Shown: positions 1 through 48,408 of the stretch, piece after piece
Layout of the letters: every line of letters begins with the position of its first letter
Position numbering within the stretch: position 1 is the stretch's first letter
IMG/VR virus record: IMGVR_UViG_3300021406_000004
Coordinates: 1-48,408 of that record
Source of the DNA: a virus
Length of the DNA stretch: 48,408 nt
Direction: 5' to 3' (one strand)
Notes under the pieces: model-generated
Told to the model about the DNA's origin: nothing
The model's input: the letters and a program-made list of their open reading frames with translations, nothing else
The model's database searches: none
Position numbers and translations under genes: made by a program

Positions 1-127
1 TGCCAATACCGGCACGTCGAACTTTCAGTACATCACCACTTTCACCGCGCAGGATGGTTCGGTGAGGAACCTTGCCCTCGACGCTTCAGGGAATTTCTAC
101 GTCGAGAACCTGACCAGCGCTCCGGGC
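1..127. repeat. Terminal direct repeat, left copy (circular-assembly overlap)
   Basis: Bases 1-127 are identical to 48282-48408. The repeat lies inside a coding region, and removing one copy joins the reading frame open at the left end with the one open at the right end. An exact overlap of odd length at both contig ends is the usual mark of a circular assembly graph, so it probably reflects a circularly permuted or circularised genome rather than a physical 127-bp terminal repeat. Confidence 0.95.
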
Positions 128-3100
128 CAGTTGAACCTCGTGCTCGAAGGAATTACGCCCAACTCTCTGGCGGTGGGGACAGAAGGACCTGGCGTGGAGT
201 ATCTGGCCTTCACTCAGGGCAACGGCGGCGTCGATATGCCAATTCAGTACACGCCGCAGTGGATTGACCGCATCACCCAGGTGGGCCCTGGAGCGGCGCC
301 GGTATTCACGCCCCAGGTGGCCACCGCTGCCACTTTCCCTATTGCGACCATCACGCAGCCTCCGCAGAAATCCGATCCTGCCGATCCGGGGCATTTCCAG
401 GCGTTGCTCTGGTCTGTTGGTCCGACCTCGACCGCCCCCGGCAACGTCATCACGGTGTTCTATGCGCAGAGCGTGCAAGACACTGACCTGACGACCGCCT
501 TCAACTCGGGCAACGCGGTTTATGTCTACGTCTCGGCCACCCCGATTGCGACCGCCAACGGAACCTTCCTCGTAACCTCGGTCGGCAAGGCTACGCCTCC
601 GGGCGGAGGGTCGCAGCGATTCTATTTCACCTATCAGGTCTCGACCTCGAACTACCAGTTCTACGGCGGTCCCGATTCGGCCACCGGCTTCTATCAGCGC
701 ACTCTGGCAACGCTGACCACTACGGGGCCTGTGCCGGGGCTGGTGGTTGGGAACAATATCACCGTCGCGGGATCGTCGGTAGCGTCATGGGACGCGCAGT
801 GGCAGATCACTCAGGCGCTCAACTCGGCAGCGATGACCGTCACTTCTACGCAGGTCATAGCCTCGGTCGCCACCATCGGCTACGCGGTATCGTCGGGAAC
901 TGCGCCCGTGGCCGGCCAGCTCGTGACCATTACCGGGACCACAAACGCCAACGGGCAGTTGAACCTGACCAACGCGACTATCCAGAGTTCCACCGGAGGC
1001 ATGACGGGAACCTTTACCCTGAACGTTTCCTTCGCCACGGCGGCGTTCTCGCCGGAATCCGGCTATGCCACAACTGCCGGCTCGATCTTCGCCTTCGATC
1101 CCGGCATCGGCACTCTGGGCACGGCCTCGAACCCGATCTTCGGCAATGCCACTGGCGGCACACTGACCTTCACTTCGGCAACCGCGCAGCTGATCAGCCC
1201 GGGAACGCGGCAGGGCACCGTATTCTTTATCACGCGAAATGACTACTTCACCGCGCCTGCGCCCCCCGTCACCTTCACCTGTCCGGAGAACACCACCGGA
1301 ATTCTGGTGACGCAGATTCCTGTCGGCCCTCCCAACGTTATCGCCCGCGGCATCGCCATTACCGAAGCGGGGCAGAACGGCACGCCGGGAGGCAACTTCT
1401 ACTGGCTGGCCACGCCTGTAACCTACATCGTCAATAACGTTTCCTATACCGCGTCCTCGTTCCGCATCGACGACAATGTGGCCACCAGCGCCACGCTGAA
1501 CTTCACCGACTATGTGCTGCTGGGTGGAGGCACGGGCGAGACGCAGATCGACCGCTACGGCTACAACCTGTTCAACCAGATCGAAATCGGAGATCCGGGA
1601 TGGCTGTCGAGCTATGCGGGGCGCAACTGGTACGGCCAGTGCATTAACAAAATCCAGAACTTCAACAATCTCTCCTTCGATGGCGGATACCTGCCGGGAG
1701 GGGTGCTGGTCCCGCTGGGCTGGTCAACGCCCGACGCTTACGGGTCGCTGCTGGTAAGCGCGAAATTCGGCAACTCCTACTACATCCAGAACACGTCAGG
1801 ATCGGTTCAGCCTATCGCCGGTCTGATCTCGCAGACTGCCTTTCAGGATGCCTACCAGCAGCCCATCCTCTACCAGAACACGGCCTACTCGGTGCGGCTT
1901 ATCGTGCGCTCTCCTTCCGCTGCCACTTCAGGGCAGATCACGGTCGATCTTGAGGATTCGGTCACGGGGCAGATTTACGGAGCGCAAGCGCTGCTCCTGG
2001 CCAACATTACCTCGAACTTCGCCATCTACACAGGAACCCTGCTGACCGTGCCGTTCGCCAAGGTGCCATCCACGGTTCAGTTGCGCGTCTACGCCCAAAA
2101 CCTTCCCGCGGGCGGAGATGTCGAGATCGACCGCATCGACATCTTTCCCACCGCCATCCCGGTCCTCTCGACCACCGTCTATGGCTCCTATGCCGGACTG
2201 CCTGAACAGGTAGATGGCTCAACGGGACAGGTTGAATTCATCTCCGAAAACCAGCAGCCAGTGAATGGCTCGATGGTGATGTACGACACGTTCTATGCGC
2301 TCAAGGGCTGGACCGGAAATGCGCCCGGATCATCGATGTACTCGCTTCAGGCATCGGCCAACCTTGAGCCCGCGCAGTGGGATGAGCCCGAAGTAGCGCA
2401 ACGCCTTGGTGGCGCCTGCGGCCCTCTAGCGTTCGATCTTGGCGAGCAGTGGTACGTCGGAGCCACCCGCTCCGGCCTCTACGTCTTCGTAGGAGGCCAG
2501 CCGGGGCGCATCAACATGGAAATCTATCAGGTGTGGGATGCGATCGCGTGGAGCGAATCTGCTGGCATCTGGGTGCTGAACGATGAGATCCATCGCCGCC
2601 TGCTGGCGGGCGTGCCGATGCAGACGCCGAACTTCTGGCTGCCCAATGCGCCGCCTCAGACACCCGCGCCGGAGTTAGTCTTCGTCAGTTCCACCGCTCC
2701 AAGCGGACGGACGCCGGGGATCATGACGGTCACATTCGCATCAAATCTGCCACCCTTCACCTCTGGGCAGTCCTATACTTTCGGACCGATCACCGGGGCT
2801 TCCTTTGTTTCCGGGCAGACCCTCTATCCTTCCTCCGTTTCGGGCAATCAGGCGATCTTTGTGGGAGGCTTTGCCGACTTCTCCGGCGCTTCCACTGGAA
2901 TGCTGACGGCAATCTCCGGCATCTCGCTGATCAACTGCCCCAACGTGGTCCTGATGTGCAATTACCAGGGTATCGACTCAGGCGAGGGTTTGAAGACGAT
3001 GCCTCAAATGCACACCACCATGTTCGGCACACTGAACGCCATCGACATGCGGCGCAAGTGGTCGATCTGGCAGATTCCGTCACCCTATGCGGCGCTGGTT

Positions 3101-3577
3101 CAGGGGCAGACCGATCAGGAAATCTACATCTGCAATGGGCGGGGCAACTCGCAGATTTACAAGCTCGATCCTGAATCGACCAGCGATGCTGGCCTGACGA
3201 TCGATTCGCTCTACACTACGGCGGGGATGCCGGAACTGAGCAAGCGCGCTCAGGCGCCTGGCGTGGGCGGATTCGGCAATACGCGAACGGGATACCTCTG
3301 GGCATCGCTTGAGAGCCGCGGCAACGTCGCAGTCAGATTCCTGCCCAACCGGCTGATTTATCCGGAGACCGTAGATTACCTTGCGTGGACACTGCCGGGA
3401 GGATTCTCCCCCGGCGAGCCTGCGCTTCAGGATTGCCAGTCTGCGGTAAACTTCTGGGCAACACGCACTTTCGTCGAATTCCGCGAGAATGACGGTTATG
3501 CGTTCAGCCTGTCGAACTGCGCTATCCAGACCAAGAAAGACCCGTGGAACGCTCTGGTGGGGAGTAAAACCGGATGA
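1..3577 (+). CDS. Giant tail hub / beta-propeller-like structural protein (3' part; gene continues from 47650)
   Basis: The frame is open from base 2. With the right-end segment it forms a 1402-residue gene (211 residues from 47650-48281 plus the last base carried over, then 1191 here). The middle holds Thr/Gly/Val-rich beta modules of the FCCH-like style (phrases such as ...VAGQLVTITGTTNANGQ...). The C-terminal third has WYVG, LYVFVGGQPG, WSIWQIPSP and IYICNGRG blade-like strands, as in beta-propeller hub or DNA-stabilisation proteins of short-tailed phages. The first complete Met in the window (base 62) is internal and is not the start. The stop overlaps the next gene's ATG. The structural role is confident; the exact hub assignment is inferred. 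Confidence 0.8.
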   Translation, partial: ANTGTSNFQYITTFTAQDGSVRNLALDASGNFYVENLTSAPGQLNLVLEGITPNSLAVGTEGPGVEYLAFTQGNGGVDMPIQYTPQWIDRITQVGPGAAPVFTPQVATAATFPIATITQPPQKSDPADPGHFQALLWSVGPTSTAPGNVITVFYAQSVQDTDLTTAFNSGNAVYVYVSATPIATANGTFLVTSVGKATPPGGGSQRFYFTYQVSTSNYQFYGGPDSATGFYQRTLATLTTTGPVPGLVVGNNITVAGSSVASWDAQWQITQALNSAAMTVTSTQVIASVATIGYAVSSGTAPVAGQLVTITGTTNANGQLNLTNATIQSSTGGMTGTFTLNVSFATAAFSPESGYATTAGSIFAFDPGIGTLGTASNPIFGNATGGTLTFTSATAQLISPGTRQGTVFFITRNDYFTAPAPPVTFTCPENTTGILVTQIPVGPPNVIARGIAITEAGQNGTPGGNFYWLATPVTYIVNNVSYTASSFRIDDNVATSATLNFTDYVLLGGGTGETQIDRYGYNLFNQIEIGDPGWLSSYAGRNWYGQCINKIQNFNNLSFDGGYLPGGVLVPLGWSTPDAYGSLLVSAKFGNSYYIQNTSGSVQPIAGLISQTAFQDAYQQPILYQNTAYSVRLIVRSPSAATSGQITVDLEDSVTGQIYGAQALLLANITSNFAIYTGTLLTVPFAKVPSTVQLRVYAQNLPAGGDVEIDRIDIFPTAIPVLSTTVYGSYAGLPEQVDGSTGQVEFISENQQPVNGSMVMYDTFYALKGWTGNAPGSSMYSLQASANLEPAQWDEPEVAQRLGGACGPLAFDLGEQWYVGATRSGLYVFVGGQPGRINMEIYQVWDAIAWSESAGIWVLNDEIHRRLLAGVPMQTPNFWLPNAPPQTPAPELVFVSSTAPSGRTPGIMTVTFASNLPPFTSGQSYTFGPITGASFVSGQTLYPSSVSGNQAIFVGGFADFSGASTGMLTAISGISLINCPNVVLMCNYQGIDSGEGLKTMPQMHTTMFGTLNAIDMRRKWSIWQIPSPYAALVQGQTDQEIYICNGRGNSQIYKLDPESTSDAGLTIDSLYTTAGMPELSKRAQAPGVGGFGNTRTGYLWASLESRGNVAVRFLPNRLIYPETVDYLAWTLPGGFSPGEPALQDCQSAVNFWATRTFVEFRENDGYAFSLSNCAIQTKKDPWNALVGSKTG

Positions 3578-4149
3578 GCCAAGGCAACGACTTGCTGGCC
3601 CAGATCGAGCAGGATAACCCTAAGCTCGGGATATTCCTGCGCCAGTACCTCATCCCATCCATCCAGAAGACGGCCGACAACGCCGCCGTTTCGTCGCAGT
3701 CCTACATCAAGGCACCCCCTCCGCCAGAGTCGGTCTCGGTGACGACCGCCGGCGAGATGATGCAGGTGGTGGTGAATCACTCCGCGCCCATCCAGAAGGG
3801 AATCCAGTACATCACCCACATCGCCACCAACCCGCAATTCTCGGGCGCCATGATCCTCGACCACGGCTCATCGAGAGCCCCGGCGCCGATCTTCCTGCCG
3901 ACCAAGGATGGAAGCGGCAATACGCACCAATACTACATCGCCACCGTGGCGCAGTACCCGGGCTCGCCGCCTTCCCCTCCGCGCTTCTACGGCGGCAATC
4001 AGGCAACGCCCGTCACCATGTCTGGAACCACCCAGTTCGACCTACAGGCCGGCACCGGCTCAGGAACGGCAATGAACGGCGGGGAACCGCTGGTGGGGCT
4101 CGGCAGGTCGCAGGTCAGGCTCGCGCAGGGGCCGAAAAGGCAAGTATGA
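3574..4149 (+). CDS. Hypothetical virion/tail-associated protein
   Basis: 191 residues. The ATG overlaps the hub stop (ATGA), implying translational coupling. The N-terminus (about 1-45) is helical and polar, followed by a Pro-rich stretch (APPPPES), a compact middle containing HIATNPQFSGAMILDHGSS, and a Gly/Ser/Thr-rich tail. I recognise no catalytic motif or family. Position between the hub and the ejection-type proteins suggests a minor tail or hub-associated component. The last 35 bases are overlapped on the opposite strand by a 59-codon gene candidate (4115-4294). Confidence 0.75.
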   Translation: MSQGNDLLAQIEQDNPKLGIFLRQYLIPSIQKTADNAAVSSQSYIKAPPPPESVSVTTAGEMMQVVVNHSAPIQKGIQYITHIATNPQFSGAMILDHGSSRAPAPIFLPTKDGSGNTHQYYIATVAQYPGSPPSPPRFYGGNQATPVTMSGTTQFDLQAGTGSGTAMNGGEPLVGLGRSQVRLAQGPKRQV

Positions 4150-4294
4150 TCGCATCCGCAATATCGCCCACCGGCACATCGCCGTCAACTTCAAGGCATT
4201 CGTCGCTGGGAATCCCACCTTTCCAGTCTTCGGACCAGCCTGCGCAAGCCTGGATTTTAGCGACAATTAGCGCGATTAGCTCCTCACGGGTCAT
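4115..4294 (-). CDS. Small antisense-strand ORF in the late region, hypothetical
   Basis: 59 residues, read leftward inside the otherwise rightward late block. The product has a protein-like composition: helical start MTREELIALIVAKIQACAGW, then an acidic middle (SEDWKGGIPSDECLEVDGDV) and a second helix (GDIADAIILAF). It fills an otherwise empty 150-bp gap, overlaps the end of the preceding gene by 35 bases, and starts 6 bp from the divergent start at 4301. The Shine-Dalgarno is weak (GTAGG). The gap and composition favour a real gene; expression is unproven. Confidence 0.5.
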   Translation of the reverse strand: MTREELIALIVAKIQACAGWSEDWKGGIPSDECLEVDGDVPVGDIADAIILAFSAPARA

Positions 4295-4300
4295 GCCTAC

Positions 4301-4729
4301 ATGATACGCGATTACGACAGTACCGATCTGCCGGAAATAATTGAACTACACAAAAGACAGGGATTCGACTATCCTTTACCTGATCTCTCCTCGCCTTTGG
4401 TGCTGATTCACAAGGTCCGCGAGATCGATGGGCATGTCGTGGCGGCGTGTTTTCTCCGCATCACGGCAGAGACATACCTTCTCTGCGAAGGGAGCCCGGT
4501 CGTAAAGGGTCGCGCAATCGAGGAATTGCAACCCGCAGTAGACCGGGCAGCTTTCGAGAAGGGCCTTTCCGAGTACGTCTGCGTTCTCCCTCCCGAAATA
4601 GCTGAGCAATTTGGCCCGGTCCTTGAGCGTATCGGCTGGGAGCGTGCGCGCTCATGGCCGCTTTACCAGAGGAGCGTCGATGCGATCGGCACAGGGACAA
4701 GCGGGCAGCGCCTACAATCAGGCGAATAA
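4301..4729 (+). CDS. GNAT-like acetyltransferase-family protein
   Basis: 142 residues. The opening IRDYDSTDLPEIIELHKRQG, strand VLIHKVREIDGHVVAACFLR and following helix match the N-terminal beta1-alpha1-beta2-beta3 layout of GNAT N-acetyltransferases. The C-terminal part is short and I do not see a clear acetyl-CoA loop (Q/RxxGxG/A), so it may be a degenerate or structural GNAT fold. Similar small GNAT-like proteins often sit among tail or ejection genes of short-tailed phages. The next gene starts inside its last 50 bases. No good Shine-Dalgarno precedes the ATG. Confidence 0.65.
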   Translation: MIRDYDSTDLPEIIELHKRQGFDYPLPDLSSPLVLIHKVREIDGHVVAACFLRITAETYLLCEGSPVVKGRAIEELQPAVDRAAFEKGLSEYVCVLPPEIAEQFGPVLERIGWERARSWPLYQRSVDAIGTGTSGQRLQSGE

Positions 4730-5219
4730 TACCGCCACGCAGTTGGGCGGGGAAGCGCAGGGAATCGGCGCCAACCTGACGCCATTTCTTACTCAGGAAA
4801 TGCTCCATCCGCAGGGTTTGGGGCAGGCTGGAGTAGGCGCGGAAACCGCAGCCGCGCTCGGTGGCGCTGGCGGTGCGGGCGCTGGGCTGACCGGCCAGGC
4901 CATGCAGCGCGCCGGGGTATCGCGCAACGCTGGAGGATTCCAGGCTGCGCTTGACGACGCCGCACGCCAGAGAATGAAGGCCGCCGCCGGAGCCAGCGAA
5001 GGCATCGCGGCGGGTAACGAGAACCTGAAGCAGCAGCAGATGCAGGAAGGCGCAGCCGGTCTCGGGAAGATGTATGGCACCGACACCAGCGGGATGCTCT
5101 CCTCTCAGGGGCAGGAAGCCGAAGACATCAATGCCGAGATGAATGCCAGCAAGTATGGCTGGCTGCAGCAGGCGCAGTCGCTCGTAAAGCAGGCCGCCAC
5201 GGGAGGGACGAAGACCTAA
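4680..5219 (+). CDS. Ala/Gly/Gln-rich putative internal virion (ejection) protein
   Basis: 179 residues. Start chosen at 4680 because GAGGAG lies 5-6 bases upstream; a longer frame reading back into the GNAT gene lacks this. The protein is Ala/Gly/Gln-rich, low-complexity and helical (GGAGGAGAGLTGQAMQRAG; ENLKQQQMQEGAAGLGKMYG), ending in an amphipathic helix (YGWLQQAQSLVKQA). This composition is typical of small ejection proteins of short-tailed phages that leave the capsid with DNA. It is first of three consecutive genes of this style, each starting at the previous stop. Function inferred from composition and order. Confidence 0.7.
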   Translation: MRSAQGQAGSAYNQANNTATQLGGEAQGIGANLTPFLTQEMLHPQGLGQAGVGAETAAALGGAGGAGAGLTGQAMQRAGVSRNAGGFQAALDDAARQRMKAAAGASEGIAAGNENLKQQQMQEGAAGLGKMYGTDTSGMLSSQGQEAEDINAEMNASKYGWLQQAQSLVKQAATGGTKT

Positions 5220-6655
5220 TGCCTCCTATTTCTCCATGGGCGCAGGTTCAGCAGGATGCCCAGCCCGATCCCTCGATGGTCGCGCCGATCGCGCTGCCTG
5301 ATCAGAGCGCTCCATCTATGCCTGCCCCCAAGCAGCCGCAGGTATGGCTCTCTCCGCAGCAGCAGACGCCGTTGCAGGAGAATATCGCGCACGACCAGCA
5401 GGCGCTCAAGAAGATTCAATGGCAAAAAGACAATCCGATGGGGTCGGCCAATAATCACCCCGGATTTTTAGGCAAACTCGGCCATGCATTCGGTACCCTC
5501 GGCAACATCGCCGGAGACATCTTCGCTCCCGCCACCATGGCGATGATCCCCGGCACGCAGTTGCACCGCGAGGCGGAAGAAGGGCGTCTGACGAAGCAGT
5601 TGAACGCCGAGCAGCAGGAGCAGTCGCAGAATGAGGAGCGCGGGGCGACAACGGCGGAGGCGAAGGAGCGCACTGCGGAGATGCCCGCCAAGGCTGCGTC
5701 GGAGGAGAAGCTGCAGGGAGCTCAGGCTGGCAATCTCGAATCGGAAACCCAGCAGCGCAATCAGCCCGACTTGGCCAAAGCCTATGCTCACCGCGTCAAT
5801 GAGGTTTTGGCGCAGGGTGGCGATCCATCGCAGGATCCAGTGGTGCAGCACCTCTCGGATGCCATCACCTCGATCCAGCCGCAGCGCGTCTCACAGAAAG
5901 GCTTGGAGCATGTTTCCGTAGTGGGGCCGAACGGCAAGCCGGAGATGGCTAACTTCCACCCCGATACGGGGCAGTATACCGACGCCACCGGCAAGGTCAT
6001 TCCTAATCCGCAGCCCTACGAGAAGCAGCCGCAGGCACCCGGCATCACGATGATCGTCCCCGATCCAAATCATCCCGGTGGCGGAGTCGTGCAGAGATTG
6101 ACTTCTGGCCAAACCGTAGCCCCCGGCGCTCAGACCGCCGCTGGAGTCAATGCCGTGAACACGCCGACCATGACGCAGCGGACTGCGGCGGGACGGGCCG
6201 CAACCGTGGTGGCGATGGCTCCCGAAGTTCTCGCTGAGATAGACCGTTTGGCGCCACAACTCGGTCCTGTGTCGGGGCGTTGGAACGAATTCATGCAAGG
6301 CCGCGTGGGAGCGGATAATCCAGACTTCGCCGGTCTGCGTACCGACCTGATTATGATGTCGAGCGCCGTTGCATTGGCTCACGCGCAGGGCAGGCTTCCG
6401 GAGAATTTGCGGCAGGAATTTGATCACATGATCAATGCCCCGCAGCAGACGCCGGAGAATATCAAGGCGACAATCAACCACGTCCTGCCATGGCTCCAGA
6501 AGATGCAGGAGGGTGGGCAGGGGCCGATGCAGCGGAATGGGCCGCAGCCTCAAGCTGGCCCTCCTCCGGGCGCTGACGTGAAGGTGAAGGGAAAAGACGG
6601 CAAACTGTATTGGGGTAACAGTAAGACGAAGGAAGTTTACGGAGAAGCGCAATAA
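5219..6655 (+). CDS. Large Gln/Ala-rich putative internal virion (ejection) protein
   Basis: 478 residues; ATG overlaps the previous TAA (TAATG). The N-terminus is Pro/Gln-rich, followed by a charged coiled-coil-like region around residues 115-190 (TKQLNAEQQEQSQNEERGAT and onward, rich in E, K, Q, A). A globular, helical C-terminal half has a MAPEVLAEIDRLAPQLGPVS segment and ends with a KVKGKDGKLYWGN strand. No enzyme motif found. Gene position and composition suit an ejection protein. The globular half could host an unrecognised activity, including a candidate lytic one. Confidence 0.7.
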   Translation: MPPISPWAQVQQDAQPDPSMVAPIALPDQSAPSMPAPKQPQVWLSPQQQTPLQENIAHDQQALKKIQWQKDNPMGSANNHPGFLGKLGHAFGTLGNIAGDIFAPATMAMIPGTQLHREAEEGRLTKQLNAEQQEQSQNEERGATTAEAKERTAEMPAKAASEEKLQGAQAGNLESETQQRNQPDLAKAYAHRVNEVLAQGGDPSQDPVVQHLSDAITSIQPQRVSQKGLEHVSVVGPNGKPEMANFHPDTGQYTDATGKVIPNPQPYEKQPQAPGITMIVPDPNHPGGGVVQRLTSGQTVAPGAQTAAGVNAVNTPTMTQRTAAGRAATVVAMAPEVLAEIDRLAPQLGPVSGRWNEFMQGRVGADNPDFAGLRTDLIMMSSAVALAHAQGRLPENLRQEFDHMINAPQQTPENIKATINHVLPWLQKMQEGGQGPMQRNGPQPQAGPPPGADVKVKGKDGKLYWGNSKTKEVYGEAQ

Positions 6656-8073
6656 TGCCATCTCCCGCCAAGCCGGAAGTTGATTGGGGCACCGCTCAAC
6701 CGATTAAATCGGGCGATGTGGACTGGGGTAGTGCGCAGCCAATCGGTGGCGCTTCATCGGCGCCTCCACAGGAGGGGTTCCTCGCGTCACTAGGCCATAC
6801 TTTCGGCGTGGGCGCACGCGAAGGGGAGCAGTACCTCAAGGACGAACAGGAGCACCCATGGCGTACATCTCTTGAGAATGCTCCTCTTGTTCCACAAATC
6901 GAATCGCTCTGGTCGGGCGGTAAGCGTATTGGAGGCGAACTAAAGAAAGCCTTTCAGGGCGCGACAGAAGGTAACCCATACTCAACAGCCGAGCACACTG
7001 CCTATGCGTTGCCCTTTGTTGGTGCCGGAATTCAACGTGGAGTCGAACAGCTTGGACCGCAGGGAGAAATGACGCCCGGAGCCGCTGGAACCGCCGTGGG
7101 AACAGCGATGCAGACAGCCCCAATGGTGATTGGAGGCGTGGACGCCGCCGTGCCGGGACGCACGCCCATGATGCCCACGGTATCGAAGTTGACCGATCCA
7201 CTACATGCCTATCGCTCCCCATTCATCCCGCCTGAAGAAGCGGCGGCCCGCGGCATGGCGGATATTCTCAAGCCCAACCCGGTTGACTACAACCAGACCG
7301 TGCGCAACCTGCAGAACGTCGGTCCGTATATCCGAGAAGCGGCTGCGAAGTATAAGAACCCGTTGGAGTTCGGTAAGGCGGCGCAGGCTGCGGGACAGCA
7401 ACAAACAGGATTCTTCAAGCAGCAGTTTATCGAGCCGGACGAGATGCGCCTCGGTGATGCGTACAAGGATGTGGGTCGGATCAATGATGAACTGCGTCCC
7501 ATGTATCGCGCCCGCAGCATGGGCGAGGTGATGACCAAGGAAGCGCAGGACAAGTTTCAGCAACTGGAGCAGCGCCGGGATAAGCTGAATGACTTCATTT
7601 ACAACGAAGCCAGCGGACGCACCGGAGTTCCGCGCGAACAGATCCAGGCCATCAATCAGCGCGGGGGTCAGTTACAGAATATCGGAGACGTTGCCGATGC
7701 GGCACAGGCGCAGAGAAGGCTGGGCAAAGTCTTCACTCCTACCGGCATGTCGATCCCCATGGGGCCACTTGACCGCATTGGTCGTGCCGTGAACTTCATT
7801 CGCGGGATGGGTGATCCTGAGGCTCCGCTGGGACGCAAGCTGGGCAAAGTCATGCAACAGATGCCGGGGCAACCGGAACCGCTTCCCGACGAGGGTGCGA
7901 TCAGGGATTACCGCAATGCCTCGAATCAGGAAGAGCTGGGCAACCTGCGGCGCGTATTGGAAAATCAGGCTCAAAACAGAGCAAACATCAAGGCGAGAAC
8001 GCAAGTTGCGCGCCCCATACTTGAGGAGCAAGGTCAGGCTAGATTGCGCTCGATGCGCAGAGGAGAACAGTAA
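6655..8073 (+). CDS. Putative internal virion (ejection) protein
   Basis: 472 residues, TAATG overlap with the preceding gene. The N-terminus has two short W-containing repeats (EVDWGTAQPI, DVDWGSAQPI at about residues 5-25), a motif style seen in phage proteins that dock on a partner. A Gly/Ala hydrophobic stretch near 110-150 (YALPFVGAGIQRGVEQLGPQ) could be membrane-active. The rest is helical and charged (DKFQQLEQRRDKLNDFIYNE; RRVLENQAQNRANIKARTQV). No catalytic signature seen. Together with the two preceding genes it makes a three-gene ejection-type block. Confidence 0.7.
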   Translation: MPSPAKPEVDWGTAQPIKSGDVDWGSAQPIGGASSAPPQEGFLASLGHTFGVGAREGEQYLKDEQEHPWRTSLENAPLVPQIESLWSGGKRIGGELKKAFQGATEGNPYSTAEHTAYALPFVGAGIQRGVEQLGPQGEMTPGAAGTAVGTAMQTAPMVIGGVDAAVPGRTPMMPTVSKLTDPLHAYRSPFIPPEEAAARGMADILKPNPVDYNQTVRNLQNVGPYIREAAAKYKNPLEFGKAAQAAGQQQTGFFKQQFIEPDEMRLGDAYKDVGRINDELRPMYRARSMGEVMTKEAQDKFQQLEQRRDKLNDFIYNEASGRTGVPREQIQAINQRGGQLQNIGDVADAAQAQRRLGKVFTPTGMSIPMGPLDRIGRAVNFIRGMGDPEAPLGRKLGKVMQQMPGQPEPLPDEGAIRDYRNASNQEELGNLRRVLENQAQNRANIKARTQVARPILEEQGQARLRSMRRGEQ

Positions 8074-8765
8074 TGCCGGTTTATCCGAACAACCCATTTT
8101 CGCCGCCACAGTTGGTTCAGAAGGGCGTACCTGCCTATCTGTTCGGCTCCCTCAACATGCTTCGGGGGAACACCAACCTGTTCCTGACCAACGTGGCGCT
8201 GACGACCAACGTGGCGACGGTCTCGGTGACGATCTTGAACGGCCCCAAGCCGCAGGTAAACGACCTGATCTCGATTGGCAACTCTACCTCGACCTCGGGG
8301 CTGTTCAACGTCAATCGCGCCATTATCACGGGCGTCACGATCAATGACACGACAGGTGCAGGCACCATCACCTTTGCGCTGACCCATGCCAACGTAACCT
8401 CGGCAGCGGATTCCGGCTCGGTCATCACAGAGGTCGCGGAGGCCGGTGACGCGATTGCCAACAGCTCTTCGGTCGCCTGCCTGATTCAGGCTCCGGAGGG
8501 TGATTCGCAGTTCACGGTCCCGATGGCCGTAACCTTCCCTGGCGGCGTGCTTCCCACGGCTGTCACAGCAACGCTGCAGGTCGCCATCCGCGATCTCGAT
8601 GCCGAGTACACCAACACCACCACGGTGGTCACGGTGGCGGGCACGGCTTATACGGCGGGGCCGGTGGTGCAGGCGACACTGCAGCGCGGCTACTTCTACC
8701 GCATCCAGCTAACCGGACTGACGGCGGGATCGGCGACGGGCGTAATCGCCAAGATCGGAGGGTAA
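8073..8765 (+). CDS. Structural protein with FCCH-like beta module
   Basis: 230 residues, TAATG overlap. Residues about 40-112 hold a small beta module (TTNVATVSVTI ... NDLISIGNS ... TFALTHANVTSA) that closely parallels one in the 47021 gene (SNVATLITG ... GDVITIAGAS ... IPLTHANVAST). Such modules resemble the ubiquitin-activating-enzyme FCCH-like domains often annotated in phage structural proteins. The C-terminal half is another all-beta region ending YFYRIQLTGLTAGSATGVIA. Probably a decoration or fibre-attachment protein; the paralogy is visible, the role inferred. Confidence 0.75.
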   Translation: MPVYPNNPFSPPQLVQKGVPAYLFGSLNMLRGNTNLFLTNVALTTNVATVSVTILNGPKPQVNDLISIGNSTSTSGLFNVNRAIITGVTINDTTGAGTITFALTHANVTSAADSGSVITEVAEAGDAIANSSSVACLIQAPEGDSQFTVPMAVTFPGGVLPTAVTATLQVAIRDLDAEYTNTTTVVTVAGTAYTAGPVVQATLQRGYFYRIQLTGLTAGSATGVIAKIGG

Positions 8766-9302
8766 ATGGCTCTGGCGCGCGATGACCGCTGGCTGACGGA
8801 TGCACAGGGGAGAGCACTGGCCGGAGCGCAGGTCTACTACTGCACCCAGCCGGCCAACACTTCGGTGATTCCTCCATCCCCGCTGGAGACCATCTATTCC
8901 GACCTTTCCTCGACGCCGCTGGCGCAGCCGGTCATCACTGACGGATTTGGCCATGGCTTCGCCTATCTCGATGATCTGGTGCTCTATACGCTGGTGTTCG
9001 TTCATCCGCTGTTCGGCTCGAATCCGGTCATCCTGCCCGATCAAGTCATCAACGGAGCCGCAGCGGCATCCCCGGGGTTCAGGCCATTTGCCGGGATTCC
9101 GAATGGAACGCAGGATGGGGTCAACAAGGTGTTCACGTTGACCAATGGCGGCGTCAATCTGCCATCAAACCCCACTCAGGCGACAGTGTGGCGCAACTTT
9201 CCCCTCGTGCCTCCGGTCGGCTTTACGCTGAGCGGAATCACCGTAACGTACACAACCGCCCCGCTGGTAGGAGACTCGATCTATGCGCAAGGCTTTTATT
9301 AG
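8766..9302 (+). CDS. Tail-fibre adaptor protein with carboxypeptidase-regulatory-like N-domain
   Basis: 178 residues; ATG directly follows the preceding TAA. The N-terminal about 80 residues (TDAQGRALAGAQVYYC, YSDLSSTPLAQPVITDGFGH) follow the 'added sugar-like' beta-sandwich pattern common at the head of phage tail-fibre proteins: linker, GRALAGA turn, then S-x-x-x-T-P-L-A-Q-P and a D-G-F-G turn. The C-terminal part has PNGTQDGVNKVFTLTNG, a phage fibre/baseplate motif. Overlap of 20 bases with the spike gene suggests it links the spike to the tail. Confidence 0.75.
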   Translation: MALARDDRWLTDAQGRALAGAQVYYCTQPANTSVIPPSPLETIYSDLSSTPLAQPVITDGFGHGFAYLDDLVLYTLVFVHPLFGSNPVILPDQVINGAAAASPGFRPFAGIPNGTQDGVNKVFTLTNGGVNLPSNPTQATVWRNFPLVPPVGFTLSGITVTYTTAPLVGDSIYAQGFY

Positions 9303-12000
9303 TCTCCTGCTTCTGGCAGCTGCCTCGGCATGGGGCCAGAAGATCGATCCTGACCAGCTGAACATTTCTTTCACGGTGCTGCCCATCGGCGCTCCGCTGA
9401 CGACGGCCGCGCTGGCTGCGGCATGCAACGGGACGACTCCGGGAATGATGGCGCTACCTGCGGGAACTGTCTCATCGGCTGCGCTGGTTACGGTTCCGTC
9501 GAACTGCCAGATTGTCGGTGTGGGCAAAGAGCAGACCATTCTCGGCGTGTCGAACGCTTCGCCCATCGCAGCCGCGCTCGACATCAACGGGGGAACCAAT
9601 ATTGGGTTTTCCGGTTTCACGATCCTGTGCGCCTCTTCGCCCGCTACCTGCACTACGGCAGTGAGAATCCGTTTCTCGACCAACATCACACTCAAGGACA
9701 TGGTGATCTCGGGCGGAGGCTACGGCGCAGGCTCGAATCCGCTGGCGCAGGTCTATACCGAGAACGTCGACAACCTGCTGGCCGACAATGTGCACCTGAT
9801 CAACGCTGGTGGCAAATACGACTGGGTAAACGGCTACAACGGTACAGCCTCGACGCGCCTCCACCTGCACAACGTGGTCGAGGAGAACAACGCCGCCATT
9901 ATCGCTATCTCGCTATTCAACTGTCAGTTCTGCACGGTCGATGGCGGAACGTCGATTAACGAGAATAACCAGACCGACTCGAGCACCGTGGACGGCTACG
10001 GGCTGCTTTTCTATGCCTCGAACGTCACGCCTGCCATCACGACCTGCACGGGTTCGGGGACTGTGATCTGTACCATCGCGCTCTCGGGTGGCGGGACAAC
10101 GCAGATTCCGGTGGGAGCTTCCTTTCGCGTGGCCACCTATGGCATTAGCGGGGGCACGGGGACGCTCAATGGCACCTGGGACGCGACTCTGGCATCCCCG
10201 ACGACCTTTACCATCACCGGGGCCGGGAACACGTCAGGAGCGACCTATGGCGAGGCGTTCGCCTTCTTCCCCACCACCAACAACCTGATCAACGATGTGC
10301 ACATCAAGAATACGGCCGGATCGGGCATCTACCTGCAGGGCTGCGACTACTGCACCGTGACCGGATACGACCTCCAGAATGTCGATCAGCAGATGCTGGG
10401 CTCATCGCTTCCAGCGGGCGGAATCGCCATCGGGGGAGGGAATCCCATCTCGGTGGGCGTCCCGGCGCATGGGGACTCGATCGGACACGGGATCATCAAT
10501 GGCGTGGGGCAGTATTGCCTCGATATTGCCGACACTGTTGATTTCGTCGCCTCCGGGCTCAGTTGCAACAATGCCGCCGTGGCCGGAGTCCGCCTCTTCG
10601 CGGGTTCGTTCAATAACACCAACTTCGAGATTGGCGGGCTGACGATCGACAATGTGCCTACCTGCGTCAAGAGCCAGACATCCTCGGTCAACACGGGATC
10701 CATTTCCGGAACATGCCAGAACTTCTCTGCCAGCGGGCTGCAGCCGTCTAGCGGGGGGATCAGCTTTCGTAACTGGAAGCTCATCGCCTCGTCTTATATC
10801 CCCTGCATCGACGACTTCTTCGACCGCAATGGATGGTTCGACGTATCGTGTTCTGGCGGTTACGACCTGTTCGCCGGCAGCAACACCAAGGTCGCCAATC
10901 TGCGAGTCGCCAGCGTCACGGCGGGAGCCAATCACCATGCGGTTGAATTTGCAGGCGCAACCCATGTGGTGCTGAATGAGCCCATCATCGATACCGCCAA
11001 CGACGGCATCTTCTTCGCCGCGGGCTCGGTGCAAAACAGCGACATTACCATCCTTCATCCGCGAATCGCGAACATCACCAGCCAGCCAGCCATCTGGGAT
11101 CAGGCGCCCGCAACGCTGACCATTACCACCCACACCTCGACCTCGGTGGACATCGCGGCGACAGGAGCCCTGATTACGGCCGGAATGGGCCTCGGAGACT
11201 ATGGGACGGGCGGCAATAACGACATTCCGCCGAGCACAACGATTACGACCAATCCCGGCTCCTGCGCTTCCGGCTGCACGGTGACGATCTCAAGTGCTGC
11301 GACAGGCTCGCATGCTGCGGAGACTGGCCTGCTGCAGAATGTCATGTCCTCGAACGTGCGTATCTGGGATGCCGACATTCAGGGCAATCTAGGCTCCTGC
11401 CCAACGACCTCGCAGGCCATCCTGGCCTTTGGGCTCCAGAGTTCCGAACTGCGGCGCACCTCTGTAGGTTGCTTCGGTGGGCAGGGAATAATCGACGTGC
11501 GCGGCGCCTCCAATGGGGTCACGATCAGCGGTGGGACGCTCACGGGCGGAACTGCAGCCTTGGCTGGTATTTACATGCCCGGAGGACTTCTAGGCAGCGC
11601 CGCCAACGTCACCGTTTCTAATCTCACCATCAACGGGACAGTGACCAATTCCATTTACGACCATGGCGCGGGACTAGGCAATATCTTTAACGATGTCACC
11701 AACTTCCTGAACGGAAACACGGTCAGCGTATCCAACACCAACACCACTATTCAGGGAACGCTTCTCGTTTCATTGACACCCGCAGCCACTGCATCCAGTG
11801 CATGTGTAGAGCAGACTTTTACTGCAATTCTCGGATTGCAGACCGGGCAGGGTGTCAGCGTAACTGCCCCATCAGCCCTGAGCCATGTGGGAATCAGCGG
11901 CGCCAGAGTCTCAGCAGCTAACGCTTTGACGGTCAACTTCTGCGGTGACTTAACGGGCGGGACGGCTCCAGCCGGAAACTACAAGGTGATTGCGCAATGA
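9283..12000 (+). CDS. Exported-type right-handed beta-helix tail spike / depolymerase candidate 1
   Basis: 905 residues with a strong TAGGAG Shine-Dalgarno. Residues 1-19 form a textbook Sec signal peptide: basic MRK, hydrophobic AFISLLLLAAASAW, cleavage predicted after GQ or the preceding Ala. The body (about 60-800) is rich in parallel beta-helix coils with N/G/D turns (DINGGTNIGFSGFTILCA; NVTVSNLTINGTV), as in pectate-lyase-fold spikes. It also carries an inserted FCCH-like module (SGGTGTLNGTWDATLASPTT) and many cysteines, unusual for a cytoplasm-assembled virion protein. The C-terminus is a small beta domain (SHVGISGARVSAANALTVNF). Glycan degradation is plausible, but I cannot assign catalytic residues. 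Confidence 0.8.
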   Translation: MRKAFISLLLLAAASAWGQKIDPDQLNISFTVLPIGAPLTTAALAAACNGTTPGMMALPAGTVSSAALVTVPSNCQIVGVGKEQTILGVSNASPIAAALDINGGTNIGFSGFTILCASSPATCTTAVRIRFSTNITLKDMVISGGGYGAGSNPLAQVYTENVDNLLADNVHLINAGGKYDWVNGYNGTASTRLHLHNVVEENNAAIIAISLFNCQFCTVDGGTSINENNQTDSSTVDGYGLLFYASNVTPAITTCTGSGTVICTIALSGGGTTQIPVGASFRVATYGISGGTGTLNGTWDATLASPTTFTITGAGNTSGATYGEAFAFFPTTNNLINDVHIKNTAGSGIYLQGCDYCTVTGYDLQNVDQQMLGSSLPAGGIAIGGGNPISVGVPAHGDSIGHGIINGVGQYCLDIADTVDFVASGLSCNNAAVAGVRLFAGSFNNTNFEIGGLTIDNVPTCVKSQTSSVNTGSISGTCQNFSASGLQPSSGGISFRNWKLIASSYIPCIDDFFDRNGWFDVSCSGGYDLFAGSNTKVANLRVASVTAGANHHAVEFAGATHVVLNEPIIDTANDGIFFAAGSVQNSDITILHPRIANITSQPAIWDQAPATLTITTHTSTSVDIAATGALITAGMGLGDYGTGGNNDIPPSTTITTNPGSCASGCTVTISSAATGSHAAETGLLQNVMSSNVRIWDADIQGNLGSCPTTSQAILAFGLQSSELRRTSVGCFGGQGIIDVRGASNGVTISGGTLTGGTAALAGIYMPGGLLGSAANVTVSNLTINGTVTNSIYDHGAGLGNIFNDVTNFLNGNTVSVSNTNTTIQGTLLVSLTPAATASSACVEQTFTAILGLQTGQGVSVTAPSALSHVGISGARVSAANALTVNFCGDLTGGTAPAGNYKVIAQ

Positions 12001-15000
12001 AAAAACTTCTATGTTGTCTCCTGCTTGCCGCTCCACTGTTCGGGCAAGCGCCAAAGCCGAGCGTACAAACCTATGTGGCCGGACGTTTCGTTGCCTACAA
12101 CTACAGCCTCTGGAGGGTGCAGATTTACTCGCTCTCTGCTGCCACAGGGTCGGTGACGATGGTACTGAGCAATGGTTCGGTGACGCTTCCGGATGGCAGG
12201 GTCATCGTTCCCTTCGCCACCACGGCTCCGCTCAAGATCGGTACCGAGACGGCCACGCCCTCGGCGATATCGAACTGCTTTATAAACAATCCTCCCAACA
12301 CCTGCACCGTCACCGTAACCCTTTCAGGGTCGCACACCATCTCTGAGACAGTCGCCTCGGGCACCTACGGCCTGCAGGAGGGCTTGAATGACGCCGGAGC
12401 AGTTCCGGGCGGCACCGTAACGCTCGATGGCTCATGGGCAGCGGTAGGGGGCACCACCGCGATGGTTAATGCGGCGACCGTTCCCAGCAACGTGAAGATT
12501 GAGGATTGCCGCACGGGGTGCTCCGCCGCTGGCGCTGGCGGAGTCAGCCAGATCGTCGCAGGCACCAATGTGACCATATCGCCATCTGGTGGTACGGGCA
12601 CGGTAACGATAAATTCAACAGCCGGTGGTGGTGGTACCACGGTGTATACCTGCACCGGATCGGGCGATGCCACTGGTCTAAACACAGCTTTGGCCAGCGC
12701 TGGTCACGTTGTTGTCGCGGGAGCCAACTGTGCCGTGACTAGTACACTCACAATTCCTTCTGGAACCTGGCTGGATATTCCTCCCGCCACAACCATTACT
12801 TGCAACCCGAGTACCGCGATTCCTTGCCTTTCCAATACGCAGAACGCTCAGACCATCGCTCGCACCTGCACAGATGTGCAGATGACCGTCAATTCGGTCA
12901 ACATCACCTCGGCGACGTGCAATTTTTCCCAAGCAGATGTGGAAACTGAATCCATCGCGTGCATAGGAGGATACGCCGGGGGACTGGCTTATGGCGCGGT
13001 CGCCATGGGGACCGATCTTCATACCACCTTTGCCAACGTCACCAACTCCACCACGGCGGCACTGGCCGATCCTCCGACTGCGGTTTCCAATCCCATGACC
13101 TGCAATATTTACACCCGAGATCACGATATAAGGGTCACTGGCGGGACGTGGATCATGCAGGGTCCGAACCAGCCCAACAATCCCCCGGTACTGAAATTTA
13201 TTACAGTGAACCGTCTGATCGTAGATGAAGCAATTACGGTAGCGCGGTCACTTACGGTCCCAAGTAATGCCGGCGGGTACAGTGGAATCTATCTCCTCGA
13301 TTCATCCAACGTCCGTATCTTAAATCACACCATTAATAGCTGGTCGCAAGGGGAAGACGGGATTCACATGACAGGTCCGCTGCGCTCCATTTCCCTATCG
13401 CATATCAAGGGTCACAGCGGAGACGACTTTATCGCCATCAGCGCGGCAGACGGAAATTCGGCTAGCAACGGTACCGTGGATGGTCGCGTTTATGGAGTGG
13501 TCTACGGGGTGTCTGTCAGCGACGTGGATGGGAGTTCGTATGCTAATGATGCGGGAGTGAAACTGTTTGGGCCGAGCGGTACGCCTATCCTGATAGGCAA
13601 CGTCACCATCAACCATGTAAATGGAAACAGCCAGACCTGCCCGCTAACGGCCTGCAATTCCAGCGGCAACTTGCCAGGCTTCGGCAATGCCGTCTACCTC
13701 TACTCGGGGCTGATGGACAACATTATCGTCAACGACATTGGCGGAAATATCGTTACCTCGGCCGTTTACGCTGGAGGATCTGGAACCGGAGGCCACGACA
13801 CCCACATCCGGTCGCTGACAGCCAGCAACCTGTGGCAGAACGCCTATACTTATTCTGCAGCCAACCAGACCCACTTTCTGCTCGGGATAGATGCGGGTGC
13901 AGTCGCCGATAACGTCGCAGTGGACGGTTTGAAAAGCGATGCCTACAATCTCGCGCAAGATGTGTTCGTCGCCAACACCAGCACTGTGTCCAGACTAAAG
14001 GTGTCTAACGTCCAATTCGCCAACATGACCGGGGGGGCGTTTGAGCCCTTCGACCTTTTCGGAACATTCGACGACATCATCTTTGAGAATATCCAACTCA
14101 GCTACAATACCGGAACCGGGGCTTCCGCGAGCAGGGGAGTCATATCGCTAGCGGGATCAACCAGCAACCGACTTGCGCTGCACCATTTTCATGTCACCTA
14201 TCAATCAGGGAGCGCTAGTTCCGGTACTGGGCTTGTTACGCTAGCCAACTTTCAGCCGGGAAACCTTCCATCCACGGCGGGCGACATCCTGTTTGACGAT
14301 GTGTCGATGGTGGCATCGGGTTCGGCTTTGAATCAATATCTCCTCTTCGTTGCAGCCAGCCAGACGGTCAATACCTACACGATCCAGAACAGTCAGATGT
14401 ACTACCAGCACGGCTGCATTCTAAACAGTGGAACGATTACCACCGCCGGTAGCATCATCAGCGTGGACACATCCAATCTGACGACTCCCGCCAACTGCGC
14501 GGCAACCATTTTGACGATTCCGGCGAGCGGAAATGGAACCCTTGTCGCCACCACCAACGTTAATTCAGACTCGGCTGGGCAGATCACGTGCTGGGATGGA
14601 AGCCATAATGTGACCAATTCCGGCTGTCCTGTGGTTCCGATAGCGTTAATCTCCGCGGCGCCGACCAGCGATATGCTGTGCGCCGAAGCTGCGGATACTT
14701 CGATTGCCAACGACACCATCACCGGAGCAACGCAGGCCAATCCCGTGGTGTTCACGGTGAGCACTAACCCGCAGACTACGGGGTATCTGGTGGGAGAGAC
14801 CTATGGCGTGCAGAATGTGACGCCCACGGACTATAACGGGACCTACACCATCACGGCGACCAACACCACCACTATCACAGCTACCTGCATCTCAGGATGC
14901 GTCAAGCCTCCCGGATCGGCCTACACAAGTGGCGGAACAACGTACAAGATATGCACCAATCAGTCGAGTGATGCGGTATCGACCTCGAATCAGCCGTTCG

Positions 15001-15671
15001 CTACATCCATCGGCTTACCCGCATTGGCTTCTCCTCCCTATCAGTTCAATGTCGAAGCTGAATACGGGCTATACACTCCCTCTGGGGCAGCGGCCTCTTC
15101 CGGGTATCCGAGTCTGCGCTATGGCGGCAATACGCTGATAGGAAGCACCGGCACAACCACACAGGTTGTCAGTCAGACAAACATTCCGGGAACCACGGGA
15201 TGGGCCTTTATCAACCCCGTGAGTGGGCTGATTTATAGCGGCTACAAATGGAATACCATTTCAGCTTCTGCTTCAGGCGCTTTTTCATCAGCGAAGGCGA
15301 CTGTCTACACGACCACAACAGGCGCTGCCAATCTGACACTGAATTTCGGATTCCTTGCGACGGGGGTGGCAACGGCGACCTACACCAGCGGAGGATCAAT
15401 TACAGGCTCGGCAACCCAGACCTGCACGGCTACCTTTGCGGGCGGTTCGGGAGGTTCATATACCATCGCTCTGACCGGCACCAATACGATTGCCGGCGGC
15501 ACGGCTTTCACTGTAATCACCAGGGATGGTGGACATGCGAGCGCACCCACAACGGCCACACTGGGAAGCGGTACAGCTACCTGCTCTGGAAGCGCTACGG
15601 TGTCATCAACTCTCGGCGGGCAACCTGGAAATGCTCTGGCATTGCGCTGGTTTAGCGCCAAACAGCAGTGA
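11997..15671 (+). CDS. Exported-type beta-helix spike 2, polygalacturonase (GH28)-like core
   Basis: 1224 residues; ATGA overlap with spike 1. Residues 1-17 are a Sec signal peptide (MKKLLCCLLLAAPLFGQ). A beta-helix core around 380-780 contains GEDGIHM and, about 25 residues later, SGDDFIAIS, matching the spacing of the GH28 polygalacturonase active-site segments (N-x-D and G-D-D), so glycoside hydrolysis or lyase activity on host polysaccharide is plausible. The canonical GHG and RIK motifs were not found. After the core come an FCCH-like module (PVVFTVSTNPQTTGYLVGET) and a C-terminal beta-sandwich likely to bind receptor or trimerise. Cys-rich, like spike 1. Confidence 0.8.
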   Translation: MKKLLCCLLLAAPLFGQAPKPSVQTYVAGRFVAYNYSLWRVQIYSLSAATGSVTMVLSNGSVTLPDGRVIVPFATTAPLKIGTETATPSAISNCFINNPPNTCTVTVTLSGSHTISETVASGTYGLQEGLNDAGAVPGGTVTLDGSWAAVGGTTAMVNAATVPSNVKIEDCRTGCSAAGAGGVSQIVAGTNVTISPSGGTGTVTINSTAGGGGTTVYTCTGSGDATGLNTALASAGHVVVAGANCAVTSTLTIPSGTWLDIPPATTITCNPSTAIPCLSNTQNAQTIARTCTDVQMTVNSVNITSATCNFSQADVETESIACIGGYAGGLAYGAVAMGTDLHTTFANVTNSTTAALADPPTAVSNPMTCNIYTRDHDIRVTGGTWIMQGPNQPNNPPVLKFITVNRLIVDEAITVARSLTVPSNAGGYSGIYLLDSSNVRILNHTINSWSQGEDGIHMTGPLRSISLSHIKGHSGDDFIAISAADGNSASNGTVDGRVYGVVYGVSVSDVDGSSYANDAGVKLFGPSGTPILIGNVTINHVNGNSQTCPLTACNSSGNLPGFGNAVYLYSGLMDNIIVNDIGGNIVTSAVYAGGSGTGGHDTHIRSLTASNLWQNAYTYSAANQTHFLLGIDAGAVADNVAVDGLKSDAYNLAQDVFVANTSTVSRLKVSNVQFANMTGGAFEPFDLFGTFDDIIFENIQLSYNTGTGASASRGVISLAGSTSNRLALHHFHVTYQSGSASSGTGLVTLANFQPGNLPSTAGDILFDDVSMVASGSALNQYLLFVAASQTVNTYTIQNSQMYYQHGCILNSGTITTAGSIISVDTSNLTTPANCAATILTIPASGNGTLVATTNVNSDSAGQITCWDGSHNVTNSGCPVVPIALISAAPTSDMLCAEAADTSIANDTITGATQANPVVFTVSTNPQTTGYLVGETYGVQNVTPTDYNGTYTITATNTTTITATCISGCVKPPGSAYTSGGTTYKICTNQSSDAVSTSNQPFATSIGLPALASPPYQFNVEAEYGLYTPSGAAASSGYPSLRYGGNTLIGSTGTTTQVVSQTNIPGTTGWAFINPVSGLIYSGYKWNTISASASGAFSSAKATVYTTTTGAANLTLNFGFLATGVATATYTSGGSITGSATQTCTATFAGGSGGSYTIALTGTNTIAGGTAFTVITRDGGHASAPTTATLGSGTATCSGSATVSSTLGGQPGNALALRWFSAKQQ

Positions 15672-15731
15672 ATAGAAAGTACTAAAGTAACGTGCAATTC
15701 CCAAAGGGCGTCATTTTCCCCGCGTCCTCGA

Positions 15732-15760
15732 TCGACCGTACCATTTAGCACAGATACGAT
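15732..15760 (+). promoter_or_regulatory. Possible promoter for the lysis-type cassette
   Basis: TCGACC, 17 bases, then TACGAT, each 4 of 6 matches to the sigma-70 hexamers. It lies in the 107-bp gap between spike 2 and the 15779 gene. Predicted start is next to the GAGGAGG Shine-Dalgarno. It is a weak match in a short gap, so read-through from the late operon is equally likely. Confidence 0.3.
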
Positions 15761-15778
15761 CCGTAGAGGAGGGCCACA

Positions 15779-16183
15779 ATGACGCCAGTGAACCAGGACG
15801 AGCGAATCGTCCGTCTGGAGGCGTCTGTGGCTAACATCATAAACTCCGTCGCGCACCATGACTTTCGTTTGGCTGCTATTGAAAGCACCTCCGATCAGCG
15901 CCATAAGGACAATCTAAAGAGTTTAGACACTCTCACCAAGGCTGTTTTGGGTACCGGATTGGATGATCCCGGACTGATTGGCGCGGTGGTCAGGCAGAAC
16001 ACGGTCAGCGAGCAGAATCAGGTATGGCTCAAGCGCCTTGCATGGCTGATAGGAATCGGGATCTCCATCGGCGGCCTGTGGCTGACGCATCTCGAAGTGT
16101 CGGGCAAGGTGAGCCATGAGACTCCCCCGGGCGTGGTGAGCCGCCAGTCGCCACAGTCGGCGGAAATACCCAAGCTGAGGTGA
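15779..16183 (+). CDS. XhlA/holin-associated-like membrane protein
   Basis: 134 residues, strong GAGGAGG Shine-Dalgarno. An N-terminal coiled coil (about 8-85: DERIVRLEASVANIINSVAH ... LDTLTKAVLG) is followed by one membrane span (about 92-110: LAWLIGIGISIGGLWLTHLE) and a short tail. Coiled coil plus a single C-terminal span is the layout of haemolysin XhlA-type proteins, which cooperate with holins in lysis. First gene after the spikes, at the head of a set of small membrane-protein genes. The family link rests on layout, not on a diagnostic motif. Confidence 0.65.
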   Translation: MTPVNQDERIVRLEASVANIINSVAHHDFRLAAIESTSDQRHKDNLKSLDTLTKAVLGTGLDDPGLIGAVVRQNTVSEQNQVWLKRLAWLIGIGISIGGLWLTHLEVSGKVSHETPPGVVSRQSPQSAEIPKLR

Positions 16184-16314
16184 TGATGGTTCCTCCGAAG
16201 CCGAGGCCGCGCAAGGTGAAGAAGAAGCCGCCTCCGGCCAAGCCGTTGACGCCAGAGCAGGAGAAGCAGCTTCAGGAGTGGATCAAGAGCTATGGGAGAT
16301 TCAGCGATGACTAA
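16183..16314 (+). CDS. Short basic Pro/Lys-rich hypothetical protein
   Basis: 43 residues. The ATG uses the last A of the preceding TGA (TGATG), so it is translationally coupled; a second in-frame ATG follows immediately. The N-terminal half is Pro/Lys/Arg-rich (PPKPRPRKVKKKPPPAKPL), the C-terminal half a short helix (PEQEKQLQEWIKSYG). No known family. Its stop lies just inside the next gene (start 16307). Function unknown. Confidence 0.6.
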   Translation: MMVPPKPRPRKVKKKPPPAKPLTPEQEKQLQEWIKSYGRFSDD

Positions 16315-16534
16315 AGAGATTGTGGACATCGTCAAGACCGTCATTACCGCCACTGGTGCCATCCTCAGCGCATGGTGCGTGGCGAAGGTGGCGCAGGTCC
16401 ATAATCTGGTGAACTCGCGCATGACTGAGCTGCTGGAGATCACGCGCAGCAGCGCCCGCAGCGCCGGAGAACTTGAAGGGAGGGATTATGCCCAGAAGGA
16501 AAAGGACCGACACGACCACGAACCCGCGGCCTGA
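16307..16534 (+). CDS. Small N-terminal-anchored membrane protein (holin- or i-spanin-like)
   Basis: 75 residues. Start at 16307 chosen because GGGAG lies upstream at good spacing. One membrane span at about residues 6-28 (IVKTVITATGAILSAWCVAK), then a long charged helix (NSRMTELLEITRSSARSAGE). N-terminal anchor plus coiled-coil periplasmic domain suits an inner-membrane spanin subunit; a small holin is the alternative. The next gene begins within it in another frame, as Rz1 genes often do within Rz, but that product has no lipobox. Confidence 0.6.
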   Translation: MTKEIVDIVKTVITATGAILSAWCVAKVAQVHNLVNSRMTELLEITRSSARSAGELEGRDYAQKEKDRHDHEPAA

Positions 16535-16691
16535 GACCACTGCTCCTAACCCGAATCCGCCCATCCAGCAGGATCCCAACAATCCCTCCCCCTTGCCGCC
16601 TAAGCCGCAGCCCACTCCTGCGGATGATGCCATAAGTAACCAGTCCGACAAGCCCTCCAGTGTAGATATTGGCGATGACTTCGGACTATGA
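16488..16691 (+). CDS. Proline/asparagine-rich hypothetical protein
   Basis: 67 residues, started at 16488 behind GGGAGGG. It overlaps the end of the preceding gene by 47 bases in a different frame. The sequence is disordered: basic PRRKRTDTTTN head, then Pro/Asn/Gln-rich (PNPNPPIQQDPNNPSPLPPK), with an acidic tail (SVDIGDDFGL). No membrane segment, signal peptide or domain is visible. It may be a small structural or scaffolding peptide. The out-of-frame overlap recalls spanin pairs, but the expected lipoprotein signal is missing here. Confidence 0.55.
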   Translation: MPRRKRTDTTTNPRPETTAPNPNPPIQQDPNNPSPLPPKPQPTPADDAISNQSDKPSSVDIGDDFGL

Positions 16692-16707
16692 TTGAGGCAG
16701 ATTCAGC

Positions 16708-16866
16708 ATGCTGCGCAGCTTTCTGTCTCGCTGGATGGAGCGCCATACCCGCACATGCTGGATTTGCAAGGGTGGTCATTTCATCGAGTTCCCGCCCGGA
16801 CGATGGCGCATCTGCTGGTACTGTCATGGATTGGGCTGGATCTGGCGCGACCGGAGGCGAGAGTGA
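16708..16866 (+). CDS. Small CxxC zinc-finger protein
   Basis: 52 residues in a frame that differs from the longest open frame here. It contains paired CWICKGG and CWYCHGLGW motifs about 26 residues apart, a convincing zinc-ribbon pair, with many aromatic and basic residues and an MLRSFLSRWMERH start. A GAGG about 10 bases upstream serves as Shine-Dalgarno. Its TGA overlaps the GTG of the next gene (GTGA). I preferred these two coupled short genes over one longer frame starting with TTG at 16692, which has no ribosome-binding site. Confidence 0.6.
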   Translation: MLRSFLSRWMERHTRTCWICKGGHFIEFPPGRWRICWYCHGLGWIWRDRRRE

Positions 16867-17048
16867 TCGAGCCCTATCTGGAAGAGATCATGATTGACGG
16901 CCAGTACAGGCACACGCGGGTGTACCTGGTGCTCAAGGAGCCTCATCCATCGCGCAGCGGGGATCTGGAGCTTACCCTCACAGAGAGCGATCTGGAATGG
17001 TTAGGCGAGATGGAATCGCCGTTTCGGACTAAAGGAGAAAGCGCATGA
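16863..17048 (+). CDS. Small hypothetical protein
   Basis: 61 residues, GTG start with an excellent GGAGG five bases upstream and a GTGA overlap with the zinc-finger gene. Mostly beta then alpha: MIEPYLEEIMIDGQYRHTRV, VYLVLKEPH, then acidic SDLEWLGEMESP. No known motif. Its stop overlaps the ATG of the next gene (ATGA). The sequence-level evidence for translation is good; function unknown. Confidence 0.65.
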   Translation: MIEPYLEEIMIDGQYRHTRVYLVLKEPHPSRSGDLELTLTESDLEWLGEMESPFRTKGESA

Positions 17049-17347
17049 ATGCCCTAGCAGCTTGGCTAAAATCAAAAAATCTCACCAGCCACTCCATCGC
17101 CGCTGCCGCAATCGCCATCGCTACCCTGATCTCTACCGACCAACAAGTGCGAGATTTCCTGCTTTCCACCTTCCAAGCCCACCCCAAGATTGCTAGCTCG
17201 GCGTTCGCGCTGGCGGGCATTATCCTCAAGTATTCTCATAGCAGCAGTCCAGCCGGAACCGTAGCGACCGCGCAGGAGATTCAAACCTCGCCGGCTGCCC
17301 TGACGCAGGATGCCGTGGATGCGGTTAAACCGAAGGAGACCAAATGA
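17045..17347 (+). CDS. Small two-span membrane protein, holin candidate
   Basis: 100 residues, AAAGGAGAAAGCGC before the ATG. Two hydrophobic segments: about 17-31 (SIAAAAIAIATLIST) and about 48-65 (IASSAFALAGIILKYSH), with a short loop between and a polar, Ala/Thr-rich tail. Size and two-span topology fit class II holins. It is immediately followed, with ATGA overlap, by a lipoprotein gene, an arrangement common in lysis cassettes. No family motif is diagnostic, so holin is an inference from topology and context. Confidence 0.6.
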   Translation: MNALAAWLKSKNLTSHSIAAAAIAIATLISTDQQVRDFLLSTFQAHPKIASSAFALAGIILKYSHSSSPAGTVATAQEIQTSPAALTQDAVDAVKPKETK

Positions 17348-17712
17348 AACGATTCCTGATCCTTGCTCTGGCCATCCCGCTCAGCGTGGGATGCGCCAAG
17401 TCCACCGCCCCCACTCCACCGACCGCACCCGGATACACCAACGCAGTCGATCAGTCCCTTGGCGAGACGCTGGCCGCGGCGCGCGCCTTCTATACCCGCC
17501 TCCAAACCGATGCGGCCGCGGGAACGTTCAAGCCGTCGGCCGCTGAGACTTCCGCGCTGAACGACCTCGGCACAGCGATCAACGTGGCCGAGCCCATCTA
17601 CCTCGCCTACCACGCCGGGACGGCCACTCAGGCCGCAGCCCAGCAGGCGGTGAACAACGTCATCACGGCGCAGTCGGCGGCGCAATCTCAGGTTTCGCAA
17701 GGGGGTAAGTGA
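17344..17712 (+). CDS. Lipoprotein (outer-membrane spanin candidate or envelope protein)
   Basis: 122 residues. A signal peptide with basic MKR, hydrophobic FLILALAIPL and lipobox LSVGC predicts processing and lipidation at Cys17, anchoring it in the outer membrane. The mature part begins Pro/Thr-rich (AKSTAPTPPTAPG), then is Ala/Gln-rich and helical. Following a holin-like gene, an o-spanin role is plausible, though at about 105 mature residues it is longer than typical Rz1. Superinfection exclusion is an alternative. ATGA overlap with the upstream gene. Confidence 0.7.
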   Translation: MKRFLILALAIPLSVGCAKSTAPTPPTAPGYTNAVDQSLGETLAAARAFYTRLQTDAAAGTFKPSAAETSALNDLGTAINVAEPIYLAYHAGTATQAAAQQAVNNVITAQSAAQSQVSQGGK

Positions 17713-17993
17713 TGGATATCATCTCGCGGTTGATCTCTCAGTACCTTGCTGGGAAAATAGACGCCACTAAATTCTCGCAGGAGTTTGATGTTGAATTCCG
17801 CAAATTCCTGAAAATACATCGATTCATCTCTAGTTACTTCAATGGAATCTGCGATGAATTGTGGTTCAAGGCTGATCTGATAGAAATCAGAGAAGAATTC
17901 GCAATACCGCAACATATTGTTTCAATGCAGGGATTCCAGATTGTGGATGGACAGACCGTTAATCTAGCTCTATTTCCTCAGGAGGCCAAGTAG
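17712..17993 (+). CDS. Small AT-richer hypothetical protein, resembling bacteriocin-immunity folds
   Basis: 93 residues. ATG at 17712 chosen (GGGGG upstream) over the GTG one codon before. The pattern YLAGKIDATKFSQEFDVEFR ... CDELWFKADLIEIREE resembles the four-helix colicin-D/E-type immunity pattern (a D/E-rich second helix then ...LW...D). The resemblance is by eye only. The gene is visibly AT-richer than its neighbours, with AAA/ATA/ATT codons, suggesting separate acquisition. No toxin gene is adjacent. It could serve as a moron or inhibitor; function not established. Confidence 0.6.
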   Translation: MDIISRLISQYLAGKIDATKFSQEFDVEFRKFLKIHRFISSYFNGICDELWFKADLIEIREEFAIPQHIVSMQGFQIVDGQTVNLALFPQEAK

Positions 17994-18425
17994 ATGGATC
18001 CGACTCTGATCTTTGGACTGATCTCGCTGGGGCTCAACACGGCCCTCCAGCTGCTCAACGTGCAGGGCGTGACGAAGGTGGATTACTCCAAGCTGGCCAC
18101 CAGCCTCGAGAGCGCCTTCGCTCCGCTGATCGCCATGATTCCTGCGTGGCTCAAGGGCGGCCCTACAGCGCCCGCTGTGAGCACAGACATCCTCGCGGCA
18201 TACGGTACGGCCATCGGAGTGCTGAACACGCTTAAAGCGACTCCTGGGCTCTCCACGGCCATGGTCTCGCAGATTGAGGAATACATCGCTGGCGCGCAGG
18301 ACGGTACCAGCGCCTACCTCAAGGCCAGCCAAGGGTTCGATCCCACGCAATTCCAGCCCGTGAACCCCATGCCTGCCGCCCCCGCCATCGCGGCAGTCCC
18401 AGTCATGCCCTCCCACACCGCCTGA
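17994..18425 (+). CDS. Hypothetical protein, last gene of the rightward block
   Basis: 143 residues with AGGAGG eight bases before the ATG. The N-terminus is a hydrophobic helix (TLIFGLISLGLNTALQLLN), followed by amphipathic helices (YSKLATSLESAFAPLIAMIP; VSQIEEYIAGAQDGTSAYLK) and a Pro/Ala-rich tail. No catalytic motif. The gene ends a few bases before the convergent terminator hairpin. It may be membrane-associated; a lysis accessory or minor virion role is possible but not shown. Confidence 0.65.
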   Translation: MDPTLIFGLISLGLNTALQLLNVQGVTKVDYSKLATSLESAFAPLIAMIPAWLKGGPTAPAVSTDILAAYGTAIGVLNTLKATPGLSTAMVSQIEEYIAGAQDGTSAYLKASQGFDPTQFQPVNPMPAAPAIAAVPVMPSHTA

Positions 18426-18430
18426 CCCCT

Positions 18431-18460
18431 CAACAAAAAGGGCTCGCCGAAGCGGGCCCT
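18431..18460 (-). terminator. Intrinsic terminator of the leftward operon
   Basis: On the minus strand, arm AGGGCCCGC, loop TTCG, arm GCGAGCCCT form a 9-bp stem (one G-U) directly followed by TTTTTGTT. It lies just beyond the stop of the last leftward gene (18482) and between converging transcription units. The plus-strand side has no T-tract, so it mainly stops leftward transcription. Confidence 0.85.
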
Positions 18461-18481
18461 CGAGGGAATAGGCAAATCAAA

Positions 18482-18979
18482 TCAAGCGAAGTTGATCTGA
18501 GCTGAGACGGTGCGCAGGACCGGAGCCGTATCGCTGACCGTGTTGGTCGCATTGAGCGGCCCGACCACGGTGTTGTCGCTGTCGGTGAACGAGCCGGCGG
18601 TGGCCGTAATGGTCGCCGTTCCCGCAGCCACACCCGTGACTGTCGCTGAGCCGTCCGCATTGGAGACGATGCTGGCAATGGTCGCGTCTGAGGTCGCCCA
18701 AGTGGGATTGGTGGTGAGTTTGCTGGTGGTATTGACGGTGATCCCATCGGCGAGCAACGGGACGAAGGTGGCGGTAAGCGTAGCGCCTACTGCGAGGGTT
18801 CCGGGTGTAGCGGCCATATTAGCTCCAAAGAAGATTGCTGCGGTTGTGGTGCGGGTCGGTTCGGGCGCAAGATCATCGCGGATCTGGCCGAGGATTGCGG
18901 TCTGGGCTTGGGACTCTTTGAGAAGGTAGAGGAATCCTGAATCGATATTGCGCGCTATTTTGCGCAACTCCTCATTCAT
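18482..18979 (-). CDS. Bacterial Ig-like (BIG_2-type) domain protein
   Basis: 165 residues. A helical head (NEELRKIARNIDSGFLYLLK) joins a single Ig-like domain: LAVGATLTATFVPLLADG, TNPTWATSDATIASIV, ADGSATVTGVAAGTATITAT, the classic BIG_2 strand order. Such domains decorate virions or bind surface carbohydrate. Oddly it is the last gene of the leftward (early-type) operon, not among structural genes. The frame stays open about 75 bases upstream of this ATG with coding-like sequence (ISIEYQQFDIQKAIREELHE) but no standard start codon, so the true start may be non-canonical. Confidence 0.7.
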   Translation of the reverse strand: MNEELRKIARNIDSGFLYLLKESQAQTAILGQIRDDLAPEPTRTTTAAIFFGANMAATPGTLAVGATLTATFVPLLADGITVNTTSKLTTNPTWATSDATIASIVSNADGSATVTGVAAGTATITATAGSFTDSDNTVVGPLNATNTVSDTAPVLRTVSAQINFA

Positions 18980-19052
18980 CTCATGCAGCTCTTCACGGAT
19001 GGCCTTTTGGATGTCGAACTGCTGATATTCTATGGAGATAAGGCACCGCCTT

Positions 19053-19229
19053 CTAGCGTTTTACGACCGCTCCGAATACTTCCCAGCCAAGGATTCCGAG
19101 CAGCACCCAGATGGTAAAGTAGGCTCCAGCCCTGCGATACCACAATGGCTGCCCAGCTTCGTAGTTGGCGTACATGCCAAACAGGATCGCGATGATGTAC
19201 ACAACCCAGAACAAGATCGACAGCGGCAT
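19053..19229 (-). CDS. Small two-span membrane protein
   Basis: 58 residues. ATG at 19229 chosen because GAGG lies eight bases upstream; an in-frame GTG three codons earlier is too close to it. Two hydrophobic spans: LSILFWVVYIIAILFGMYAN and AGAYFTIWVLLGILGWEVFG, with a short charged loop (EAGQPLWYRR). The sequence resembles small phage inner-membrane proteins of unknown role. Candidates are superinfection exclusion or a holin/antiholin in the early operon. Convincing as a gene; unknown function. Confidence 0.65.
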   Translation of the reverse strand: MPLSILFWVVYIIAILFGMYANYEAGQPLWYRRAGAYFTIWVLLGILGWEVFGAVVKR

Positions 19230-19349
19230 AGGTGTCACCTCACTATGTTTGATACGATGCTACTCCGACAACGCCACGCTGTTCAAATATGCTCATCCCT
19301 CGCCCGGAAACTGGTTTAACCTGTCCTCATTCCTGACGGGGAACCCCAA

Positions 19350-19526
19350 ATGCTTACAGAGGACTATATGGATCTTATCCGGCGCCATCGCCTGATCGAG
19401 GAATGGCTGAGGGCCAACCTGATCTCCGAGTATTACTTTCTGGGTTCCCGCAACAACCTGCGCCAGGCCGAGGTGCTGGTCGAGTACCTGATGCAGATCA
19501 GGGCGCAAGCTCAGCGTGGCGCTTGA
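19350..19526 (+). CDS. Small helical hypothetical protein on the plus strand within the leftward operon
   Basis: 58 residues: MLTEDYMDLIRRHRLIEEWL, then LISEYYFLGSRNNLRQAEVL and VEYLMQIRAQAQRGA, with charge and hydrophobic periodicity of a small helical protein. A GGGGA lies eight bases before the ATG. It occupies a gap between two leftward genes and runs against them. Several antisense frames are also open, but their compositions are Arg/Ser-rich and implausible. Possibly a regulator made from its own promoter. Moderate confidence only. Confidence 0.5.
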   Translation: MLTEDYMDLIRRHRLIEEWLRANLISEYYFLGSRNNLRQAEVLVEYLMQIRAQAQRGA

Positions 19527-19543
19527 GTGGCTATCACGGTGCC

Positions 19544-19840
19544 TCAGAGTTCTCTGCGAATGAGCCCGATGAGTTCCTGCACTCCGAACCCTCCGCGCTC
19601 TGCTATACGTTGAAGAGATTGCCCCTTCCATTGTTCGTGGTAATACTCGAAGGCCACTTCTGCCAGCCACCACGGAATCGACCCGCCGCCCTGAATTGGG
19701 AAGGGTTTCATCTGGGAGCAATTTGCGCGGTGCTCGAAGTCGAAAGCACCACACTCAGAGCACTGATAGTGACCCTCAGGCCGACCATTGACAATGCGTT
19801 CGCTCACTAAAGGGTTTGTAATTGGTCGCATCTTTCCCAT
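19544..19840 (-). CDS. Small CxxC-containing hypothetical protein
   Basis: 98 residues, AGGAAAGACAAA before the ATG. The N-terminal part has YQCSECGAFDFEHRANCSQM, a CxxC...H...C arrangement that likely binds zinc, preceded by NGRPEGHYQC. The C-terminal half contains WWLAEVAFEYYHEQWKGQSL, RIAERGGFGVQELIGLIRRE, which looks like a helix-turn-helix-style region. A small nucleic-acid-binding protein is possible. Upstream, on the opposite strand, lies the small RNA candidate at 19896. Confidence 0.65.
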   Translation of the reverse strand: MGKMRPITNPLVSERIVNGRPEGHYQCSECGAFDFEHRANCSQMKPFPIQGGGSIPWWLAEVAFEYYHEQWKGQSLQRIAERGGFGVQELIGLIRREL

Positions 19841-19883
19841 TTTGTCTTTCCTACCGTAGTCACAGCGTCCACATTTGCCCTGT

Positions 19884-19889
19884 TATAAT
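19884..19889 (+). promoter_or_regulatory. Extended -10 promoter of the small RNA candidate
   Basis: TGT followed by a perfect TATAAT on the plus strand. There is no good -35 hexamer 17 bases upstream (CACAGC), as expected for extended -10 promoters. It faces away from the flanking leftward genes and is 50 bases from a plus-strand intrinsic terminator. Confidence 0.5.
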
Positions 19890-19895
19890 CATCTC

Positions 19896-19970
19896 GCCTG
19901 CGAATGAGAGAGCAGGTCTACGGTACAGGTGATTTGGGCTCATCTCCCGGAAGGGATGGGCCCGTTTTTA
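19896..19970 (+). ncRNA. Candidate small regulatory RNA (promoter-hairpin-terminator unit)
   Basis: About 75 nt between two leftward genes. It starts 7 bases after the perfect TATAAT, folds a first hairpin (CCTGC, 10-nt loop, GCAGG) and ends in a strong intrinsic terminator. No ORF of note lies inside. A plus-strand promoter and terminator enclosing a structured non-coding segment inside a minus-strand operon is the signature of a phage-encoded regulatory RNA. No Rfam family is recognised by eye. Confidence 0.5.
19936..19969 (+). terminator. Intrinsic terminator, plus strand
   Basis: GGGCTCATC / GATGGGCCC arms with CCC GGAA GGG at the top, one bulged T, followed by GTTTTTATT. It is a clear Rho-independent terminator on the plus strand, although both adjacent recognised genes read leftward. 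Confidence 0.75.
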
Positions 19971-19992
19971 TTGCGCACGGTAAATCGCTTTG

Positions 19993-20346
19993 TCATGGCC
20001 GTAGCGCTTCTTTCAGGTCCTCGATGCTACGGACGACCACATAACGGTGTCCGTGGCCCTCCACGAGCGCCTGAAACGATTTCTGTAAATCGCTCTGCTT
20101 GCCATCCTCTGTCTTGACTTCGATCCAGAAAGGCCTCTCGATGCTGAGCCCTTTGACTGGAGGGTTAAACGGGAATCGCGGGAAAGCAAGGATATCCGAC
20201 ATCCCCGGCGTCCCGAAGCGCATGAACCGCTTCTTACCCTTGTATTCGGCTTGCATAGCGCCAGTGTTATTCCTAAACGCGAGTATCCTCTCTGCTGCGA
20301 GGTAGCCGAGGATAGCCTTCACGATTGCTCCCTCAGGCGTGCTCAC
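19993..20346 (-). CDS. VRR-NUC-type nuclease
   Basis: 117 residues. The fold signature is clear: an early catalytic Glu (STPEGAIVKAILGYLA), FGTPGMSDILAF with the conserved G-x-S-D-I, PFWIEVKTEDGKQSDLQKSF with the E-V-K and the downstream Gln, then a C-terminal helix. VRR-NUC enzymes belong to the restriction-endonuclease-like fold and act as Holliday-junction or flap nucleases in phage replication and recombination. Length is typical of phage stand-alone VRR-NUC proteins. It starts inside the end of the upstream gene, near the distal end of the recombination operon. Confidence 0.88.
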   Translation of the reverse strand: MSTPEGAIVKAILGYLAAERILAFRNNTGAMQAEYKGKKRFMRFGTPGMSDILAFPRFPFNPPVKGLSIERPFWIEVKTEDGKQSDLQKSFQALVEGHGHRYVVVRSIEDLKEALRP

Positions 20347-20630
20347 CCTCTCGCCCCGCGGAACTCCGGGTTGTGGGCGCGCAGGGGGTTGCTCTCGTCT
20401 TCGAGGGCGGCGCGCAGAGCCTTTTTGCGCTGCCGTGAGCGTTGTCTCCTGAGTTTCTGCTCCTCAGCTTTGGCAGCGAACTCCTCATAGCAAGCACACT
20501 TGCAATCGGTCACGAGGCAGCGTTCGTCCTCTTTCGATCCGTGCTGATGATGCCAGCAGTCGAAGCAGATCATGCGCTGCGTCAGCGGGTCTTTCCGAAA
20601 TGGGTGCTCAGTCCAGTCGTGATCAGTCAT
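20343..20630 (-). CDS. Small Cys/His-rich zinc-binding-like protein
   Basis: 95 residues. Start at 20630 chosen for GGAGGAAAAT ATG; a longer upstream frame is an artefact over the HTH gene. The middle carries CFDCWHHQHGSKEDERC followed by DCKCACYEE, giving six Cys and several His consistent with one or two zinc sites. A basic helix follows (LRRQRSRQRKKALRAALEDE). A small DNA- or RNA-binding accessory protein of the replication operon is likely. Its stop overlaps the VRR-NUC start and its start overlaps the HTH gene stop. Confidence 0.7.
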   Translation of the reverse strand: MTDHDWTEHPFRKDPLTQRMICFDCWHHQHGSKEDERCLVTDCKCACYEEFAAKAEEQKLRRQRSRQRKKALRAALEDESNPLRAHNPEFRGARG

Positions 20631-20866
20631 ATTTTCCTCCTGAATGACAACTCCGCCATGCGCCTTACCCTGGTGCCGGCCTCGCGCCTGGGGTACCGCC
20701 GGGGGCGCTTGATCGTGACCCCGTTCAGCCGCGCCCACGCTTCCACGGTGCTGTAATCGCGCCCCATGAGCTTCGCTAGGGCCGTAGCCGTGAAGCGCGC
20801 TGCGTTCAGCCGTATGCGCTCCTGCTCGACGGCGGTGAGGCTCTTGCCTGTGCTGGTGGGGTTCAT
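20627..20866 (-). CDS. Helix-turn-helix DNA-binding protein
   Basis: 79 residues. LTAVEQERIRLNAARFTATA, LAKLMGRDYSTVEAWARLNG form a helix-turn-helix with the turn at MGRDY, like a short sigma-4/homeodomain-style unit. The C-terminus is strongly basic (IKRPRRYPRREAGTRVRRMA). ATGA overlaps on both sides show translational coupling. It could regulate early genes or act as a replication accessory. I preferred the start at 20866 since it overlaps the upstream stop. Confidence 0.7.
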   Translation of the reverse strand: MNPTSTGKSLTAVEQERIRLNAARFTATALAKLMGRDYSTVEAWARLNGVTIKRPRRYPRREAGTRVRRMAELSFRRKI

Positions 20867-21330
20867 GCTGCACGCTCGTCGAGGATCACGGTCAAGAGGC
20901 GTCCGCAGCGCACGATTCCCCCGCGTGAGTCTTGCCCGACAGGGCGCTGACAGGTGCGAAAAGCATCCACGCCCTTCTCCAGAAATCCCGTCTGCTGGCA
21001 CTTGCATGCCGGACACTTCCACACCACCAGCCGCTGATTGTGGGCGACCATCTCCCGGTTGTGGCGGGCGATCCGGACCACCTCGACCATCGCCAGCACC
21101 GCTCCGACCTCAGGAAAGGCCAATTCTCCCTCGTGGCGGGGCATCTCAGCGATCTTTTCGAGCGCCGTAATGACATCCTCGAAGTGCTCTTTAGAAAGGC
21201 GCTTTGCGTACACGGAAAGCGTCGAAGAGTCCACCTTCGCTCCCCTCGCCGTAGCCGTCATGGCTAAGGCTTGCCGCAGCGGACTTTCTGAGGCTGGCAA
21301 CTTCGTCGTCTTCTTCTCGTCGTGCTCCAT
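20863..21330 (-). CDS. Putative helicase-loader-like protein with C-terminal zinc ribbon
   Basis: 155 residues with GGAGG five bases before the ATG. The helical N-terminal domain (about 30-85: STLSVYAKRLSKEHFEDVIT, ALEKIAEMPRHEGELAFPEV) has the Y...L...D/E...A-L...F-P pattern of G39P/loader-type N-domains. The C-terminal part holds CPACKCQQTG and later TCQRPVG...VRCG, a probable zinc ribbon. Next to a DUF1376 replication protein, a role in recruiting host helicase is plausible. Its first 140 bases overlap the DUF1376 gene in another frame, unusually long. Confidence 0.6.
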   Translation of the reverse strand: MEHDEKKTTKLPASESPLRQALAMTATARGAKVDSSTLSVYAKRLSKEHFEDVITALEKIAEMPRHEGELAFPEVGAVLAMVEVVRIARHNREMVAHNQRLVVWKCPACKCQQTGFLEKGVDAFRTCQRPVGQDSRGGIVRCGRLLTVILDERAA

Positions 21331-22288
21331 TTGATCCTCCGTTTGTTTTCTGTTTCAGTTGAAAAACTCCCCGGTAGGCGTTGTTAATGCTCTGCTGCAG
21401 CACCGCATCGGCCGAGTCGCCGGTTTCGCATAGCTTCTCCAAATCCGCGATGATCCCCTTGCGCGCCTTGTCTGTCAAGGGAGCCCTGATCTTTTTCCGC
21501 ATCTCCTCGAAGCCGGACCAAATCTCCGGATCAATCCAAGACGGAACAACAAACGGCAAGGACATAGCCTTCGCAGAAGGCTTTTGCTTTTGTTCTTCAC
21601 AGGGTAACGGTGACGGTGAAGGTGCAGGCGTTAGAGAGCCGTTAGCCAGCGGTTTAGCTAGGCGTTCCGCCAAGCGTTCGCGCCAATCCGTCGGCCTGAA
21701 GTCGGTTGAATCGCCGCCCTTGCCAGCATTACAGTGGCGGCACAAAGGTTGAATGTTTTCAATGCCATCTGATCCACCTTGGTAGATGGGTAGAACATGG
21801 TCCTTCACTAATTCGCCCGTATCTCCACATTTCACGCAAGCGGATCCGCATACCAGAATCAATGTGTGCCACTCCGCTGCCGAATGCCTAGCGAGACGCC
21901 TAGCGTTCGCCAGACGCTCAGCGCGATCTAGTTTGAAGTTCTCGTTTTTCGTTCCCCATTTGCGGATGGCTCCGGTTAGACCATTTTCAACCTTGGATTT
22001 GATCCTTCTCTGCGCCTTTTCCAGTTCGGCGCAAAGCCTACCCTGAATGAGAACGCCGTCCTGCTCGGAGAAAAACCCGGATAGGGTTTTCCACACAGCG
22101 GGCCATCGAGATTCATCCACGCGCGCAATGTTTCGCAATTGATTTTGGTCGGTTGGGATCGAGCCTTTTTTCCAGTGATGCATGAGGAGTAAGAAATATG
22201 CCCCATGCTTTTCCGCGTCGAGATGCCCGGTGTCGGCTAAGTAATCGCCAATATAAACAGGCATCCAAATGCCAGACTTAATGGACAT
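21191..22288 (-). CDS. DUF1376 replication-initiator-type protein with an embedded HNH nuclease domain
   Basis: 365 residues. Start at 22288 (ATG after AGGAAAGGTGTGT) chosen over GTG two codons earlier. Residues 1-95 match DUF1376 (WMPVYIGDYLADTGHLDAEK, HGAYFLLLMHHWK), the winged-helix-like N-domain of phage replication proteins. Residues about 141-195 form an HNH domain: CVKCG, KDHVLPIYQGGSDGIENIQP, LCRHCNAGKG, with zinc-binding cysteine pairs and the catalytic DH. The remaining C-terminal half is helical (DPEIWSGFEEMRKKIRAPLT), as in usual DUF1376 proteins. An HNH inserted in the linker looks like a domesticated homing-type module. A structured leader precedes it. Confidence 0.85.
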   Translation of the reverse strand: MSIKSGIWMPVYIGDYLADTGHLDAEKHGAYFLLLMHHWKKGSIPTDQNQLRNIARVDESRWPAVWKTLSGFFSEQDGVLIQGRLCAELEKAQRRIKSKVENGLTGAIRKWGTKNENFKLDRAERLANARRLARHSAAEWHTLILVCGSACVKCGDTGELVKDHVLPIYQGGSDGIENIQPLCRHCNAGKGGDSTDFRPTDWRERLAERLAKPLANGSLTPAPSPSPLPCEEQKQKPSAKAMSLPFVVPSWIDPEIWSGFEEMRKKIRAPLTDKARKGIIADLEKLCETGDSADAVLQQSINNAYRGVFQLKQKTNGGSNGARREEDDEVASLRKSAAASLSHDGYGEGSEGGLFDAFRVRKAPF

Positions 22289-22290
22289 AC

Positions 22291-22340
22291 ACACCTTTCC
22301 TGAGTAAAGGCGGGAGGGGCGATCTCAGGAATCGCCCCTC
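22291..22340 (-). promoter_or_regulatory. Pseudoknot / kissing-loop leader masking the Shine-Dalgarno of the DUF1376 gene
   Basis: In the leftward mRNA, GAGGGGCGAT and ATCGCCCCTC form a perfect 10-bp stem closing loop TCCTGAG. That loop is fully complementary to CTCAGGA (22304-22298), which overlaps the Shine-Dalgarno AGGAAAGG. The target can itself form CCTTT-ACTCAGG-AAAGG, allowing a loop-loop kiss. Both forms would occlude the ribosome-binding site. A further stem, CGCCGG/CCGGCG (22347-22365), lies upstream in the same leader. Confidence 0.6.
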
Positions 22341-22406
22341 TCACTGCGCCGGGGATCAACCGGCGTTTGCCTATTCATCCATCGCGGGGAGCTAAGGACG
22401 AATACC

Positions 22407-22435
22407 AACATAGTCGCACGTCGCGCCCTAGTCAA
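22407..22435 (-). promoter_or_regulatory. Sigma-70-like promoter for the DUF1376 transcript
   Basis: Minus strand TTGACT, 17-base spacer, TATGTT (5/6 and 4/6 matches). It lies right after the stop of the 22446 gene, leaving a leader of about 110 nt containing the two hairpins described. It would allow the replication block to be expressed apart from the upstream recombination genes. Confidence 0.55.
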
Positions 22436-22445
22436 GTGCCTTTTG

Positions 22446-22766
22446 TCACGAGCTGATGCGATCGATGAACTCATTCAAACGGGCGCATGAATCGCGGAAC
22501 TTTCGTTCACACTGCTCAAGAGTTATGCGTGTTTTGTCCTGTTCGTCGATCAGCCTGCGCAGCGTAAGACCCTGCTCCGCGCTCAGAACGCCCGCAGGCG
22601 CCGCCGTCACCGGCTTGGGTGGCTTAGCTTTGCCTGCATCGGAGCGCTTCTTGCGCACCCTTGGCATGATGCCGTTGCGCATCAGTACTTCAGCCGTCTC
22701 CTGGTTGATCTGCGCGAGGGCCGATGCTTCCTCGATGGTTTCAGGGTCGAGCGTTTCAGTCGTCAT
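22446..22766 (-). CDS. Hypothetical helical protein
   Basis: 106 residues; start at 22766 gives an ATGA overlap with the upstream stop and GGGAGAAAG as Shine-Dalgarno. The N-terminus is acidic (TETLDPETIEEASALAQINQ), followed by a basic linker (RVRKKRSDAGKAKPPKP) and a coiled-coil C-terminus (LIDEQDKTRITLEQCERKFR). No family recognised. Located between the promoter of the replication block and the exonuclease block; perhaps a DNA-binding accessory. Confidence 0.6.
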   Translation of the reverse strand: MTTETLDPETIEEASALAQINQETAEVLMRNGIMPRVRKKRSDAGKAKPPKPVTAAPAGVLSAEQGLTLRRLIDEQDKTRITLEQCERKFRDSCARLNEFIDRISS

Positions 22767-22999
22767 TGTGCTTTCTCCCATCCATTTGTGGTTGCTTGCT
22801 TAACCAGGTACTTCGCCCATTCGTCGGCGGTGAACTTTCTTCCATCCTCTGTGGTCACGTCATCTCCGGCATCGCTGTATACAACGCGCTCCACAACGCG
22901 CCCATTGAAGCGCACCACGGAATTGCCGAGATAGTCAGGCGGCGGAACTTCTATGGTTTCCATGAATGGACTGCGCCACTTGTGCGGAGGCAGGCTCAT
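22763..22999 (-). CDS. Small hypothetical protein
   Basis: 78 residues. Start at 22999 selected for AAAGGAGAACGC and ATGA overlap with the exonuclease stop. The sequence begins SLPPHKWRSPFMETIEVPPP and has two short beta segments (VVRFNGRVVERVVYSDAG) and a helix ending (ADEWAKYLVKQATTNGWEKA). No recognised domain. Genes in this position after lambda-type exonucleases are sometimes small nuclease cofactors, but nothing in the sequence proves this. Confidence 0.6.
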   Translation of the reverse strand: MSLPPHKWRSPFMETIEVPPPDYLGNSVVRFNGRVVERVVYSDAGDDVTTEDGRKFTADEWAKYLVKQATTNGWEKAQ

Positions 23000-23772
23000 G
23001 CGTTCTCCTTTGGAAATCCTGCCTGGGCCCATGCAATGTCTTCGAGCGTGATCGAGTTCTCCAACTCCTGCTCAAACTTGCTGCTCCGCGGCCTCGCCTT
23101 GGCCTCCCGATCCGGGTACTGGCCTGTCATGCGCTCAACCAGCGCCGTAGCCTCCTGCATGGCCTTGACGCCCGCGTCTTCCATCTGGCGGTGCAGTTCC
23201 GGGTCAGCTTTGAGGCGCTTCACGAACAGGCGGAAGCGCTCGGGAAGTTCCGGGTACACATCAGGCGGGCAATAGCTTACAAAGTCCCACTCAGGCAGTT
23301 CGCAGCACAGCATATTGAACTGCATCTGCGGGATGTAGTCGGCCGGGATCACGTCATCGCGCAGGGTAGCCATGTGGGTGTAGAGCGTGGGGACCTTAAT
23401 TTCAAGGCCATGTCCCTTGCATAGCCCATCCGGCGAGCTACCCATGAAGTCGATGGTGGGATGCAGGACGAAGCCCGTCTCGTCCACCTCATTCCCGGTG
23501 GTCATCCAGTACTCCGTGCGGGCCTCTCCCTCGAACTGCGCCCCGATCTCCATTGGCTTCGAGACGTAGTGCTCGGCGGGGACGCGCGTGATGAGCTCCG
23601 TCGCCAGTTCGAGGATGTACCTGTCGCGGTCAGCGCTGGAGTCTCCAGCCTTCTTTTCGCCCGACGCCCGCTTGAGAAACGACATGGCGCGGTCGATGTT
23701 CGAGGCGGTTACGCACGCGACGCGGGCTTGGAACCATTCGGCGGTGTTCTGAGTTTTGCATGCTATTCTCAT
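22996..23772 (-). CDS. YqaJ / lambda-type recombination exonuclease
   Basis: 258 residues. Start at 23772 has GGAGGAAAAAG upstream. Family landmarks in order: EWFQARVACVTASNI (R and S of motif 1), EIGAQFEGEARTEYW (G-x-x-x-E-x-x-A), MGSSPDGLCKGHGLEIKVP (the S-P-D-G and E-I-K metal-binding residues), and YIPQMQFNMLCC (Gln ladder). This is the 5'-3' double-strand exonuclease that pairs with single-strand annealing proteins. The ERF gene two positions upstream is its natural partner. Length is normal for phage enzymes. Confidence 0.9.
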   Translation of the reverse strand: MRIACKTQNTAEWFQARVACVTASNIDRAMSFLKRASGEKKAGDSSADRDRYILELATELITRVPAEHYVSKPMEIGAQFEGEARTEYWMTTGNEVDETGFVLHPTIDFMGSSPDGLCKGHGLEIKVPTLYTHMATLRDDVIPADYIPQMQFNMLCCELPEWDFVSYCPPDVYPELPERFRLFVKRLKADPELHRQMEDAGVKAMQEATALVERMTGQYPDREAKARPRSSKFEQELENSITLEDIAWAQAGFPKENA

Positions 23773-24473
23773 GCTTCTTTTTCCTCCGACCCGGTAAGAG
23801 TTTCTAGGCGCTCCAGCCACCCCTCTAGAGTCGCCGTGAAGTCATTGAATTCGTAAGTCTTTTCCTCCTCCCCCTTCAGGGAGGCAGTAAGGTCAGCTAG
23901 AAGCAAAGTGTCTATACCGAGAAGTTGTTTCCGTAGGTCGGCATACGTCCTGATCTTGAGGTTGTTCAAACACAATCCAAGCTTTATGGCCTCTATGCCA
24001 GAAAAACGGTAGCCCCTCTGAATGAATTTCCGCGTCCTAAATAAGGAGCAAAGGGGGTATTCAGCGTTGATGTTGTACACGAGACGCCGCTGCGCGAGAT
24101 GCTGAAAGAAATCCGGGGAGAATAGGAAGTCCGATCCGTTGAATGCCGCTTGGCATATCGTGAAGTCAAACGAACCAATTACCGACGATGGGTCTCCTGT
24201 CTTAACGCGCGTAAGCTGGACCCTGTGCTTGTCAGAGACGAATGAGATAGCGGCATCCGTGGACGCTGTGCGGTCCTTTTGAGAAATGGTCTCTATCGCA
24301 GCATCCGCCGCTTCTGCCGTGGGGAAAAACAAGTCAAGGTCATTGATTCTCTCAGAAGAAAAAACGCTCGTTACGGCACCTCCAGCTATAAATGCCCCAT
24401 GATTGTCCATAAGACCCTTAACGGTCGGACTAATGTGGTCGCGGAGAATAGAGAGCTCGCGACTATATGTCAT
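23769..24473 (-). CDS. Nucleotidyltransferase-like protein (Pol-beta superfamily head)
   Basis: 234 residues; start at 24473 with GGAGACTTGC upstream and ATGA overlap with the ERF gene. FIAGGAVTSVFSSERINDLD, LFF follows the G-G-[A/C]...D-x-D pattern of the nucleotidyltransferase palm, like the poly(A) polymerase/CCA-enzyme head. A third acidic strand may be GSFDFTICQ. The C-terminal half is helical. Codons are AT-richer than the neighbouring ERF and exonuclease genes, suggesting later insertion between two genes that usually sit together. Substrate unknown; RNA or toxin-antitoxin-type nucleotidylation are options. Confidence 0.7.
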   Translation of the reverse strand: MTYSRELSILRDHISPTVKGLMDNHGAFIAGGAVTSVFSSERINDLDLFFPTAEAADAAIETISQKDRTASTDAAISFVSDKHRVQLTRVKTGDPSSVIGSFDFTICQAAFNGSDFLFSPDFFQHLAQRRLVYNINAEYPLCSLFRTRKFIQRGYRFSGIEAIKLGLCLNNLKIRTYADLRKQLLGIDTLLLADLTASLKGEEEKTYEFNDFTATLEGWLERLETLTGSEEKEA

Positions 24474-25231
24474 GCAAGTCTCCTTTTCGCATCCTCGTAG
24501 GTCTGCTGGAAAGACTTCTTGGCCGAATTGTCGCCCAGCGCTTTCGCCTTCTGGTAGCACTCCGCGAATAGCGTCTTGAGACTGTTCATGTCCGGCGCCT
24601 GCTTCAGCGCTTCCACATACTCGTCCACGGTGCTCTCAGGCAGACATTCGGTCGGCTCCGCAGGCACGCCCAGCTTCTCATCCTTGTCGATGCCGATCGA
24701 GATATTGAAGATCGACAGCAGCAGGTAGCGCTTGGCCCGGCTGGCCGCGATCGCATCGGCATCAGTAGCAGTCGCCATCGCGCCTCCCTTGGGGCCTGTA
24801 GTGGTCGGCGTGATCTCGCTGTGGTATTCGTGGGAGATTCCTGCACGGGAAAGAGTCGCCTGAATGCGCACCTTCCCGGGGGCTATGGACGCAACCTCCG
24901 AGAACGCGATAGAGAATCCCTGCTCGGTGTAGATGGGCCGAATGGTCCGGTCAAGCTGCGCGTAGTCGGCCCACCATGAGTTTGTGTCGCGGCGATTCAC
25001 GTTCGGCGCAATACGCCCAATCTTCGACTGGCACAGGTTAAGCGCGTTGTCGAAATCGATCTTCCCTTGGCGCTCCTCGCGTTCCCACTGGAAGCGTTCG
25101 ACAGACTGCTGCAGGGCAACCAGTTCCTTGATTACCAGCGCCTTCTCCTGCGGCGTGCCTTCGCCCGCAAGAGCCTCGCGGATGAGGTCAAGCGGATTGG
25201 TTGGTACGGTTCTCGCTAGTTCGGTCGCCAT
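24470..25231 (-). CDS. ERF-family single-strand annealing protein
   Basis: 253 residues, start at 25231 (TGATG overlap; GAGGTGGCG upstream). The N-terminal half is helical and charged. The core GFSIAFSEVASIAPGKVRIQ, ATLSRAGISHEYHSEITPTT, and GGAMATATDADAIAASRAKR, YLLLSIFNISIG is diagnostic of the ERF family: strand-turn-strand followed by an R-Y-x-L-L...F-x-I helix. ERF rings anneal complementary single strands, working with the exonuclease two genes downstream for recombination, genome circularisation or concatemer formation. The C-terminal tail (KSFQQTYEDAKRRLA) is short. Confidence 0.9.
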   Translation of the reverse strand: MATELARTVPTNPLDLIREALAGEGTPQEKALVIKELVALQQSVERFQWEREERQGKIDFDNALNLCQSKIGRIAPNVNRRDTNSWWADYAQLDRTIRPIYTEQGFSIAFSEVASIAPGKVRIQATLSRAGISHEYHSEITPTTTGPKGGAMATATDADAIAASRAKRYLLLSIFNISIGIDKDEKLGVPAEPTECLPESTVDEYVEALKQAPDMNSLKTLFAECYQKAKALGDNSAKKSFQQTYEDAKRRLA

Positions 25232-25578
25232 CACGCCACCTCGCTCCCGATCTCCTCGATCTGCGCGTCGGACAGCAGCGGCTCGCACTTGTACACCGCA
25301 GGCTTGGCGGGCTCGACTAGTTCGCAGATGGCATTGCGCGGGATCTTGGCATAGATCCACACAGCATCCGTCTTGTAGCCGATCCTCACGTCATCGTTCG
25401 TGAACTCCTTTTTAAGGGGATGCGGAAGCAGCCTGACGATATTGAGAAATCTTGTCTTGTCAGACTCTGTGTAGTGATAGAACGAAACCAGCGGATCTTT
25501 TACTTCTGCTTCTGGATTCTGTTCGAGGCAATCCGCAAGACGGCGAAATTCCGCAGCTACATCTTTGGCTAAGGGCAC
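25231..25578 (-). CDS. Hypothetical protein at the head of the recombination block
   Basis: 115 residues. GTG at 25578 chosen because AAGGAG lies eight bases upstream; an in-frame ATG 27 bases earlier has no ribosome-binding site and falls on the putative -10 box. Helical head (AKDVAAEFRRLADCLEQNPE), then a beta-rich middle (PLVSFYHYTESDKTRFLNIV, RIGYKTDAVWIYAKIP). No recognised family. The stop is overlapped by the ERF start, so the two are co-translated. Confidence 0.65.
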   Translation of the reverse strand: MPLAKDVAAEFRRLADCLEQNPEAEVKDPLVSFYHYTESDKTRFLNIVRLLPHPLKKEFTNDDVRIGYKTDAVWIYAKIPRNAICELVEPAKPAVYKCEPLLSDAQIEEIGSEVA

Positions 25579-25600
25579 TGCAAATTCTCCTTGTGCGATT

Positions 25601-25629
25601 ATCATGCCATGAGCGCTGCTGGATGTCAA
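25601..25629 (-). promoter_or_regulatory. Sigma-70-like promoter for the recombination block
   Basis: Minus strand perfect TTGACA, 17-base spacer, CATGAT (4/6). A start about 16 bases before GTG 25578 leaves room for the AAGGAG. It has the same -35 and spacing as the promoters at 30592-30620 and 32327-32355, supporting one promoter class. Confidence 0.6.
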
Positions 25630-25671
25630 GCATATAATAGTGAGGTTGTGCGGTGAGGATCACGAGAGTGC

Positions 25672-25944
25672 CTACCAAATCTCTCCAGCACCAGCGACAA
25701 AGGCGCGGCATACATCAACAAACTGATTGCTCTCCTGCAAGTCCCAGGCAATAGGAGCTTCCACAATAATGTCTGCGCTCCAGAAGCCGTTTGCGGCAGA
25801 AGGCTCAGTAAACACATATCGAACGCAATCTGGGGGAACGCTGCTGTATGGGCGGCAACACTTGCTTTTCAGATATTCGCAGACAGCCACAGCCGTCCTG
25901 ATCGTGCGCGAGCAGCCAATCTTGTGCCTGATAAATTCGCTCAT
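25672..25944 (-). CDS. Cys-containing hypothetical protein
   Basis: 90 residues, start at 25944 behind AAGGGATGAA. SEFIRHKIGCSRTIRTAVAV, CEYLKSKCCRPYSSVPPDCV gives four to five cysteines in the first 45 residues, possibly a metal site. The remainder has YVFTEPSAANGFWSADIIVE and ends with a helix. No family recognised. Its leader contains a hairpin that recurs before another leftward gene (28903), see separate entry. Confidence 0.6.
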   Translation of the reverse strand: MSEFIRHKIGCSRTIRTAVAVCEYLKSKCCRPYSSVPPDCVRYVFTEPSAANGFWSADIIVEAPIAWDLQESNQFVDVCRAFVAGAGEIW

Positions 25945-25956
25945 TTCATCCCTTCT

Positions 25957-25976
25957 GCTGGTACTCAAGTGCCAGC
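25957..25976 (-). promoter_or_regulatory. Leader hairpin, copy 1
   Basis: Minus strand GCTGGCAC-TTGA-GTACCAGC, a stem with one C-A mismatch, lies just upstream of AGAAGGG and the ATG at 25944. A near copy is found at 28943-28960 with loop TTCG; flanking bases are also alike. A conserved stem with a changed loop before a ribosome-binding site suggests a cis-acting RNA control element or mRNA stabiliser. Confidence 0.5.
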
Positions 25977-25983
25977 GCTGACA

Positions 25984-26739
25984 CTACCACGCCCACACCT
26001 GAATGTTCCGCGCATTCGCGCTCACCGTGCCGCCAGTCTTGCTCGCGCCATCGATCTGAAAATTCGCTAGCAGCAAGCCGACAGGATTCCATCCCAGCGC
26101 TTGTGCAGTAATCGATCCTGCCATGCCCGACGCCGTGTAGACGCCGTCGAACTGCACGCCATCGAAGTAAGTGGTGTTCCCGTCCGCGCTGCGATGCCAG
26201 AAGAGGCGAATCCTATGCCACTCCACACCCCACTGCTGCGGGTTGCCAATGATGCGCGAGGGATGCCAGCCGCCATGCTCCCATGTGCTGCTCCCTGAGG
26301 CGCACTGGCAGTCGAAGATTACCGTGCGGCCGTCGGCCATCACCTGATTCATGTCGAGCTCCATGTCCTGAATCTCGGTGGGATCGGCGAACATGATCTG
26401 TATGTCGTAGCAGAAGTTGCTGGGGTAAGTGGTATCGACCACGAAGCCGATGCTGTAGCGCTGGCCCGCATTGCCCGTGTAGGTGAAGGTGAAGTTGCGG
26501 CCGGAGACTGCATCGACATAGGCGGATGTTCCCGAGGATGTGCCCGGCGTACCGTCATCATGCTCCGACTTCCACGTCAGCTTGTCGAACGGCCCGTGGC
26601 AGACTGCGTTGGCGGGAATGAACGGCGGTCCGAGCGTGGGCGATGCTCCGGGCGGTCCTGCTGGGCCTTGCGGACCGGCTGGGCCTACGGGAACTTCAAA
26701 GGTCAACGTTACTGGAACTGTTGCTGGTATAGCGCTCAT
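25984..26739 (-). CDS. Collagen-like / concanavalin-like (LamG-type) surface-binding protein
   Basis: 251 residues, GGGAGAATAA before the ATG, ATGA overlap with upstream gene. Residues about 17-33 are a short collagen-like run (VGPAGPQGPAGPPGA). The rest is a beta-sandwich: YSIGFVVDTTYPSNFCYDIQ, DMELDMNQVMADGRTVIFDC, QWGVEWHRIRLFWHRSADGN, YFDGVQFDGVY, GLLLANFQIDGASKTGGTV. This W-H-x-I-x-L...G-N...G...LLxNFQIDG pattern is what I associate with acidobacterial secreted jelly-roll domains. No signal peptide. Collagen-like runs are typical of virion fibres, but this gene sits in the early operon. Confidence 0.75.
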   Translation of the reverse strand: MSAIPATVPVTLTFEVPVGPAGPQGPAGPPGASPTLGPPFIPANAVCHGPFDKLTWKSEHDDGTPGTSSGTSAYVDAVSGRNFTFTYTGNAGQRYSIGFVVDTTYPSNFCYDIQIMFADPTEIQDMELDMNQVMADGRTVIFDCQCASGSSTWEHGGWHPSRIIGNPQQWGVEWHRIRLFWHRSADGNTTYFDGVQFDGVYTASGMAGSITAQALGWNPVGLLLANFQIDGASKTGGTVSANARNIQVWAW

Positions 26740-27212
26740 TTATTCTCCCTGCGCCTGATCGGCGCATCCATGTTGCTCCCCGCCGGCTTCCTCGGCAGGC
26801 CGCTGGTGAACTGCTCGAAGTCGTCGGGCTGGTCGCGGCGGGCGGTGAGGGTGCCGTCCCTGAGGCTTATGTAGTCGCGCAGGCATATCTGGTACGCCGC
26901 CACGGCGTCGTCGGCGCGCAGGGTCTGGTTCTGGACCTGATACTGGAGCGCGGCTATCTCTTCAACCTGTGCAGCGTTCATCGCTACATAGGGGCAATCG
27001 CCCTCGTGATCGTAGCGCCATGCGTTGCGGTCCAACTCCATGACCGCAACTTCCTTCTCCAGCCGGATCACCTCGTCCACCTTCGCCTCGTACTCGTCGG
27101 TGCGCTGGGCGAGGTCGCGCTGGAGGTTCTCTACTTCGCCCTTGAGTCGCCTGCTATCCCGCAGGACCATCTCCATCTCTTGCAAGTGCGGAACCTTTTC
27201 ATTGTCGGTCAT
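26736..27212 (-). CDS. Coiled-coil hypothetical protein
   Basis: 158 residues; start at 27212 behind GGAGGCTTTGAA. The first 75 residues form a long coiled coil (LQEMEMVLRDSRRLKGEVEN, LQRDLAQRTDEYEAKVDEVI, RLEKEVAVMELDRNAW). The middle has a YDHEGDCPYVAMNAAQ segment and the tail is basic (PRKPAGSNMDAPIRRRENK). Similar coiled-coil proteins of unknown role are common in phage early operons. Coupled by ATGA overlaps on both sides. Confidence 0.65.
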   Translation of the reverse strand: MTDNEKVPHLQEMEMVLRDSRRLKGEVENLQRDLAQRTDEYEAKVDEVIRLEKEVAVMELDRNAWRYDHEGDCPYVAMNAAQVEEIAALQYQVQNQTLRADDAVAAYQICLRDYISLRDGTLTARRDQPDDFEQFTSGLPRKPAGSNMDAPIRRRENK

Positions 27213-27571
27213 TTCAAAGCCTCCGCTCTGATGCCTGCCGTTTTCTCGGCGAGGATGGATTCTAGGCGGACAATGGTGCGCCGGAATATGGGCGCTTTCT
27301 CCGGTACATCGCTTATATTCAGGTAGTAATCCCATTCATCTCGTTGCTGAGCGATCTCCTCCCGCAACTGCTTAATTTGCTCTAGCCACGATTCGGTGAA
27401 CGCGGCGACTGCGGCCCACATGCGATTATCGTGAGGGTCATCCCCGACGGGACTTGTCCAACCCGAGGGAAGTCTTACGGACCATTCCTGCACCGCATAT
27501 CCTCTTCCTTCATACCAATCCGCGACATGAATCGGCGTCCACACCCTCCGAACCTTCTCCTCGTCCGTCAT
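27209..27571 (-). CDS. Hypothetical protein with C-terminal coiled coil
   Basis: 120 residues; start at 27571, AGGAAGTAGAG upstream. Starts MTDEEKVRRVWTPIHVADWY. A compact region (GYAVQEWSVRLPSGWTSPVG) precedes a coiled coil (FTESWLEQIKQLREEIAQQR, RRTIVRLESILAEKTAGI). The start MTDEEKV parallels the MTDNEKV of the next gene, so the two may be related by duplication. Function unknown. Confidence 0.62.
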   Translation of the reverse strand: MTDEEKVRRVWTPIHVADWYEGRGYAVQEWSVRLPSGWTSPVGDDPHDNRMWAAVAAFTESWLEQIKQLREEIAQQRDEWDYYLNISDVPEKAPIFRRTIVRLESILAEKTAGIRAEALK

Positions 27572-27573
27572 CT

Positions 27574-27693
27574 CTACTTCCTCCACTTCTTCCTCACCAC
27601 CCACCACACGCCCAGCACGCACAGTATCGCGGCAGAGGCCAGCAAGCCAGCCCCTACCACGATGAGCACGATCTGCGCCGCAATGACCATCAT
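27574..27693 (-). CDS. Micro membrane protein (39 aa)
   Basis: 39 residues: MMVIAAQIVLIVVGAGLLAS then AAILCVLGVWWVVRKKWRK, an almost wholly hydrophobic span followed by a positive C-terminus, so orientation with C-terminus in the cytoplasm is expected. ATGA overlap with the upstream secreted-protein gene. No Shine-Dalgarno of its own, relying on coupling. Candidate for membrane-acting early protein. Confidence 0.55.
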   Translation of the reverse strand: MMVIAAQIVLIVVGAGLLASAAILCVLGVWWVVRKKWRK

Positions 27694-27902
27694 AGCCAGT
27701 GTTCGTAGACGGTTACGTTGCCAAGCGAATCAGAGCACCTCTGCGCCCAGCCAACCTGCGGAATCTGGCCCACTGTGCGCAGAATGGGGTACGGAAGGTA
27801 GCAGTAGGTTTCATCTTGCTGAGATGCGTGAGCTTCGCGGCCTCCGACGAGGACCGCGCTTCCCAGGATAAGCGCGAGTACGACTGCCTTGGTGCGATTC
27901 AT
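27690..27902 (-). CDS. Small secreted Cys-containing protein
   Basis: 70 residues with AAGGAGCAACCA before the ATG. A clear Sec signal peptide (MNRTKAVVLALILGSAVLVG, cleavage after AHA) leaves a mature part of about 42 residues with two Cys (YCYLPYP; RCSDSLG), possibly one disulphide. It starts 12 bases from the end of another secreted-protein gene. A pair of exported small proteins in an early operon suggests envelope-directed function such as superinfection exclusion. Not a known family by eye. Confidence 0.65.
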   Translation of the reverse strand: MNRTKAVVLALILGSAVLVGGREAHASQQDETYCYLPYPILRTVGQIPQVGWAQRCSDSLGNVTVYEHWL

Positions 27903-27913
27903 TGGTTGCTCCT

Positions 27914-28447
27914 TCAGTTGAACGTTATAGCTCCCGGCGCCGTCGCCGACACGTAGCGCTGCCACACATACTGGCCGTTGACGTACTGCGCTACGTAAGT
28001 AAAGTGAAGCGAAAAGAACCCAGTGAACTGGTCGCCGTCCACGTAAGTCCCCTTGATGTACGCCGTCACCTCCGTAACTTGCGTGGAACACTGCCCATTA
28101 CTGCATACCTGCGACGATACGGGCGTGATCAGGTATTGCTGTCCATTGAACTGGAAGTTGCCGCAGCAGACATTGCCGCCGTCAGGGCCCGCGAAGTTGG
28201 CGAAGCTTACGCCCCGCGGTGGAGCATTGTCCGAATTGGTGCCCAGATCGATATCGAGCGTCATCCAGGCGTACTCGCCCAGACCGTCGCGCTGGTTGAT
28301 CAGGATCGAGCAGCCCGAGATGATCGATGTTGCCTGTCCGCAGCTTTCGCCCGTGATGGCGAGAAACTGGTAGCTGGTGGATGCGCTGGCGATCATGCTC
28401 GACAGGAACATGATGGTGCCGATGGAGATGCGTGCGATGCGGTTCAT
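27914..28447 (-). CDS. Secreted Cys-rich hypothetical protein
   Basis: 177 residues, GAAAGGGCCAC before ATG. The signal peptide is MNRIARISIGTIMFLSSMIA with cleavage after SAS/A. The mature domain is beta-rich with at least six Cys (GESCGQ, SGCSIL, GNVCCGNFQF, SQVCSNGQCSTQ), as expected of disulphide-bonded periplasmic or surface proteins. A GDQFTGFFSLHFTYVAQYVN strand pair lies near the end. No known family. Together with the next gene it forms an exported pair; a role at the host envelope is inferred. Confidence 0.68.
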   Translation of the reverse strand: MNRIARISIGTIMFLSSMIASASTSYQFLAITGESCGQATSIISGCSILINQRDGLGEYAWMTLDIDLGTNSDNAPPRGVSFANFAGPDGGNVCCGNFQFNGQQYLITPVSSQVCSNGQCSTQVTEVTAYIKGTYVDGDQFTGFFSLHFTYVAQYVNGQYVWQRYVSATAPGAITFN

Positions 28448-28495
28448 GTGGCCCTTTCATAGTTGGGGATGACTACGATGATGCCGTTATGTAGA

Positions 28496-28903
28496 TCATG
28501 ACGTTGCCAGCCGCTCTGCGCGGACAAGTGCGCCGTTTTCAAACCAAAGATCGTACTCGAACCATTCGCAAGGGAGCGGATGTGCTATGTCCTGCAAGAA
28601 GTTCTCAGGCTTCGTGCTCAAAACCCTGAGTTGTCCGCTGTTTCTATCCCCATAAATGTTGAGTACACCACTGTAGTTTGTGTCGATGTCTTCAAACTCA
28701 ACTGGCGTTGCACATCCTAAAAGCCGCAAAAACGAACCCTCTGGGGCGGTTTTGTCGCTCCGATCCTCGTAGCGAGTCGGTTTGTGATAGATAAGCCTCC
28801 CAGATGTGGTTACGACGTATTCTTCGCAATACTGGGAATCGGTGTCCTTGCTTTGAAACTTGATGGAGGTCGGATCATCAAGGACTCGGAAGTGGATGCT
28901 CAC
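28496..28903 (-). CDS. Hypothetical beta-rich protein
   Basis: 135 residues, GTG start at 28903 (GGTGAG a few bases upstream). Beta-dominated: MSIHFRVLDDPTSIKFQSKD, EEYVVTTSGRLIYHKPTRYE, FEDIDTNYSGVLNIYGDRNS, WFEYDLWFENGALVRAERL. AT-richer than most of the genome. The leader contains a hairpin like that before 25944 and a possible 14-codon leader ORF (28878-28922, MYDWVRCEHPLPSP) overlapping the start. Function unknown. Confidence 0.62.
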   Translation of the reverse strand: MSIHFRVLDDPTSIKFQSKDTDSQYCEEYVVTTSGRLIYHKPTRYEDRSDKTAPEGSFLRLLGCATPVEFEDIDTNYSGVLNIYGDRNSGQLRVLSTKPENFLQDIAHPLPCEWFEYDLWFENGALVRAERLATS

Positions 28904-28942
28904 ATCTCACCCAATCATACATGCCTATTTCATTCCCCTTCT

Positions 28943-28960
28943 CTGGTACCGAAGTGCCAG
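28943..28960 (-). promoter_or_regulatory. Leader hairpin, copy 2 (UUCG loop)
   Basis: Minus strand CTGGCAC-TTCG-GTACCAG, a stem with one C-A mismatch closed by the very stable C(UUCG)G tetraloop, followed by AGAAGGGGAATGAAAT, closely matching the sequence around copy 1 at 25957-25976. It precedes the 14-codon leader ORF and the 28903 gene. Confidence 0.5.
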
Positions 28961-28968
28961 CGTTGAAT

Positions 28969-29190
28969 CTACCTCGGATGCCTGCAATCCCAGCACTGCC
29001 ACGGGCCTCCCCGCGACGAGTACACCTGCCCCACCTTGCCGCAGTCCGCGCAGCACGGTGCCACCTTGCGCGCGTCCATCTCGTCCTGCCGCGCACGCTC
29101 GTAGCCCTCATCCTCGCTGGGGTTGATGGGCTGCCATGTCGCTCCGCCGAGATGGTTGTCAACGTATCTGCCGCAATTGTTGTTCAACAC
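28969..29190 (-). CDS. Small zinc-ribbon protein
   Basis: 73 residues, GTG start preceded by GGAGGTGAT. The C-terminal half has CCADCGKVGQVYSSRGGPWQ then CWDCRHP, two CxxC pairs separated by about 17 residues, a zinc ribbon. The N-terminal part is polar (DNHLGGATWQPINPSEDEGY). Such small zinc-ribbon proteins are common in phage early regions and may bind nucleic acid or modify host transcription. Start overlaps the upstream stop by 7 bases. Confidence 0.65.
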   Translation of the reverse strand: MLNNNCGRYVDNHLGGATWQPINPSEDEGYERARQDEMDARKVAPCCADCGKVGQVYSSRGGPWQCWDCRHPR

Positions 29191-29444
29191 ATCACCTCCG
29201 GGCGCATCAGGTCCAGCTTGTCATACGGGCTGATCCACAGGATGCCCGTCAATTCTTCGTCCGGGCGCTCAGGGTCGAAGCCTTCCTTCAACTCGTCGCG
29301 GTCGAAGCCGATGATTTGCCTGCCCATCGAAGTGATCCCGATGAACTGAATCAATCCGCTGAGCCTCGCCCTGCGCTTGCAGTAGGCGTAGATGAACTGC
29401 GGGAGCAGGGTGCCGTCGATTACGATCTGGTCATGCTGCGTCAT
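29184..29444 (-). CDS. Hypothetical protein
   Basis: 86 residues, GGAGGATTCGTCCA before the ATG. Mixed alpha/beta: MTQHDQIVIDGTLLPQFIYA, YCKRRARLSGLIQFIGITSM, GRQIIGFDRDELKEGFDPE, then LTGILWISPYDKLDLMR. No family seen. Starts within the end of the upstream coiled-coil gene, so it is part of the same tightly packed operon. Confidence 0.6.
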   Translation of the reverse strand: MTQHDQIVIDGTLLPQFIYAYCKRRARLSGLIQFIGITSMGRQIIGFDRDELKEGFDPERPDEELTGILWISPYDKLDLMRPEVMC

Positions 29445-29655
29445 TGGACGAATCCTCCTTCTGGCTGAGCCTCATCTGAATCTGGAACAGTTCGCGCTCG
29501 ATTTCTTCCATGCGCTCGACTACGGGGCTAAGCTCCAACTGCAGCGTAAGCTTGAGGTGCGCGAGGCGTAGCTGATCATCCTGCAATTCCGCCTGTCGCT
29601 GCTCTAGGCGCTCGGGAGGGGGAACGACGAACAGGCCGTGGGCGCGGGTGCTCAT
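29431..29655 (-). CDS. Small coiled-coil protein
   Basis: 74 residues, start at 29655 behind GGAGGAAGTCCAA. After a short Pro-rich head (STRAHGLFVVPPPERLEQRQ) nearly all of it is coiled coil (AELQDDQLRLAHLKLTLQLE, LSPVVERMEEIERELFQIQM). No catalytic or binding motif. ATGA overlap with the micro membrane protein upstream. Confidence 0.6.
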   Translation of the reverse strand: MSTRAHGLFVVPPPERLEQRQAELQDDQLRLAHLKLTLQLELSPVVERMEEIERELFQIQMRLSQKEDSSNDAA

Positions 29656-29738
29656 TTGGACTTCCTCCCCATATAGAACCCGAGCCAATAGTTGATCATG
29701 CTGATTACCATTCCCATCGCTATGTCCATCTTGCTCAT
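29652..29738 (-). CDS. Micro membrane protein (28 aa)
   Basis: 28 residues: a polar MSKMD head, one hydrophobic span (IAMGMVISMINYWLGFYM) and a basic GRKSK tail. ATGA overlaps with both neighbours, exactly as elsewhere in the operon, support it being a real coupled gene despite its size. Positive C-terminus predicts it inside. Function unknown. Confidence 0.55.
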   Translation of the reverse strand: MSKMDIAMGMVISMINYWLGFYMGRKSK

Positions 29739-29983
29739 CGCCAGTACCCCACAGCCACCGCAATCAGGCTCACCACGCCCACGCACAGGCCCACCAGCGC
29801 GAGGATGAACTGCGCATCGGAGTACACGCTAGGCTCGCTCTGAGCGATGCGCGTGAACTGATCCTCATTCTCCAGAGAGTAGAATAGCGAGTCAGGGCAG
29901 GGCAGATCGCGGTGGAACTCCTCCGGCAGCTTGTCCCCGAGGCGATAAGTGGCGGTATTTACTGCGCGTTCAGTATCAATCAT
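29735..29983 (-). CDS. Tail-anchored membrane protein
   Basis: 82 residues. A soluble polar N-domain ([40 protein letters not shown]) is followed by one C-terminal membrane span (FILALVGLCVGVVSLIAVAV) ending GYWR. ATGA overlaps at both ends. Adjacent to another membrane micro-protein, so the two may act together at the inner membrane. Confidence 0.6.
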   Translation of the reverse strand: MIDTERAVNTATYRLGDKLPEEFHRDLPCPDSLFYSLENEDQFTRIAQSEPSVYSDAQFILALVGLCVGVVSLIAVAVGYWR

Positions 29984-30585
29984 TTTTTCACCTTTTTCAT
30001 TTCAAATGCGGAGATGCACATTTCGTTAAACCATCCACGGTATTTTAATTGCGCTGCGGCCCACGCTGCGGCCTGCACTGCGTCCCACGCTGCGTCCCGC
30101 GCTGCGGCCTGCGCTGCGTCCCGCGCTGCGGCCCACGCTGCGGCCCACGCTGCGTCCCGCGCTGCGGCCCACGCTGCGGCCCACGCTGCGGCCCGCTTAG
30201 ATTCATCTCCGGTTTCGAGAAATTCCCTGACAATGGGTGGTGCATTCCATAAATGAATCACATCTAGCGCAACGCGGCGGGCAAACAAACGCATGATGTC
30301 GGTTGCGTCGATAGACGCGATGATTTTGCGCTTCTGACCGGCGAACTTATCCACCGGCTTACCATGGGGAACTATTGTTCCGCCAAGGTGAACCTGATGA
30401 AGCTTTGATCCCGGCGCATACTTCAGGGCATCAAACGGGTCGGGGGAGGCGTGCAGGCCACATTGGCAAGGGACTGGAGCACCATCAAATACCAGCCAAG
30501 TGCGCTTCTTGGGAATGGGATCGCCATTGCGCAGCCTGTCACCGGTGAAGTGGTAATAAACGGTCGGTTGATCTTTCTTAAGCAT
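29980..30585 (-). CDS. Protein with Ala/Trp/Arg/Asp dodecamer-repeat C-terminus; first gene of the leftward operon
   Basis: 201 residues. The N-terminal domain (about 1-130) is globular: [80 protein letters not shown]. This matches a recurrent phage family of unknown function in which the same domain is followed by repeats. Here the repeats are [18 protein letters not shown]-type units from about 132-180, predicted to form a long helix with Trp stripes. The start codon sits 6 bases after the -10 box, so the transcript would be leaderless; no Shine-Dalgarno is present. Confidence 0.7.
30053..30200. repeat. 12-bp tandem minisatellite coding Ala-rich repeats
   Basis: About twelve imperfect copies of a GCTGCGGCCCAC-type 12-mer (variants GCTGCGTCCCGC, GCTGCGTCCCAC) inside the leftward gene. 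Each encodes a four-residue unit of the A-A-W/R-x kind. Being a multiple of three, copy-number changes would lengthen the helix without breaking the frame. Confidence 0.85.
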
Positions 30586-30591
30586 GCACTG

Positions 30592-30620
30592 ACTCTAGCG
30601 CGACTCCGCACCCATGTCAA
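30592..30620 (-). promoter_or_regulatory. Leaderless promoter of the leftward operon
   Basis: Minus strand perfect TTGACA, 17-base spacer, TAGAGT (4/6), then only CAGTGC before ATG 30585. Start of transcription 7 bases after the -10 would fall on the A of ATG. There is no room for a Shine-Dalgarno. Confidence 0.65.
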
Positions 30621-30628
30621 GCAAATAG

Positions 30629-30657
30629 TAGACCTGATCGTTAATATATGCTATACA
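30629..30657 (+). promoter_or_regulatory. Leaderless promoter, divergent, for the 30664 gene
   Basis: Plus strand TAGACC (4/6), 17-base spacer, TATACA (4/6), then TTTCTC and ATG 30664. As in the divergent promoter facing it, the predicted start is the A of ATG. The two -35 regions lie almost back to back. Confidence 0.5.
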
Positions 30658-30663
30658 TTTCTC

Positions 30664-30882
30664 ATGGCCACCAAAGCACTGAGCAGACAGGCACAATACC
30701 AGAAGCGCAAGATCGCGGCCGGCCTGTGCGGCAAGTGTGGGCGTGAGCCTCTGTTCTCGTCCACGCTGTGCCTGGGGTGCATCCGCGTCAATCGCCACCT
30801 GCAGCGCAAGGCGCGAGGATTCAAGCCGTGGAAGCCTGGCGGAGTAGGCCGCCCGCCGATGGGGCGCAAGGAGGGGAAGTGA
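30664..30882 (+). CDS. Small basic zinc-finger protein
   Basis: 72 residues. Start at ATG 30664, placed by the promoter. ATKALSRQAQYQKRKIAAGL, CGKCGREPLFSSTLCLGCIR contains two CxxC pairs 13 residues apart, followed by a very basic tail (RKARGFKPWKPGGVGRPPMG). This resembles the N-terminal zinc module of phage HNH or recombination nucleases without the nuclease domain. A DNA-binding regulator or nuclease remnant are the two readings. Confidence 0.65.
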   Translation: MATKALSRQAQYQKRKIAAGLCGKCGREPLFSSTLCLGCIRVNRHLQRKARGFKPWKPGGVGRPPMGRKEGK

Positions 30883-30901
30883 ACGAAGCGTACGCATTCT
30901 C

Positions 30902-31024
30902 ATGTCCGCTCACTACTACCTGATGAGCAACCGCCGCTTCTGGTACGAGAAGGGTTTACAGGACGCTTCTAAAATCCTATGCGTCATTGCCAGCGATATG
31001 CGCGAGGCGTTGAGGGGTGCCTAA
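30902..31024 (+). CDS. Micro-protein (40 aa), hypothetical
   Basis: 40 residues: MSAHYYLMSNRRFWYEKGLQ, DASKILCVIASDMREALRGA. Protein-like composition with aromatic and charged residues. It fits the gap between the zinc-finger gene and the following gene, overlapping the latter by 8 bases. No strong ribosome-binding site. Function unknown; moderate support. Confidence 0.45.
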   Translation: MSAHYYLMSNRRFWYEKGLQDASKILCVIASDMREALRGA

Positions 31025-31277
31025 GCGCCGTGGCAACCCCAAGTGGGCGCAAGCCTACAACTGCCCCATGGCGCCTCCTGCGCCCTCCGCGTGGGAGCTC
31101 CAGCTGCGTGCGCTGAACCTGAGCGAGCGCGAAGCCCTGAGCATGATGGAGGCGCGCTCGCGGCATCCTGCGGCCGTGGCGCTGCGCCAGTGGATCGAGC
31201 GAGAGGCGCGCAGGTCGTTCATTCCTGACGACTGCCTGAGGGCGTGTGGGGTATATTCAGAGCCGAATCTGTGGTGA
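31017..31277 (+). CDS. Conserved small phage protein (MPKRRGNPKW-type)
   Basis: 86 residues, GTG start with GAGG nine bases upstream. It opens MPKRRGNPKWAQ, then APSAWELQLRALNLSEREAL, LRQWIEREARRSFIPDDCLR, ACGV. This basic opener plus the W/E-F-E...L-x-L...L-R-x-W...Y/F-I-P-x-x-L-L-x-A-x-G-V pattern is a widespread short phage/bacterial family of unknown function. The family impression is from memory; no motif indicates catalysis. Confidence 0.72.
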   Translation: MPKRRGNPKWAQAYNCPMAPPAPSAWELQLRALNLSEREALSMMEARSRHPAAVALRQWIEREARRSFIPDDCLRACGVYSEPNLW

Positions 31278-31744
31278 GACAGAGCGGCATCCCTCGGCGT
31301 ATCCACACGCTTCTGGTCTCTGCCTTCTCGGGTAATGGCTCTCAAGCTCTTGATTGCAATCTGGTCAGCTTAGTCTGTGGATACGCCATCCGACCGGGAC
31401 GTTGCCGCGTTACTGGATCAAGTACCAGTCCGTTGCCCGGGTTTTCGCTGTGATTGCGTTCATGCGTGCCTCTGTCGCTAGCCTGTCTTGCTCAAGCGGC
31501 CCTTTGTTGTTGGGAAGGGGTACCGCGATCCACCCGAAGCGATTTCTCGCCTCTGCCGAACCCTTAGCGGAATCAGACTAGCACAGAACGCATCAAAGGT
31601 GGTAGAGTCAATCTGCGGGGTGCCTTGTCACCACCCTACGCGCCGACCTTAGCAATCAGCAGCGTCACCCCGCCCTACCTAAAGCCGCAGCAACAGCACA
31701 GCGCCTCGGTACCTCCGGCCGGGGCGTTCGTGTCTGTGGGCGCA
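31278..31744. other. Non-coding switch region with inverted repeats; origin candidate
   Basis: About 470 bp without a convincing gene. It holds a perfect 12-bp inverted repeat (GGCGTATCCACA at 31296-31307, TGTGGATACGCC at 31376-31387), each arm containing GTATCCACA, one mismatch from the DnaA box TTATCCACA. A GATTGCAATC palindrome (31352-31361) lies between them. Further stems follow, for example CGCCTCGG / CCGGGGCG near 31709-31733. Short frames here have unlikely compositions. Confidence 0.45.
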
Positions 31745-31770
31745 AAAGAAAGCCCCTCACCACGAGGGGC
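31745..31770 (-). terminator. Intrinsic terminator, minus strand
   Basis: On the minus strand GCCCCTC-GTGGT-GAGGGGC, a perfect 7-bp stem, followed by TTTCTTTT. It lies 30 bp beyond the stop of the 31800 gene, ending the short leftward unit that begins at the promoter near 32355. Confidence 0.85.
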
Positions 31771-31799
31771 CAAGAGTGATATGAGCTAGGGCGAGTGTA

Positions 31800-31958
31800 T
31801 CACCGAAGCGGCCAACTCTTGATTCCATGCTTTTCGAGAAGCAGTATCGCCTGCTTGCACATCAAGCTTTCCGGTTCGTGCTTTTGAAGGCGGGCGACGA
31901 GTCGGCGAATCATCATTGCCAGGTCAAGCGCAAGATTCACATCAGGTTGATTGCTCAT
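31800..31958 (-). CDS. Small hypothetical protein (52 aa)
   Basis: 52 residues, start at 31958 (GGTGAGGAA upstream, ATGA overlap). MSNQPDVNLALDLAMMIRRL, VARLQKHEPESLMCKQAILL, LEKHGIKSWPLR: an all-helical small protein. The same gene style (short helical protein with LAxMIRRLVxRL) is common in phage accessory regions. Last gene before the terminator. Confidence 0.6.
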   Translation of the reverse strand: MSNQPDVNLALDLAMMIRRLVARLQKHEPESLMCKQAILLLEKHGIKSWPLR

Positions 31959-32077
31959 TTCCTCACCTGCGCCCTTCCCATCCACCCGATGTACGCCCGT
32001 GCTCCCAGGATGGCCATTGCCGGGCCCAGGAGGACTGCTGCTGTGATGTTCAACGTTTTGGTCGTAGTCCCTTCCAT
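31955..32077 (-). CDS. Micro membrane protein (40 aa)
   Basis: 40 residues: MEGTTTKTLNITAAVLLGPA, MAILGARAYIGWMGRAQVRK. A single hydrophobic span of about 20 residues precedes a basic C-terminus. ATGA overlap with the next gene and a 28-base overlap with the previous one. Ribosome-binding site weak (GGATGGA). Third micro membrane gene in this genome's accessory DNA. Confidence 0.5.
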   Translation of the reverse strand: MEGTTTKTLNITAAVLLGPAMAILGARAYIGWMGRAQVRK

Positions 32078-32319
32078 TCCATCCAGCGGTGCTGTAGCTC
32101 AGCCTTGGCTTCCCGCGTCTGAAGCCGGTCATAGCAGGAGGACTTTAGCACAGGGAAGACGTATTCTCTGAATTCTTCCCACATTTGCCCTCCAAGAGTT
32201 TCTCCATTGCAGGAAAATGCCGCTCTGATTTCGGCGCAAATGAGGCACGTTTTGTAGTCCCAGATCTCACCATCATTCTTGCCAGAGCAGAACTGATAGC
32301 GCTCGTTTCTTTGAACCAC
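32050..32319 (-). CDS. Hypothetical protein, likely leaderless GTG start
   Basis: 89 residues from GTG 32319. Longer frames that start with TTG at 32355 would begin inside the -35 box of the promoter and are rejected. VVQRNERYQFCSGKNDGEIW, DYKTCLICAEIRAAFSCNGE shows four Cys (including CLIC) that may bind zinc, then WEEFREYVFPVLKSSCYDRL. Alpha/beta, no known family. First gene of a three-gene leftward unit. Confidence 0.55.
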   Translation of the reverse strand: MVQRNERYQFCSGKNDGEIWDYKTCLICAEIRAAFSCNGETLGGQMWEEFREYVFPVLKSSCYDRLQTREAKAELQHRWMEWKGLRPKR

Positions 32320-32326
32320 CTTACCC

Positions 32327-32355
32327 AGAATAGCGCCATACGCGCTCTGTGTCAA
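32327..32355 (-). promoter_or_regulatory. Promoter with near-leaderless spacing
   Basis: Minus strand perfect TTGACA, 17-base spacer, TATTCT (4/6), then GGGTAAG and GTG 32319. Expected transcription start is one base before the GTG. Same layout as the promoters of the 30585, 30664 and 43511 genes. Confidence 0.6.
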
Positions 32356-32563
32356 GCATATTTATAATGCGTGCAGAATGTGAGGGATGGAGAGCGTTCG
32401 AGGGGAGATTTCCACAGGTTAATTGAGCAGTCCGTAGAAAGCGCAACGAAAGCCAGTTTTCCCTATTTACTATTAGGAATAGGGTAAGTACTTGATTCTT
32501 TGCCAATTAAAATGCGAAAATGGCCTCTACAGAGACCACTATGTACATCGCAGGAGACCACAA
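32356..32563. other. Intergenic region with inverted repeat
   Basis: About 208 bp between the divergent leftward unit and the RepL-like gene. A 7-bp inverted repeat CCCTATT (32461-32467) / AATAGGG (32478-32484) could be an operator. It is AT-rich downstream (AATTAAAATG), but I could not place a convincing -35/-10 pair for the rightward genes. Confidence 0.35.
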
Positions 32564-33016
32564 TTGCCGAAAAGAGACTATGCGGATGTTGATTCAGGAG
32601 AGATGTTGCGCATCATTCCTGTTATCGAGGATCGAGCCAGCAGACGATATGCCTATCGCGGAGGTTACGTAACCATGGGCGTAATGAACATCAAGCAGCT
32701 GATCAACCTCAAGCTTCCGGCCGATGGCTACCGACTCGCATTCTCGATTGCCGGCCGAGTGGCGCCAGCATCGGGATTCGTGCATTGCACCACCAGACAG
32801 TTCGCAAGCGAGCTCGGCATTCGGGAACGGCGCGTCAGAGACCTAGTGCGCCTGCTCGCTCGATGCAGTCTCGTGCATCGCATCAATCCCCGCCTGCTCG
32901 TGGTCAATCCCTACTGGTGCTACAACGGGGCTGCAGCGCAGCATGCGAATGCTGTGGCGGAATGGTCGCGTTTTGGCATGAGCGTGCACGTTGGCAAGAA
33001 AGAAAAGGCAGCTTGA
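32564..33016 (+). CDS. RepL-like winged-helix replication or regulatory protein
   Basis: 150 residues. TTG at 32564 chosen for AGGAG seven bases upstream; an ATG at 32604 has its AGGAG too close. The C-terminal part (about 55-125) has YRLAFSIAGRVAPASGFVHC, TTRQFASELGIRERRVRDLV, RLLARCSLVHRINPRLLVVN, PYWCYNG: helix, wing-helix with T-x-x-x-F-A-x-E-L-G-I recognition turn, and the terminal V-N-P-x-x-x-Y/W-x-G typical of plasmid RepL proteins. It could initiate replication or regulate the late operon it heads. The Rep family link is by pattern. Confidence 0.65.
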   Translation: MPKRDYADVDSGEMLRIIPVIEDRASRRYAYRGGYVTMGVMNIKQLINLKLPADGYRLAFSIAGRVAPASGFVHCTTRQFASELGIRERRVRDLVRLLARCSLVHRINPRLLVVNPYWCYNGAAAQHANAVAEWSRFGMSVHVGKKEKAA

Positions 33017-33036
33017 GGTAAACTGAGCGCAATCGC

Positions 33037-33567
33037 ATGGCTACGCAACCAGTTCGTTACAATCCCCAAATCCTCGATGAGATATGCGCCTGGATCGCTG
33101 AAGGCAAAACGCTGCGCGAGTTCTGCAGGAAAGAGGGAAAGCCTTCGTATGCCGCAGTTTACGACTGGCAGGAACGTGACCAAGAGTTCGCTACTCGCTT
33201 CGCGCGCGCGAGAGAAATAGGCGAGGATGTAATCGCGCAGGAATGCATCGAAATTGCCGACAATGGCGCCAATGACTGGATGGAGACGAAGTTCGGCCCA
33301 CAAGTCAACCAGGAGCATATCCAGCGCTCTCGCTTGCGTGTGGATGCGCGTCTTAAGCTGCTGGCGAAGTGGAACCCCAAGAAGTACGGCGAGCGCATCG
33401 ACCACAACGTATCCGGCACCATCGAGATTGCGCCAGCGCTGGACAAGGCACGCAAGCGCATCACCGCTGCTACCATCGAGCAGCGCGCACAGCTCACAGC
33501 AGAGAGTGAGACGCCGGCCGAGAGCGCGAGTGAGGGCGGATCTGAGGTTTCGGGTGCTGAAGGCTAG
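33037..33567 (+). CDS. terS: Terminase small subunit
   Basis: 176 residues. It follows the classic pattern of the HTH-type small terminase: an N-terminal helix-turn-helix (ILDEICAWIAEGKTLREFCR, KEGKPSYAAVYDWQERDQEF), oligomerising core (REIGEDVIAQECIEIADNGA), then SRLRVDARLKLLAKWNPKKY-GER. The protein recognises pac/cos DNA and loads the motor. Close by are the large subunit and portal. The C-terminal 40 residues are acidic, Ser/Glu-rich, probably the motor-binding tail. Confidence 0.88.
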   Translation: MATQPVRYNPQILDEICAWIAEGKTLREFCRKEGKPSYAAVYDWQERDQEFATRFARAREIGEDVIAQECIEIADNGANDWMETKFGPQVNQEHIQRSRLRVDARLKLLAKWNPKKYGERIDHNVSGTIEIAPALDKARKRITAATIEQRAQLTAESETPAESASEGGSEVSGAEG

Positions 33568-33647
33568 TTTTCGGGGTAATCGATGGTTCCATGAAGGTAC
33601 CTCTACCTTTCGTGGCAACGTATCGTTTCCCTGTGAATGGAGACACA

Positions 33648-33923
33648 ATGTGCGACTTATCCGTAGAATACCGCCTTCGGCGCATTGAGGGTGCATTGGA
33701 CGCCGTTTCTGCACGTCTTGCTGATGTGCAGATGCATCCTGCATTGTCAATTCCTCCCTTGCCGGGATTTGAGGATAAAGTGGCGTCGCCTCGTTCCGAG
33801 GATAAAACTCCCATCGAAATCGCGGATTTAATCTCTGAGAGTTGCCCGCATCTGACCTTGTCGTCGGATTCTTATAATGCGGCGATTCTCGAAGCTTTTC
33901 GCCGCGGACAGCGCTCGAAATGA
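33648..33923 (+). CDS. Hypothetical protein between terminase subunits
   Basis: 91 residues; ATG 33648 follows GGAGACACA. Helical N-terminus (MCDLSVEYRLRRIEGALDAV, SARLADVQ), Pro-rich middle (PALSIPPLPGFEDKVASPRS), and a short helical end (YNAAILEAFRRGQRSK). Its stop overlaps the large terminase start (ATGA). A 33.57-33.65 kb gap before it includes an imperfect hairpin (GAAGGT / ACCTTTC). Function unknown; co-translated with terminase. Confidence 0.6.
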   Translation: MCDLSVEYRLRRIEGALDAVSARLADVQMHPALSIPPLPGFEDKVASPRSEDKTPIEIADLISESCPHLTLSSDSYNAAILEAFRRGQRSK

Positions 33924-35440
33924 ACGATCAACTCGCTTCCGAACTCGGCGCCCTGACGCTTGATCCGTTGAATGCTGTGCGCTTCGGGTTTCACTGGGGT
34001 GAGGGCGAGTTGGAGCGGATCCGCGGGTGGCAGGCGGAGACGCTGGAGACGGTTGGGATTCATTTGCGGACGCGGCGTTTTGAGCCGTTGAAGATAGCGG
34101 TGGCGTCGGGGCATGGGATTGGGAAGTCGGCGCTGATCGGGATGATTGCGTGGTGGGCGTTATCGACGTGCACGGATGCGCGGGTGATGGTAACGGCCAA
34201 CACGGATGATCAGTTGAGCCAGAAGACGTGGCCGGAGATCGAGAAGTGGTTCTCGCTGGCGATTAATTCGCACTGGTGGGAGCGGATGGCGACCAAGATT
34301 GCGGCTCGGGCCGAGGGGCATCAGAACTCGTGGCGGCTGGACCGAGTGACGTGGAGTGAGAACAATACGGAGGCGTTCCAGGGGCTGCACAACCTTGGAA
34401 GGCGCATCGTGGTGATTTACGACGAGGCGTCGAGCATTCCGGACAAGATTTGGGAAGTGACCGAGGGTGCGCTGACCGATGAGGGTACGGAGATCATCTG
34501 GGTGGCGTTTGGGAACCCGACGCTCAATACGGGAAGTTTCCGGGAGTGCTTTGGCAGGTTCCACCATCGCTGGATTCATCGCCACATCGATTCGAGGACG
34601 GTTGAGGGAACGAATCTTGAACTGTTCGAGAAGTGGAAAGAGGATTGGGGCGAGGATTCAGACTTCTTCAGGGTCAGGGTCAGGGGGGAGTTCCCTAGGG
34701 CCGGCAGCGCGCAGTTCATTTCAAGCGAGATCGTGTCGCGGGCGAGGAAGAGGCAGGTGGGCGACCAGGCGAATGCGTGGCTGGTGCTGTCGATCGACGT
34801 GGCGCGCTTTGGGGACGATCAGACGGTGATTGGGTACCGCCAGGGCCTGAAGGTGGTGATCCTCGAGAGGTTGAGGGGTTCGGACACTATGCAGACGGCG
34901 ATGCGGGCGATGTATTACGTCCGGAAGCTGAATCCGCGCACGGTGGTGGTTGACGGCGACGGCATCGGCGCCGGGGTGGTGGATTACATGCGACTGCACC
35001 TGTCGGACCACATCGAGCGCATGCGGGACAGGTTTAGGCTCGAGGAGTTCCACGGAGCCTCGCGGCCGACCGACGGCGACATGTACCTGAACCGGAGGGC
35101 CGAGGCATGGGGCCTGATGCGGGACTGGCTCGAAACGGGGTCGATTCCCGACGAGCCTGAGATGGAGTCCGACCTCTGCGGGCCGCAGTATCTGTTCAGT
35201 CCGCGGAACCAGATTCAGCTCGAAAAGAAAGAGGACATGAAAAAAAGGGGTTTGTCATCACCCGACAATGGGGATATGATTGCCATGACCATGACAGCCC
35301 TGACGTTGCCCAAGACCAGAGAGGAGCGGTTCAGGGAGGAAGTGCTGGCCCAGAAAGACCCCCTGGAGCGCCACTTCATGCTGCTGGCGGAGACGGAACG
35401 ACGGCAGAGGATGGCTCAGCCGGCGGCGTGGTGGGAGTAA
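33920..35440 (+). CDS. terL: Terminase large subunit
   Basis: 506 residues. ATPase: Walker A ASGHGIGKSA (about 62-71), Walker B IVVIYDEAS (about 163-171), coupling motif FGNPT (about 198-202). Nuclease: RNase-H-like acidic residues at SIDVARFGDD (D293), VVVDGDGIGAG (D345/347) and SPDNGDM (D449/D452). Linker FFRVRVRGEFPRAG (about 249-262) joins both. It cuts and translocates DNA into the prohead through the portal. Length normal. The stop shares its A with the next start (TAATG). No packaging site could be read off. Confidence 0.95.
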   Translation: MNDQLASELGALTLDPLNAVRFGFHWGEGELERIRGWQAETLETVGIHLRTRRFEPLKIAVASGHGIGKSALIGMIAWWALSTCTDARVMVTANTDDQLSQKTWPEIEKWFSLAINSHWWERMATKIAARAEGHQNSWRLDRVTWSENNTEAFQGLHNLGRRIVVIYDEASSIPDKIWEVTEGALTDEGTEIIWVAFGNPTLNTGSFRECFGRFHHRWIHRHIDSRTVEGTNLELFEKWKEDWGEDSDFFRVRVRGEFPRAGSAQFISSEIVSRARKRQVGDQANAWLVLSIDVARFGDDQTVIGYRQGLKVVILERLRGSDTMQTAMRAMYYVRKLNPRTVVVDGDGIGAGVVDYMRLHLSDHIERMRDRFRLEEFHGASRPTDGDMYLNRRAEAWGLMRDWLETGSIPDEPEMESDLCGPQYLFSPRNQIQLEKKEDMKKRGLSSPDNGDMIAMTMTALTLPKTREERFREEVLAQKDPLERHFMLLAETERRQRMAQPAAWWE

Positions 35441-35718
35441 TGATGGAATGGTTCAAGCGGTGGCTGCGCGCATTTCTGGGCATTGACCAGCTTTCGACTC
35501 TCGCCAACCTGACCAGCTATATTGCCATGCTGGAGCAGCGCAACAAGGATCTCGTTACCTTGGTGGGAACCAGCCACCAGGAAATGATGGCCGCCCTCGA
35601 ACAGTTGCGCTTATCCTTGGATCAGTCCCACCCGGAACGCGCCTTCCATCCGCCGGTTCTCGACTGGGATACGGTGCAGGCCATGGCGCTCTACGATCTC
35701 GAACACTCGAAGGAGTAA
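35440..35718 (+). CDS. Small coiled-coil protein, paralogue of the 39480 gene
   Basis: 92 residues, start at 35440 (TAATG with terL; a second ATG follows). MMEWFKRWLRAFLGIDQLST then a coiled coil (LTSYIAMLEQRNKDLVTLVG, HQEMMAALEQLRLSLDQSH) and VLDWDTVQAMALYDLEHSKE. Its opening W-x-x-x-F-L-G-I-x-Q-L matches the opening of the 39480 product (QKWLQKFLGITQLLE), so they are probable duplicates flanking the portal. Function unknown. Confidence 0.65.
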   Translation: MMEWFKRWLRAFLGIDQLSTLANLTSYIAMLEQRNKDLVTLVGTSHQEMMAALEQLRLSLDQSHPERAFHPPVLDWDTVQAMALYDLEHSKE

Positions 35719-35720
35719 TC

Positions 35721-35912
35721 ATGATCACTGAAACGGCATACGGAACCATCGACCTTCCCAAAACAGTAACTGAGATGGTCAAGCACATCGAAGCGCTGGA
35801 GAAAAAGGTCTTCGCGACTCCGGCTCCCGCCCCGGCGGCAGTTGTGCCTCCCCCGCACCCGCCCGCGCCAGTACCGGTTCCCGTCGCTGCCCCTGTGGAG
35901 GCGCCGAAATGA
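35721..35912 (+). CDS. Small Pro/Ala-rich protein
   Basis: 63 residues, AAGGAG before the ATG. An N-terminal helix with heptad-like Leu/Val (ETAYGTIDLPKTVTEMVKHI, EALEKKVFA) is followed by a Pro/Ala/Val-rich flexible tail (PAPAPAAVVPPPHPPAPVP). Helix plus disordered linker suits an oligomerising capsid or portal accessory. Stop overlaps the next ATG. Confidence 0.6.
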   Translation: MITETAYGTIDLPKTVTEMVKHIEALEKKVFATPAPAPAAVVPPPHPPAPVPVPVAAPVEAPK

Positions 35913-36286
35913 AGCCTCTGGAGCACAAGGGCAAGCAGTACACCAACGCCGACGCCTGGCGCACCGCCAAGGCGACCTCGAAGCCATCGGCTACCGCCGA
36001 GGCTCCGCCCCCGGAGCAGATGGGCGGCGAAGGCGAACAGATGGATGGCGCCCAGATCGCGCAGGAGCACGGTCCCGCGATGGAGGTTCACGTCCAGCAC
36101 GAGCACGAAATGGGCGCGCATCACGTTCACTCGCTCCATCAGGACGGCTTCGAGCACCACTCCGACCACGCCTCGGCCAAAGAAGCGCATGAGCATGCGG
36201 CCAAGGTGGGCGGGGCGCACGAGGAGCCGGATGCGGATGAGCACGGCGGCGAATCGGACGATGACTGGGACGACAAGGGGCGCTGA
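35909..36286 (+). CDS. Histidine/acid-rich protein
   Basis: 125 residues. The first 30 resemble a small domain (MKPLEHKGKQYTNADAWRTA). From about 50 on it is dominated by His, Glu and Asp: VHVQHEHEMGAHHVHSLHQD, GFEHHSDHASAKEAHEHAAK, then an acidic tail (DADEHGGESDDDWDDKG). About 20 of 75 C-terminal residues are His. Metal binding or pH-dependent folding is likely by composition. Scaffold-like or capsid-packaging role suggested by position; not proven. Confidence 0.62.
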   Translation: MKPLEHKGKQYTNADAWRTAKATSKPSATAEAPPPEQMGGEGEQMDGAQIAQEHGPAMEVHVQHEHEMGAHHVHSLHQDGFEHHSDHASAKEAHEHAAKVGGAHEEPDADEHGGESDDDWDDKGR

Positions 36287-36483
36287 TGCCGGATATTCCA
36301 ATAGGATATGGCGATCCTAACTACTGGAAGCTGTCCTACGAGGAACGGCGAGCTATTCGCGAAGCGTATGAATCAAAGCAGCAGGCCTATGCCCAAACGT
36401 TGATCGGCAGACTGGATCATTGGTTTTGGTGCTTTCGCGGTTGGCTTTCAGACAAGATAGCTCCTGAGGGATGGAACGAGTAA
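36286..36483 (+). CDS. Small hypothetical protein
   Basis: 65 residues, ATG overlaps the preceding TGA (TGATG). MPDIPIGYGDPNYWKLSYEE, RRAIREAYESKQQAYAQTLI, then an aromatic stretch LDHWFWCFRGWLSDKIAPEG. Aromatic and charged, helical. No family seen. Part of a chain of six small genes between terminase and portal. Confidence 0.58.
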   Translation: MPDIPIGYGDPNYWKLSYEERRAIREAYESKQQAYAQTLIGRLDHWFWCFRGWLSDKIAPEGWNE

Positions 36484-36651
36484 ATGCCCTGGAACGCCGT
36501 TCCCGATAAATTCGCCTCTGGAACGCTGAAGTCCAGTTCCGGGCAGCCAGTGCGCAAGAAATCGCAGATGCTCGCCATCATGCTGAGCGAGAAGCGGCAG
36601 GCCGAGCAGGGAAAGGCGGAATACAAGGCCCTGCCCAGGAGGAAGAAGTGA
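36484..36651 (+). CDS. Small basic hypothetical protein (55 aa)
   Basis: 55 residues directly after the preceding TAA. MPWNAVPDKFASGTLKSSSG, QPVRKKSQMLAIMLSEKRQA, EQGKAEYKALPRRKK. The pattern (short W/P head, G-x-x-x-x-P-V-K-S-x-x-Q-A-x-A-I-x-L-S-E-x) is that of a widespread family of small phage proteins found near portal and terminase genes. Its function is unknown. Confidence 0.65.
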   Translation: MPWNAVPDKFASGTLKSSSGQPVRKKSQMLAIMLSEKRQAEQGKAEYKALPRRKK

Positions 36652-36821
36652 TTATTCGCGCGAATAACGCATGGGTCATTAGGGAAAGGTTGGCTAATGG
36701 CCACTTTGCGCATGGAAGGTGCCGAAATTTATATCACGCACTCAAGATGCAACTGAAGATTTGGGGAATTTGGCCCTCCGCTAAGCCGTGGAATCCGCAA
36801 GCGCTGAGGAAAAATGGCTGA
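36648..36821 (+). CDS. Small basic hypothetical protein (57 aa)
   Basis: 57 residues, GTG start with AGGAGGAAGAA upstream and GTGA overlap. MIIRANNAWVIRERLANGHF, AHGRCRNLYHALKMQLKIWG, IWPSAKPWNPQALRKNG. Basic and aromatic, possibly nucleic-acid binding. Its end overlaps the portal start by 8 bases, so it may couple portal translation. Confidence 0.55.
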   Translation: MIIRANNAWVIRERLANGHFAHGRCRNLYHALKMQLKIWGIWPSAKPWNPQALRKNG

Positions 36822-39330
36822 TCTCGCAACCGCCCCGCCAGAAGAGAACGACGAGCTCCAGTTACAGTCTCCCCGCCTGACCCCCTTACAGTTTCCTCAA
36901 GGCTTTGTACCCGGCCGCTATGCCCCATGGTACTGCTCCGACGAGGACTGCTACGGGCCGGACGAGTTGGGTGAATACCAGAACGCCATCGACGAAATCA
37001 TCCAGAATGTGACCAAGTGCGATGCCGCGGCGCGCATCTGGGAAGTGTTGCAGGCGTGGGAAATGCGGCTGTTCCGCCGCAATTACCACTTCCTCAATGC
37101 AGGCTGGAAGGGCTGGGGCATGTTCGGCGGGTCGAGTGGCACCACCGGGCAGTCGATCATGCAGACCCAGAACTCGATGAAGCTGTTCAGCTGCAATGTG
37201 TTCGGGTCGCGGCACAAGAAGATTACGGCGCTGTTGTCGCGCGAACTTCCTCCCATGGAAGTCGATGCCAAGGAGGAGGAAGACCCCATCGACGAGGCGG
37301 CGGCCGAAGAGGCGGAGAAGTACCTGCAGGCGTTCCTCAATAGTTCATGCCTCAAGCAGGCGTGCCGCGAGATCGCGGGCCTGTTCTGCACCGATGGCCG
37401 CGCCGGATTGCTGACCTACACGGTAGCCGACCAGACCGAGTGGGGCACCGAGACACCCTCGCGGGCGCAGCAGACTTACGGGATGGAGGAGCCGGACGGC
37501 ATCACGCCGGAGACGGAGATGGAACCCGGAGACACCAGTGAGAAGCCCGCCCGACGCGAGGTCGCCATCGTGGGCGGGAAACTCGAATGGAAAGTGCCGC
37601 TGCTGGCGAACAATCAGGGGGAAATGGGCTGGGCGCGCTATCAGCACGAAGTTTCGGTCAATATGCTGAAGGCCAAGTACCCGTGGGTGCGGGACAAGAT
37701 CGCCACTCAGGGAAACGTGGGCGGCATGGATCAGATCGACCGCATGGCGCGAATCAACGTCAGGCTGGCGGTACAGGCGTCGAGTTCGAGCGGCGAAGCG
37801 TATAAGAACGACGCTACCGAGACCGCGACTTTCATCCGGCCGTCCGAATACGAGTCGATTGCCGACGAGGGCATGCGCGCCATCTTCTACGAGACGTTCC
37901 CTGACGGGATGGAAATCTGGCATGCGGGCGGGCAGTTGGCGATGGTGCGCAATTGCCGCATGTCGGATCATGTGAAGATTGTGCACGCGACGACCGGTGA
38001 CGGCCAGAACCGCGAAGCCGTCCTGACCAACTACCTCCCGCTCCAGAAGATCCTGAACGCAAATATCTCGCTGGTAGACCGATACTTCCGCTCCGGCGTC
38101 CCGCGGCGTTTCGTGGGCGAGCCCTACGTAGATTCGCAGCAGATGAACTCACAGTCGAACGATCCCGCCAAGGCCACGCCGGTCTACATGGACAAGCTGG
38201 CCCAGGGTGTGAAACTGAGCGACATCACCGCGGTCGAGAACGTTCCCCAGCTCAACACCGCGATCCTTGAATTCGTGCAGTGGCTCATCCAAGGCGGCCC
38301 GGAAGCAATGGATGGCGGCTCCCCGGCAGCGTTTGGAGAGGCCGAGAACTCGACTCAGGATCAGGGCGTCTACCAGACGACCAGACTTCGCCGCGATCAA
38401 GCGCTGCAGGTATTTTCGATGCCGTGGGATGCGATCTGCGAAGCGTTCGAGGCAGTCTGTCAGCAGGCCATCGAATCGGCGGCCAAGAACCGGGAGGCCG
38501 ACATCTCGGAATCGATTCCCGGGCAGAAGCGCCTCAAGGTTGAGATCGGCAAGCTGCAGGGCAACGTGGTGGTGCGCTGCTCGAACCGCGACATTCCGAA
38601 GACCATGGCGGAGGAAGAGGAGCGCATGGGAGAACTGCTGGCCCAGTCGTCCCAGGTGGCGCTGTTTCAGCAGATCATGATGGATCCGCGCAACCTGCAG
38701 GTCTTCCAGAAGTTCCCCACGCTGCGCCGGCTCAATGTGCCGGGCGCCGATGCGGTCGAGCAGCAGCAGGGCGAATTCGAGATTTTGCTGCGCTCCGGTC
38801 CGGTTCCCAATCCGCAGTTGCAGCAGATCGAGCAGCAGCTTCAGACCGCTCCGCAGACGCCCGAGACCATGCCCATGGTCGAGCAGCTGCAGCAGATGGC
38901 GCAGTCCATGCCGCCGCTGGTCTCGACCGTCCCGGTCGCGCAGGACAATTCGGAGAATCACGTCGTGCACGCCGCGGTGACGCTCGGATTCCTCGCCAGC
39001 CCCACCGGGCGCAAGCTCAAGAATGGCACGGACGAGCAGAAGCAGATTTACCAGAACTTCCTCCTCCACTGGCAGGAGCACATGACGGTGCTCAAGCAGC
39101 TGCAGCCTCCTCCGCAGATCGAGATGAAGGCCACGGTGACGGTCGATCCGACCAAGCTTCCGCCCGACGCGCAGGCCAAAGCGTTTCAGGCGCTTGGGTT
39201 GCAGGTCACGCCGGCCGAGGTTACGCCTCAGCAGCAGACGCATGAAATCACCCAGGAGAAGGAAGGCGTGGATGCTCAGGGGGTTCCGGTCAAGCAGAAG
39301 GTCTCAGTGGTTGGCAAGCCGTTGGGTTAG
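36814..39330 (+). CDS. Portal protein (large, short-tailed-phage type)
   Basis: 838 residues, GAGGA before the ATG. Position directly after terminase and before scaffold and capsid, size over 700, and recognisable stretches FLNAGWKGWGMFGG, QKILNANISLVDRYFRSGVP, STQDQGVYQTTRLRRDQALQ, FSMPWDAICEAFEAVCQQAI support it. The last of these is the long stem helix region. The C-terminal 150 residues are Gln/Pro-rich (LQQIEQQLQTAPQTPETMPM), as in portal barrels. Forms the dodecameric DNA channel and motor dock. Size suits P22-like or similar podovirus portals. Confidence 0.85.
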   Translation: MADLATAPPEENDELQLQSPRLTPLQFPQGFVPGRYAPWYCSDEDCYGPDELGEYQNAIDEIIQNVTKCDAAARIWEVLQAWEMRLFRRNYHFLNAGWKGWGMFGGSSGTTGQSIMQTQNSMKLFSCNVFGSRHKKITALLSRELPPMEVDAKEEEDPIDEAAAEEAEKYLQAFLNSSCLKQACREIAGLFCTDGRAGLLTYTVADQTEWGTETPSRAQQTYGMEEPDGITPETEMEPGDTSEKPARREVAIVGGKLEWKVPLLANNQGEMGWARYQHEVSVNMLKAKYPWVRDKIATQGNVGGMDQIDRMARINVRLAVQASSSSGEAYKNDATETATFIRPSEYESIADEGMRAIFYETFPDGMEIWHAGGQLAMVRNCRMSDHVKIVHATTGDGQNREAVLTNYLPLQKILNANISLVDRYFRSGVPRRFVGEPYVDSQQMNSQSNDPAKATPVYMDKLAQGVKLSDITAVENVPQLNTAILEFVQWLIQGGPEAMDGGSPAAFGEAENSTQDQGVYQTTRLRRDQALQVFSMPWDAICEAFEAVCQQAIESAAKNREADISESIPGQKRLKVEIGKLQGNVVVRCSNRDIPKTMAEEEERMGELLAQSSQVALFQQIMMDPRNLQVFQKFPTLRRLNVPGADAVEQQQGEFEILLRSGPVPNPQLQQIEQQLQTAPQTPETMPMVEQLQQMAQSMPPLVSTVPVAQDNSENHVVHAAVTLGFLASPTGRKLKNGTDEQKQIYQNFLLHWQEHMTVLKQLQPPPQIEMKATVTVDPTKLPPDAQAKAFQALGLQVTPAEVTPQQQTHEITQEKEGVDAQGVPVKQKVSVVGKPLG

Positions 39331-39460
39331 GCGCGCATTGGAACGACCGGGCTAGAGAGAGGTCCGGCAGACCCCGGAAACCATGCCGGGCGCAGCAGGA
39401 AACGCGGTTTATAATCCCCCTCCGGGGTGAAGACGGCACAATGCGCGCACTCTCTCGGCA
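39331..39460 (+). ncRNA. Structured intergenic RNA element with candidate pseudoknot
   Basis: Begins directly after the portal stop. GCGCGCATTG (39331-39340) pairs perfectly with CAATGCGCGC (39439-39448), enclosing smaller stems such as CCCGG-N8-CCGGG, GGTC-CGGCA-GACC and CCCC-CTCC-GGGG. GAGAGAG inside (39355-39361) is complementary to CTCTCTC just outside (39450-39456), an H-type pseudoknot. The downstream ribosome-binding site follows within about 20 bases. No Rfam family recognised. Confidence 0.55.
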
Positions 39461-39479
39461 GTAAAAGAATGGAGACGAT

Positions 39480-39704
39480 ATGCAGAAATGGTTACAAAAG
39501 TTCCTCGGGATTACGCAACTCCTTGAGGATAGCGAGCAAAGGAATTCCGCTCAGAAAATAGCACTCAACAATCTTTCCATTCAGATAGACGCCTGTCGGC
39601 GCTCGAATAGCGAGATGCGCTCATTTATCGTAGATAAATTCAGCGAGTATAAAGCGACTATTATCGATGCGGTAGTGGGCTACTTTGAAATCCGGAAAGC
39701 TTGA
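39480..39704 (+). CDS. Small coiled-coil protein, paralogue of the 35440 gene
   Basis: 74 residues, GGAG five bases before the ATG. MQKWLQKFLGITQLLEDSEQ, RNSAQKIALNNLSIQIDACR, then a helix ending DKFSEYKATIIDAVVGYFEI. The shared start W-L/F-x-x-F-L-G-I with the gene at 35440 marks them as related. AT-richer than the portal gene. A 15-base piece of its end (39670-39684) recurs at 40509-40523 near a gene remnant. Confidence 0.62.
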   Translation: MQKWLQKFLGITQLLEDSEQRNSAQKIALNNLSIQIDACRRSNSEMRSFIVDKFSEYKATIIDAVVGYFEIRKA

Positions 39705-39736
39705 ACGGCTTAAGCATAAAGTGCAATCCTTAGGGT

Positions 39737-40015
39737 ATGGCAAAACCCATATCCAAAAAGCCCAAAAAACTTCCGCTTGACCCAAACCAGAGGATGCATG
39801 TGCTTGCCTCGCAACTGACCCCAATAGTCGAGCCTCCTAAGCCCCCAGATGTGACACAGGAAGAAATTAAAAGAGTTATGAGCGCCCTTGGGCATCGTGG
39901 CGGTAAAAAGGGGGGTAAAAGACGCCTGGAAACCATGACCCAAAAAGAGCGTAGCGATATAGCATTTAAGGCCGCTAGGGTGCGTTGGGACAAAGAAAAA
40001 CAAGGCCGAAACTGA
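39737..40015 (+). CDS. Small basic GGKxGGK-type protein
   Basis: 92 residues. Pro-rich middle (EPPKPPDVTQEEIKRVMSAL), then GHRGGKKGGKRRLETMTQKE, RSDIAFKAARVRW, a pattern (G-G-K-x-x-x..L-T/M-x-x-E-R-x-x-I-A-x-K-A-A-x-x-R-W) recurring in many small phage and plasmid proteins of unknown role. Basic composition suggests nucleic-acid binding. AT-richer than neighbours. Confidence 0.6.
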   Translation: MAKPISKKPKKLPLDPNQRMHVLASQLTPIVEPPKPPDVTQEEIKRVMSALGHRGGKKGGKRRLETMTQKERSDIAFKAARVRWDKEKQGRN

Positions 40016-40071
40016 TAGTCTGTCAATATGGCAAGTTCGGTGCATTTTGTACGCCGAAGCCCTTATTTTTG

Positions 40072-40100
40072 TTGACAGAGCGCAATTTTTCCACTTTTCT
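40072..40100 (+). promoter_or_regulatory. Possible promoter before the scaffold-capsid block
   Basis: Perfect TTGACA, 17-base spacer, weak TTTTCT (3/6). Just upstream (40036-40070) TTCGG...CCGAA followed by CCCTTATTTTTG could act as a weak terminator. Together they may reset transcription ahead of capsid genes. The -10 is poor, so confidence is low. Confidence 0.3.
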
Positions 40101-40132
40101 CAGAGTGAGGAAAAAGAAAGGGCGTTACCCTC

Positions 40133-40381
40133 ATGACTTCACAACCACCAAAGAAGGGACCGAAGATGACGGTTGCCCCGAGCAAAAAAGACAAGACGCA
40201 GGATTTCGGTCAGGATGAGATTGAGACCGAACTCAACGCATTCGCCCTAAAGGTGCACAAAGCCGTCGAAGATGCGCGTAGCAAAATGAGCGAAGAAAGA
40301 AGAGAAGAGGTCGATGATGCAGTGGAGGCTATCTTCGCGAAAGCCAATGCCGCCGCAGGATCTTCTCGGCGAGCTGGGTAA
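40133..40381 (+). CDS. Small charged hypothetical protein
   Basis: 82 residues. Lys-rich head (MTSQPPKKGPKMTVAPSKKD), then one amphipathic helix (DEIETELNAFALKVHKAVED, ARSKMSEERREEVDDAVEAI). It could be an assembly accessory. The end is overlapped by a leftward ORF (40329-40496). AGGG upstream is a modest ribosome-binding site. Function unknown. Confidence 0.55.
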   Translation: MTSQPPKKGPKMTVAPSKKDKTQDFGQDEIETELNAFALKVHKAVEDARSKMSEERREEVDDAVEAIFAKANAAAGSSRRAG

Positions 40382-40496
40382 AGTTCCTGATTAGTTCCCG
40401 CCGCACTTCTAGAGGCATCTCTGGCTGATATTTATCAAGCATCTGCTCGAATCCTGCTAGATCGTTCCGTTCGGCAAATGCTCGGTAGTTGCTCAT
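40329..40496 (-). CDS. Small antisense-strand ORF (55 aa)
   Basis: 55 residues: MSNYRAFAERNDLAGFEQML, DKYQPEMPLEVRRELIRNFT, QLAEKILRRHWLSRR. Composition is convincingly protein-like with helix periodicity, and it fills most of a gap between two rightward genes. It overlaps the end of the 40133 gene by 53 bases, and its ribosome-binding site is weak. It resembles the antisense gene at 4115 in context. Possible later insertion. Confidence 0.42.
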   Translation of the reverse strand: MSNYRAFAERNDLAGFEQMLDKYQPEMPLEVRRELIRNFTQLAEKILRRHWLSRR

Positions 40497-40514
40497 AAGC
40501 TCGGGGGTCGGTAG

Positions 40515-40694
40515 TGGGCTACTATCGATGCCACCCCAGCATCAGTAGCCGCTATCGATGCTATTTTTAAGGAAACCCGCGACAGGCTGGATGTGGTTAT
40601 GGTCTGCGTCGATCAATTCAGAGATTCGATGTCCAGACGGGTAGTAAAGGAGACACATGGAAGCAATGGAGACAGCAGTAGAGCAGCCGGTTGA
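40515..40694 (+). pseudogene. 5'-truncated gene remnant
   Basis: An open stretch of 59 codons with coding-like translation (IDATPASVAAIDAIFKETRD, RLDVVMVCVDQFRDSMSRRV) but no usable start codon near its beginning. Its left edge abuts a 15-base copy of the end of the 39480 gene (CGGTAGTGGGCTACT). It runs out of frame into the scaffold gene start. Best read as debris from a deletion or recombination. Confidence 0.4.
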
Positions 40695-41958
40695 GTCAGT
40701 CGAGCAGCCATCGGATGGCCACGTTGAATCTACTTCAACCGAAGAAGCAGACCCATATACCCCAAAAGAATCAAAAGCTTACGTCGATTACCTGAAGTCG
40801 CTTCGAGATTCGGGCGACCCGCAGGCGGCGAAGTATGCGCGCCTCGCCAAAGACAACCACTCCCACATGTACCAGCTCAAGCAGCTGGAGCCATCGGGCC
40901 TGAATGGCGTGAAGGAGAAGTATGCGCTTTTGGACTCCGTTACCCACGGGGAACTGAAGGGCGTCGAGGCCATCGGGGCAATTCAGGATCAGCTGGCGAC
41001 GGTGGCGGCCTTCGATGAGCGCGTCACGCAGGGCGATCTCGGTGCGCTCGACGATCTCAGCGAGGAAATGCAGCAGGGGGTGATGAAGATGGTCCCCGGG
41101 CTGCTCGACCGCATGGCCGAACAGGCGCCGGAGGAGTATGGGAAGGCAATCCTGCCACATTTATACAACTCGCTCATCAGTTCTCCGCTGGCATCGCATT
41201 TCAACGGTCTTATCGATGCGTTGCAGGAGAAGCCGCCCTCCTGGTTGCCAGAGGATCGCAAGCCGGCATGGGCAGCTGATCAGATGCAGCGCATTACTGG
41301 CAGAGTCAGTTCGATGTATCAATGGTTTGAGACTCAGCGCAAGGCCGTCGAAGACGCCAAGCAGCCGCAGAGCGTTCCACGTGGAACAAACGGGGCCGCA
41401 AAACAGCCCACCGAGGCCGACAAGGCCAATCAGGAGTTGCAGCAGGCTCACTGGACGACCAAAATCCAGCCCGGACTCGATAAACACGCCGAATCGCGCT
41501 TCTCCGAGCTGTTCCGCCCCTATTCGCAGCGCCTGAAGCTCGACCAGAACGCCTCCGCGGACCTGAAGCAGGCGTTCACGCAGGGCGTGGTGCGCAAAGC
41601 GATGGCCAACCCGGTCTACAAGTCGCAAATCGAGCGCTACCACGGGCAGAGGAACCCCGATCCCGCCACCGTGGTCAATCTGGCCAAGGTAGAGTTCGAC
41701 AAGCATGCAAAATCGGTGCTTGAGAGCCTGGTGAAGCAGCGCTACAACTCGTTTCTGAACGGAAAGGGAAAGCCCACGCCTCCAGCGGGCCAAAATGGAG
41801 CCGCCAAGCCCGCCGGGCCGGTCGGAGTGAAGGAATTCGTGGTTTCGGTGCGCCCGCAGGACTCGGACATCAATTTCAAACACCCGGATTTTCCGGCAAT
41901 GCGTGCCCAAGGCAAATTCCCTCTCCGCGACGGCCGGGTGGCGGTGCTACGGAAGTAA
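40657..41958 (+). CDS. Scaffold-like protein
   Basis: 433 residues, AAAGGAGACAC before the ATG. Acidic head (MEAMETAVEQPVESVEQPSD), a long charged helical body (SLRDSGDPQAAKYARLAKDN, HSHMYQLKQLE; DDLSEEMQQGVMKMVPGLLD), a Pro/Thr linker, then helical coil with KQRYNSFLNGKGKPTPPAGQ. It immediately precedes the capsid gene, the position of prohead scaffolds. The last about 35 residues (DSDINFKHPDFPAMRAQGKF) are better conserved-looking, like the capsid-binding tail of scaffolds. A protease is not visible. Confidence 0.7.
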   Translation: MEAMETAVEQPVESVEQPSDGHVESTSTEEADPYTPKESKAYVDYLKSLRDSGDPQAAKYARLAKDNHSHMYQLKQLEPSGLNGVKEKYALLDSVTHGELKGVEAIGAIQDQLATVAAFDERVTQGDLGALDDLSEEMQQGVMKMVPGLLDRMAEQAPEEYGKAILPHLYNSLISSPLASHFNGLIDALQEKPPSWLPEDRKPAWAADQMQRITGRVSSMYQWFETQRKAVEDAKQPQSVPRGTNGAAKQPTEADKANQELQQAHWTTKIQPGLDKHAESRFSELFRPYSQRLKLDQNASADLKQAFTQGVVRKAMANPVYKSQIERYHGQRNPDPATVVNLAKVEFDKHAKSVLESLVKQRYNSFLNGKGKPTPPAGQNGAAKPAGPVGVKEFVVSVRPQDSDINFKHPDFPAMRAQGKFPLRDGRVAVLRK

Positions 41959-42118
41959 TGAACGCCGGATGAACAAATTGTGCTAGTATTCGCTGAAACG
42001 GGATGCCCGGCTCCAGGCCGGTCGGCATAAAGTCCGAGAACTGGTTATAAATTCCCGATGATGTGATGGAGATCGCGCACGGAGCCTTGTGGCTCGCGTA
42101 GCTCACTTCAGAGGGAAT
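41959..42118 (+). promoter_or_regulatory. Structured 5' leader of the capsid gene
   Basis: 160 nt starting at the scaffold stop. Stems include CGGC-TCCAG-GCCG nested in TGCC/GGCA, an outer CGGGA/TCCCG, and GAGCC-TTGT-GGCTC near 42081-42094. A TG-C-TAGTAT extended -10-like box lies at about 41980-41988. The string GGTTATAAATTCCC (about 42042-42056) resembles GGTTTATAATCCCC in the element at 39331, so the two may be related. AGAGGG is the ribosome-binding site. Confidence 0.4.
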
Positions 42119-42122
42119 TGCT

Positions 42123-43460
42123 ATGGCTCTGGCCACAGAATTCGCAGTGCAATCCATTGAATTAGAAGCGTTTGTCGAAGAGATTGCGGATTTGCAGGCG
42201 CACTTCGACAAACTCCAGAACCGCCTTGAAAAAGGTGGCAAGAAGATTCAGTGCTCGAACCTGACCGTTCGCGGCACGACCTCGCGCGCTCCTTTCTGGG
42301 TGCCGACGCGCGTGCAGGGCGGCGCTGCCATCCAGCAGTTTGCCACCGATACCTCGACCACCGTGCCATCGTGGCCCCGCGGCACCGGCTCCTACTTCGT
42401 GTCGTTCGCCGCCTCCCCGGTGCGTCTGGTCAACGTCTGCGAAATCTCCAACCTCTCGCAGCAGGCCACCGACGGCAAGGAGCGCGGGCTGGTCAAGTTC
42501 TCCCGTGAGGAGATGGACAAGTCGCTTCTGGCCTATGAGAACGGCGTCGAAGCCATCATCAACCGCGACGGGTCGGGCACCATCGACTCCATCCCCTCAA
42601 CCGCCACCATCAACAACAATACCGGCTCCGGCAACCAGACCTCATCGATCCTCGGCCTCAACACCGCAGCGTCGTTCGTCGATCAGCAGACCATTCAGGT
42701 GCTCTCGGCGGTCGGCGGCACGAATCGTGGCAGCTTCGTGATCAGCTTCGTCGATCCGGTGGCGCAGGCCATCTATTCAGCCACCGCGCTCCCCGCCGGC
42801 ACGACCACGGGCGACATCCTCGTGGTTCAGGGCGCCTCGGGCGCGGCCGGCTCCTCGGTCTACGGCAAGGATTACTGGATCGCCAACGGCAACACCGGCA
42901 CCATTGCGGGCGTGCCCAAGGCTACCTACCCGGGCCGCTTCTCGACCCCGACCATCAACTTCTCCTCGACCGGCTCGATTGTCAACTCGACCGCCCAGCG
43001 CGTGGAGTCGATTCGCATGCGCGCCCTGGGCGACGACTATGACGAGAACGAGGAAGCGTTCTGGTACGCCAATCCGCAGCAGGGCGTGGCGCTCTCGGCA
43101 AATTACTACATTCCCGGCTTCACGCGCCTCGATGAGAACGACGACCGCGTGGTAGATACGGCCAAGAAGTACATGCAGAAGACCTGGGCGGGGCGCGAAG
43201 TGGTGTGGAGTTCAACCGCCGAGCCCTCGCGCATGGACCTCATCGTGCCCAAGGTGTGGTACTTCGGCGAACTGTTTCCCACGCGCCTGCACGAATGGAC
43301 GCCCGGCAATCCGATCGCAGCTGTGCCGGTCAACGATGGGGGCGGGAATACGTACTATGACTCGCAGATGTTTGCATATGAGCGAGGCTTCAATTTGGTC
43401 TGCCAAGACCCTAAACGTCAATTCTATCTACAAGGTCTGGTCGTTCCTAGCAATTCCTAA
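42123..43460 (+). CDS. Major capsid protein (HK97-fold)
   Basis: 445 residues, AGAGGG seven bases before the ATG. Starts MALATEFAVQSIELEAFVEE (N-arm), followed by E-loop and P-domain-like segments (VNVCEISNLSQQATDGKERG, LVKFSREEMDKSLLAYENGV), an A-domain with Thr/Ser/Gly-rich insert, and a C-terminal VPKVWYFGELFPTRLHEWTP, QMFAYERGFNLVCQDPKRQF. Follows a scaffold-like gene, as in many tailed phages. Size and domain order indicate HK97 fold. No cleavage site or separate protease is evident. Confidence 0.82.
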   Translation: MALATEFAVQSIELEAFVEEIADLQAHFDKLQNRLEKGGKKIQCSNLTVRGTTSRAPFWVPTRVQGGAAIQQFATDTSTTVPSWPRGTGSYFVSFAASPVRLVNVCEISNLSQQATDGKERGLVKFSREEMDKSLLAYENGVEAIINRDGSGTIDSIPSTATINNNTGSGNQTSSILGLNTAASFVDQQTIQVLSAVGGTNRGSFVISFVDPVAQAIYSATALPAGTTTGDILVVQGASGAAGSSVYGKDYWIANGNTGTIAGVPKATYPGRFSTPTINFSSTGSIVNSTAQRVESIRMRALGDDYDENEEAFWYANPQQGVALSANYYIPGFTRLDENDDRVVDTAKKYMQKTWAGREVVWSSTAEPSRMDLIVPKVWYFGELFPTRLHEWTPGNPIAAVPVNDGGGNTYYDSQMFAYERGFNLVCQDPKRQFYLQGLVVPSNS

Positions 43461-43474
43461 TGTTTTAATTGGAG

Positions 43475-43519
43475 TTGCAATAGGTGGTCATGACGTGTAC
43501 AATGTAACTCATGACCACC
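43475..43519 (+). promoter_or_regulatory. Promoter plus operator-like dyad at the Endo VII gene
   Basis: TTGCAA, 17-base spacer, TACAAT (5/6), then GTAACTC and ATG 43511: near-leaderless. An 11-bp perfect inverted repeat, GGTGGTCATGA (43483-43493) / TCATGACCACC (43509-43519), brackets the -10 and includes the start codon, so a dimeric repressor could autoregulate the gene. Confidence 0.6.
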
Positions 43520-44107
43520 AAGATTTGTCCGACCTGCAAAGAAGAGAAGAACCTTGATCGATTCATTCAACCCTCGCAATGGCGGTGCAAGGACTGCGAT
43601 AACCGGTGCCTACGCGAGTATCGCCGGAAAAAGCGCGAGGCGTTTTTGGCTGCAAACCCTAAACCTGTCGCAACAGGGAAAGCCTGCACGGTCTGTGGAG
43701 AATTCAAGGCGTTCGAGGATTTCTATTTTGCCAACAGGAAAAAAGGGATACGGTCGTCTTACTGCAAGCGATGCCAGATCAAGCTCGGAAACGCTCATCG
43801 GGCTCTCACTGGAAGGAATCGCGTCCGTGAACGCTGCTCGCGGCTCAGAAAGACGGTGCAATGGTTCAATTCTCAGCAGGAAGCGCAGGGAAATTGCTGT
43901 GCGATCTGTGAACAACCTGAGACCCTTCAGGTCAGGCGGGGAGGCGCGAAGATTCGCTCCCTTGCCATTGACCATGACCACATCTCTGGAACCGTTCGCG
44001 GCCTGCTCTGCTTTCGTTGCAACACCGCCCTGCATCAACTGGAAAAGAATGGCCTTGGTTGGGCTGACAAGGCGGTAGCATACTTGAAGCAACACAAGGA
44101 GACGTAA
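43511..44107 (+). CDS. Recombination endonuclease VII-like nuclease
   Basis: 198 residues. N-terminal repeated zinc modules of the C-x-x-C...F...C-x-x-C kind (KICPTCKEEKNLDRF; CTVCGEFKAFEDF; CKRCQIKLG), then CAICEQPETLQVRRGG, LAIDHDHISGTVRGLLCFRC, NTALHQLEKNGL. The D-H-D-H-x-S/T-G-x-V-R-G-L-L-C-x-x-C-N motif is the Endo VII signature, a His-metal-type nuclease cutting branched DNA or acting as homing enzyme. Placed between capsid and co-chaperonin genes with its own promoter and operator-like dyad, suggesting mobile or separately controlled status. Confidence 0.88.
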   Translation: MTTKICPTCKEEKNLDRFIQPSQWRCKDCDNRCLREYRRKKREAFLAANPKPVATGKACTVCGEFKAFEDFYFANRKKGIRSSYCKRCQIKLGNAHRALTGRNRVRERCSRLRKTVQWFNSQQEAQGNCCAICEQPETLQVRRGGAKIRSLAIDHDHISGTVRGLLCFRCNTALHQLEKNGLGWADKAVAYLKQHKET

Positions 44108-44587
44108 ATGGAGACATTTCCTCGCAGGCCATTTCCTCGCAGGCCCATCAAGGATCGCGTGATCGTGCGCGAGATTCCGCTCAATGAGATTTACCAGCAG
44201 TCCGACATCGCCATCCCGCTCGACGATGAGCGCGTGAAGGATCGCTCCGACCGGGGCGTGGTGGTGGCAGTCGGCTATGGCGTGTGTGAAGTCAAGATAG
44301 GCGAAACCGTATTCTTCGACGAGTTCGCGCTCTGCGATCCGGTGTTCCTGAACCCCGCAGACAAGCGCCGCGCCGACCTGCCGAAGTACTGGCAGATTCG
44401 GGAGGATGATCTGAAGGGCGTGCTCGTCTGTGAGTCTCAACAGCCCGTAGAGGGCTGTGGCAAGACTTGGGGAGGCATCGGCAACGAAATAATGCGCTGT
44501 ATTCGCGAGAAGGGACATTCCGGCGCTTGTGTTGCTTTACATCCCGACCCATACTTCTTTGACGAGCACAAGTCGGCCTATGCGTGA
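44108..44587 (+). CDS. GroES-like co-chaperonin with C-terminal Cys extension
   Basis: 159 residues, AAGGAGACGTAA before the ATG. Residues about 13-90 match Cpn10: PIKDRVIVREIPLNEIYQQS, a mobile-loop-like IAIPLDDERVKDRSDRG, then VVVAVGYGVCEVKIGETVFF, DEFALCDPVFLN (compare GroES K-x-G-D-x-V-x-F). It would cap host GroEL to fold the capsid protein, as T4 gp31 does. The remaining about 60 residues add CESQQPVEGCGKTWGG and MRCIREKGHSGAC, a possible zinc site unseen in bacterial GroES. Directly downstream of capsid and Endo VII genes. Confidence 0.75.
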   Translation: METFPRRPFPRRPIKDRVIVREIPLNEIYQQSDIAIPLDDERVKDRSDRGVVVAVGYGVCEVKIGETVFFDEFALCDPVFLNPADKRRADLPKYWQIREDDLKGVLVCESQQPVEGCGKTWGGIGNEIMRCIREKGHSGACVALHPDPYFFDEHKSAYA

Positions 44588-45212
44588 GTGTCCTGAATGG
44601 TTTCAGCGTGAGCTGGCGCGCATCGGCGGGCGAAACCCTTATGGCGATCCTATCTTCAAGCTCGTTTGGAGCCCGACCGAGAGGCGCACCGTGGGAGGAC
44701 GATTCCATGACGGGTACGTGGGCTATCGGGAGATGCGCGGCGTTCCCGGCGCTCCCTGCTGGTGTCTCATGGTCTGGGAGCCAAGGGAAGTTCAGGGCTC
44801 CTACGAGCGCTGGCTTTACGACTACCGCGACCCGGAAACCGGCCTTCTCGATTGCGGCCGATACCCGATCCATGGGCGCTACCGTGCGCTGCAGCGCTTC
44901 ATCCACAACGAAATCGTCCATGGGCAGATGACGACCTTCCGCATGGAGCCCTGCGGGCTGATGCTCGACCTCATGCTGCCCATGCTGATGCGCTGGCGCA
45001 GGCTGTCGGATCAGGCCAAGGTGGCGGCGCTGCAGCAGGAGGAGCAGTTGGAGAAAGACCGCTTCCTCGCCAAGGCCAAGGACGCGCGCGCTGGATGCCG
45101 CATTTCGCGCGGATCGCAGCTGGTGCAGAAGCGGGCGGAAATCATTGAAAGCGGATTCCGGCAGGCGATGGCCATGGCTGCGCATACCGGACTCGGCATG
45201 AGAGTGGAATAA
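44580..45212 (+). CDS. Hypothetical protein of the head-completion region
   Basis: 210 residues; start at ATG 44580 overlaps the GroES-like stop. MRECPEWFQRELARIGGRNP, YGDPIFKLVWSPTERRTVGG, YREMRGVPGAPCWCLMVWEP, SYERWLYDYRDPETGLLDCG form a compact alpha/beta region with a GLLDCGRYP turn; the rest is helical (RRLSDQAKVAALQQEEQLEK). No family recognised. Context suggests head assembly or accessory function. Confidence 0.65.
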   Translation: MRECPEWFQRELARIGGRNPYGDPIFKLVWSPTERRTVGGRFHDGYVGYREMRGVPGAPCWCLMVWEPREVQGSYERWLYDYRDPETGLLDCGRYPIHGRYRALQRFIHNEIVHGQMTTFRMEPCGLMLDLMLPMLMRWRRLSDQAKVAALQQEEQLEKDRFLAKAKDARAGCRISRGSQLVQKRAEIIESGFRQAMAMAAHTGLGMRVE

Positions 45213-45223
45213 GGAGACGCCAC

Positions 45224-46045
45224 ATGGGAAGTCCTACGATCAGCATCAACAAGAACCTCACCGTGAACGAGATGCGCCGCGCCAACCCGGCGGAATTCAA
45301 TCCCATCATCAACGCGCGGGCGATTCGGTCGCCGCTGAGGATGATCCACATCTTCAGCGTGGCCAAGCGCTCGTTCCTGAAGCGCCACATGCCGCTGTTT
45401 CCCAAGCTGAAGCTTCAGGGCTGCGAGGGTGGAGAGCGCTGGGTGCGCTGCTGCTCGTTCCCCGATCCGATTCCGCAGGTGTGCCCAGACCTTGAGCGCG
45501 GCGGGACGCGGACCGATGAGAATGACGCGTGGGTTGCGGCAGTCGATCTTCTGGCGCCGGGCAACTTCACCATGGACCCCTTCGCCGGGTCAGACAATCC
45601 GGCGTACTTCGAGAACGCTTCGGGAACCAACCTGATCTGCGAAGGCGTGTGGCCTTCGGCCAACGAGGAGCCTACCGAGGAGGAAATCAAGCACGCCGAG
45701 AAGATGCGCGACAACCGTTATCGCTGGCTCACTGGGCAGGCTACTCGGCTGGCCGCAACCTCGACGGCGCTGCTGAATGAGTTCCTGCAGACCAATCCCG
45801 ACACTCATATCGCCATGGATGCGCTGGGGCTGACGGCATCGTGGCACACGCATTCCGAAGTCAAGGTTCTCTGCCCCAACTGTGGCGATGCGATCAAGCA
45901 GGGAATCGCGTTCCACCAGTCCTCGGCCGGCATCCTGTGCGTGCTCGACCCGCAGCGAGCCTTCAAGGCGGGAGCGATCACGCGGGAACGGATGGAGGAT
46001 CTGGTTACTCAACCCTTGGAGGCTGCGAAGCCTAAAAAGGGGTAG
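45224..46045 (+). CDS. Zinc-ribbon-containing hypothetical protein
   Basis: 273 residues, AAGGAGACGCCAC before the ATG. First part: NARAIRSPLRMIHIFSVAKR, SFLKRHMPLFPKLKLQGCEG, with FPDPIPQVCPDLERGGTRTD. A middle coiled region follows (EEEIKHAEKMRDNRYRWLTG). Near the end VLCPNCGDAIKQGIAFHQSS is a CxxC motif followed by a second single Cys (ILCVLDPQ), possibly zinc. Homologous proteins with such a layout accompany podovirus-like head genes as far as I recall, but I assign no function. Confidence 0.62.
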   Translation: MGSPTISINKNLTVNEMRRANPAEFNPIINARAIRSPLRMIHIFSVAKRSFLKRHMPLFPKLKLQGCEGGERWVRCCSFPDPIPQVCPDLERGGTRTDENDAWVAAVDLLAPGNFTMDPFAGSDNPAYFENASGTNLICEGVWPSANEEPTEEEIKHAEKMRDNRYRWLTGQATRLAATSTALLNEFLQTNPDTHIAMDALGLTASWHTHSEVKVLCPNCGDAIKQGIAFHQSSAGILCVLDPQRAFKAGAITRERMEDLVTQPLEAAKPKKG

Positions 46046-46117
46046 CTTCGTGGAGGGAGGGGGCTGAACTGGCGGTGTTGTCTCCATCGCTGCCGTCGGC
46101 TCATCTCCCTCCCGAAG
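46046..46117 (+). promoter_or_regulatory. Long stem-loop between head genes
   Basis: CTTCG-(T)-GGAGGGAG (46046-46059) pairs with CTCCCTCCCGAAG (46105-46117): 13 base pairs with one bulge, enclosing a second stem GGTG...CATC. It starts at the preceding stop codon and ends immediately before the AAAGGA of the next gene. Similar stop-to-RBS structured spacers occur after portal and scaffold genes. Confidence 0.55.
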
Positions 46118-46129
46118 AAAGGATTCATT

Positions 46130-46960
46130 ATGCAGGCGGTTGTCGGCGGAAACATCGTATATCCCAGCCTCACCGAGGTCTGCAACCTGTTTCGCACCCA
46201 GATCAACGATACCGGGAATAACACCATGGGGTCGGGAACGGGCACAGGAGCGCAGCAGGGCGTCATCATGCCCAACTCGAATCCTGATCTGCTGACTTTC
46301 CTGACCTCTGGCATCAACACGCTGTTTTCCGACCTGCGCAACGTTGGCTCGCCCGAGTTGATCCTCGACAACTACATCCTGACCGGGCTGCCGGCGCTTA
46401 CTCAGCAGAACGCAGCGGTGCAGGTGTCGATCGCTTACTCAGGCTTCTTCGACGGCTTCCAGTGGCATTCCCAATGGACGCTGCCCATCGGCACATCGCG
46501 GGTGCTGGCGCTATACGAGCGGCAGACGGGGATCAATGAGGACTTCGTTCCCATGCAGCCTGCGCCCTTCGGACTGCCATCGGTGCTGCAGGGCCAGCGC
46601 CAGGCTTTTTGGGAGATGCGGCAGGGGCAAGTCTGGATGCCGGGCGCCACAGTGCAGACCGATATTCGCATCCGGACCCGGATCGCGTTCCCCACTCTTC
46701 TTTCGCCCAAGAACCTGAACTTTGATACGACCTACATTCCGATCCTGAACTGCGGCGATGCGGTGATGGCGAAGATGCTCAAACGCTATGCCACACGCTT
46801 CGCGCCCGAGTCTTACCAGATGGCGAAGGACATGGAAACGGATGAGATGGACAAGCTGAAATTCGAGGCCGTGCGGCAGATGCAGGCCAACGAGAATCAG
46901 CGCGCAGCATTTGGCGATGAAGCGGTCACGGACTTTGGAATCGCATGGTCCTGGCTTTAA
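46130..46960 (+). CDS. Putative head-tail adaptor / connector protein
   Basis: 276 residues, AAAGGA upstream. The N-terminus SLTEVCNLFRTQINDTGNNT is followed by a Gly-rich loop. A beta region (AAVQVSIAYSGFFDGFQWHS, VWMPGATVQTDIRIRTRIAF) precedes a helical end: DAVMAKMLKRYATRFAPESY, MAKDMETDEMDKLKFEAVRQ. Position between capsid-assembly and tail-hub genes suits a structural connector or collar protein. Assignment as adaptor is positional inference. Confidence 0.6.
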   Translation: MQAVVGGNIVYPSLTEVCNLFRTQINDTGNNTMGSGTGTGAQQGVIMPNSNPDLLTFLTSGINTLFSDLRNVGSPELILDNYILTGLPALTQQNAAVQVSIAYSGFFDGFQWHSQWTLPIGTSRVLALYERQTGINEDFVPMQPAPFGLPSVLQGQRQAFWEMRQGQVWMPGATVQTDIRIRTRIAFPTLLSPKNLNFDTTYIPILNCGDAVMAKMLKRYATRFAPESYQMAKDMETDEMDKLKFEAVRQMQANENQRAAFGDEAVTDFGIAWSWL

Positions 46961-46965
46961 TCCAC

Positions 46966-46982
46966 AGCCGTGAGGAACGGCT
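46966..46982 (+). promoter_or_regulatory. Small intergenic hairpin
   Basis: AGCCGT-GAGGA-ACGGCT, a perfect 6-bp stem whose loop reads GAGGA, lies shortly after the preceding stop codon. No T-tract follows on the plus strand. It might protect or punctuate the late mRNA; the SD-like loop is curious but not near a start codon. Confidence 0.4.
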
Positions 46983-47020
46983 AAAACAATAGCATTTCGC
47001 CCGAGGAGGACGAACCCAAC

Positions 47021-47650
47021 ATGGCAGTTAATTTCGCAGTGATTCGCAATCCTTACCCGCACGGTGTGCAGGTCAACGTCAACAAGACCATCATCGAAGG
47101 CCAGCTGCTCGCCTACACCACCACCAATGCGCTGGTGCCCATCACCAGCTTCTCCATCACATCGAATGTGGCCACCCTCATCACCGGCCCCAACACCTTC
47201 ACCGTCGGTGGCGGGGACGTAATCACCATTGCCGGGGCGTCTGGCGCGGCGGGCATCCTGAATGGGAGTTTCACCACCAACTCGGCAACCTCGACCACCA
47301 TCCTCATCCCGCTCACTCACGCCAATGTGGCGTCTACGCCCTGCACCGGGCTCGCTACGCTGACGCCCAACTATGCGACGGGTGGACTCGCGCTCGGCAG
47401 CTTTATTGATGTGCAGACCGGGTTGGTCGAGCCGATCGGGACTCTTGGCCCGCTGGCAGTTCCCGACTGGTATGCGGTGCGGTCACTGCTCGGAGCGCGC
47501 ACCTATACGGTGAACGCCAGCGTGGCGACTTCGGCTGCTCCGGCGCTGGTGCTCAGTTACACCCTCGCGGGTGTGCAGGCGACCAATGCCGCGGCGGTTC
47601 CGTCCGATATGATCGGGTTCAGGTTCGAGTACGTCAAGAACGCATACTAA
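47021..47650 (+). CDS. Structural protein with FCCH-like beta module
   Basis: 209 residues, GAGGAGG upstream. Residues about 40-108 hold the beta module ITSFSITSNVATLITGPNTF, GGDVITIAGASGAAGILNGS, TTILIPLTHANVAST, with close parallels in the 8073 gene product. N-terminus MAVNFAVIRNPYPHGVQVNV, C-terminus SDMIGFRFEYVKNAY. All-beta proteins of this size next to capsid and hub genes may be decoration proteins, minor head proteins or tail components. The stop overlaps the hub start (TAATG). Confidence 0.72.
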   Translation: MAVNFAVIRNPYPHGVQVNVNKTIIEGQLLAYTTTNALVPITSFSITSNVATLITGPNTFTVGGGDVITIAGASGAAGILNGSFTTNSATSTTILIPLTHANVASTPCTGLATLTPNYATGGLALGSFIDVQTGLVEPIGTLGPLAVPDWYAVRSLLGARTYTVNASVATSAAPALVLSYTLAGVQATNAAAVPSDMIGFRFEYVKNAY

Positions 47651-48408
47651 TGGGCGGATTCCACGGAAATTCCGGCGCTCCCCTGGTGCTGTCGGGGCTT
47701 GGCGGGCTGGTAACGCTCGCCGGCTCCGACAGTGTACCCATGGGAGCCTCTCCGCGCACCTACGACACGGATTTCGATGTCGGAAACGCTAAGACGCGCC
47801 CCGGCTTAACGAATGTCTACCCTATCGCCAATGCCTCTATCGGACCTAACCCTCCGACACTGGCTGCTTCGACGACGTGGACCGATCCCAATGCCCTGCT
47901 GACCACCGGAGTTTCCTTCGCGTCCGTGGGAGCGCCCGGATCTCCGGTTGACTTCATCACCGCGACCGAGTTCGCCTTCAACGTGCCATCGACCACCACG
48001 GTGGTGGGACTGACGGTCTCGCTGACCGCCTATGCGACGGTGGCGACAGGCGTGTTCCTGACCGCGCAGCTGGTGGTCAATGGGACGCCCATCGGAGTGA
48101 TCAAGCAGACGCTTTTGCCCGACGTGCCGACCGTCCTGACTTTCGGCGCACCCACTGACAACTGGGGCAACGTGCTGTCGATGGCGGTGGTAAACGAGGC
48201 CAGCTTTGGCATCCAGTTCTCGGCCTGGAGTTTGACCGCCCTGCAGACCGCCTTCATCAATGGCTGCACCATGACGATCGGTGCCAATACCGGCACGTCG
48301 AACTTTCAGTACATCACCACTTTCACCGCGCAGGATGGTTCGGTGAGGAACCTTGCCCTCGACGCTTCAGGGAATTTCTACGTCGAGAACCTGACCAGCG
48401 CTCCGGGC
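47650..48408 (+). CDS. Giant tail hub protein (5' part; continues at base 1)
   Basis: Start ATG 47650 overlaps the previous stop (TAATG). The frame runs without a stop to the window end and continues through the circular junction to 3577, giving 1402 residues. The start MGGFHGNSGAPLVLSGLGGL and ASPRTYDTDFDVGNAKTRPG with L-T-N-V-Y-P is a pattern I associate with hub or stabilisation proteins that open by attaching to the head-tail channel (D-F-D-V-x-x-x-x-x-R-P-G). The rest of this part is a beta-sandwich (TTVVGLTVSLTAYATVATGV). Bases 48282-48408 duplicate 1-127. Confidence 0.8.
   Translation, partial: MGGFHGNSGAPLVLSGLGGLVTLAGSDSVPMGASPRTYDTDFDVGNAKTRPGLTNVYPIANASIGPNPPTLAASTTWTDPNALLTTGVSFASVGAPGSPVDFITATEFAFNVPSTTTVVGLTVSLTAYATVATGVFLTAQLVVNGTPIGVIKQTLLPDVPTVLTFGAPTDNWGNVLSMAVVNEASFGIQFSAWSLTALQTAFINGCTMTIGANTGTSNFQYITTFTAQDGSVRNLALDASGNFYVENLTSAPG
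48282..48408. repeat. Terminal direct repeat, right copy
   Basis: Identical over all 127 bases to the left end of the window, see the entry at 1-127. Removing it leaves a 48281-bp circle. Confidence 0.95.

Follow-up and report, generated by a model that had tools for sequence, protein, structure and literature searches.

Predicted Sec signal peptides and disulfide-type cysteines in the putative tailspikes of an epsilon15-like podovirus lineage of Acidobacteriota

Could the tailspikes of a tailed phage be exported from the cell's cytoplasm? Tailed-phage assembly is generally described as complete in the cytoplasm before lysis, and two large adjacent genes (spike 1 and spike 2) of the viral record IMGVR_UViG_3300021406_000004, whose whole stretch of 48,408 bases we call the window, both begin with what look like signal peptides. 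In this work, we have analysed these genes and their counterparts in related phages. The feature is, as far as the genomes tell, real, lineage-wide and unexpected: epsilon15-like tailspikes with predicted Sec signal peptides and cysteines of the disulfide type. A sequence-only reading of the window had described giant beta-helix spikes with signal peptides and many cysteines, and had suggested secretion, outer anchoring or capture from the host. Its observation is partly confirmed, in that the signal peptides and cysteines stand and the beta-helix fold is unconfirmed, and its interpretation is partly supported.

The window carries a 127-bp direct terminal repeat (1-127 and 48282-48408) and its nozzle gene wraps the contig ends, so the record can be taken as a complete circularised genome. 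The genes that place the virus, and that surround the spikes on the upstream side, are:

62 to 3577, plus strand: 3' part of the tail nozzle/hub gene, which starts at about 47650 and keeps a continuous frame across the ends (61% identity to the syntenic phage L082)
8073 to 8765, plus strand: conserved tail protein of 230 aa, upstream of the adaptor, with a domain in common with the tail nozzle
8766 to 9302, plus strand: putative head-binding (tailspike N-terminal) adaptor, a separate protein of 178 aa with no signal peptide, assigned by AF2 model, Foldseek and PHROG
33920 to 35440, plus strand: terminase large subunit, epsilon15-like (phrog_2; 42-47% identity to epsilon15 and Pseudomonas phage AF)

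Judged from its genes, the virus is an epsilon15-like podovirus of soil Acidobacteriota. A related prophage lies in a 'Granulicella sp.' MAG contig (L092/L138) beside a DeoR regulator, an MFS sugar transporter, a GH92 enzyme and an alpha-amylase-family gene; these chromosomal neighbours indicate an integrated prophage and support the host assignment. The window's structural genes gave no useful matches to Pfam or PHROG, and no lysis gene could be named by Pfam. Several smaller features were seen along the way. The nozzle domain that recurs in the 8073-8765 protein (compared with the nozzle of G019, C1:5423-5881) suggests a duplication. A small ORF (4301-4729) has no Pfam match, and its homologues in relatives resemble the GNAT-type gp13 internal virion protein of epsilon15. 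Shortly past the spikes, 17344-17712 encodes a small lipoprotein with a lipobox-like site (SVGC-AK), possibly an outer-membrane spanin, and 44108-44587 encodes a GroES-like co-chaperonin (PF00166, E 1e-7; phrog_3188).

The spike genes themselves read as follows:

9269 to 9273, plus strand: ribosome-binding site of spike 1, AGGAG
9283 to 9336, plus strand: predicted Sec signal peptide of spike 1, MRKAFISLLLLAAASAWG followed by QK, cleavage before Q19 (rule-based prediction)
9283 to 12000, plus strand: spike 1, 905 aa with 22 Cys, first gene after the head-binding adaptor (ORF, signal peptide, Cys, and syntenic first spike genes in relatives)
11983 to 11989, plus strand: ribosome-binding site of spike 2, AAGGTGA
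11997 to 12044, plus strand: predicted Sec signal peptide of spike 2, MKKLLCCLLLAAPLFG followed by QA, mature start Q17 (rule-based prediction; resembles the host signal peptide LIAGPLFGQTPK in L166)
11997 to 15671, plus strand: spike 2, 1224 aa with 24 Cys in the mature part (ORF, signal peptide, Cys)

Both open reading frames are thus as first described, and their ATG starts are credible because a ribosome-binding site lies just upstream of each and the start of each gene lies a few bases inside the gene before it, in the manner of a compact operon. Each N-terminus has a positively charged n-region, a hydrophobic h-region and a c-region with small residues at -3 and -1, and neither a twin-arginine motif nor a lipobox was found in them, which bears out the earlier description of host-style Sec signal peptides on both genes. 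The calls were made with a rule-based predictor, the cleavage site of spike 1 being assigned visually, on the A/G/S-Q pattern that 14 phages show; this predictor called 0.2% of 7,400 shuffled sequences and, in the structural genes upstream of the spikes of the same phages, 1 of 64, a weak false positive. We therefore regard spikes 1 and 2 as predicted substrates of Sec and a signal peptidase I-type enzyme, with cleavage and translocation forming part of that prediction.

Is this a peculiarity of one phage? With spikes 1 and 2 as queries, neither IMG/VR nor INPHARED yielded homologues or close relatives, so the search went on with the adaptor and nozzle genes. The adaptor gene (8766-9302) gave the syntenic phage L082; the nozzle gene found matches in 34 virus loci and in four Acidobacteriota MAG contigs. 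Downstream stretches were added so that the spike genes could be read at full length. The first spike-type gene starts with a signal peptide in 22 of the 22 related contigs that have a spike gene at this place (the window, L130 alias L082, L084, L085, L089, L094, L096, L114, L120, L131-L139 and L142-L145). The bodies of these first spikes are mostly unrelated to each other, so the signal peptide belongs to the gene position and not to one protein. Within this set the two Acidobacteriota MAG cases, L094 and L138, have longer and less typical signal peptides, and L089 is a distant relative with no recognised adaptor. Signal-peptide genes may stand in tandem, up to five of them (L136), and several genomes carry three to five exported spike-locus proteins each; in L136 (1201-8802) the five follow the adaptor and all have even mature cysteine counts. 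Signal peptides that seemed to be missing in L094, L111, L116, L118, L119 and L124 were traced to late start codons or a fused architecture, and these apparent exceptions were rejected. L099 (20138-22457) has the adaptor and no spike gene at the position, an endolysin-like frame following shortly after. Two 109-kb relatives with a related nozzle (L140 and L141) form a natural contrast, in that their tail-fibre-like proteins lack a signal peptide and have only 1-3 Cys. Nor is there one on the tailspikes of four epsilon15-like isolates, or on a distant body homologue with 12 Cys in a different phage, L008. The signal peptide is therefore an added, lineage-specific feature.

The cysteines tell a similar story. 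Spike 1 has 22 and spike 2 has 26 (two of them in the signal peptide), about 2% of the residues, as the claim of cysteine richness had it, and most lie in short-range pairs (in spike 1, 214/217, 255/263, 354/357 and 661/665), while no cysteine occurs in the two large internal virion-type neighbours of the spikes, of 478 and 472 aa. Across the lineage the mean cysteine content is 2.06% in spike-locus proteins vs 0.55% in the remaining large genes of those stretches. An excess of even cysteine numbers is an accepted sign that exported proteins carry disulfide bonds (PMC7678975). The mature count is even in 31 of the 35 complete spike-locus proteins of the lineage, a set made up of 33 proteins (29 even; two genes outside the spike position left out), L131b (32 Cys) and L094a (22 Cys). 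Control phage proteins without a signal peptide, which themselves lean slightly to even counts, split 60 even to 40 odd at >=8 Cys and 149 to 125 at >=4 Cys; Fisher tests of the spikes against them gave p = 0.001 and p = 4e-5 respectively, values that are somewhat optimistic because of relatedness among some of the spikes. In the host, a small sample of proteins with signal peptides showed neither an even-cysteine bias (3 even, 8 odd) nor a strong preference for Q at +1. VKOR, a generator of disulfides, is present in 39 of 61 genomes of the host class, including the MAG that carries the related prophage. Position-conserved signal peptides, cysteine enrichment, even counts and VKOR in the host class all speak for the proposed export to an oxidising compartment, so that export of the spikes is a well-supported prediction, and enrichment and parity suggest that the spikes would be disulfide-bonded.

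If the spikes leave the cytoplasm, what links them to the virion? They follow internal virion-type genes, which is the position of a tailspike gene, and no other obvious spike candidate was found downstream of the adaptor in the window. The adaptor aligns with 14 homologues (15 members with the window), three of which match a tail-fibre PHROG (phrog_18673). Its AlphaFold2 model (pLDDT 81) matched phage pectate-lyase spikes in BFVD by Foldseek (E = 3e-7) and, in the PDB, the cyanopodophage Pan3 tail, the Sf6 gp8:gp14N complex, P22 tailspike and hub complexes and CBA120 TSP4, with E = 0.004 to 0.18, matches that are individually weak (best phage match E = 0.004). From this model we read the adaptor as probably the counterpart of the domain by which P22/Sf6-type tailspikes are bound to the head, here a stand-alone protein, to which the spikes may attach.

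The spike bodies gave no match to Pfam, PHROG or PDB sequences. A Beta_helix domain appeared only as a sub-threshold match in the relative L131, and the structure prediction proposed earlier, run on residues 195-870 of spike 2 from the single sequence, reached pLDDT 43, too poor for a fold search, and gave no confirmation of the fold; a right-handed beta-helix is plausible. As for the claim that spike 2 has GH28-like GDD spacing, residues 451-496 do align as EDGI...GDDFIAI to the GH28 NTDGID...GDDN core, and this match is local and weak (7.7 bits in a single comparison), below any database threshold. Only the first two of the GH28 motifs NTD, GDD, GHG and RIK align (as EDGI and GDD), and Pfam GH28 did not match spike 2 at E 0.1. 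The spikes may degrade polysaccharide or else serve in receptor binding.

We propose that the spikes are Sec-exported, are disulfide-bonded in the periplasm and join the virions at or after lysis, a reading that we think somewhat better than an even bet. We are evenly divided over its fuller form, in which virion building would be split between the cytoplasm, for heads and tail hubs, and the periplasm, for disulfide-stapled tailspikes exported via Sec, the parts being joined only at or after lysis. The spike precursor would be threaded through SecYEG and cut before Q by signal peptidase I, and would then fold in the periplasm with disulfide bonds, probably as a trimer. Meanwhile heads, tail hub and adaptor (8766-9302) would assemble in the cytoplasm. 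Since an exported spike is topologically apart from cytoplasmic virions, attachment would have to wait for lysis, which would mix virions and spikes and allow the latter to dock on the adaptor or hub. The product would be virions with disulfide-stapled spikes of receptor-binding or polysaccharide-degrading function. Such late attachment is plausible, because finished particles of P22 and T4 accept spikes and fibres, respectively, in vitro. Several observations count against the proposal: the three to five such proteins in several genomes are more than a spike ring obviously needs, the L008 body homologue does without a signal peptide, the PDB matches of the adaptor are individually weak, and both the even lean of the controls and the host sample lessen the force of the cysteine parity.

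The most serious alternative is that the proteins are virion-free enzymes: exported via Sec and set free no later than lysis, they would break down or coat surrounding host polysaccharide, to the advantage of the progeny. It would account for the signal peptides on spike-locus proteins, for the several different exported proteins in tandem (the five of L136) and for domains of secreted-enzyme type (arabinofuranosidase, CHB_HEX_C, Fn3_assoc, InlB repeats). However, in L116, L118 and L119 one ORF holds a signal peptide, a head-binding-like domain and a large spike body. The same fused architecture is seen in L111 by a weak match and in L124 and L125, which are related to each other, mainly by sequence pattern. 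In L120 (18810-22013) a signal peptide precedes a tail-fibre PHROG domain (E = 2e-20) and an alpha-L-arabinofuranosidase catalytic domain (E = 1e-47). A virion-free enzyme has no evident need of a head-binding domain, which argues that these exported proteins are spikes and not just enzymes; moreover, the tailspike position is occupied and no alternative spike gene is evident. The earlier suggestion of secreted depolymerases thus keeps its export, while secretion as the whole explanation fits poorly with a head-binding domain behind the signal peptide in relatives, and we consider virion-free enzymes unlikely, if deserving of some weight. Separately, the alpha-L-arabinofuranosidase B catalytic domain (PF09206) also occurs in the exported protein at L136:7702-8802.

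An improbable reading is that the hydrophobic head stays uncleaved and is no export signal but a plug, either for docking the spike to the tail or for insertion into a membrane. A hydrophobic head is indeed present in every relative at this position, and in six of them the stretch I-N/D-P-x-(T)-Q-I lies directly behind it. The sequence-only reading had named a shared head serving as a tail-docking domain in related phages as evidence against itself; the head does recur, but it varies as signal peptides do (35% mean identity) and ends in A/G/S-Q. In six first genes identity is 35% in the signal-peptide region vs 46% in the first 12 mature residues, a modest difference and not strong evidence. 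Cysteine enrichment and parity point to an oxidising compartment, and the docking-type domains of the relatives are separate modules, placed downstream of the signal peptide or in a gene of their own. The I-N/D-P-x-(T)-Q-I stretch at the mature N-terminus, which is frequent in the split architecture, is a candidate docking peptide, offered as a suggestion only.

More doubtful still is the idea that the spikes are exported to remodel the host surface or exclude superinfecting phages before lysis, whether or not they also enter virions. Epsilon15 has seroconversion genes beside its tailspike, which shows that altering the host surface is within reach of such a phage. Against this, no outer-membrane anchor was found in the spikes, no autotransporter domain by Pfam and no lipobox, the last of which also speaks against the outer anchoring suggested earlier, and no sequence feature indicates action before lysis. 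Finally, that the genes are captured host exported enzymes, carried as cargo with no virion role, is very improbable: the host-style signal peptide would suit it, but 200 genomes of the host class hold no homologue of the spike bodies, the signal peptide is kept 22 out of 22 times at the tailspike position despite turnover of the bodies, and the one host match, to residues 4-80 of spike 2 (L166), was set aside as mere signal-peptide similarity in an ordinary host protein.

What would export of tailspikes mean? If true, it would break the rule that tailed-phage assembly ends in the cytoplasm before lysis, and it would open disulfide-stabilised, enzyme-type exported folds to phages for host recognition. 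It might also explain how short-tailed phages cope with the polysaccharide-rich Acidobacteriota. There is a warning here as well: carbohydrate-active genes with signal peptides that soil viromes contain, and that are readily classed as auxiliary metabolic genes, may encode tailspikes. We found no description of exported tailspikes in tailed phages in open-access journal papers, covered mainly by title and abstract, where the matches were unrelated to the subject. Should the spikes prove to be part of the virion, assembly in two compartments would, to our knowledge, be a novelty among tailed phages.

Known systems share parts of this arrangement. The window resembles phages with the tailspikes of Salmonella phage epsilon15 (gp20), Pseudomonas phages AF and UFJF_PfDIW6 and Acinetobacter phage Ab9 in its terminase (42-47% identity) and in the order nozzle, internal virion proteins, tailspike; in epsilon15, AF and UFJF_PfDIW6 the tailspike gene likewise comes after those of the internal virion proteins, and in epsilon15 and AF genes for holin, endolysin and spanin are close by. 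In contrast, those tailspikes start with MTVS... or MTLP..., have no signal peptide and contain 0.4-1.4% Cys, whereas the window has its head-binding domain as a gene of its own and its spikes as predicted exported precursors. Similarly, the AF2 model of 8766-9302 resembles the head-binding domains of P22 gp9 and Sf6 gp14, as well as phage pectate-lyase spikes, but no sequence similarity to the two was found, and the domain is stand-alone here and lies behind a signal peptide when fused in relatives. Spike 2 is like GH28 polygalacturonases and pectate-lyase-fold depolymerases in EDGI...GDDFIAI, and unlike them in that the remaining GH28 motifs do not align. The filamentous phages offer a precedent for virion proteins with Sec signal peptides, pIII and pVIII, which are assembled outside the cytoplasm. 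These, however, are membrane proteins of non-lytic, extruding phages, whereas here the exported proteins would be large spikes, and the phage is tailed, with heads that should form in the cytoplasm.

Follow-up and report, generated by a model that had tools for sequence, protein, structure and literature searches.

A covarying leader RNA with loop–ribosome-binding-site complementarity, a candidate translational control of phage replication-initiation operons

The leader preceding a DUF1376 gene in a 48,408-base IMG/VR virus record (the whole of which was analyzed and is called the window here) is very probably a genuine, so far undescribed switch that turns the start of phage DNA replication on or off, judging from its comparison with related leaders. 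Six others (at L010, L012, L057, L188, L200 and L277) keep 6–8 bp of pairing between the loop of a hairpin, P3, and a target at the Shine-Dalgarno sequence (SD), with both sides of the pairing changing between leaders. The seven together make five loop-target classes; they are few, and two pairs share a class (L200 with L010, and L188 with L277). We read the element, with moderate confidence, as a cis-acting leader of the replication-initiation operon that would control translation, the loop-target pairing closing the ribosome-binding site (RBS) until it is opened.

In the window the first gene after the leader encodes a product with an N-terminal DUF1376 domain, an internal HNH domain (aa 152–192) and an O-like C-terminus, and upstream of it in operon order lie recombination genes of the Erf-like and YqaJ-like kinds. 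A gap of 157 nt ahead of the DUF1376 gene contains three hairpins and a TTGACT-17-TATGTT site, from which the leader is presumably transcribed (Table 1). An earlier note on this DNA, made from the letters of the window, had placed the element at 22291–22435, which does span promoter to SD, but the ATG itself lies at 22288, a small correction. Some other open reading frames of the window also drew attention. The product of 23772–24473 (-), between the YqaJ-like and Erf-like genes, resembles several functionally uncharacterized phage families and has a weak likeness to nucleotidyltransferases (phrog_1614). The ORF at 29980–30585 (-) encodes a long A/W/R/D repeat, and a comparable repeat ORF occurs at L187 610–1119. 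A 1224-aa ORF at 11997–15671 (+) has a signal-peptide-like start (MKKLLCCLLLAAPLFGQ) and is possibly a tail or spike protein; a likeness of this start to Acidobacteriota secreted proteins is a mere impression.

Table 1. Features of the leader and its first gene in the window
Feature	Position (strand)	Description
Sigma-70-like promoter (putative)	22407..22435 (-)	TTGACT (22435-22430), 17 nt, TATGTT (22412-22407)
P1, 5'-terminal hairpin	22375..22401 (-)	TCGTCC..GGATGA, inner GC-TCCCC-GC
P2	22347..22365 (-)	CGCCGG-TTGATCC-CCGGCG, 7-nt loop
P3 (stem S1)	22314..22340 (-)	perfect 10-bp stem GAGGGGCGAT (22340-22331)/ATCGCCCCTC (22323-22314); covaries in 7 leaders
P3 loop	22330-22324 (-)	TCCTGAG, closed by the 10-bp stem
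Linker	22305..22313 (-)	CCGCCTTTA, 9 nt, separates P3 from target
Target (pairing S2)	22298..22304 (-)	CTCAGGA, complement of the entire P3 loop; inside TACTCAGGAAAGGTGTGTATG
P4, alternative small hairpin	22294..22310 (-)	CCTTT-ACTCAGG-AAAGG; covariation support weaker
Shine-Dalgarno	22301-22294 (-)	AGGAAAGG; ATG start at 22288-22286
DUF1376 gene, first after leader	21191..22288 (-)	primosomal/initiation-like protein, ATG 22288-22286

The earlier note had described a perfect 10-bp stem with a 7-nt loop fully complementary to an SD-containing sequence, and this was confirmed at 22340–22298, all seven loop bases being complementary to the target (eight counting the flanking T/A). Its further observation that the target can form a stem of its own also held, with CCTTT (22310–22306) and AAAGG (22298–22294) closing ACTCAGG; in the window this hairpin, P4, pairs the SD purines and displays the target in its loop, a kissing geometry. 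Besides P3, the 48-kb window has just one other perfect stem of at least 8 bp with a loop of 4–9 nt. The full layout, a stem of at least 9 bp whose loop has a complement of at least 7 nt with a start codon 5–12 nt further on, occurs once, at the gene start, against an expectation of 0.0025 per window from 400 dinucleotide shuffles of the window. The folding energy of the leader is only modestly unusual (z = -2.5), because plain folding energy leaves the loop-target pairing uncounted.

Near relatives were scarce: viral contigs scanned for the exact stem-loop pattern gave zero matches, the 111-aa upstream protein and YqaJ brought up no relatives, and searches with neighboring proteins yielded little. 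The Erf-like protein did lead to related phages, including L010, where a matching layout built from different bases precedes the DUF1376 gene: CGGGGGAG-TCCTCAAG-CTCCCCCG, followed by CTTGAGG at the SD. Wider searches and a descriptor scan added three more leaders, with P3/target sequences GGGGAGG-CCCTCT-CCTCCCC / AGAGGG (L012), GGGTGGGT-TTCTCAG-ACCCACCC / CTGAGA (L057, also seen in L185–L187) and CGGGGAATG-TCCTCAAG-CGTTCCCCG / CTTGAGGA (L200); the loose pseudoknot descriptor alone has a high background, at 14 matches vs. 4.5 expected in 1.15 Mb. We trained a covariance model, R1, on the window, L200, L057 and L010, with P1–P3 paired and the loop-target pairing omitted, building it from N-padded sequences; first MAFFT alignments had put the stems wrongly. 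R1 recovered the held-out L012 (E = 0.005), found a new leader at L188 (E = 2e-7) and, applied to whole genomes from the order of an Acidobacteriaceae MAG, found L277 (E = 1.5e-6), whose contig carries a portal-like gene and which is the sole Acidobacteriota genome match in about 1,180 genome draws. The loop-target complement, absent from the model, was present in all three of these finds, as AGAGGG in L012 and as CTTAGA against TCTAAG in both L188 and L277.

Weaker matches of the model (L266, L267, L278 and L281–L289) were rejected, the loop-target pairing being missing or no gene lying behind, as was L013 1406, where complementarity is present but belongs to a terminator with a U-tract. No leader was found at the equivalent place in the ERF-bearing relatives L009, L011, L013 and L022, nor at the cultured-phage DUF1376 genes (L014–L021), the latter because those genes mostly abut or overlap the upstream gene.

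In the covariance-model alignment of the seven leaders, which was structure-fitted and hence leans toward the structure, 95% of the cells in P1–P3 are paired, with double changes at 20 of the 24 pairs; none of 500 shuffles was as good, and slid registers pair at 39–54%. For loop versus target 50 of 52 cells are paired and seven pairs have double changes, in a register set by hand. Both S2 and P4 were hand-aligned in the pairing register, which favors both, and the covariation of P4 came out weak to modest. Only four of 5040 loop-target permutations equaled the native sum, all of them swaps within one loop class, and the best match of each loop was its own target. The loop complement extends past the generic anti-SD bases into positions that vary between leaders, so the pairing is not that of any C-rich loop meeting any SD. 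Global pairwise leader identities are inflated by gap placement and were left unused. As to the earlier note, it had called for covariation analysis on homologous leaders and named loss of the complementarity in relatives as what would count against it. The stems and the loop-target pairing both covary in the alignment of seven, and the six other leaders bear compensatory changes, so that its proposal, a structured leader in which loop and SD pair, has strong support. At the level of sequence, then, comparison establishes the architecture of the leader, the covariation of its stems and that of loop with target.

The seven leaders share an anatomy. A -10-like box, weak in L188 and L277, stands about 4–8 nt before P1 in all of them, at a near-constant distance. 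P1 in most leaders has an apical GC-[GU]C[CU]C[AC]-GC, the P1 of L277 being short and poorly aligned. The 7-nt P2 loop is TTGATCC in the window, CTGATCA in L200, L188 and L277, and CTCGCTA, GTCGCTC or GTAGCTC in the others; CUGAUCA contains the self-complementary UGAUCA, which could permit loop-loop dimerization of two transcripts. AGTG often precedes P3. The linker from P3 to the target measures 7–10 nt in the relatives and is pyrimidine-rich, with GCCTCA or CCTTTA often at its end; next come the target, located at the SD, and the start codon. P4, in which linker pyrimidines pair with SD purines, is possible in six of the seven leaders (weak in L188, with hardly any in L010). Four leaders (the window, L057, L188 and L277) have the target within the loop of P4, which makes a kissing loop no less natural a fold than a pseudoknot. 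In the other three, L010, L012 and L200, the SD itself is the partner of the P3 loop, and in L200 P4 and S2 are mutually exclusive.

From this anatomy we would propose the following sequence of events. P3 would form during transcription, and its loop would capture the target once the SD region emerges, either alone, as an H-type pseudoknot, or together with P4, as a kissing pair; as a classical H-type knot the fold leaves little steric room, since S2 would have its full 7 bp on a 10-bp S1 and no L1 nucleotide. The RBS would thus be held closed and translation of the initiator kept low until a factor at P1/P2, or some other route, opened it and initiator synthesis started. The loop-target pairing presumably forms in the cell, and its effect is fairly probably repression rather than activation. 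Repression is preferred because either S2 or P4 could engage the SD core in every leader, and also because S2 itself covers GAGG in three of them. The trigger would be a trans-acting factor, either a protein or an RNA, that these phages have in common and whose site of action may be the conserved loops of P1 and P2.

The same pairing could act in the opposite direction, as in ColIb-P9 repZ, if it melted an SD-hiding P4 and exposed the purine stretch by the target, an antisense RNA or other factor then blocking the loop. Such activation would suit the control of a replication initiator, as in repZ, the P4 that nearly all leaders can form from linker pyrimidines and SD purines, and the SD-like stretch (AAGG, GAGGA), usable as such, that directly follows the target on its 3' side in the window, L188 and L277. 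However, in L010, L012 and L200 the loop pairs with the GAGG of the SD, which the pairing would hide; P4 covaries weakly; the target of the window and L277 sits in the P4 loop, so that P4 could survive the pairing; and a consensus scan found no antisense-strand promoter-like site near the window leader. We regard activation as rather unlikely. Much less probable still is a DNA operator, with the two opposed TTCCTGAG copies as half-sites of a dimeric repressor and the RNA fold incidental: complementary half-sites would co-vary in DNA too, and the window has somewhat more copies of TTCCTGAG than expected (5 vs. 1.6), but each upstream half-site is placed precisely within the loop of a long stem that covaries and has some G-U pairs, P1 and P2 are conserved as well, and the whole element is transcribed, running from downstream of the -10 box to the SD. 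The single loose-descriptor matches at many other loci are the background that a functionless chance hairpin would belong to, yet the layout, so rarely expected in the window, recurs with covariation in seven phages, each time before a gene of the same kind. An intrinsic terminator would call for a U-tract, whereas CCCGCCTTTACTC follows the P3 stem in the window, and P3 was not listed by the scan that gave the TTGACT-17-TATGTT site. The chance or terminator reading thus appears largely refuted by the sequence comparison and scarcely credible.

The genes behind the leader bear on a further alternative, an autogenous operator at which the DUF1376 protein would bind the leader and repress its own synthesis, like T4 gp32. 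The gene directly after the leader is indeed DUF1376 in the window, L010, L057 and L200, and T4 gp32 shows by precedent that a phage replication protein can have a pseudoknot operator (PMC535899). Against this, the leader is followed by a free-standing HNH gene in L188 (then DUF1376) and in L012 (then a replication initiation protein), and in L277 by a DnaD-like/replication initiation protein without DUF1376. (That DnaD-like gene, L279 4209–4538, encodes 109 aa, about one-third of the family length, and may be interrupted.) Very few of about 236 DUF1376 loci carry the leader, none was seen at the close DUF1376 genes L190, L194, L196, L197 and L201, and the stem and loop sequences of P3 are unconserved. 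Autoregulation by the DUF1376 product, which the earlier note had also suggested, is accordingly disfavored both by the genes that the same RNA precedes and by the many close DUF1376 genes without it; we consider it unlikely, and an operator of the gp32 kind improbable. The first genes are all HNH or replication-initiation genes within the replication operon, and what the leader accompanies is the promoter and first gene of the replication-initiation operon rather than the DUF1376 family. The other part of that suggestion, control over a replication-initiation gene, is supported, and the leader always opens such an operon. Variation of the first gene by family argues against simple autoregulation and for a common trans-acting signal or a purely structural brake.

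We tentatively put forward, as possible rather than probable, that a modular leader cassette of about 110 nt in Acidobacteriota phages heads replication-initiation operons whatever the initiator family, its P1/P2 loops binding a common trans-acting signal that would open the loop-locked RBS and so time DNA replication. An RNA that is kept while the initiator family changes points to a shared phage-replication regulator, which is directly searchable. The leader is a covariation-supported regulatory RNA outside Rfam, placed where it is able to set the onset of phage replication, in phages whose hosts, going by one genome match, belong to a soil phylum that has been little studied, and it illustrates that the reading of a single sequence can lead to a testable RNA family.

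Rfam gave no match at gathering over the window, and none up to E = 2 over L001, L200 and L188; we found no report of this leader in the open-licence literature. In passages from a survey of 104 bacterial RNA motifs the Acidobacteria motifs Acido-1 and Acido-Lenti-1 are marked as not cis-regulatory (PMC2864571). The leader is probably best filed as a new RNA family among translation-controlling leaders with loop-RBS pairing, and the general mark of such pseudoknot or kissing leaders, an RBS-complementary loop kept by compensatory change, was found in all seven. Translational H-type pseudoknot riboswitches (SAM-II, preQ1) form a pseudoknot at the SD, as the present leader may; unlike them it has P1 and P2 in addition, has no Rfam match and does not conserve the sequence of P3, whereas a ligand pocket would require conservation. 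In ColIb-P9 repZ the loop of a leader hairpin pairs beside the SD of the replication-initiator gene, and a small hairpin sequesters the SD. Here too a leader loop pairs near the SD of an initiator gene and a small SD-sequestering hairpin is possible; but the partner of the loop is often the SD itself, the setting is phage rather than plasmid, no shared sequence is known, and neither a conserved leader peptide (ATG and GTG are both missing from the L010 leader, and that of the window has only ATG-GAT-GAA-TAG) nor, in a consensus scan near the window leader, an antisense promoter-like site was seen. The leader pseudoknot of the IncI-alpha/IncB/IncL-M plasmid rep genes (ColIb-P9 repZ) is referenced in passages of PMC10724649. 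At T4 gene 32 a pseudoknot of about 28 nt is separated from the downstream RBS by unstructured UUAAA repeats and serves as a nucleation site for the protein (PMC535899). An autogenous operator of the T4/RB69 gene 32 type would be tied to a single autoregulating protein family, whereas the pairing here reaches the SD and the proteins downstream vary (DUF1376, HNH and DnaD-like); what the two would have in common is a leader pseudoknot at a phage replication gene, tied to translational control.
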